Positions 1 to 36,625 of a DNA stretch of 36,625 nt are shown here, piece by piece; the stretch's first letter is position 1; each line of letters starts with the position of its first letter. Made by a program: the position numbers and the translations under genes. The notes beneath the pieces were generated by a model. It ran no database searches, was not told the origin of the DNA, and worked only from the letters and a program-made list of their open reading frames with translations. Source of the DNA: Lysobacter sp. (GTDB lineage Bacteria > Pseudomonadota > Gammaproteobacteria > Xanthomonadales > Xanthomonadaceae); NCBI GenBank assembly GCA_004322525.1, contig SCUY01000047.1, positions 1 to 36,625 on the forward strand. The letters are read 5' to 3'.

Positions 1-526
1 GTTGTGGTACATCGGCGGCATCTTCAAGCATGCGCGCGCGATCAACGCGTTCGCCAACTCGACGACAAATTCGTACAAGCGCCTGGTGCCGGGCTACGAG
101 GCGCCGGTGATGCTTGCGTATTCGGCGCGCAACCGTTCAGCGAGCTGCCGCATTCCGTATGTGGCCAACCCGAAGGCGCGGCGCATCGAGATCCGCTTCC
201 CCGACCCGATGAACTCCGGCTACCTGATCTTCGCCGCACTGATGATGGCGGGCCTCGACGGCATCAGGAACCAGATCGACCCGGGTGCGCCGTCGGACAA
301 GGATCTCTACGACCTGCCGCCCGAGGAAGAGAAGAACATCCCGACCGTCTGCCATTCGCTGGACCAGGCGCTCGAAGCGCTCGACGCCGACCGCGAGTTC
401 CTCAAGGCCGGCGGCGTGTTCACCGACGACTTCATCGACGGCTACATCGCGCTGAAGATGAAGGAGGTCACCGCGTTCCGCGGCGCCACGCATCCGCTCG
501 AATACCAGATGTACTACACGATCTGA
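1..526 (+). CDS. glnA: Glutamine synthetase type I, C-terminal part (5' end outside window)
   Basis: This is the last ~174 residues of the ATP-dependent enzyme that joins ammonia to glutamate in the cytosol. The frame is open to the left edge, so the TTG at base 2 is an internal codon and not a start. Family signatures are [13 protein letters not shown], the substrate-site stretch [14 protein letters not shown], and [10 protein letters not shown]. In the last, the Tyr (codon 308-310) matches the tyrosine that GlnE adenylylates in enterobacterial enzymes, so this is a GS-I of the covalently regulated class. The end, [11 protein letters not shown], is a typical C-terminus. ntrB and ntrC, its usual regulatory neighbours, lie about 15 kb downstream on the same strand. 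No PII or ammonium-transporter gene is in the window. Confidence 0.97.
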
Positions 527-879
527 CGGTAGCCAAGGCCGGGCCGCCGGCTGCTGGCGGAGTCAGGGCGGGTCGGGCGTTCGAGTGCCCCGGTCGCGGG
601 TATGCCGGCCATGGCACGGTAGTAGTCGCCTGTGTCCGGCGATGGCAGGCCCGGTCGAAACGACGGGCCTGTCGGCATGCCGGCCGGAAGGAGCGGCCGG
701 CCACATGAAATCGCGGAGTGCAGCGCCGATCAATGGCGTGCAAAAACGTTCCGCCGCCGTGATTCCGAACGCCAGCCAAACGCGTTTCAGGCGTGAGAGC
801 GATGTGAACATCGCCTACACAAACCCGTCACTATCCTCGCCCGTCACTGCCCGTGGGGACGGGCGCATCGAGATCTCCC
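527..879. other. Intergenic region glnA to hybrid kinase, with hairpins
   Basis: About 350 bases without a supported gene. It contains a strong inverted repeat at 646-671: caggcccg pairs with cgggcctg, the stem extends through tcg/cga after one bulged g, and the loop is aaa. No T tract follows, so it is not a textbook intrinsic terminator, although it may protect or end the glnA mRNA. A second small hairpin (gcgatg-tgaa-catcgc) lies at 799-814. No convincing sigma-70 or sigma-54 promoter was seen for the downstream kinase. Confidence 0.5.
646..671. other. Inverted repeat / hairpin downstream of glnA
   Basis: The eight-base arms caggcccg and cgggcctg are perfectly complementary. The inner tcg-aaa-cga extends the stem after a single bulged g. 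It sits 120 bases after the glnA stop. The lack of a U tract argues against a classical terminator. A 3'-end stabiliser or a Rho-linked structure is possible but is inference. Confidence 0.45.
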
Positions 880-6348
<5,469 letters not shown>

Positions 6349-6368
6349 ACCCGCCCGAAGCCACTGCC

Positions 6369-8066
6369 ATGAACGCGCCGGTGCAGGCGGCGCAGGCACC
6401 GGTAACGATCCTGCTGGTGGACGACCAGCCGGGCCGGCTGCTGTCGTATCGCGCCATCCTCGAGCCGCTCGGCGAAAACCTCGTCGACGCGCGCTCCGGC
6501 GAGGAAGCGCTGAAGTACCTCATGCAGAACGAGGCGGCGCTGATCCTTCTCGACGTGAACATGCCCGGCATGGACGGCTTCGAGACGGCGAGCCTGATCC
6601 ACCAGCATCCGCGCTACGAAAAGACGCCGATCATTTTCGTGACGGCGGTGAACGTTTCCGATCTCGACCGCCTGCGCGGCTACAAACTCGGCGCGGTCGA
6701 CTACGTGATGGTGCCGGTGATCCCGGAGATCATGCGCAGCAAGGTCTCGGTGCTGGTCGAGCTGTATCGCAAGCGCCGCGAACTGCAGCTGGCCAATGCC
6801 AGCCTGGCGCGTGCCAACGAGGACCTGCGCGTCGAGAAGGCGCGCGAGCTGGAAGCGCTCAACGATTCGCTGCGCACCGCGAACGTCGCCCTCGCGCAGC
6901 GCAACATCGAACTGCAGGCGCAGGTGGCCGAACGCGAACGCGTGCAGGCGCGGCTGGTCGAACATGACCGCCGCAAGGACCAGTTCCTCGCCACGCTCGC
7001 GCACGAACTTCGCAATCCGCTCGCCTCGCTGTCCAATGCGACCAACGTGCTGAAGCTCGGCGGCGCCAGTGGCCCCGTCCTGCTCGATGCCATGGACCGC
7101 CAGCTGGCGCTGCTGGTGCGGCTGATCGACGACCTGCTCGACGTCGCCCGCATCAGCCAGGGCAAGCTCACCCTGCGCCCTGCCGCCACTACACTGGATG
7201 TGGTGCTGCGCGCCGCGATCGACAGCGTGGAGCCGCTGCGCCGCGAGGCCGGGCATGCGGCGCTTGAGGTGCACATGCCAGCCGGTGACGTGCTGCTGGA
7301 GGCAGACCCCGAGCGCCTCTCGCAGGTGTTCGCCAACCTCATCAGCAATGCAATCAAGTATTCGGATCCGGCATGCCCCATCCGTATCGATGCCGAACGG
7401 GCTGGCGACGACGTGGCGGTGCATATCCGCGATGGGGGCATCGGGCTGGCGCCTGAGCAGGTCGATGCGATCTTCGAGCCGTTCGCGCAGGTCGATACAT
7501 CGATCGAACGCGCGCGCGGCGGCCTGGGAATCGGCCTGACGCTGGTACGACGCCTGGTCGAGATGCATGGCGGCCGGGTGCGCGCGCACAGTGATGGCCT
7601 GGGCCATGGCACCACGTTCACCGTGTGGCTGCCGTTGGGCGCGCAGACGCTGCAGGCTGACGCCGCGCCGGTCGCCATCCCCGCCGCATTGCCGCGCCGT
7701 GTACTGGTGATCGACGACAACTGCGATTCGGCCGATACGCTCGCGCTGATGCTGGAGATGCTCGGCCATGAGGCGCAGCGCATCTACGACCCGCATGCGG
7801 CTGCGCAGGCCGTCGACAGCTTCGGGCCGGAGGTGGTGTTCCTGGACATCGGCATGCCCGGCGTGAGCGGCTACGACGTCGCGCGTCAGCTGCGCGCCGG
7901 GCCGCACGGCCCGCACCTGACGCTGGTGGCGGTCACCGGCTGGGGCCAGCCGGACGACCGCCGCCGTACCGCCGAAGCCGGCTTCGACCATCACCTGGTG
8001 AAACCGCCGGAGATCGAGACGATCTGCCGGATCCTCGGCGCGCTGCCGGAGCGTCGCCCGGCATGA
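6369..8066 (+). CDS. Hybrid histidine kinase, REC-HisKA-HATPase-REC
   Basis: A 565-aa soluble signalling protein. The N-terminal receiver (~residues 12-125) has the DD pair in LLVDDQ and the acceptor motif LLDVNMPGMDG. A coiled-coil linker (~130-200) leads to HisKA with LAHELRNPLASLSN (His212), HATPase_c with the N-box FANLISNAIKYS and G2 GGLGIGLTLVRRLVEMHGG, and a C-terminal receiver (VLVIDDN, FLDIGMPGVSGYD, HLVKPPE). In the first receiver the conserved Lys before the beta5 Pro is replaced (DYVMVPVIPEI), so its switching may differ, whereas the C-terminal receiver keeps it (VKPP). ATG 6369 is chosen because the longer ORF runs back into the upstream gene, and the 20-base spacing implies an operon. 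It could receive phosphate from the HAMP-array kinase through its N-terminal REC. That is inference. Confidence 0.93.
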   Translation: MNAPVQAAQAPVTILLVDDQPGRLLSYRAILEPLGENLVDARSGEEALKYLMQNEAALILLDVNMPGMDGFETASLIHQHPRYEKTPIIFVTAVNVSDLDRLRGYKLGAVDYVMVPVIPEIMRSKVSVLVELYRKRRELQLANASLARANEDLRVEKARELEALNDSLRTANVALAQRNIELQAQVAERERVQARLVEHDRRKDQFLATLAHELRNPLASLSNATNVLKLGGASGPVLLDAMDRQLALLVRLIDDLLDVARISQGKLTLRPAATTLDVVLRAAIDSVEPLRREAGHAALEVHMPAGDVLLEADPERLSQVFANLISNAIKYSDPACPIRIDAERAGDDVAVHIRDGGIGLAPEQVDAIFEPFAQVDTSIERARGGLGIGLTLVRRLVEMHGGRVRAHSDGLGHGTTFTVWLPLGAQTLQADAAPVAIPAALPRRVLVIDDNCDSADTLALMLEMLGHEAQRIYDPHAAAQAVDSFGPEVVFLDIGMPGVSGYDVARQLRAGPHGPHLTLVAVTGWGQPDDRRRTAEAGFDHHLVKPPEIETICRILGALPERRPA

Positions 8067-8707
8067 GCACGGGCCGTCCGATGTTCGAGCGCCTCGTGCA
8101 TGACCTCAAGGGCCCGTTGTCGCCGCTGCAGACCGCGGCCTACCTGCTGCGCCGGCCCGAACTGCCCGAGGAAAAGCGCATCGAACTGGCCGAGACCATC
8201 GAGCGTCAGGCACGCCGCATGGCCGGCATGATCGAAGAACTCGGTGACTGGGTGCGCGGCCGCGAGGGGCGGCTGATCCATCGCGCCCGCCCGTTCGAGC
8301 TCGGTCTCGCGATCGATATGGCGATCGGCGCGGTGCCGGGCTGTACAGCCGATCCGGTGCTCGGGCCCGGCATGGAGACGGCGCAGGTGGACGGCGACGA
8401 CGCCCGCTTCGTACAGGCGCTCGCCACGTTGCTGGGCTATGCGCAGTGGCGTGGTGGCGTGACGCTGCTGACGGCGCATGCGGTAGACGGCATGGCGGTT
8501 CTGCAGATCACGGATGCCGGTCCGCCCGTCGATATGCCCGAACGCCTGTTCCTTGATCCGCTACCCGAGCCGTATGACCTCGGTCTCGGGCTGGGGCTGA
8601 TCGTCGCCGAGGCGATCGTGCGCGCACACGGTGGCAGCCTGGTCGCAAGGCGCGGCCATCCGGGCCTGGTCCTGGAGCTCGTCGTGCCGGTCGCCCCTCC
8701 GGCTTGA
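8063..8707 (+). CDS. Small histidine-kinase-like protein with degenerate ATPase domain
   Basis: A 214-aa protein whose ATG overlaps the preceding stop (ATGA), so it is translationally coupled. The start LVHDLKGPLSPLQTAAYLLRR is an H-box variant (HDLKGPL) inside a helical dimerisation-type segment (~residues 8-70). The C-terminal half resembles HATPase_c: ITDAGPPVD fits the D-box and DLGLGLGLIVAEAIVRAHGG fits the G2 lid. Where an N-box with Asn should be, it reads FVQALATLLGYAQW, without the Mg-ATP-binding Asn. Autophosphorylation is therefore doubtful. A role as a phosphotransfer or accessory dimerisation partner of the two upstream hybrid kinases is inferred from coupling and sequence. No membrane segment is present. 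Confidence 0.8.
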   Translation: MSTGRPMFERLVHDLKGPLSPLQTAAYLLRRPELPEEKRIELAETIERQARRMAGMIEELGDWVRGREGRLIHRARPFELGLAIDMAIGAVPGCTADPVLGPGMETAQVDGDDARFVQALATLLGYAQWRGGVTLLTAHAVDGMAVLQITDAGPPVDMPERLFLDPLPEPYDLGLGLGLIVAEAIVRAHGGSLVARRGHPGLVLELVVPVAPPA

Positions 8708-8829
8708 AAAACCCCGGCATGCGCGGCTGGGCCGCGCGCTGAACGCAGGCCTCGCCCGTCGCTGCCGCTTCCGTTGCTGTCACGGCTGGCTGCGCCATCC
8801 TTGGCTACCGCCCGGGAGACGTTCGCCAC

Positions 8830-9186
8830 CTGTCATCGACCCTGCTGCTGGTACTGGCCGCCGCGGCTGCCGTCGCGGCTCCGCCGGCGGTACCGGTGCA
8901 GCGCGAGATCGCCGGCCTGTTTGCCGCGCTCGACCGCTCGGGCTGCCAATTCAGGCGCAACGGCCGCTGGTATGGCGCGACACGCGCCCATGCGCACCTG
9001 CAACGCAAGTACGACTACCTCGTGGCGCATGCGCGCGTGCCGGATGCCGAGACGTTCATCACCCTCGCCGCTACCCGTAGCAGCCTCTCGGGGCGAGCCT
9101 ATGCGGTGCGCTGTGCGGGCGCGGCCGAAGTGCCCAGCGCGACCTGGTTCCGCCGTGAACTGGCGCGGCTGCGCGCCCGGCCCTGA
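8830..9186 (+). CDS. DUF5329-family secreted small protein; start codon non-canonical
   Basis: The conserved part carries the pattern I associate with DUF5329: AALDRSGCQFRRNGRWYGATRAHAHLQRKYDYL, then the TRSSLSGRAYAVRC stretch and SATWFRRELARLR. The function is unknown. The first ATG/GTG/TTG in frame is GTG 8896, which yields 96 aa and starts directly at the domain. However, the frame is open upstream and encodes a typical signal peptide, LSSTLLLVLAAAAAVAAPPAVP. Between the in-frame stop at 8740 and base 8896 there is no ATG, GTG or TTG. A gggag at 8814-8818 lies 11 bases before CTG 8830, which I take as the tentative start; GTT 8821 (VRHLSST) would give a better basic n-region. A start lost by mutation or a base-call error is equally possible. 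The two Cys may form a disulfide in the periplasm. Confidence 0.65.
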   Translation: MSSTLLLVLAAAAAVAAPPAVPVQREIAGLFAALDRSGCQFRRNGRWYGATRAHAHLQRKYDYLVAHARVPDAETFITLAATRSSLSGRAYAVRCAGAAEVPSATWFRRELARLRARP

Positions 9187-9417
9187 CTGCCGTAGCGCCG
9201 CACAGGACATGTCCGACATCCCCCGTCGCAGGTCGCGCAGGCGCCGCGTCGTCGGCACCGGAGACACAGCCCCGATGCTGACGGACGCTTTACAGGCGCA
9301 TCGTCCGTCGACCGGAAAGCGTCCCTGACCCGCACTAGCACCCGGCCCTGCGCGCGACTGCATCACCGATGGTTTCCGTCGGTAAACGCTTACCGTGTGG
9401 CGGCGTAGCCAGCCGGA

Positions 9418-10200
9418 TTACCCGGTTATCCGCATCGACGGAGTCGGCGACAGCACGTCGTAGCTCTCTTTTTGCGGCTTACCCGGCAGCGCGGGCAGGG
9501 TGAGCGCGGGTTCGGCGTAGCGCGCGTCCGGCAGGCGATCGAGCAGGTGCCGGATGAGGGTCAGGCGGCCCAGCTTCTGGTCGTTGAAGTCGACCAGCGT
9601 CCATGGCGCCTGCGCGGTATGGGTAGCGCGCAACATCGCCTCGCGTGCATCCGTGTAGCGCTGGTACTGCGAGCGCGACTGCACGTCCACGGGCGACAGT
9701 TTCCAGCCTTTCAGTGGGTCCTGCAGGCGCTCCTCGAAGCGCTGCTCCTGCTTTTCCTGGTCCACGCACAGCCAGTACTTGAGAAGCCGGATGCCGTCGT
9801 CCACCAGCAGACGCTCGAACAGCGGCGCCTGGCGCAGGAAGGCCTCGTACTGGGCATCCGTGCAGTAACCCATGACCCGCTCAACGCCGGCGCGGTTGTA
9901 CCAGCTGCGGTCCATCAGCACGATCTCGCCGGCAGCGGGCAGGTGGGCCACATGGCGCTGGAAATACCATTCCCCGGCTTCGCGATCGGTGGGCCTGGGC
10001 AGGGCCACGATTCGACACTGGCGGGGGTTGAGGTGCTCGGCGATGGCCTGGATCGCGCCGCCCTTTCCCGCGCTGTCGCGGCCCTCGAACAGTATCAACA
10101 CGCGCTCGCCGGTATGGCGCACCCACTGCGCCAGGGCCACCAGTTCCAGTTGCATCGGTGCGAGCAGTGCGCGATACGCTTTCTTCTTCAATCCACTCAT
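9418..10200 (-). CDS. ppk2: Polyphosphate kinase 2
   Basis: A 260-aa cytosolic PPK2-family enzyme that transfers phosphate between polyphosphate and nucleotides. A P-loop ILFEGRDSAGKGG, the lid-type segment RIVALPRPTDREAGEWYFQRHVAHLP, the Walker B-type MDRSWYNRAGVERVMGY and the C-terminal WTLVDFNDQKLGRLTLIRHLLDRLP are all present. Length fits the single-domain class. The longer ORF begins at 10224, but ATG 10200 has a good ribosome site (tgagg, six-base spacing) and gives MSGLKKKAYRALL, so it is preferred. It converges on the DUF5329 gene across 231 bases that hold only a short hairpin (cggtaa-acgc-ttaccg, 9380-9395). It diverges from the SPFH gene. Whether ADP or GDP is preferred cannot be read from the sequence. 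Confidence 0.94.
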   Translation of the reverse strand: MSGLKKKAYRALLAPMQLELVALAQWVRHTGERVLILFEGRDSAGKGGAIQAIAEHLNPRQCRIVALPRPTDREAGEWYFQRHVAHLPAAGEIVLMDRSWYNRAGVERVMGYCTDAQYEAFLRQAPLFERLLVDDGIRLLKYWLCVDQEKQEQRFEERLQDPLKGWKLSPVDVQSRSQYQRYTDAREAMLRATHTAQAPWTLVDFNDQKLGRLTLIRHLLDRLPDARYAEPALTLPALPGKPQKESYDVLSPTPSMRITG

Positions 10201-10534
10201 GTCGGGCCTCAGGTGGTGGGACATCGGGCAGGTGGACGTGGTGCACGAACAGCCTTGGAGGATGCGGCTGTTCCTGTGCAGGCGTGGTGGTTTGCGGCCC
10301 TATGGAGAGGCGTCGCCTGATTACGAGGCGATGGCATCCCTCCGCCAGGAATCCACGGTGGGCAACCCGCGTGAAGGGCCATGCAATGCAACCGCGGCGG
10401 GCGCCTGCATGAGGTCAGGCACGCCTGATCCGGAAAGGGCCGACGCCCATGGCGGCCACGGAACATCTCGCAGGCGACAGGCGCCTAGAATCCGGAACCG
10501 GCGCGCATCGCGCCACCTGCGGCAGGGAGCGGAC
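10201..10534. other. Divergent intergenic region ppk2 / SPFH gene
   Basis: About 330 bases carrying the 5' regions of both genes and no supported ORF. On the + strand, TAGAAT at 10486-10491 could be a -10 element for the SPFH gene, but no good -35 lies at 16-18 bases. A GGAAC at 10460-10464 resembles the -35 of ECF-type promoters, but a matching -10 is not clear. The SPFH ribosome site agggag precedes ATG 10535. Confidence 0.35.
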
Positions 10535-11587
10535 ATGGGCGTTCTGGATTTCATCAAGGGCCAGGCCATCGAGATCATCGAATGGACCGACGACTCGCGC
10601 GACACGCTGTCGTGGCGCTTCCCCGATGAGGACAAGGAGATCAAGAACGGCGCGCAGCTGATCGTGCGCGAAAGCCAGCTGGTGCAGTTCGTCGCTGCCG
10701 GCCAGTACGCCGACCTGTTCGCGCCCGGCAAGCACACGCTGAAGACCGAGAACATCCCGATCCTCTCGCGCATTCTCGGCTGGAAGTACGGCTTCGAATC
10801 GCCGTTCAAGTGCGACGTCTACTACCTCAACACGCGCCTGTTCACCGGCAACAAGTGGGGCACCGCCAACCCGGTGATGATGCGCGACCCCGACTTCGGC
10901 CTGGTGCGCCTGCGCGCGTTCGGCACCTACGACTTCCGCATCGTCGATGCGCCGAAGTTCCTGCGCGAGGTCGCCGGCACCGACCAGAACTTCCGCCTCG
11001 ACGAATTCGCCGACACGATGCGTTCGCGCCTGGTCAGCGTGTTCACCGAGGCGCTGGCGCAGGCCAAGGTGCCAGCGCTCGATGTCGCCACGCGCTACAG
11101 CGAGCTCGGCGAAGCGCTGCTGCCGCTGGTCAACCCGATCATGCAGGGCAAGTACGGCATCGAGGTCACCACCTTCGTGCTTGAGAACGTGTCGGTACCG
11201 CCGGAAGTCGAAGCGGCGATCGACAAGCGCTCGGGCATGGCCGCGGTCGGCAATCTCAACGACTACGTCAAGTTCCAGATGGCCACCGGCATGGGCGCGG
11301 GCGGTGATGGCGCGGCCGCGGCCGCGGCACCGGCGCAGATGGCCGTGGGGTTCGCGATGGCGCAGGAGATGGTGCGTGGCATGCAGTCGCCTGCTGCGAC
11401 GGTTACCGCAGCCGCCCCTGCCGCGGCATCCGACGTACTCACGCCGGAGCAGGCGGCCCAGCTGCTGGCGGTGTCGGTGGAGGACGTGATCGCAGCCATC
11501 GAGGCCGGCGAACTCAAGGGCCGGAAGATCGGCAATGCCTGGCGCATCGCGCGCGCGTCGCTCGACGAGTACCTGCGCGGCGCCTGA
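10535..11587 (+). CDS. SPFH-domain (YdjI / virion-core-like) protein with C-terminal excisionase-type HTH
   Basis: A 350-aa protein. Residues ~1-250 (MGVLDFIKGQAIEIIEW, LIVRESQLVQFVAAGQ, LFAPGKHTLKTENIPIL, VRLRAFGTYDFRI) fit the YdjI-like branch of the SPFH (stomatin/flotillin-type) superfamily, whose members assemble at membranes. An Ala/Gly/Met-rich linker (~255-300) follows. The final ~50 residues, LTPEQAAQLLAVSVEDVIAAIEAGELKGRKIGNAWRIARASLDEYL, read as a MerR/excisionase-type helix-turn-helix. Many YdjI relatives end instead in a zinc ribbon, so this C-terminus is unusual. It could bind DNA or serve as a protein-interaction fold. The start at ATG 10535 has agggag six bases upstream. The next gene begins four bases after the stop, so the two form one operon. 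In B. subtilis, YdjI acts with YdjG/YdjH and PspA in membrane stress; no pspA is visible here. Confidence 0.88.
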   Translation: MGVLDFIKGQAIEIIEWTDDSRDTLSWRFPDEDKEIKNGAQLIVRESQLVQFVAAGQYADLFAPGKHTLKTENIPILSRILGWKYGFESPFKCDVYYLNTRLFTGNKWGTANPVMMRDPDFGLVRLRAFGTYDFRIVDAPKFLREVAGTDQNFRLDEFADTMRSRLVSVFTEALAQAKVPALDVATRYSELGEALLPLVNPIMQGKYGIEVTTFVLENVSVPPEVEAAIDKRSGMAAVGNLNDYVKFQMATGMGAGGDGAAAAAAPAQMAVGFAMAQEMVRGMQSPAATVTAAAPAAASDVLTPEQAAQLLAVSVEDVIAAIEAGELKGRKIGNAWRIARASLDEYLRGA

Positions 11588-11591
11588 CGAC

Positions 11592-12710
11592 ATGGCCGAG
11601 ATCGCGGTGCCCACGCCCGACGAGGCGCTCGACAAGCGCGCCTGCCCCGAATGCGGCGGTGACCTGCAATGGAACGCAGCGAAGAAGGCGCTGGTCTGCC
11701 CGTACTGCGGCACCGTCGCCCCGTGGGCGCCGGGTGACGCTACGCCTGTCGCGATCGCCGAGCTCGACCTCGCGCAGGCGCTGGCCAAGGAAGACGAGAG
11801 CGGCCGCGGCTACGGCACCGAGCGTCGCGAAGTGCAATGCCGCAGCTGCAAGGCGATCTCCGCGTTCGAGCCCGATCGCGTCGCCGCCCGCTGTGCGTTC
11901 TGCGGCTCGCCGGCGCTGGTTCCCTATGAGGCGCTGAAAGAAGCGATCACGCCGCAGAGCCTGCTGCCGTTCTGCGTGCCCGACACGCAGGTGCGCGAGT
12001 CGATCCGTCGCTGGTATGGCACGCGCTGGTTCGCACCGAACCGCCTGAAGAAGGCCGCGCTCACCGACACCCTGCGCGGTCTCTATCTGCCGTACTGGAC
12101 CTTCGACGCGCAGGTGCATGCGACGTGGACCGCCGAGGCCGGGCACTACTACACCACCAGCGAGAGCTACATCCAGAACGGCCAGACCCGCACCCGGCAG
12201 GTGCGACACGTGCGCTGGGAACCGGCGTCGGGCGAACTGCAGCACTTCTTCGACGACGACCTCGTGCCGGGTAGCGAAGGTGCGCATGCGGGTCTGCTGG
12301 AGAAGATCGAGCCGTTCCCCACCACCACCGACCTGAAACCGTATGCGCCCGAGTTCGTGCGTGGCTGGACGGTGGAGCGCTACCAGGTCGACCTGCGTCT
12401 GGCGGCCGAACACAACATGACGCAGATGCAACGCGCGGTGCATGACCTCTGCGCGCAGCAGGTACCGGGCGATACCCATCGCAACCTGCAGGTGCAGTCC
12501 ACGTATCGCGGCCGCACCTTCAAGCACGTACTGATGCCCGTGTGGCTGGTCAGTTACACCTACGGGCGCCGCAGTTTCCAGCTGCTCGCCAATGGCTACA
12601 CGGGCACGATCGCGGGCGAACGCCCCTACAGCGCGTTCAAGATCGCGCTCGCCGTGATCGCCGCCTTGATCCTCGCGGGCGGCTACTTCTGGCTGGACGG
12701 GCAGCGGTAA
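11592..12710 (+). CDS. Double zinc-ribbon protein with C-terminal membrane anchor (YdjG-like)
   Basis: A 372-aa protein. The N-terminal zinc ribbon is CPECGGDLQWNAAKKALVCPYCG (~residues 19-42) and a second is VQCRSCKAISAFEPDRVAARCAFCG (~83-108), both of CxxC...CxxC form. The middle is a mixed region with many aromatic residues (LYLPYWTFDAQVHATWTAEAGHYY). The C-terminus KIALAVIAALILAGGYFWLDGQR is a single membrane helix, placing the ribbons in the cytosol if the tail is inserted that way. Such proteins are often misnamed 'primosomal protein N' or 'helicase' because of the ribbons; no helicase motif is present. Its four-base spacing from the SPFH gene matches the SPFH plus zinc-ribbon pairing of ydjG/ydjI. 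The likely role, inferred, is to anchor or organise the SPFH assembly at the inner membrane. Confidence 0.85.
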   Translation: MAEIAVPTPDEALDKRACPECGGDLQWNAAKKALVCPYCGTVAPWAPGDATPVAIAELDLAQALAKEDESGRGYGTERREVQCRSCKAISAFEPDRVAARCAFCGSPALVPYEALKEAITPQSLLPFCVPDTQVRESIRRWYGTRWFAPNRLKKAALTDTLRGLYLPYWTFDAQVHATWTAEAGHYYTTSESYIQNGQTRTRQVRHVRWEPASGELQHFFDDDLVPGSEGAHAGLLEKIEPFPTTTDLKPYAPEFVRGWTVERYQVDLRLAAEHNMTQMQRAVHDLCAQQVPGDTHRNLQVQSTYRGRTFKHVLMPVWLVSYTYGRRSFQLLANGYTGTIAGERPYSAFKIALAVIAALILAGGYFWLDGQR

Positions 12711-13005
12711 CAGGACGCATGCAGGCGATTGAGGGACAGATTCCGGGTCGCGCCATGTGTGCTTTCGGGTGGAAGCTGACATGGATCAGCTCGCGGATGT
12801 CGAAGCGCCCGTAGATTCGCACCAAGCAAGGCGTTTGGCTTGCGATGTGCATCGAACACCTGGATGGACGTGCAGCCACTGGAAGTTCGTGCCATCTGCG
12901 AGCACTCGTGCGCTCGACGGCGCGGACTCGAGCGCCAGCGAGGCCAACTGGCCGGCCGCAAGCCGTCGAACGACAGTCCGGCGGCTCGGCATGTGCCGAC
13001 GCCTA
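12711..13005. other. Intergenic region without recognisable gene
   Basis: About 295 bases between two convergent genes. Base composition is less extreme than in the neighbours, and several short ORFs overlap on both strands (for example 12786-13085 on the minus strand) without recognisable domains. No terminator hairpin with a T tract was seen. It may contain a decayed gene, but nothing can be named. Confidence 0.4.
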
Positions 13006-14931
13006 CTAACGACGCGCCGCGTAGATCGACGACAGCAGGTCAGGCTTGCCCGGAATCCGCTCCAGGTGCGGGTAGCGCATGCCACCGCGGTAGTCGACGG
13101 CGAGGGTCTGGTAACGGTCGAACGACTTGACCATCAGGCGGATGGGCGCAGGGTCGTCCTTCGCCGCCTTGATCGCGTCCGCCAGCACGTCCTTGCTGTA
13201 CTCGTGGTCGTTCACCGCGACCAGCGTCATGCCGGTGCCGAGGCCCGCATTGAATGCCGGGCTATCCCACCGCACCTCCGACACTTTTGCGTCGGGTGCG
13301 ATGGATAGGCCGAGCGAGTAGATGAAGTCGGCACTCGCATTCTTCTGCTTGGCATGCACCTTGGCGAAGTCGTTCGGCTCATCCTTGAAGACCAGGCGCC
13401 AACCGGCGGCTTCTATGCCGCCAGTCAACGGCGCGCGACCATCGAGCCGGTCGCGCAGGAAGGTTGCCCAGTCGTCGTCGACAACGCTATCGAGCGTACG
13501 AACGACCTCATCGAAGTCGTAGGTCCGTTGCGTCTTCCAGATGCCGTCGTCGACACCAAAGAACGCACGCGCGAAATCGTCGAGCGACTTCCTGCCGCCG
13601 CTCTTCGCCCGGATGCGTGCATCGGCCTCGAGCCAGATCATCTGCCCGGCGGAGTAGTAGTCCTCAGCCAGCTGGTAGCTGCGATACGACTTCGCACGCC
13701 GCGACGCGATGATGGGGTCGTGCGTGGTGTCCTGCACGGCGCGCCATGCGAGCCCGGGCCGGTTTTCGGTATACGACGCGGCGACCAGTGCGAGCGAATC
13801 CAGCGAAGCCTGCTTGGAACGCAGTCCGGCGCGCCCGGTAAGCACGTTGCCCCAGTACTGCGTCTGCCCTTCGTAAACCCACAGCAGCGTGTCCTGCATC
13901 GGCACGTTGAAGTTCGGAGTCCACAGGTCCTTCGGACGCCGGAACTTGCCGTTCCAGGAATGCACGTACTCGTGCGCGAGCAGGTCGCTGAAACCGGCCT
14001 TGGCATCGTGCTCGGTGAAGTAGGCGGGTTCCAGGCCGTTCTCGCTCGAACGCTGGTGCTCGAGGCCGTTGCCGGCCAGCTGGCTGGAGAGCGAGAACAG
14101 GAAGTCGTAGTGGTCGTAATGCTGCGCGCCGAACAGCTTCACCGCCTGCTGCACCATGCGTCGATGCGCGGCGACCTGTTCGGGCTTGGCTTCCAGGTAC
14201 TTGGCCGCGTCGGCGAACACATTGAGCCGCACCGGCACCTTCGCGCCCGGCGCGAGGTCGATGACCTTGCGATGACGGCCGGCGTAGACAGGCGAATCGA
14301 CGAGCACGTCGAGCGGCACATTTCGGTAGACCGTGCTGTCGCCGGAGGTGCTGGCGACCTCGAGCGCGGTGGCAGCCGCGAAACCGGTCGGATAGCGGAC
14401 AGTGGCTGCGGCGTCGATACGACTGGCGTAGTAGCCCGCCGGATACAGCACCAGCGCATTCCACTGCAGGTTGAGCAGGTCCGGCGTCATCACCACGCGG
14501 CCCTGCGCGGGATCGGTGGGCGTCAGGTACTGGTATTCGGCGGTCACCGAGGTGGCGCCGGCGGGTACGTCGACGTGGAACGCGAACACGTCGAGCGGGT
14601 CGCGCCGCCAGGCCAGGCGGCTGCCATTCGCGGTAAACGCGATGCCCGCCAGTTTGTCGAGCGGGCCCGACGGCGCGTGGTTGCCAGGCAGCCACTGCGG
14701 ATACAGCAGTGTCAGCCGCCCCGGGCGCGCGGGAATCTCTTCGCGGACGCGGATGATCCGTCGCGCGAGGTCCGTTGCGTCCACGTGGATGGCCAAGGTG
14801 CCGGCGAACGGGGTGTCGGTTGCGACCGGGACCTGTCCGCCCGCAGGCAGCGCGTCCTGCGCCATCGCGGGGTGAGTGGCGAGGGCTACTGCGCAGAGCA
14901 GTGGAAGCAGGCGACGTGCAGGTCGGAACAT
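13006..14931 (-). CDS. M61-family metallopeptidase (glycyl aminopeptidase type) with PDZ domain
   Basis: A 641-aa exported zinc peptidase. A signal peptide (RRLLPLLCAVALATHPAMA-QDA) is followed by an N-terminal beta-rich region (~35-240), a gluzincin catalytic domain with HEYVH (His320, Glu321, His324) in DLLAHEYVHSWNGKFRRP, and the third ligand Glu354 in VYEGQTQYWG, which fits family M61. Residues ~530-610 (DAKVSEVRWDSPAFNAGLGTGMTLVAVNDHEYSKDVLADAI) form a PDZ-like domain, as is usual for bacterial M61 members. ATG 14931 has aagga seven bases upstream. It likely trims N-terminal glycine/alanine residues in the periplasm, from family knowledge. It is transcribed alone and opposite to its neighbours. 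Confidence 0.95.
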   Translation of the reverse strand: MFRPARRLLPLLCAVALATHPAMAQDALPAGGQVPVATDTPFAGTLAIHVDATDLARRIIRVREEIPARPGRLTLLYPQWLPGNHAPSGPLDKLAGIAFTANGSRLAWRRDPLDVFAFHVDVPAGATSVTAEYQYLTPTDPAQGRVVMTPDLLNLQWNALVLYPAGYYASRIDAAATVRYPTGFAAATALEVASTSGDSTVYRNVPLDVLVDSPVYAGRHRKVIDLAPGAKVPVRLNVFADAAKYLEAKPEQVAAHRRMVQQAVKLFGAQHYDHYDFLFSLSSQLAGNGLEHQRSSENGLEPAYFTEHDAKAGFSDLLAHEYVHSWNGKFRRPKDLWTPNFNVPMQDTLLWVYEGQTQYWGNVLTGRAGLRSKQASLDSLALVAASYTENRPGLAWRAVQDTTHDPIIASRRAKSYRSYQLAEDYYSAGQMIWLEADARIRAKSGGRKSLDDFARAFFGVDDGIWKTQRTYDFDEVVRTLDSVVDDDWATFLRDRLDGRAPLTGGIEAAGWRLVFKDEPNDFAKVHAKQKNASADFIYSLGLSIAPDAKVSEVRWDSPAFNAGLGTGMTLVAVNDHEYSKDVLADAIKAAKDDPAPIRLMVKSFDRYQTLAVDYRGGMRYPHLERIPGKPDLLSSIYAARR

Positions 14932-15030
14932 GCGGCAGTCCTTCGAGGGCGATCGGCGAATCCTACGGAAGGCAGCCCGGGCCCGGTGTCACCGCCCGGG
15001 CGTGGTTCGTCGGCACTGTGACGGGGGGCA

Positions 15031-15425
15031 ATGAATTGGCCGCGCCTTGAAGATGTGGACGCAGGATCGCCTCAGGCTGCTTGTCGCCTCGCGCTTGAGC
15101 TAAAACGCTGCGCGACTTTGAGCGACGTCGCTCAAATGGCGGCCTTCGTGAGCAGCGACTCGTCAACGCGCATCCAAGACGTCGCAAAACGCATGTTGGA
15201 TCAGACCGAAAGCGATGCAGTCGCGTGCGCCGGAGTGCCGGCAGCGTTAACGCAGAAGGCTTTTCATTATCAGAAGATCGCCTTCGACGGCGGTGACCCT
15301 CGCATGCAGCGCTGGCTGGCTCAATCGTCGGCCCTACATCTCAGCATTTGTTGACGACCTCGACGCCTGGAACGGGCATCGAGGTCGAGCACGCCTTGGA
15401 AATGGTCGAGCAAACCGAAGCCTAG
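15031..15425 (+). pseudogene. Frameshifted remnant of a Sel1-like hypothetical protein gene
   Basis: The ORF from ATG 15031 (AGSPQAACRLALELKRC, VACAGVP, KAFHYQKIAFDGGDPRMQRWLAQSSALH) stops at 15354. A second frame continues the sense with ISAFVDDLDAWNGHRG (~15340-15390). A third frame then gives GIEVEHALEMVEQTEA followed by TAG at 15423-15425. Joined, these read like one protein tail broken by two frameshifts. The pattern resembles hypothetical Sel1-like proteins that I recall from Xanthomonadaceae. Codon use is less GC-biased than in adjacent genes, in keeping with decay or foreign origin. If the 15031 ORF is instead an intact 107-aa gene, it has no recognised function. Confidence 0.55.
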
Positions 15426-15617
15426 CCTGCGTACAGCGACCCCCCGGACCGGACTCTCGGGGGCCATATCCACGCCATATCCTTGCGGGCCGGCGTGTGG
15501 GCGGCTTCGAAGTGGGCAACCGCATGGTCCGGACATTCGGCAGAAACTATGGGTCCTGCCCACACGCGCATCCTCTGCCGCCACGCTTACCCCTTCGGCG
15601 CGCACTAACATGGTGCG

Positions 15618-16638
15618 ATGCCGAGCCCGCCGCCCGATACCGATGCCCTGACCACGCCTCTGGTGTGGACCGATGCCGCCGGGGTCATTCTCGGTGTCAA
15701 CCAGGCCTTCGCCCGCTGGCTGGGCGTCGGCCAGCGCCGGTTGTCCGGCCAGCGCCTGGCCGCGCTGGGCGGCGGTGACCTCGACGAACCGCTTGCCCGC
15801 ACCGCCGAGCCCACCGATGCGCCGCTGCGGCTGCGCCGGATCAGCCTGCGCTTCGCCGACGGCGCCGAGCGTTTCGCCGATGCCTGGCTCTCGCGGCGCG
15901 AGGAGGGCTGGCTGCTCGAGGCCCATCCGGTTGATGAGTTCCCCGACGACGACCCTTCGCGCCTGCCGTCGGCGCTCAGCGCCGCCCTGCGCGGGCTCGC
16001 GCACGAGCTGCGCAATCCGCTCGCCGGCCTGAAGGGTGCCGCGCAGCTGCTCACCCGCCGTCTTGACGCCCGCGATGCCGAGTCACACGCGCTGACCGCG
16101 CTCATCGACAGCGAAACCGCGCGCCTCACTGGCCTGCTCGATCGTCTGCTCAGCCCGCTCCCGTTGCAGCCGCATGCACCGATCAACATCCATGCCGTGC
16201 TCGAGCGCGTGTTGCGCCTGGCCGAAGCCGACGCCGGCTGGGCGGTGAAGCTGGTGCGCGATTACGACCCCAGCCTGCCGGAGATCGATGGCGATGCCGA
16301 CCGGCTCACCCAGGCGGTGTGGAACCTCGTGCGCAATGCCATCGAGGCCGGTGCCGCGCAGGTGGTGCTGCGTACGCGGGCCGAGCGCGGCGTGCGTATC
16401 TTCGACGCGATCCACCCGGTCGCGCTGCGGCTGGAGATCGCCGACGACGGCCGCGGCGTGCCCGATGACCTCAGCGAGCGTCTGTTCCTGCCGCTGGTAT
16501 CGGGCCGCGCGGATGGCACCGGGCTCGGCCTCGCGCTCGCACAGCAGGTCGCGCGCGAGCACCGCGGCTCGCTCGGCTACCGCTCGCGTCCGGGCCATAC
16601 CGTGTTCACCCTGATGCTGCCGATGACGGACGCTACCG

Positions 16639-16646
<8 letters not shown>
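15618..16646 (+). CDS. ntrB: Nitrogen regulation sensor histidine kinase NtrB
   Basis: A 342-aa soluble kinase/phosphatase that controls NtrC according to nitrogen status through PII. Residues ~10-105 form a PAS-like domain (VWTDAAGVILGVNQAFARWLG). HisKA has GLAHELRNPLAGLKGAAQLL (~128-147), the N-box is AVWNLVRNAIEAGA, the D-box is IADDGRGVPDD, and G2 is GTGLGLALAQQVAREHRGS. Length and order match GlnL/NtrB (~350 aa). The gene overlaps ntrC by eight bases. No Shine-Dalgarno precedes ATG 15618, but TAACAT at 15606-15611 would suit a -10 for a leaderless or very short-leader transcript; this is weak inference. Confidence 0.95.
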
Positions 16647-18057
<1,411 letters not shown>

Positions 18058-18119
18058 CCTGCGGCTTCACCGGCGCCGAACCCGGGCACCGACATCCTCG
18101 CCATCAAAAGGAGATCGCC

Positions 18120-18677
18120 ATGAAGTCCAGCTTCCTTGTGTCCTTCGTCCTGCTCGCCGGCTGCGTAGCGGCGCCGGTGTCGGCGCCGCCGCCGCGGACC
18201 ATCGCGGCACGGCATCCGGCGGCCGCTTCGGCGCTGGTGGTGTTGGCACCGGCCTCGGCCAGCCTCGTGAGCGGGCGCCTCACGTTCGTACCGATGTCCG
18301 GCGGTGTACACCTGACCGGCGAGATCGGCGGCCTCGCGGCCGGTAGCACGCATGGCCTGCATGTGCACGAGAAGGGGGATTGCAGCGCTGCCGACGCCAG
18401 CAGTGCCGGCCCGCACTTCGACACCGCCGCGCGCGCGCATGGCCGCCCGGGCGGCGCCTTGCACCATGCCGGGGACCTGCCCAACATCGTCGCCGGCAGT
18501 GACGGCGTCGCCCGCGTCGATGCGCATATCGACGGCCTCGCGCTCGGCGGCAGCGCCGGCGCCGACATCCTCGACCGCGCACTCGTCGTGCATGCGCAGG
18601 CGGACGACTACGCAAGCCAGCCTGCCGGAAACTCCGGCGCGCGCGTTGCCTGTGGCGTGATCCGGGGCGGGCGCTGA
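18120..18677 (+). CDS. sodC: Cu/Zn superoxide dismutase, lipoprotein
   Basis: A 185-aa periplasmic enzyme that dismutates superoxide. MKSSFLVSFVLLAGC carries a lipobox (LAGC), so the mature protein is probably lipid-anchored at Cys14. Metal ligands are visible: the two His of GLHVHEKGDCS, the bridging His of GPHFD, His in RAHGRPGG, His and Asp of HHAGDLPN, and the last His of VVHAQADDY. The disulfide pair is the Cys of GDCS and that of VACGVI. The ribosome site aaggag has ideal spacing. The stop overlaps the next start (TGATG), so the acetyltransferase is translationally coupled. A Pro/Ala linker separates anchor and domain. Confidence 0.95.
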   Translation: MKSSFLVSFVLLAGCVAAPVSAPPPRTIAARHPAAASALVVLAPASASLVSGRLTFVPMSGGVHLTGEIGGLAAGSTHGLHVHEKGDCSAADASSAGPHFDTAARAHGRPGGALHHAGDLPNIVAGSDGVARVDAHIDGLALGGSAGADILDRALVVHAQADDYASQPAGNSGARVACGVIRGGR

Positions 18678-19171
18678 TGCCCTCCTGTCTGCGGATCCGC
18701 GAGGCCGTGCCGGGGGATGCCGAACGGCTCGCGCAATGGGCTTGCGCGATGGCACGGGAGACCGAGCATCTCGAACTGGAGCCGGCCACCGTGCTCGCCG
18801 GCGTTGCCCAGGGAATCGCGGACGGCACCAAGGCGCGTTACTTCGTCGCGACGGACGAGGTCGTGCTGGCGGGCGATGAAGTACTCGGCCGGCCGGTCGG
18901 CATGCTGATGCTCACCCGCGAATGGAGCGACTGGCGCTGCGGCCACTGGTGGTGGATCCAGAGCGTCTACGTGGCGCCTGAGCACCGTCGCCATGGCGTG
19001 TTCCGCGCGCTCTACGAGCACGTGGCCACGCAGGCGCGTGCCGCCGCCGACGTGATCGGCCTGCGGCTCTATGTCGAACGCGACAATGCCGACGCCCAGC
19101 GCACCTATGCCGCACTGGGCATGGACGATGCGGGCTACCGCATTTTCGAGGCGACGCTGCGCGCGCGCTGA
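18677..19171 (+). CDS. GNAT-family N-acetyltransferase
   Basis: A 164-aa protein with the GNAT fold. The sequence begins with the beta1 strand LRIREAVPGDAERLAQW. The central strand WIQSVYVAPEHRRHGVFRALYEHV includes the acetyl-CoA-binding loop, here EHRRHGV where Q/RxxGxG/A is usual, so the last Gly is replaced. LRLYVERDNADAQRTYAALGMDDAGYRIFEA is the typical C-terminal strand-helix. The substrate is unknown. It is coupled to sodC by the TGATG overlap, which is unusual pairing; a joint role in oxidative stress is only a guess. Confidence 0.88.
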   Translation: MPSCLRIREAVPGDAERLAQWACAMARETEHLELEPATVLAGVAQGIADGTKARYFVATDEVVLAGDEVLGRPVGMLMLTREWSDWRCGHWWWIQSVYVAPEHRRHGVFRALYEHVATQARAAADVIGLRLYVERDNADAQRTYAALGMDDAGYRIFEATLRAR

Positions 19172-19242
19172 GCGGCAGCCGCACAAGCGGCCGGGGGCTT
19201 GCGACGCCTGTCACATCCGCGCCGCGGCTCAACAGACATTCA

Positions 19243-19269
19243 TGTGAAGCGCGTGTGACGTGCCTACTC
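19243..19269 (+). promoter_or_regulatory. Possible Clp/CRP-like half-sites with -10-like TACTCT
   Basis: The TGTGA element occurs twice in direct orientation with six bases between (19243-19247 and 19254-19258). It is followed by TACTCT at 19264-19269, a fair -10 for the small membrane protein gene. The Clp/CRP consensus is TGTGA-N6-TCACA, so the second half is in the wrong orientation; another TCACA lies at 19211-19215. Weak candidate. Confidence 0.25.
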
Positions 19270-19385
19270 TAGGCCTGTCGAGCCCGGCCGATAACAGCAT
19301 CGGGCCCGCCGGGATTCCGCCGGATTTTTCCCAACTTCATGGCCGTGCCGAGGGGCGCGGGCCATCCGTTTCGAGGAGCCGTTCC

Positions 19386-19664
19386 ATGCACATGATGGGC
19401 GCCACACTGCGCAAGATCAGCCTGAAGGATGGCGCCACCGCCGGCCTGTTCGCCGCTGCGCTCACGATCGGCCTCGCGCTCGCCTTCCGCTCGTCCGGGC
19501 GCGATGTCTGGCAGGCCACCGATGCACTGATGCCGGTATTCATCGGTGGCCTCGCGCAGGCCGCCGGTATCAATCCGGTGCGCAGCCCGTTGTTGATGGC
19601 ATTGGTTGCCGGCGGCGCTGCGCTGGTGATGTTCGCCTGCAAGCTGGCATTGGGCACGCTGTAG
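19386..19664 (+). CDS. Small integral membrane protein of unknown function
   Basis: A 92-aa hydrophobic protein. ATG 19386 is chosen because cgaggag lies eight bases before it; the ORF-track start 126 bases earlier has no such site. A basic N-terminus (TLRKISLKDG) precedes helix 1 (~TAGLFAAALTIGLALAF). A short amphipathic stretch DALMPVFIGGLAQAAGINP follows, then a second helix (LLMALVAGGAALVMFACKLAL). No family is recognised. It stands alone with a 214-base upstream region that may hold its promoter. Confidence 0.75.
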   Translation: MHMMGATLRKISLKDGATAGLFAAALTIGLALAFRSSGRDVWQATDALMPVFIGGLAQAAGINPVRSPLLMALVAGGAALVMFACKLALGTL

Positions 19665-19724
19665 CGCGTATCGAGGTTTCCCGGCGCGGAAAGCGGCGGC
19701 GCGTGATACGCCGGTGTGAGCGCT

Positions 19725-20636
19725 TCAGCCCAACGCGGCGACGGCGTCATGCTCGCTGTCGCAATGCACGAAATTGACGGTCAGGCCATGTGCCTGCAGC
19801 ACTGCTGCGAGCTGGCGTTGGCGCGCCTCGAAATGCGCATGCTGCCGGTGCGCGGTATCGCGGCTTTCCGTCGAGGTGCAATCGGCGTGTTCCGCATAGC
19901 GTTTGCGCCAGGCCTGCGGGGTGAACAGCGCGATGCGCGCCTCGCCGTCGACGTAGCGCAGCAGCGGCTCGGGCGGCGCGTCGAGCCAGGCATCCTTTTC
20001 CGGGCACAGCAGCGCGGCTTCGATCACCGGCCATAGCGGCGCCAGGCCCGCATGTTCGTACTGCAGCGACATCATCGCCGCGAGATCGTGCACGGTGAGA
20101 TAGCGCGCGTGCTCCACTTCCAGGCCGAACAGCGCCTGGGCCGCGAGCGCGGTGGCCGCGCCGGCCATGCCGTTTTCCAGCAGCTCGCGTTCGAAGTGGT
20201 CACCGACTTCCTGCGCGGTCGCGGGCTCGCCGCCGAGCACGAACGGCACCAGCCGCAGCGGCCCACCGGCGAAATCCGCCGACGGTGGGAGCAGGCCGGG
20301 CAGCTGCCCGTCGTGCGCGCCAAAAGCGACGACGCGACCGCGCCCCTGGCCCGGCGCGCGTGCGGCGAGTGCATCGAGTTCCCGGTGCAGGGGCCAGCCC
20401 GGGCGCAGCAGCTCGACCGGGTCGTAGTGCGCACCGACGATGACGAGTTCGAGCCCGGCAGCGGCTGGCGCGAAGCGGGCAAGGTCGACGGCGACGTGTC
20501 CGGCGAGTTCGCCGGCGTCGGCCTGCGCAAGCGCGTGCAGAGGCGAGGGATGCTCGCCGCGCAACTCCAGCGCGAGCGCGCCCAGCACGTGCACGGCGGT
20601 GTCGTCGAAGAGGGTAGGCGACATCGGGACAGTCAT
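19725..20636 (-). CDS. Hypothetical protein, 303 aa
   Basis: A long ORF on the minus strand that I do not recognise. It begins MTVPMSPTLFDDTAVHVLGALALELRGEHPSPLHALAQADAG and contains LELVIVGAHYDPVELLRPGWPLHRELD, ADFAGGPLRLVPFVLGGE and ALLCPEKDAWLDAPPEPLLRYVDGEARIALFTPQAWRKRYAEHA. The end, TVNFVHCDSEHDAVAALG, looks like a natural C-terminus. It has no signal peptide or membrane helix and is probably cytosolic. A coding assignment is favoured by its length, its divergent placement from the thiolase gene, and the lack of a better ORF in the opposite frames. The start is uncertain: ATG 20636 and ATG 20624 both lack a clear ribosome site. Confidence 0.72.
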   Translation of the reverse strand: MTVPMSPTLFDDTAVHVLGALALELRGEHPSPLHALAQADAGELAGHVAVDLARFAPAAAGLELVIVGAHYDPVELLRPGWPLHRELDALAARAPGQGRGRVVAFGAHDGQLPGLLPPSADFAGGPLRLVPFVLGGEPATAQEVGDHFERELLENGMAGAATALAAQALFGLEVEHARYLTVHDLAAMMSLQYEHAGLAPLWPVIEAALLCPEKDAWLDAPPEPLLRYVDGEARIALFTPQAWRKRYAEHADCTSTESRDTAHRQHAHFEARQRQLAAVLQAHGLTVNFVHCDSEHDAVAALG

Positions 20637-20650
20637 CAGTACGCTGACGT

Positions 20651-20679
20651 TTGGTTGCTTGCGGAGGCGGCGCTACACT
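20651..20679 (+). promoter_or_regulatory. Sigma-70-type promoter of the thiolase gene
   Basis: TTGGTT (20651-20656), a 17-base spacer and TACACT (20674-20679) give a good vegetative-type promoter. It is 66 bases ahead of ATG 20745, within the 108-base divergent gap. Confidence 0.5.
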
Positions 20680-20744
20680 CCGGCCATTATGCCCACGCTT
20701 CGCGCGCGGGCCGTATTTTCAAGGCTTTCGCACGAGGTTCGCCC

Positions 20745-22022
20745 ATGCGCCTGTTCCGACCCGTGGCCGTGCTCGGCGGCGTACGCATTCCGTTCTGCCG
20801 GCAGAACTCGGCCTATGCGGACATCGGCAATCTCGGTCTTTCGGTGCGCACGCTGGGCGCGCTGGTCGAGAAGTACGGCCTGCAGGGCCAGCAGCTGGGC
20901 GAAGTGGCGATGGGCGCGGTGATCAAGCATTCGTCGGACTGGAACCTCGGCCGCGAGGCGACGCTGTCGTCGGGCCTGTCGCCGCTGACTCCAGGCATCA
21001 CCCTGCAGCGCGCCTGCGGCACCTCGCTGGATTCGATCATCACCATCGGCAACAAGATCGCGCTGGGGCAGATCGATGCGGGTATCGGCGGCGGCTCGGA
21101 CACCACGTCGGACGTGCCGATCGTCTACGGGCCCGCGCTGCGTCGGCGCCTGCTCAAGGCAGCGGCCGCGAAGACGCCGGTCGAAAAGCTGCGCGCCTTC
21201 GCCGGCTTCGGCCCCCGCGAGCTCAAGCCCGATTTCCCTGGCGTCGCCGAACCGCGCACCGGCAAGAGCATGGGCGCCCATTGCGAGGACATGGCGAAGG
21301 AATGGAACATTCCGCGCCAGGCGCAGGACGAGTGGGCGCTGCGCTCGCACCAGAACCTCGCCGCTGCCTACGACCGCGGCTTCTTCAATGATCTGGTGGT
21401 GAATTTCCGTGGTGTTTCGCGCGACAACATCCTGCGTGCAGACACCACGCTTGCGAAGCTCGCCTCGCTCAAGCCCGCTTTCGACCGCAGCAGCGGCCGC
21501 GGCACGCTCACCGCGGGCAATTCGACACCACTCACCGACGGTGCCGCGGCCTGCCTGCTGTCGTCGAACGAATGGGCGCAGCAGCGCGGCATCGAACCGC
21601 TGTGCTGGCTGCGCGATGCGCAGGTCGCGGCAGTGGACTTCGTGCATGGCGAAGGCCTGCTGATGGCGCCGACGGTCGCCGTGGCCGAGATGCTCGTGCG
21701 CAATGGCATGACCTTGCAGGACTTCGATTTCTACGAGATCCACGAGGCCTTCGCCGCGCAGGTGCTGTGCACGCTGCGGGCCTGGGAGAGCGATGACTAC
21801 TGTCGCAGCCGGCTCGGCCTTGGGCAGGCGATGGGGCGCATCGATCCTGCGCGGATCAATCCGAATGGTTCGTCACTGGCCACCGGCCATCCTTTCGCCG
21901 CGACCGGCGCACGCATCGTCGCCACCGCGGCGAAGGAGCTCGCCGAACGCGGCGCCGGGCGTTGCCTGGTCTCGATCTGCACCGCCGGCGGCATGGGCGT
22001 GGTCGCGATTCTCGAGCGCTGA
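20745..22022 (+). CDS. fadI: Acetyl-CoA C-acyltransferase (FadI-type thiolase)
   Basis: A 425-aa thiolase that cleaves 3-ketoacyl-CoA with CoA or runs the reverse condensation. The nucleophile is Cys91 in TLQRACGTSLDS. The second motif is YEIHEAFAAQVL. The third motif NPNGSSLATGHPFAATGARI carries the catalytic His. The final CTAGGMGVVAI holds the proton-transfer Cys. Length and the long insertion before the middle motif fit the FadI branch (beta-oxidation, ~430 aa) better than short PhaA/AtoB thiolases (~390 aa). ATG 20745 has gagg seven bases upstream, whereas the longer ORF crosses the divergent gene. No fadJ partner lies in the window, so the gene stands alone here. The fadI symbol rests on this resemblance; acetoacetyl-CoA thiolase is the alternative. 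Confidence 0.9.
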   Translation: MRLFRPVAVLGGVRIPFCRQNSAYADIGNLGLSVRTLGALVEKYGLQGQQLGEVAMGAVIKHSSDWNLGREATLSSGLSPLTPGITLQRACGTSLDSIITIGNKIALGQIDAGIGGGSDTTSDVPIVYGPALRRRLLKAAAAKTPVEKLRAFAGFGPRELKPDFPGVAEPRTGKSMGAHCEDMAKEWNIPRQAQDEWALRSHQNLAAAYDRGFFNDLVVNFRGVSRDNILRADTTLAKLASLKPAFDRSSGRGTLTAGNSTPLTDGAAACLLSSNEWAQQRGIEPLCWLRDAQVAAVDFVHGEGLLMAPTVAVAEMLVRNGMTLQDFDFYEIHEAFAAQVLCTLRAWESDDYCRSRLGLGQAMGRIDPARINPNGSSLATGHPFAATGARIVATAAKELAERGAGRCLVSICTAGGMGVVAILER

Positions 22023-22091
22023 ACCACGCCGGCAGAGCGATTGCCCTGTCAAAGCCTGCGCGGTCGCCCGGCGCAGACCCTGCCTGCACGG

Positions 22092-23336
22092 CTACTGCAG
22101 ACGTGGCGGCAGGCCGCGATCGTCGTCGCGCGGATCGCGCAGCAGTGCGCCCGCGCCGGCAGTCTCCGGCGGCAATTCGATGAGTGCATCGCTGCGCGCG
22201 CTGCGCAAGGCATTCGCGTAGGCGACCCGCGCGCGGCGCTCGTCGCCGCTCGAGGCATAGCCATGGCCAAGGAGTTCCCATGCATCGGCACCCGCGCCGC
22301 GATCGATTGCCTGGCGCAGCGCCGTCTCGGCCTGCAACCAGTCGCCCTGTGCATAGAGCAGGCGCGCACGGCTCGCGAGAAGCCCCGGGCTCGACGGATG
22401 CTGCACGAGCCAGCGTTCAATGCGTGCCTGGCGCTCGTCGACCTGTCCGATCGGCAGGCGCCCGTACAGCGCGGCCAGCGATTCATCCCACTGCACATCG
22501 AGCGCCTGTTCGATCGCACGCGTGGCGGCGTCATCCCAATGCAGTGCCGCAGCCCGTTCGGCGTAGGCGGCGACGACCGCCGGATCGTGACGCAGCGCGG
22601 CGGGAGTGCCATCCCAGCGTGACGCCAGGACATTCCCGTCCGCCGCCGAGGCCAGCGATCCGCGCGCCCAGCGCGCTTCGAGCCGTGCCAGATCCGAGGC
22701 CTGGACCGCATTGTGTTTGCGCAGCGCGCCGAGCATCCCGTAGGCCTCGTCGAACCGGCCCAGTTCAGACAGGGCCTGCGCGCGCAACGTAAGCCCACGC
22801 GGAGGCAGGGGCTGCGCGGCGGGTATGTCGAGTGCGACAAGCGCGTCACCGGCACGCCCCTGTGCAAGCGCGAGTTCGGCCAGCGCGACCGCACGCAGGC
22901 CAGGTTCGCCGGGCCCCAGCGCGTCGAGGTGCTGCTGGGCCGCCGCGTTGTCGCCACGTGCGGCCGCGGCGCGCGCGGCATGGACGCGCGCCACGCCGAG
23001 AGCATCCGGATCGTCACTGGCCAGCAAGGCGCGCTCGGCGCGTTCCCATCGGCCCGAATGCAGGTCGGTCAAGCCATCGAGCAGGTGCTGGCGGGTCGCG
23101 CGCTCGCGACGGCGGCGCAAGGCGATCACAGGCGCCGTCGCGAGGCGATAGAGCAGCCACAGGGCCGCCACCGCGGCAAGTGCGAAAGCGATCGCGCGGG
23201 GAATGCTGGTGGCGTAATCCATGCCGCCATAGCGCAGCAGGACGAGCCCGGGATCGTCGCGCAGCAGCACCTGGGCCGCGAGGGCGACGCCGAGCGCGAG
23301 CACGGCGAAGATCAGCAGGTTGCGGAGAATGCGCAT
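22092..23336 (-). CDS. hemY: HemY-family TPR membrane protein
   Basis: A 414-aa inner-membrane protein of the enterobacterial HemY type, unrelated to the Bacillus protoporphyrinogen oxidase of that name. Two N-terminal helices (LLIFAVLALGVALAAQVLL, ~6-25; RAIAFALAAVAALWLLYRLA, ~47-66) are followed by a basic patch RRRRERATRQHLLDGL and a large tetratricopeptide-like region (~80-390) rich in paired helices such as RLLYAQGDWLQAETALRQAI. Its precise role is undefined, but it is found with hem genes and is thought to help late heme synthesis. ATG 23336 has cgagg six bases upstream. It lies 72 bases after hemD on the same strand, and the hemX gene commonly found between the two is absent. Confidence 0.9.
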   Translation of the reverse strand: MRILRNLLIFAVLALGVALAAQVLLRDDPGLVLLRYGGMDYATSIPRAIAFALAAVAALWLLYRLATAPVIALRRRRERATRQHLLDGLTDLHSGRWERAERALLASDDPDALGVARVHAARAAAARGDNAAAQQHLDALGPGEPGLRAVALAELALAQGRAGDALVALDIPAAQPLPPRGLTLRAQALSELGRFDEAYGMLGALRKHNAVQASDLARLEARWARGSLASAADGNVLASRWDGTPAALRHDPAVVAAYAERAAALHWDDAATRAIEQALDVQWDESLAALYGRLPIGQVDERQARIERWLVQHPSSPGLLASRARLLYAQGDWLQAETALRQAIDRGAGADAWELLGHGYASSGDERRARVAYANALRSARSDALIELPPETAGAGALLRDPRDDDRGLPPRLQ

Positions 23337-23408
23337 GGCAGACCTCGACGATCGGATTCGATGTGACGAGTCTGCGCAGGCGGCCGTGAGGCTCCGTGAA
23401 ACCGCCGC

Positions 23409-24167
23409 TCAGCGGGCGGTGTGGTTCAGCGGGGCGACAAGTTGCACAGGCGCCGGGCCCGCCGCCTGCATCACGTCGGAAAAACCCAGCGCGCAGGCGA
23501 TGTCGGCAAGCCGGCGGCTCGCCGCAATGACTCGCCCGCCTCGCAATACCGCGCATTCGCGCGCGTCGAGTTGAGCCAGCACCTCGTGCAGCGCCTCGGC
23601 GCTCGACAGCATGAGCACCAGCGGGCCGCTTGCCTTGAGCAGTTTCCGGCGAGCGCTTTTCGACAGCGGGCAGCGGGCGCGATCGTAGACATCCGCGCGC
23701 CAGACCTGCGCACCGCGCTCGCGCAACGACGGTTCAATCAGGCCCCGGCCGCCCGGCGCACCCACCAGGCCGACCGGCTCGCCGGCAACATCCTGCAAAA
23801 CCGGGAGCGCGAGCAGGCCTTCGCTGTCCGCGCGCCCGGGATGCACGACAACCTCCACGCCGGCGCGCCGCAGGGCGCGGGCAGTGGCGGCCCCGACGGT
23901 GATCGCCTTCCGTGGCGCGGGCGACAGGCCAAGCGCCACGGCCGCACGCACTGCCTGCGGGCTGGTGAACACCACCCGCGGTGCGGCGAGGGCGGCCTGC
24001 AGCGCAGCGCGTGTGCTGGCGTCGTCGCGCAGCCCGATCGCCCAGGGCGAGAGTGCGATCAGCCCATAACCGGCACGGCGGGCGGCCGTGCGCAACGCGC
24101 CATGTGCACCGCGCGGTCGCAACGAGATCACGTACCCTCTCGGGCCCGTCGGAATGGCTTCCGGCAT
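23409..24167 (-). CDS. hemD: Uroporphyrinogen-III synthase
   Basis: A 252-aa cytosolic enzyme that cyclises hydroxymethylbilane to uroporphyrinogen III. The family is poorly conserved; supporting parts are GYVISLRPRGAHGALRTAARRAGYGLIALSPWAI, PRVVFTSPQAVRAAV (the conserved phi-F-T-S-xxAV segment), ITVGAATARALRRAGVEVVVHPGRADSEGLLALP, GLVGAPGGRGLIEPSLRERGAQVWRADVYDR and a C-terminal VIAASRRLADIACALGFSDV. ATG 24167 gives the normal length. The ORF-track GTG at 24209 would overlap the start of the divergent thioesterase gene. It is followed by hemY; hemC is not in the window. Confidence 0.9.
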   Translation of the reverse strand: MPEAIPTGPRGYVISLRPRGAHGALRTAARRAGYGLIALSPWAIGLRDDASTRAALQAALAAPRVVFTSPQAVRAAVALGLSPAPRKAITVGAATARALRRAGVEVVVHPGRADSEGLLALPVLQDVAGEPVGLVGAPGGRGLIEPSLRERGAQVWRADVYDRARCPLSKSARRKLLKASGPLVLMLSSAEALHEVLAQLDARECAVLRGGRVIAASRRLADIACALGFSDVMQAAGPAPVQLVAPLNHTAR

Positions 24168-24201
24168 GTCGCGCAGCTTCGCACAGGGATGCTCTCTCCC
24201 G

Positions 24202-24666
24202 ATGACCACCGACGCACTTCGCCACCTCGATGCGCATTACCAGGGCATGCCGCCGGTGCGCGCCCTGCAGCTCGCCATCGATGGCTTCGACGGCGAGTAC
24301 CTGCGTCTGTCCGCGCCACTGCCCGCCAACGTCAACGACAAGGGCTGCGCCTTCGGTGGAAGCCTGGCGTCGCTCATGACACTCGCCTGCTGGGGCCGCG
24401 TCTGGCTTGAACTCGACCGCAACGGGCTCGATGCCGACATCTATGTCGCCGACAGCCAGGTGCGCTACCTCGCGCCGCTGTACGACGATTTGAGGGTGGG
24501 TGCGGGGCTCGCCACCGGGGCCGAGTGGGCACCGTTCATGCAGGCCCTGCGCCAGCGCGGGCGCGGACGGATCGAACTCAGCGCGCGGGTCGACCTGCCC
24601 GACGGCAGGCCGGCCACCACGTTCGACGCGCGTTTCGCCGCCATCCTGCGCCCACCGCCGGGCTAG
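24202..24666 (+). CDS. YiiD C-terminal-type thioesterase (hotdog fold)
   Basis: A 154-aa protein matching the thioesterase domain that forms the C-terminal half of E. coli YiiD. Typical parts are MPPVRALQLAIDGFDGEYLRLSAPLPANVNDKGCAFGGSLASLMTLACWG, where the NDKGCAFGGSLASL loop-helix is the family signature, then YVADSQVRYLAPLYDDLRV and a long beta-hairpin RGRIELSARVDLPDGRPATTFDARFAAI. The acyltransferase half of YiiD is absent. ATG 24202 is supported by the domain boundary. The substrate, presumably an acyl-CoA or acyl-ACP, is unknown. Its start lies only 34 bases from the divergent hemD start, so their promoters must overlap each other's 5' regions. Confidence 0.88.
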   Translation: MTTDALRHLDAHYQGMPPVRALQLAIDGFDGEYLRLSAPLPANVNDKGCAFGGSLASLMTLACWGRVWLELDRNGLDADIYVADSQVRYLAPLYDDLRVGAGLATGAEWAPFMQALRQRGRGRIELSARVDLPDGRPATTFDARFAAILRPPPG

Positions 24667-24697
24667 CATGCGACTCCCCCTCGCCAGGAGATCATCC

Positions 24698-25129
24698 ATG
24701 GGCCGGTTCCTGTCCCGCCTGCCGCTTCTCCTCTCTGCGCTGCTCGTCCTTCTGCTCGCCGGCTGCGCCACCGGCGGACAAAGTGGCGACGCCCTGCAAC
24801 AGGCCCAGTACGACTGGTCAGCGGCCATCCGCTGGGGCGACTTCGAAGGCGCCGCCAACCTGGTCGACCCCGACGTTCGCGCCAAGCACGCGTCCACGGC
24901 GGTGGAACTGGAGCGCTACAAGCAGGTGCAGATCTCGTCCTACCGTGACCTTGGCTCCAGCAGTGATGCGAAGGCCGGCACCGCGCGGCGCGATATCGAG
25001 ATCGGCGTGATCAACCGCCACACCCTGGCCGAGCGCATCGTCCGCTACCGCGAAACCTGGCGCTGGGATGCCGGCGCCAGGCGCTGGTGGGTGACCAGTG
25101 GCCTGCCGGACCTGTGGGCGGGCCAGTAA
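24698..25129 (+). CDS. Hypothetical lipoprotein
   Basis: A 143-aa exported lipoprotein with no recognised family. RFLSRLPLLLSALLVLLLAGCATG is a lipoprotein signal with lipobox LAGC. ATG 24698 has aggaga seven bases upstream, while ATG 24668 lacks a site and would make an overlong n-region. The mature part (YDWSAAIRWGDFEGAANLVDPDVR, ETWRWDAGARRWWVTSGLPDLW) is alpha/beta and Trp-rich, with a tail resembling small NTF2-like domains; that is a visual impression only. It sits between the thioesterase and the rhodanese gene on the same strand. Confidence 0.8.
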   Translation: MGRFLSRLPLLLSALLVLLLAGCATGGQSGDALQQAQYDWSAAIRWGDFEGAANLVDPDVRAKHASTAVELERYKQVQISSYRDLGSSSDAKAGTARRDIEIGVINRHTLAERIVRYRETWRWDAGARRWWVTSGLPDLWAGQ

Positions 25130-25190
25130 CGCGCTTTGCGCGGCGCCCGTGCTGGGCGACAATCCGCGCCCCCCTCGACCGGCCGACCTC

Positions 25191-25631
25191 GTGACCCCCC
25201 AGGAACTGCTGGACTTCGCCGGACGCCATGCGATGCCGGCTATCGCGCTGGTCGGGCTGACCCTCGCGATCGCCTACACCGAGGTCGCTCGCCTCCTGCG
25301 TCCGTACAAAGCACTGCGGCCCGCCGAGCTGACCCAGCGGGTCAATCGCGAGGATGCCCTGGTGCTCGACCTCTCACCTGCCGCGGATTTCGAGAAAGGC
25401 CGCATCGCCGGCAGCCGCAACGTGCAGGCCAGTGCCTTCAATCCCGAGCACAAGCTGCTGACGGCGAACCGCGAGCGCCCGGTCGTGCTGGTCTGTCGCA
25501 CCGGGCAGGGTTCGGCCGCCGCCGCGGCCCGGCTCTCCAAGGCGGGGTTTCCGAACGTCTACTGGCTCGACGGCGGCATCGCCGCCTGGCAGCAGGCCGA
25601 CCTGCCGCTGGTCAAGGGCCGCGGCGGCTAG
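25191..25631 (+). CDS. Membrane-anchored rhodanese-like protein (YibN type)
   Basis: A 146-aa protein. An N-terminal helix ([22 protein letters not shown], ~15-36) anchors a single rhodanese domain: [37 protein letters not shown], then the active-site loop [15 protein letters not shown] with the catalytic Cys, and [25 protein letters not shown] 25191 is the start that gives the normal YibN layout. It probably transfers sulfur or persulfide at the inner membrane; the acceptor is unknown. In E. coli yibN is followed by grxC and secB, whereas here secB follows directly after 116 bases. Confidence 0.92.
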
Positions 25632-25702
25632 CAGGCGCGTCGATCCTCCTGCAGCCTCCGCGTCATGCGGATTTGCCGGCCGGCCGCGCCAGGCGCGCAT
25701 GC

Positions 25703-25708
25703 CATAAT
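25703..25708 (+). promoter_or_regulatory. -10-like element ahead of secB
   Basis: CATAAT lies 39 bases before ATG 25748 in an otherwise GC-rich gap, followed by a pyrimidine run (ccttctttttctc). No convincing -35 is found at 16-18 bases. Confidence 0.3.
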
Positions 25709-25747
25709 CGCCTTCTTTTTCTCACGCACTGCCGTTGGAGCATGACC

Positions 25748-26266
25748 ATGACCGAAGAGATCCAGAACGACACCGCGATCGGCGCCAGCGACAGCGAAGC
25801 CGCGGGCCCGGCGTTCACGGTCGAGAAGCTGTATGTCAAGGATGTCTCGTTCGAAGTACCGGGTGCGCCGGCGGTGTTCAACGAGGAATCGCAGCCGCAG
25901 TTGCAGATGAACCTCAACCAGCAGGTCACGCGCCTCAACGATGCCGCGTTCGAAGTGGTGCTGGGCATCACCCTGACCTGCACCGCCGATGACAAGCCGC
26001 TCTATCTCGCCGAGGTGAAGCAGGCCGGCGTGTTCGGTCTTGCAGGCTTCGATGCGCAGACCCTCGATGCCATGCTCGGCACGCACTGCCCGAACGTGCT
26101 GTATCCGTACGCGCGCCAGCTGATCAGCGAACTGATCCAGGCCGGTGGCTTCCCGCCGTTCCTGCTCCAGCCGATCAACTTCGAGGCGCTCTACGCCGAA
26201 GGGCTGCGCCAGCGCATGACGCAGGCACAGGACCTGGAGTCGTCAGAGGCTGTCGGCAACGCCTGA
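25748..26266 (+). CDS. secB: Protein-export chaperone SecB
   Basis: A 172-aa cytosolic chaperone that keeps preproteins unfolded and hands them to SecA as a homotetramer. Family signatures are [30 protein letters not shown]-type [24 protein letters not shown], the Cys-Pro stretch [38 protein letters not shown], and an acidic N-terminus. There are two ATGs: 25742 sits one base from ggag, while 25748 has it at seven bases and gives MTEEIQND, so the latter is preferred. gpsA follows after six bases, as in E. coli. Confidence 0.97.
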
Positions 26267-26272
26267 GCCGCC

Positions 26273-27316
26273 GTGGCGGACACCGATGCGATGCCGCACG
26301 CGCCCCGGCGCGTCGCGGTACTCGGCGCGGGCTCCTGGGGCACCGCGCTCGCCGCGTTGATCGCGCGGCACGGCGTGCCCACCGTGCTGTGGGGACGCGA
26401 CCCGGCGATGATCGCCGCGATCACGCGCGACCACGAAAATCCGCGCTACCTTCCCGGCGTCGCCCTGCCCGGTTCGATGACCGCAACGGCCGACCTGCAG
26501 GGAGCGCTCTCCGGCGCGGACCTCGTGCTCGTCGTGGTTCCGTCGCATGCCTTCGGCGAGACTTTGCGCGCGGCTGCGCCGTTTCTTGAGGCGGGCGCCG
26601 GCGTCGCCTGGGCCACCAAGGGCTTCGACCCGGGCAGCGGCCGCTTCCTGCACGAAGTCGCCATGGCGGTGCTCGGCGCCCACCGACCGCTCGCGGTGGT
26701 CACCGGGCCATCCTTTGCGAGGGAAGTCGCGCAGGGGCTGCCCACCGCGCTCACCGTGCATTCGTCGGATGACGCGTTTTCGCGGCAGGTCGCCGGCGTG
26801 CTGCACGGCCCGGCATTCCGTGCCTATACGGGCGATGACATGATCGGTGCCGAACTCGGCGGGGCGATGAAGAACGTCCTCGCCGTGGCCACCGGGGTCG
26901 CCGACGGCATGCAACTCGGGCTCAACGCGCGCGCTGGCCTGATCACGCGCGGGCTCAACGAAATGCTGCGCCTCAACCATGCCATCGGCGGGCAACCCGA
27001 GACGCTGATGGGTCTTGCAGGGCTCGGCGACCTCGTCCTGACCTGCACCGGTGATCTGTCGCGCAACCGCCGCCTTGGTCTCGCACTCGGGCGCGGGCAG
27101 TCGATCGCCGACGCCGTGCGCGAGATCGGGCAGGTGGTGGAATCGGTGCAGACGGCCGATGAAGTGATGCGGCAGGCCGACCGCCATGGCATCGAGCTGC
27201 CCATTTCGAGCGCGGTGCGTGACGTGCTGCATGGCCGCATGACCCCCGCTGACGGCCTGCGTCAGCTACTCGCACGCGAACAGAAACCCGAGTACCCGAG
27301 CGACCTGTTCGGCTGA
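26273..27316 (+). CDS. gpsA: Glycerol-3-phosphate dehydrogenase [NAD(P)+]
   Basis: A 347-aa cytosolic enzyme that reduces dihydroxyacetone phosphate to sn-glycerol 3-phosphate for phospholipid synthesis. The dinucleotide fold is [16 protein letters not shown] (~14-29). [18 protein letters not shown] is the GpsA-specific loop. [41 protein letters not shown] carries the catalytic Lys (GAMKN). [23 protein letters not shown] is the substrate-binding segment. The GTG start at 26273 is six bases after secB, so translation is probably coupled. A strong terminator follows. Confidence 0.97.
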
Positions 27317-27374
27317 TCGCCGCATCGGCCCCGCAATGCCGATCGCCGGCAAGACGGCCGCCCCTGCGAGACAG

Positions 27375-27404
27375 AAAAGCCCGGCCGGAGCCGGGCTTTT
27401 TGGT
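27375..27404. terminator. Bidirectional intrinsic terminator between gpsA and ax21
   Basis: aaaagcccggc (27375-27385), loop cgga, gccgggctttt (27390-27400) form an 11-bp perfect stem with A/T tracts on both sides. It can therefore end gpsA on the + strand and ax21 on the minus strand. Confidence 0.93.
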
Positions 27405-27423
27405 ACCTGCGGATACCGGTGGA

Positions 27424-27990
27424 TCAGAACGAGATGCGTGGGCCCACGAACAGCTGGGTGTCGCCATTGGCGAACTTCACGTCACCCGCCAGGCCCCAGC
27501 TCGGCGAAAACTTCACCTGCGCGCCGACACGGCCGTAGAAGTCACCGTTGAAATCGCGGTAGTCCTCGTAACCGGCCATCGCATAGCCTTCGATCATCGG
27601 CGTCAGTGCGCTGCGCACGCCTGCTTCGACGCTGTAACCGTCACCATTGACGCCCGCACCCGCATCGAACTTCTCATAGGCGACCCTGGTCACCAGATCG
27701 ACCTTCGGATTCAGTTCCTTGTTGTAGCCGACGCCCAGGCGCCACTGGTCGATACCAATATTCGTATTGCTGATGTCGACCTTCGAATAGCCGCCGAAGA
27801 CATGGAAATTCGGCGCGATCGCGCCCGAACCGTTGAGCGCCCAGCCGTCGGCATCATTGCTGTTGCCGGTGTTCTTGGCATCGACGCGGGTATAGCCGCC
27901 TTCGACATAGGAATAGGAGACGCCTTCGGCCGCGGACGCGGCAAACGGAACGGCGACCAGCAGAGCAAGGGCGAGCAGTGTGCGCTTCAT
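27424..27990 (-). CDS. ax21: Ax21-family outer-membrane beta-barrel protein
   Basis: A 188-aa protein with signal peptide MKRTLLALALLVAVPFAASA followed by AEGVSYSYVEGGYTRVD, which closely resembles the mature N-terminus of Xanthomonas Ax21. Alternating strands (NFHVFGGYSKVDISN, QWRLGVGYNKELNPKVDLVTRVAYEKFDAG, DGYSVEAGVRSALTPMIEGYAMAGYE, DFYGRVGAQVKFSPSWGLAGDVKFANGDTQLFVGPRISF) fit a small ~8-strand barrel with C-terminal Phe, the usual Bam signal. Ax21 is exported by the general pathway and found in outer-membrane vesicles; earlier claims that its sulfated N-terminal peptide triggers rice XA21 were retracted. ATG 27990 has agagg seven bases upstream. The length is standard. Confidence 0.93.
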   Translation of the reverse strand: MKRTLLALALLVAVPFAASAAEGVSYSYVEGGYTRVDAKNTGNSNDADGWALNGSGAIAPNFHVFGGYSKVDISNTNIGIDQWRLGVGYNKELNPKVDLVTRVAYEKFDAGAGVNGDGYSVEAGVRSALTPMIEGYAMAGYEDYRDFNGDFYGRVGAQVKFSPSWGLAGDVKFANGDTQLFVGPRISF

Positions 27991-28020
27991 GGGAAAACCT
28001 CTTGTTATGGATATCTGTAT

Positions 28021-28037
28021 CCGGTCGCTCCGACCGG
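28021..28037. promoter_or_regulatory. Inverted repeat in the ax21 upstream region
   Basis: ccggtcg-ctc-cgaccgg is a perfect 7-bp inverted repeat 31 bases ahead of the ax21 start. It could be an operator or a leader hairpin. No binding protein can be named. The remaining ~245 bases up to the next gene show no gene. Confidence 0.4.
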
Positions 28038-28283
28038 TGCGCGCAGTATCCCGAGCATTCCCCAACGCGCCCTTAACCCCGCCCGCGCGGTTCGGGAACC
28101 TGCAGGCGGCGCGAAGATCATCAGCGATTCCGTTGATGGCGCAGCGCCGATGCACGCCATGCAGCAGCGACGTGATGCGCCTCTCGCTGCCTGTGGAATG
28201 AAATTCCGGTAACGACGGCCTGCACTCCAGGTGCAAGGGATTGCGTGGCCATAAAGCGCGTTGCCACGACGGGGTCGCATGGA

Positions 28284-28946
28284 TCACCTGGGTGGTGTGT
28301 CACCGCTGAAACGGATCGCTGTCGCGCCGGTGACGCTGCCGGTCTTCGCCGTCTCATGCACGTAAAGGGTTACCGGGCGCTCGAACACCATCGCACCCTC
28401 CACTTGCGCGCGCGGGCCGATCACGATGCGCGGATCACGCTGTTTGATGCTGAGCCACTGCATCCGCGGCTTGGCGACGTGGAGCCCACCGCGCACGCGG
28501 CTGCCGGCGCCGACGGTCACATCACCGTTGACGGTTTCCAGCCCGCGCGCGACATCGGTTTCCACCAGCCCGATGGCGCCGTTGACCGTCTCGATGCCGC
28601 CATCGACAATTCCGCCGCGGTCGATGAAAACGCCGCCGTTCACCGTGCTGATACCACCGGCGCGCACGCCAATGCCGACATGGATACTGCCGTTGACCGT
28701 ACCGAGCACGCCGGCCCGCGCGCCGTCGGCCACGCGGATCGAGCCATTGACCGTTTCCGCGCTGCCGGTACGGGCATTCGCTTCGATGCGGATGGACCCG
28801 TTCACCGTCTCCAGATTGCCGTATTCGCGCCCCGCCTCGGCGGTGATGCTGCCATTGACCTTGTCGATGCCTTCGGCGGCAGAGGCCGCCGTTGCCGACA
28901 GCGCGAGCAGGATGGCAAGCGGCAGGATGAGCAGGGCGGTTCGCAT
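28284..28946 (-). CDS. Exported protein with seven 18-residue VNG repeats (beta-helix-like)
   Basis: A 220-aa exported protein. The signal peptide is MRTALLILPLAILLALSATAASA. Residues ~30-155 hold seven repeats with TVNGSI at their head (KVNGSITAEAGREYGNLE, TVNGSIRIEANARTGSAE, and so on), with an 18-residue period and one 19-residue unit. Such short Val/Gly/Asn repeats suggest a right-handed beta-solenoid, as in DUF4097-type and bactofilin-like proteins. A non-repeat tail (LHVAKPRMQWLSIKQRDPRIVIGPRAQVEGAMVFERPVTLYVHETA) completes it and looks like a capping rung. The function is unknown; surface or periplasmic scaffolding is possible. ATG 28946 has gagga seven bases upstream. It is co-oriented with ax21 but separated by 293 bases. 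Confidence 0.85.
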   Translation of the reverse strand: MRTALLILPLAILLALSATAASAAEGIDKVNGSITAEAGREYGNLETVNGSIRIEANARTGSAETVNGSIRVADGARAGVLGTVNGSIHVGIGVRAGGISTVNGGVFIDRGGIVDGGIETVNGAIGLVETDVARGLETVNGDVTVGAGSRVRGGLHVAKPRMQWLSIKQRDPRIVIGPRAQVEGAMVFERPVTLYVHETAKTGSVTGATAIRFSGDTPPR

Positions 28947-29034
28947 GGGTGTTTCCTCGAGAATGTTGGGGCTTGGATGCGGCGGGGCGGCATCGGGTTT
29001 AGTCGCGGGGCAGGGTGGGTTCGGATCGCCCCGC

Positions 29035-29040
29035 TACAAT
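29035..29040 (+). promoter_or_regulatory. -10 element of the gpmI operon
   Basis: TACAAT sits 49 bases before GTG 29090 in the divergent gap (28947-29089) and is a near-consensus -10. No good -35 is visible at the matching distance. Confidence 0.4.
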
Positions 29041-29089
29041 CGCGGTTCCCTCGCCGCCGGGCACCTGCCCGAAGTCACAGGTTCGCACC

Positions 29090-30628
29090 GTGTCTGCCGC
29101 CCTGTCCGCCGTGAAGCCCGTCGTCCTGCTCATCCTCGATGGCTGGGGCCACCGGGAGGATCCGGCTGACAACGCGCTCGCGCAGGCCCGATTGCCGAAC
29201 TGGGATGCGCTCGTCCGCGACTGCCCGCATACGCTCATCCACACCGAGGGTCGGCATGTCGGCCTGCCGGATGGGCAGATGGGCAATTCGGAGGTCGGGC
29301 ACATGAACCTCGGCGCCGGTCGGATCGTCTACCAGGACCTCACGCGCGTCGACGCGGCGATCGAGGACGGCAGCTTCTTCGAGAATGTCGAACTGCGCGC
29401 GGCCTGCGCGGCGGCGATCGCCGCGAACGGCAGGCTGCACGTGATGGGCCTGCTGTCGCCGGGCGGCGTGCACAGCCACGAACGCCATGTGTTCGCGATG
29501 CTTGAACTCGCGCAGCGCGCTGGCGTGCCTGATGTGGTGGTGCATGCCTTCCTCGATGGCCGCGACATGCCGCCGCGCTCGGCCGAACCGAGCCTTCGCG
29601 CGCTGCAGGCCGTCTGCGACCGCCTCGGCAATGCGCGCATCGCCACGGTGGGCGGGCGCTATTTCGCGATGGATCGCGACAGTCGCTGGGATCGCGTGAA
29701 GCGGGCCTGGGAGGCGGTTGTCGGTGGGCGGTCGGCGCACGGCGCGACCGATGCGCTCAGCGCGCTCGCGGCGGCGTACGAACGCGGCGAGAACGATGAA
29801 TTCGTCGCGCCCACCGTGCTCGAGGGCTACACCGGCCTGCACGATGGTGATGCGGTGGTGTTCATGAATTTCCGTGCCGACCGCGCGCGCCAGCTCACCG
29901 CGGCGTTCGTGTCGCCTGCCTTCGACGGCTTCGAGGCGCGGCGCCCGATGCTGTCGCGCTTCGTCGGCCTCACCGAATACGACGCGCGCCTGCCCGCGCC
30001 GGTCGCGTTCGGCCCGGATGACCTGAGCAACACGCTGGGCGAGGTGCTCGCAGCGAACGGCCTGCGCCAGCTGCGCATCGCCGAGACCGAGAAATACGCG
30101 CACGTCACCTTCTTTTTCAGTGGCGGGCGCGAAGACGAATACCCCGGCGAGACGCGCATCCTGGTTCCGAGCCCGCGCGTGGCCACCTATGACCTGCAGC
30201 CGGAGATGAGCTGCCCCGAAGTCACCCGGCGCCTGTGCGCGGCGGTGCGTTCGGGCGAAGTCGACGTTGCCATCTGCAACATCGCCAACCCCGACATGGT
30301 CGGCCATACCGGCATCCTCAGTGCGGCGATCAAGGCGGCCGAAGCGGTGGATGACGCACTCGGCGCGATCCGTTGCGCGGTGGCCGAAACCGGCGGCGCA
30401 TTGCTCGTCACCGCCGACCACGGCAACCTGGAAATGATGCGCGACGTCGCCACCGGCCAGCCTCATACCGCACATACCGTCGGCCCGGTGCCGTTCGTCT
30501 ACTGCGGGCCGCGCCTTGCAGGCCTGCGCGCAGGCGGCGCGCTGCGTGACGTCGCCCCCACCGTGCTCGACCTGCTTGGCGTACCGCCGCCCGTCGAAAT
30601 GACCGGCATCAGCCTGCTCACCGGCTGA
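29090..30628 (+). CDS. gpmI: 2,3-bisphosphoglycerate-independent phosphoglycerate mutase
   Basis: A 512-aa cytosolic manganese enzyme of glycolysis that interconverts 3- and 2-phosphoglycerate. KPVVLLILDGWGHRE is the metal-binding start. The phospho-Ser nucleophile is Ser67 in QMGNSEVGHMNLGAGR. VHAFLDGRDMPPRSA and ADRARQLTAAF are substrate-domain motifs. NIANPDMVGHTG and TADHGNLEMM carry the remaining metal ligands. Length equals that of E. coli GpmI (~514 aa). GTG 29090 is the probable start; GTG 29111, seven codons later, is the alternative. envC follows after nine bases, as in many Gammaproteobacteria. Confidence 0.97.
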   Translation: MSAALSAVKPVVLLILDGWGHREDPADNALAQARLPNWDALVRDCPHTLIHTEGRHVGLPDGQMGNSEVGHMNLGAGRIVYQDLTRVDAAIEDGSFFENVELRAACAAAIAANGRLHVMGLLSPGGVHSHERHVFAMLELAQRAGVPDVVVHAFLDGRDMPPRSAEPSLRALQAVCDRLGNARIATVGGRYFAMDRDSRWDRVKRAWEAVVGGRSAHGATDALSALAAAYERGENDEFVAPTVLEGYTGLHDGDAVVFMNFRADRARQLTAAFVSPAFDGFEARRPMLSRFVGLTEYDARLPAPVAFGPDDLSNTLGEVLAANGLRQLRIAETEKYAHVTFFFSGGREDEYPGETRILVPSPRVATYDLQPEMSCPEVTRRLCAAVRSGEVDVAICNIANPDMVGHTGILSAAIKAAEAVDDALGAIRCAVAETGGALLVTADHGNLEMMRDVATGQPHTAHTVGPVPFVYCGPRLAGLRAGGALRDVAPTVLDLLGVPPPVEMTGISLLTG

Positions 30629-30637
30629 CCGAACGCG

Positions 30638-31879
30638 ATGCGCAGCGCATGGCTCCTGCTCGTCCTGCTGCTGGCCTGGTTGCCAGGCACCCCTGCCACG
30701 GCGCAGGACACCCGCGGTGCCGAACGCAAGCTGCAGGCGATCAAGCGCGAACTGAAGGACGTCGCCAGCGAGCGGCGACGGCTGGAAACACAGCGCGGCA
30801 GCGCCAGCCAGCAGCTGCGGCAGGCCGATGAGCAGGTCGGACAGACCGATCGCTCGCTACGGCAGACGCAGGAACGCATCCAGATCGAACGCGCGAGTCT
30901 TTCCCAGCTGCGCGCGAAGCAGGCGCGGATGCGCACGACGCTGAAAGGCGCGCGCGAGGAACTCGCCGCGCTGCTGCGCGCGGCCGATCGTCAGGGCAGG
31001 GCCGGCCCGCTGAAGTCACTGCTGGCGCGCGACCGGGTGGAAGATGCGCAACGTCTTCTCACCTACCACGGCTATCTGCAGCGCGCACGCGCGCAACGCA
31101 TCCGCCTGCTGACGGCGCAACTGGCCGAGCTCGACCACGTCGAAGCGGAGATCGCACAGCGCACCGGTCAACTCACGGCCGCGCAGCGCGCGCAGGCCGG
31201 GCAGTTGCAGCAGCTGCAACGCGACCGTGAGCAGCGTGCCGCGCTCGTCGCGCAGCTCGAAGTGAAGTATGCGGACCGCGCCGCCCGCGAGAAGGCGCTG
31301 GGTCGCGATGCGAAGGCGCTCGAACAGTTGCTCGCGAAACTGCGCATCGCCGCGGCGAAGGCGCGCGCCGAACAGAAGCGCATCGCCACGCAGCGCGCGC
31401 GCGAACAGGCGGCCGCTGCGAAAGCGGCGAGAGCACAGGGCCTGCCGCCGCCCAGGCCCACGCGCGCGCCGGTGCAGGTCGCCAGTGCACCGGCACCGCA
31501 GGTCGGCGGGCTGGGCTGGCCCGTATCCGGCGCGCTGCTTGCGGGCTATGGCCGGCCGATGCCCGACGGCCGTCGCAGTGACGGCCTGCTGATCGCCGCC
31601 GGTGCCGGCACGCCGGTGCGTGCGGTCGCCGACGGTGCGGTCGTCTATGCCGAATGGATGACCGGCTACGGGCTGTTGCTGATCGTCGACCACGGCAATG
31701 GCTACATGAGCCTGTACGCGCACAACGACGCACTGCTCAAGGACGCCGGCGCCACGGTGAAGCGTGGCGACCCGGTCGCGACGGTGGGCAGCTCCGGCGG
31801 ACAGGGCCGTGCCTCGCTGTACTTCGAACTGCGCCGCAACGGGCAGCCGGTCGATCCATCGGTCTGGCTGCGCCGCTGA
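30638..31879 (+). CDS. envC: Murein hydrolase activator EnvC (degenerate LytM domain)
   Basis: A 413-aa periplasmic protein. Signal peptide (WLLLVLLLAWLPGTPATAQ), a long coiled coil (~25-265, rich in KLQAIKRELKDVASERRRLETQ-like heptads), an Ala/Pro linker and a C-terminal M23/LytM domain (~290-413). The peptidase active site is degraded: the usual HxxxD is RSDGLLIAAG and the final HxH is RASLYFEL; one His remains in LYAHN. That is the hallmark of EnvC, which activates AmiA/AmiB amidases at the septum instead of cutting murein itself. The coiled coil is the part that contacts FtsEX in E. coli. It sits between gpmI and the S41 protease gene in the usual order. Confidence 0.95.
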   Translation: MRSAWLLLVLLLAWLPGTPATAQDTRGAERKLQAIKRELKDVASERRRLETQRGSASQQLRQADEQVGQTDRSLRQTQERIQIERASLSQLRAKQARMRTTLKGAREELAALLRAADRQGRAGPLKSLLARDRVEDAQRLLTYHGYLQRARAQRIRLLTAQLAELDHVEAEIAQRTGQLTAAQRAQAGQLQQLQRDREQRAALVAQLEVKYADRAAREKALGRDAKALEQLLAKLRIAAAKARAEQKRIATQRAREQAAAAKAARAQGLPPPRPTRAPVQVASAPAPQVGGLGWPVSGALLAGYGRPMPDGRRSDGLLIAAGAGTPVRAVADGAVVYAEWMTGYGLLLIVDHGNGYMSLYAHNDALLKDAGATVKRGDPVATVGSSGGQGRASLYFELRRNGQPVDPSVWLRR

Positions 31880-31999
31880 ACCATGCCCTTGCGGCCCGTC
31901 ATGCGGTAACGCCCGCTTCCGGCGCGACTGGGTAACGTGTTCCACTCGATCCGTCAGACGGCCAGCCGCGTGCGCCCGTCCCCTTCGTCCGGAGTGTCC

Positions 32000-33364
32000 A
32001 TGCCGCGTCGCCTGCTCGCCACCGCCGTGCTCCTCGCCGTGCTCCCCGTTGCCGCGCAACAGGCCCCGTCACCGCAGCCCGCCGCACCGGCAGGCGAACC
32101 GAAAACCCCGGTCGCGGTCGACCCCGGCCGTGCGGACGCGAAGCCCGCGAAGCGGGCCGAGGCCGACACCGGCAAGGTGCCGCTCGACGACATCCGCCGC
32201 TTCGTCACCGTCTACAACGCGGTGCGGCAGGCCTATGTCGAGCCGGTCAGTGATGCCAGGCTGATGGCGGGCGCGATCCGCGGCCTGCTGCTCGACCTTG
32301 ACCCGCACAGCACCTATTTCGACAAGAGCGCGGCGGAGGATTTCGACGAGAACGCGCGCGGCGCCTACGAGGGCATCGGCGTCGAACTGCAGCGCCAGGA
32401 CGACGGCACGCTCAAGGTCATCGCGGCGATCGACGACACCCCGGCGGCAAAGGCGGGCATCAAGGCAGGCGACATCATCGTCGCGATCGACGGCAAGCCT
32501 TTCCGCCTTGACGAAGGCGACACGTCGGCCCCGTTGCGCGGGCCGGCAGGCAGCCGCGTCGTGCTCGGCATCCGGCGCAAGGGGCAGCCCAAGCCGATCG
32601 ACATCACGGTCGTGCGCGAGACGATCCGGATCGCCTCCGTGCGTTCGCGGATGCTTGAGCCCGGCTACGGATACATCCGCCTGGCCGCGTTCCAGGCCGA
32701 TACCGCGGCCGAGTTCGAAAAGCAGCTCGACGGTCTGGAGACCCAGTCCGGCGGCCACCTGCGCGGGCTGGTGATGGACCTGCGCAGCAATCCCGGTGGG
32801 CTGCTCACCTCCGCGGTGCAGATCGCCGACGACCTCCTTGAGCGCGGCGGCATCGTCAGCACGCGCGGGCGGATGCCGATCGCCGACGCGCAGTTTTCAG
32901 CCACGCCGGGCGATCGCCTGGCCGGCGCGCCGGTGGTGGTGCTGGTCGATGGCGGCTCGGCGAGCGCCTCCGAAGTACTCGCCGGAGCGCTGAAGGACAA
33001 CGGCCGGGCGCGCATCGTCGGCAGCCGTACATTCGGCAAGGGCTCGGTGCAGACCGTGCTGCCGCTCGACAATGGCGATTCGGTGAAACTCACCACCGCG
33101 CGTTATTTCACCCCGAGCGGCAAGTCGATCCAGGCGCTCGGCATCGTGCCGGACGTGGCATTCGCGGCGGCGAAATCAGGCGACCCGCGCCGCGGCTATT
33201 CGGAAGCGAATCTGCCCGGCCACCTGCGTGGCGATGCGGATGACGCGACCAGCGTCGGGGATATCCTCGAAGGCGATGCCTACATCACACAGGCGCTGGC
33301 GGAACTGAAGAAGCCGGCGCGGCCAACCCCGGCCCCGCCGACCGCCACAGCGCCGGCCCGCTGA
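32000..33364 (+). CDS. Carboxy-terminal processing protease, S41 family
   Basis: A 454-aa exported serine protease. ATG 32000 has ggag five bases upstream and gives the signal peptide MPRRLLATAVLLAVLPVAAQQ; the earlier in-frame start has neither. A Pro/Ala/Lys-rich linker precedes the N-terminal helical region with SDARLMAGAIRGLLLDLDPHSTYFDK, a PDZ domain (~118-195, GIGVELQRQDDGTLKVIAAIDDTPAAKAGIKAGDIIVAIDGK) and the S41 core with LVMDLRSNPGGLL. The Ser-Lys dyad is Ser322 in GSASASEV and Lys347 in FGKGSVQT. It likely processes or degrades periplasmic proteins from the C-terminus; its partner adaptor is unknown. It is 120 bases after envC and may share its transcript. Confidence 0.95.
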   Translation: MPRRLLATAVLLAVLPVAAQQAPSPQPAAPAGEPKTPVAVDPGRADAKPAKRAEADTGKVPLDDIRRFVTVYNAVRQAYVEPVSDARLMAGAIRGLLLDLDPHSTYFDKSAAEDFDENARGAYEGIGVELQRQDDGTLKVIAAIDDTPAAKAGIKAGDIIVAIDGKPFRLDEGDTSAPLRGPAGSRVVLGIRRKGQPKPIDITVVRETIRIASVRSRMLEPGYGYIRLAAFQADTAAEFEKQLDGLETQSGGHLRGLVMDLRSNPGGLLTSAVQIADDLLERGGIVSTRGRMPIADAQFSATPGDRLAGAPVVVLVDGGSASASEVLAGALKDNGRARIVGSRTFGKGSVQTVLPLDNGDSVKLTTARYFTPSGKSIQALGIVPDVAFAAAKSGDPRRGYSEANLPGHLRGDADDATSVGDILEGDAYITQALAELKKPARPTPAPPTATAPAR

Positions 33365-33402
33365 GTCGCGGAAAACCGGCAGCCCATCCACGCGGCCGGG
33401 CG

Positions 33403-33723
33403 CTAGCGGGGCTTCCCTGGCATCGGGAAAGGCGTGACCACGCGCTCCCCGGTCGCCGCGTCACGGATCGCCGACTGGCCTTTGCGTTCGACTTCCTCGA
33501 TGCGGACGATGCTGTGCATGGGCAGGTGCAGCACCCGCGTGGCGCCGAACTCGTCACGCAGGCGTTCCTCGGTGGGGTCCACCACCAGCCCGTCATGCAC
33601 GTCGAACACCAGGTCCCCGACTTCGGTGAAGCCCCAGAGGCTGCCGCTGGCGACGTGCCGCGCATACAGTTCGTAGACCTTGCCGGCGTTGAGAAAGGTC
33701 ACCTTGTAGAGCGGCTTGGCCAT
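33403..33723 (-). CDS. DUF1820 family protein
   Basis: A 106-aa cytosolic protein of conserved but unknown function. LYKVTFLNAGKVYELYARHVASGSLWGFTEVGDLVFD, VDPTEERLRDEFGATRVLHLPMHSIVRIEEVERKG and a disordered Pro-rich tail (TPFPMPGKPR) are typical of DUF1820 proteins from Xanthomonadales and Pseudomonadales. The ribosome site is weak, but ATG 33723 is the only fitting start. It follows the rhomboid gene by 75 bases on the same strand and converges on the S41 protease gene. Confidence 0.9.
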   Translation of the reverse strand: MAKPLYKVTFLNAGKVYELYARHVASGSLWGFTEVGDLVFDVHDGLVVDPTEERLRDEFGATRVLHLPMHSIVRIEEVERKGQSAIRDAATGERVVTPFPMPGKPR

Positions 33724-33798
33724 GAGGGGGCTTCGATGAAGGGAGCTGCGTGACGTGGGTTCGGCGTGGCGCGGTTCAATCCGGCACGCGATCGGGAT

Positions 33799-34548
33799 TC
33801 AGAAGCCGTGTTTTCGACGCAGCCGGCGCTGGATGCCGGCCCGGGAAACCAGGGCGAAAGCGCCACCGAAGGCGAATCCGGCAAGGTGCGCCGACCAGGC
33901 TACCGCGCCAAAGGCCGGGCCAATGAACGTATACAGCACCTGCAACGCCGCCCAGACGCCGATCAGCACGGCCGCCGGCATCTTCACGAACTGCAGGAAC
34001 AGGCCGAGCGGGAGCACCAGCCCCAGCCGCGCGCCGGGAAACAGGGCCAGATAGGCCCCGATCAGCGCCGACACCGCCCCGCTGGCGCCGATGATGAGCC
34101 GGTCGGGGGTGCCGATCGAGAGCACGGCCGCCAGGTTGGCCACCGCCCCGCCCAGCAGGAACAGCGCGAGGAAGCGCCACGGGCCCATCACCCGCTCGGC
34201 CGGTGCGCCAAAGATCAGCAGGAACAACAGGTTGCCGATCAGGTGGGTCCAGTCGGCATGCAGGAACAAGGCCGTGACCAGCCGTGCCAGGTGGCCGTCG
34301 TACAGCGAGGCCACCAGTGCAGGCCAGGAGCGCAGGTCGCCGGAAAGCGCCCCCCATTCGAGCAGCAGCCGTCGCTGCTGGGTACCCGGCAGCAGGCTGG
34401 CGGCCACGAAGCAGCCCCATAGCACCACGAACAACAACGGCATCGCCCAGTGGAGCGGGGCACGTTCCCGGGGCGGAATGGCAACGAACACGCGGCGGCC
34501 TCGAAGGTGGCTGGGGACATCATGGGCCACAGGCCGGGTAAGCCGCAC
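33799..34548 (-). CDS. Rhomboid-family intramembrane serine protease
   Basis: About 249 aa with roughly six membrane helices. LARLVTALFLHADWTHLIGNLLFLLIFGAPAERVMG carries the HxxxxHxxxN segment. The nucleophile Ser156 lies in IIGASGAVSALIGAYLALFP (GASG), and the catalytic His is in WSAHLAGFAFGGAFAL (AHLAGFAFG). Together they give the rhomboid Ser-His dyad. The N-terminal ~30 residues (PRERAPLHW) are cytosolic and basic. The start is uncertain: GTG 34548 is the longest, another GTG lies six codons later, and no clear ribosome site decides. The substrate is unknown. It is divergent from fadL, so the start region overlaps fadL's upstream sequence. Confidence 0.92.
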   Translation of the reverse strand: MRLTRPVAHDVPSHLRGRRVFVAIPPRERAPLHWAMPLLFVVLWGCFVAASLLPGTQQRRLLLEWGALSGDLRSWPALVASLYDGHLARLVTALFLHADWTHLIGNLLFLLIFGAPAERVMGPWRFLALFLLGGAVANLAAVLSIGTPDRLIIGASGAVSALIGAYLALFPGARLGLVLPLGLFLQFVKMPAAVLIGVWAALQVLYTFIGPAFGAVAWSAHLAGFAFGGAFALVSRAGIQRRLRRKHGF

Positions 34549-34569
34549 GGGCCGCCGGGCGTCACCCTG

Positions 34570-34597
34570 TTGTTAGTTGCGGGTTAAAGGCTATATT
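34570..34597 (+). promoter_or_regulatory. Sigma-70-type promoter of fadL
   Basis: TTGTTA (34570-34575), a 16-base spacer and TATATT (34592-34597) lie 77 bases ahead of ATG 34675. This is the most consensus-like promoter in the window. Confidence 0.6.
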
Positions 34598-34674
34598 CGG
34601 CACCGCATGGTCGCGGCGACCGCACCAGCCCAGAGCCGGCCCGACCGGCACCGCACACCCCTTTGGAGAGAGAC

Positions 34675-36021
34675 ATGCAGGTACAGGCAATCACGCGCCT
34701 CACGGCGCTCACGCTCGGCATCGCCGGTGCGCTGGCGGCCGGTAACGCCCAGGCCTCGGGCTTCCAGATCCGCGAGAACAGTGTCAAGAACATGGGCCGC
34801 GCCTTCTCGGGCATGGCGATCAGCCGGGATGATGCATCGGCGGTTTCCAACAACCCCGCCGCGATGTCGCAGTTCGAGCAGTCGGCCGTGCGCGTGGATT
34901 CGTCGGTGGTCAACCTCACGGCCGATTTCAAGGGCAGTGCCCGCACCGCGGTCGGCACCCCGGTGACCGGCGGCAATGGCGGCGACCCCGGCGCCCCGGC
35001 GCTGGTGCCGGCAATCGCCGCGGTATTCCCGATGTCGGGCGCGCTCGACCGGCTGACCTTCGGCGTGAGCGTCGATGCGCCCTTCGGCCTCAAGACCGAG
35101 TACGACCCGGCCTGGATGGGCCGTTACAACGCGATCAAGTCGGACGTGAAGATCGTCGATCTCAACTTCTCGACCGCCGTGGCCATCACCGACCGGTTCT
35201 CGGTCGGCATGGGGCTGATCTACCAGCGCGCCGACGTGACCCTGTCCAATGCGATCGACTTCGGCACCGCGATCTGCGCCAGCGGCAATCCGGCCAACTG
35301 CTTCAATCCGTCATTTCCGTTCCGCCCGCAGCAGAACGATGGCACGGTCAGCGTCAGCGGCAGTGACAGCGGCCTGGGCTGGCGCGTCGGCGCCCTGCTG
35401 CGCCCCAACGACAAGGTGAGCATCGGTATTTCGCACCGCTCGGAAATCGATCATGACCTGCGCGGCAATGCGGACTTCACCGTCCCCGCCTCGGTGGCGG
35501 CGGTCACCGGCACGACCTACCGCGACGGGCCGATCACCGCGCCGCTGACCACGCCGAGCGTCACGACGGTGAGCGTCCAGTACGACATCAGCCCGGCCTT
35601 CCGCATGATGCTCGACTATCAGGGGACCGACTGGCATTCGCTGCAGGCTGTTCGCATCTATCGCAATGGCGGTGGCGTGCTCGGCAACGAGCCGTTCAAC
35701 TGGAAGGACACCGATTTCTGGTCGCTCGGCGGCGAGTTCGACCTGAGCCCGGCGCTCACGCTGCGCGCGGGCGTCGCCCGCGACGAGTCGCCCACGAACG
35801 ACACCTTCCGCACCCCGCGGCTGCCGGACAACAACCGCCGTCTGTATTCGCTCGGTATGACATGGAACGTGTCGGAAGCGCTCAGCGTCGATGCCGCCTA
35901 CACGCGTGTCACCATCGACAACCCGACGGTGAATGCGACGTCATCAAGCGGCTCGCGGATCACCGGCACGTACAACGGCCACGCCGACCTGTTCGGTGTC
36001 GCCGCGCAGTTCAAGTTCTGA
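34675..36021 (+). CDS. fadL: FadL-family outer-membrane transport protein (OmpP1/FadL/TodX)
   Basis: A 448-aa outer-membrane barrel that imports long-chain fatty acids or other hydrophobic compounds. A signal peptide (RLTALTLGIAGALAAGNAQA) precedes the FadL N-terminal plug motif SGFQIRENSVKNMGRAFSGMAISRDDASAVSNNPAAMSQFE, which includes the conserved NPAAM. Further matches are VSVDAPFGLKTEYDPAWMGRYNAIKSDVKIVDLNFSTAVAI, LRPNDKVSIGISHRSEIDHDLRG and strands ending in FGVAAQFKF with C-terminal Phe. Ribosome site ggagag precedes ATG 34675. Length is usual for the family. Substrate range cannot be told; the nearby thiolase gene (20745) is 14 kb away, so a fatty-acid role is only suggestive. Confidence 0.93.
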   Translation: MQVQAITRLTALTLGIAGALAAGNAQASGFQIRENSVKNMGRAFSGMAISRDDASAVSNNPAAMSQFEQSAVRVDSSVVNLTADFKGSARTAVGTPVTGGNGGDPGAPALVPAIAAVFPMSGALDRLTFGVSVDAPFGLKTEYDPAWMGRYNAIKSDVKIVDLNFSTAVAITDRFSVGMGLIYQRADVTLSNAIDFGTAICASGNPANCFNPSFPFRPQQNDGTVSVSGSDSGLGWRVGALLRPNDKVSIGISHRSEIDHDLRGNADFTVPASVAAVTGTTYRDGPITAPLTTPSVTTVSVQYDISPAFRMMLDYQGTDWHSLQAVRIYRNGGGVLGNEPFNWKDTDFWSLGGEFDLSPALTLRAGVARDESPTNDTFRTPRLPDNNRRLYSLGMTWNVSEALSVDAAYTRVTIDNPTVNATSSSGSRITGTYNGHADLFGVAAQFKF

Positions 36022-36043
36022 TCGATCGTTGCATGCACGACCG

Positions 36044-36073
36044 AAAAGCCCCGCTCAGGCGGGGCTTTTCTTT
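36044..36073. terminator. Intrinsic terminator after fadL
   Basis: aaaagccccgc (36044-36054), loop tcag, gcggggctttt (36059-36069), then ctttg. The 11-bp stem is perfect with A and T tracts, so it may also act on the minus strand for putA. Confidence 0.92.
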
Positions 36074-36094
36074 GCGCGACAGTGCGTTGAACGG

Positions 36095-36120
36095 AAAGCC
36101 CGGCAGCGCGGCGGGCTTTT
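36095..36120. terminator. Second hairpin terminator between fadL and putA
   Basis: aaagcccg (36095-36102) pairs with cgggcttt (36112-36119) around a ten-base loop and is followed by ttg. It is 16 bases downstream of the putA stop on the minus strand. It is weaker than the preceding hairpin and may belong to either gene. Confidence 0.6.
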
Positions 36121-36135
36121 GTAGCCGCTCCCCGA

Positions 36136-36625
36136 TCAGTCGCCCAGCGTCAGCAGCGACGCATTGCCGCCCGCCGCCGTCGTATTCACGGTGATCGTCT
36201 TCTCGGTCGCGAAGCGCGGCAGGTAATGCGGGCCGCCGGCCTTCGGGCCGGTGCCCGAGAGCCCCTGCCCGCCGAAGGGCTGCACCCCGACCACCGCGCC
36301 GATCTGGTTGCGGTTGACGTAGCAGTTGCCCACTTTGATGCGCGAAGCGATCTTCTCGATCGTCGCGTCGATGCGCGAATGCACGCCGAGCGTCAGGCCG
36401 TAGCCGGTCGCGTTGATCGCATCGATCACCGCGTCGAGCTGGTCCGCCTTCCAGCGGATCACGTGCAGCACCGGGCCGAATACTTCGCGATGCAGCTGGT
36501 CGAGCGAGCGCAGTTCATAGGCGCGCGGCGCGAAGAAGCTGCCGTGCGCGGTGTTCTCGCCGAGCGCGACTTCCGCGATCTTCGCGACCGCCTCGCGCTC
36601 CATGCGCGCCGCATGTTCGTGCAGC
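36136..36625 (-). CDS. putA: Bifunctional proline dehydrogenase / glutamate-semialdehyde dehydrogenase PutA, C-terminal part
   Basis: The last ~163 residues of PutA, which oxidises proline to glutamate. The frame is open to the window edge (LHEHAARMERE...), so the ATG at 36603 is internal. The aldehyde-dehydrogenase end is clear: LHREVFGPVLHVIRWKADQLDAVIDAINATGYGLTLGVHSRID, GNCYVNRNQIGAVVGVQPFGGQGLSGTGPKAGGPHYLPRF and the terminal TTAAGGNASLLTLGD. The absence of an extra domain after this point fits the shorter PutA classes. Catalytic Cys and the proline-dehydrogenase half lie outside. A single-function P5C dehydrogenase is less likely given the C-terminus. Confidence 0.93.
   Translation of the reverse strand, partial: LHEHAARMEREAVAKIAEVALGENTAHGSFFAPRAYELRSLDQLHREVFGPVLHVIRWKADQLDAVIDAINATGYGLTLGVHSRIDATIEKIASRIKVGNCYVNRNQIGAVVGVQPFGGQGLSGTGPKAGGPHYLPRFATEKTITVNTTAAGGNASLLTLGD

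Follow-up and report, generated by a model that had tools for sequence, protein, structure and literature searches.

SPFH scaffolds are widespread, and both the functions of their tails and the mode of anchoring of the YdjI class are poorly known. The closest described system is that of Bacillus subtilis, in which YdjI (YdjL in one paper) lacks an anchor, depends on YdjG/YdjH for its membrane localisation, and recruits PspA (PMC8581546). In YdjG, two zinc ribbons are combined with one further domain and a transmembrane segment, and the SPFH protein of the same system bears its own C-terminal ribbon (PMC11237479). The SHOCT domain has been found most often together with PF13421 (PMC3581485), the profile to which the SPFH domain of YdjI belongs. 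The architecture reported here, an SPFH domain ending in a helix-turn-helix (HTH), is already covered by an NCBI product name, 'SPFH and helix-turn-helix domain-containing protein' (WP_224153175.1), the gene after which is named 'TFIIB-type zinc ribbon-containing protein'. The resemblance to that entry extends to the whole architecture, but the entry provides a name only, and no paper naming or functionally studying the SPFH-HTH architecture was found in the open literature.

The window (the whole stretch of DNA analysed, 36,625 nucleotides of a Lysobacter sp. contig) carries a two-gene locus, the features of which all lie on the forward strand. The first gene (10535..11587, ATG at 10535) encodes a protein of 350 amino acids without a transmembrane segment, its maximum 19-residue hydropathy being 1.31. 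Its SPFH (Band_7_1) domain spans residues 27-236 (10613..11242) and is of the YdjI type, as evident from the profile match to PF13421 (3e-82; 275.8 bits against a gathering score of 24). Foldseek, run with the SPFH part, retrieved HflC (3.6e-09) along with structures of stomatin, prohibitin and flotillin. The variable Ala/Pro-rich linker that follows (residues 251-300; 11285..11434) is predicted to be disordered at residues 284-298, where the pLDDT falls below 50 in an AlphaFold2 model built on 59 relatives.

The tail (residues 301-348; 11435..11578) is a winged HTH of the HTH_17/excisionase type. It matches PF12728 with an E-value of 2.3e-12 (47.4 bits, cut-off 27), and the NCBIfam model 'excise' is in agreement (38.8 bits, cut-off 28.8). 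The AlphaFold2 model predicts a helix at 304-311, a turn, a recognition helix at 315-323, two wing strands at 329-332 and 335-339 and a closing helix at 340-349, with pLDDT values of 86-95. The best PDB sequence match of the tail profile is the phage Xis-like Gp37 (4j2n), with an E-value of only 0.014; designed repeat proteins that matched the tail in a single-sequence PDB search were a composition artefact and were dropped. The mean pairwise identity is 61% in the tail as compared to 31% in the preceding linker, and the tail is present to its end in all of the 80 best relatives; judged from these sequence comparisons, the tail is under constraint. An earlier note on this DNA had read the protein as an SPFH domain fused to a C-terminal HTH, and this reading is confirmed by profile matches above their cut-offs and by the predicted winged fold; the last residues do fold as an HTH, and they are conserved.

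The second gene (11592..12710) begins four bases downstream in the same orientation and encodes a YdjG-like partner of 372 amino acids, in which a pair of zinc ribbons and a beta-rich domain precede a predicted membrane helix at the C-terminus. Ribbon 1 (C18-x2-C21 ... C36-x2-C39; 11643..11708), which gives a weak TFIIB-ribbon match, and ribbon 2 (C83-x2-C86 ... C101-x2-C104; 11838..11903) each have four cysteines that are invariant in 49 homologues, and both would be expected to bind zinc. The transmembrane helix is predicted at residues 348-371 (12633..12704), which form a helix in the model and reach the maximum hydropathy of 2.08 at 348-366. The coupling of the SPFH-HTH protein to a membrane zinc-ribbon protein, also proposed earlier, is borne out by the two CxxC-CxxC pairs and the C-terminal hydrophobic helix of this neighbour. 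The beta domain has very long strands predicted with pLDDT mostly above 90, and Foldseek gave no convincing PDB match for it (best E-value 0.046), so that it may possibly represent a new fold. Beta-barrel pore proteins were rejected as its structural kin, as the matches were chance-level hits to long beta-hairpins (E-values of about 0.05 or more, probability mostly below 0.5). In a few Lysobacter loci (L077, L109, L111 and L129) the partner is about 80 residues longer (447-453 amino acids) than elsewhere.

The two genes form an obligate pair. Strong matches to the partner occur in 9/9 SPFH-positive relatives as compared to 0/52 other relatives, and in all 40 genomes of a phylum sample that carry the HTH or the GYF_2 type, with no strong match elsewhere in that sample; the HTH and GYF_2 forms strictly co-occur with it. 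The partner is adjacent in 73 of the 80 best related loci. Among the seven non-adjacent loci, one is cut by a contig end and the partner lies elsewhere in the genome in five of the other six, while the sixth genome, in which it was not found, is a 2.2-Mb draft. Distances between SPFH cores also correlate with those between partners (r 0.75), a value reached in none of 1000 permutations. The gap between the genes is not always tight, being about 470 bases in three Comamonas loci (L154, L156 and L164).

The partner is likewise the sole neighbour that recurs across lineages. No third gene common across lineages was found beside the pair in the 80 related loci, where the other neighbours are lineage-specific; in Comamonadaceae they include glyQ/glyS-like genes, and the contexts consist of ordinary chromosomal genes. 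According to the earlier note, the ribbon had been displaced from the SPFH protein onto its neighbour. This view does not hold, as the ribbon partner is conserved whether the SPFH tail is an HTH or a GYF_2 domain; the zinc-ribbon protein is therefore better regarded as a standing YdjG-like partner, a likeness to B. subtilis YdjG that is one of published layout and not of sequence. From the sequences surveyed, a PF13421 SPFH gene is as a rule accompanied by one for a ribbon protein, and the SPFH tail is the variable part.

A PF13421-type SPFH protein without an anchor and a two-ribbon transmembrane partner are shared with B. subtilis YdjI/YdjG, and the role of a membrane scaffold, as suggested in the earlier note, is supported by this homology. 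The same homology raises the alternative that the pair is a PspA-recruiting platform like YdjI, which depends on YdjG/YdjH and brings PspA to the membrane (PMC8581546), and that PspA is bound by the HTH. PspA is indeed present in 8/14 and 18/41 HTH-type genomes. However, it is missing in the other 6/14 and 23/41, about half of the genomes, including G002 and G404, which are both single-contig and 100% complete, and among 19 relatives that lack the SPFH gene, 7 possess it. Neither a conserved TPM (YdjH-like) gene nor a conserved pspA gene was found beside the pair, a further difference from the YdjI/YdjG/YdjH/PspA system. HTH-type genomes devoid of PspA rule out its obligatory recruitment, and PspA is not required; the alternative is accordingly quite unlikely. 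In such simple two-gene systems, some of them in PspA-less hosts, the role of the core can be separated from PspA.

Whole-genome searches across bacteria revealed four tail types on the SPFH core, namely HTH_17, GYF_2, SHOCT and a double zinc ribbon. In a tree of the core (first 250 residues, tail excluded), the HTH-type proteins form one group with a support of 100/100, to which the GYF_2 types are adjoined; the core alone thus sorts by tail type. The SPFH-GYF_2 and ribbon pairs of Pseudomonadota (such as L010 and L047) constitute the sister clade and have the same gene order, with about 45% identity in the core and about 30-35% in the partner, but their tail is a GYF_2 domain with proline-rich flanks. 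SPFH-SHOCT proteins, which occur with DUF4178, DUF350 and polyamine genes, have the same PF13421 core; they differ in their SHOCT tail, and most of them are without a YdjG-like partner and adjoin a DUF4178 zinc-ribbon protein and polyamine genes. The survey points to a conserved core, the SPFH domain with its zinc-ribbon membrane partner, that bears swappable tails. Relative to YdjI/YdjG, in which the tail is a C-terminal zinc ribbon and not a winged HTH, what stands out is this tail swap together with the charge reversal of the HTH contact helix described below.

Two variants were seen at the margins of this survey. In remote Lysobacterales without the HTH type (L276-L283, e.g. L276:3142-5796), a very divergent SPFH protein with a SHOCT tail, PF13421 being just below the cut-off, adjoins a homologous two-ribbon membrane partner (hhalign probability 99.5). 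The SPFH protein of L052 (1495-2286; 264 amino acids) has no tail domain at all, and a YdjG-like partner is still adjacent.

The best 80 relatives from a collection of 84,980 genomes all bear the HTH and are 60-85% identical over their best segment; this search was queried with HTH-type sequences and is thus biased towards them, the whole-genome searches being less so and yielding the same separation. A phylum sample of 241 genomes contained 10 HTH-type genomes, of which nine are 65-71% identical from end to end, the linker being longer in the tenth; the other full SPFH matches of that sample do not exceed 50% identity, and the match stops before the HTH is complete. Within the HTH-type clade, Pseudomonadota, Verrucomicrobiota and Acidobacteriota are intermixed, which suggests transfer between phyla. 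The survey of SPFH-HTH proteins and their neighbours that had been proposed earlier accordingly yields one HTH clade spread over three phyla, with the partner as its recurrent companion. Two records, which look mis-binned or mis-named, were left out of the evidence for this range: a metagenome-assembled genome titled Bifidobacterium breve (L153), whose HTH-type locus groups with Acidobacteriota in the tree, and Pantoea sp. 18069 (L144), in which the neighbours are Comamonadaceae-like.

The mixing of phyla, and a patchy distribution among 61 relatives searched as whole genomes (10/61 with a match, one through the HTH part only), would also agree with an anti-phage or other conflict system, and the earlier note had considered a defence device. 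PADLOC, however, returned weak matches only (the HTH to mad1, 0.012; the zinc ribbons to Cas models), and the neighbours are the ordinary, lineage-specific genes described above, with no defence island and with the partner alone recurring. No HTH-type match was found in 50,697 phage records, and 72,556 plasmid records contained a single copy, on a Comamonas replicon; the remaining SPFH matches in these records are distant relatives only. A function in conflict is, on these grounds, highly improbable.

The nature of the HTH was analysed by comparing 81 SPFH-HTH tails, which are related sequences spanning three phyla and not 81 independent cases, with 18 ordinary HTH_17 domains taken from the same genomes and from related ones. 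The net charge of the recognition helix is -4 to -2 in 81/81 tails as compared to 0 to +3 in the 18 controls, without overlap. Position 317 is Asp in every tail, whereas it is Thr in 13 of the 18 controls, and the mean net charge of the whole domain is -1.3 in the tails and +2.7 in the controls. The wing, on the other hand, is basic in all tails (+3 to +5), its basic residues being kept and even gained, and Arg337 is invariant. The tail therefore resembles HTH_17/excisionase (Xis) domains in fold, length and wing motif, and passes the Pfam and NCBIfam cut-offs, but differs from them in its acidic recognition helix, its invariant Asp and its mostly net acidic character. Retention of the HTH fold together with a reversed charge on the contact helix points to a protein ligand; the tail has probably lost the usual DNA-contact residues and binds proteins rather than DNA.

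These results bear directly on the proposal of the earlier note that the tail is of a DNA-binding kind and could link envelope state to DNA. In that case the scaffold would hold the nucleoid or a site on the chromosome at the membrane, or regulate genes when the state of the membrane changes. The fold itself is a genuine HTH_17/excisionase fold, the basic wing with its invariant Arg337 might allow residual or non-specific binding, and a multivalent display could offset weak binding. Yet the helix that would enter the DNA is acidic throughout, its residue 317 being Asp and not the Thr that prevails in ordinary domains, the domain is mostly net acidic, and the sister proteins carry non-DNA tails at the same place. 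The upstream region is also at variance with an operator or autoregulation by the HTH, which was rejected: clear conservation is confined to a -10-like block and the start region. When six loci of the same genus were aligned, CTAGAAT was the sole invariant block besides the start region, and it contains the hexamer TAGAAT (10486..10491), the putative -10 element of the two-gene operon, for which a promoter role is suggested by the conservation; CCTA(G)AAT recurs upstream of the pair in Comamonadaceae. No shared operator-like repeat was found in the upstream alignments, the repeats being weak and not common to the loci. DNA binding by the tail is hence unlikely, and a 'helix-turn-helix' annotation need not imply DNA binding, since in at least three phyla one of the tails is a DNA-binding fold with a reversed DNA-contact charge.

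The observations are best explained, with a probability of about 0.6, by a two-gene submembrane scaffold of the YdjI/YdjG type that acts independently of PspA and in which the HTH serves as a protein-binding or self-association tail. The zinc-ribbon partner would sit in the inner membrane through its C-terminal helix and recruit the soluble SPFH protein to the membrane, as YdjI needs YdjG/YdjH. By homology with other SPFH proteins, the SPFH protein may oligomerise into a ring or cage, each subunit displaying its winged HTH on a flexible Ala/Pro-rich tether. The HTH, its DNA-recognition surface lost, would then either link subunits by contacts between the acidic helix and the basic wing or recruit a client, and the GYF_2, SHOCT and zinc-ribbon tails probably do the same job in the sister proteins. 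The assembly would organise or protect the membrane under envelope stress with no need of PspA; a stress role of the pair is likely by analogy with the described system.

The way in which such tails might meet can be formulated more precisely. GYF domains bind proline-rich stretches, and in GYF_2 tails proline-rich stretches lie beside the GYF_2 domain in 60/60 cases, as compared to 0/13 SHOCT tails. Each of the two tail types, HTH and GYF_2, may thus contain both of the surfaces that a tail-to-tail contact would require. It is a tentative and rather doubtful extension of the preferred reading that the tails are interchangeable self-association clasps, in which the acidic helix of the HTH would dock on the basic wing of the next subunit (K328, R/K330, K331 and R337) and the GYF_2 domain on the proline-rich stretch of its neighbour. 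If true, a DNA-recognition fold would have become a head-to-tail linker that closes the SPFH ring or cage.

In a last alternative, the divergent ppk2 gene, in which the earlier note saw a possible stress link, would connect the SPFH scaffold with polyphosphate stress metabolism. A PPK2 gene (TIGR03707, 342 bits) does lie divergently at 9418-10224 in the window. Nevertheless, PPK2 adjoins the pair in 0/80 related loci, and outside those it was seen at one further locus only, of the GYF_2 type; the survey largely refutes this link, which is hardly credible. Further upstream in the window, a frame of 1846 residues (808-6345) encodes multiple HAMP stretches in an unusually long array, a GAF domain, a histidine kinase and three receiver domains, and it is followed by a second hybrid kinase (6249-8063); both are ordinary signalling genes.
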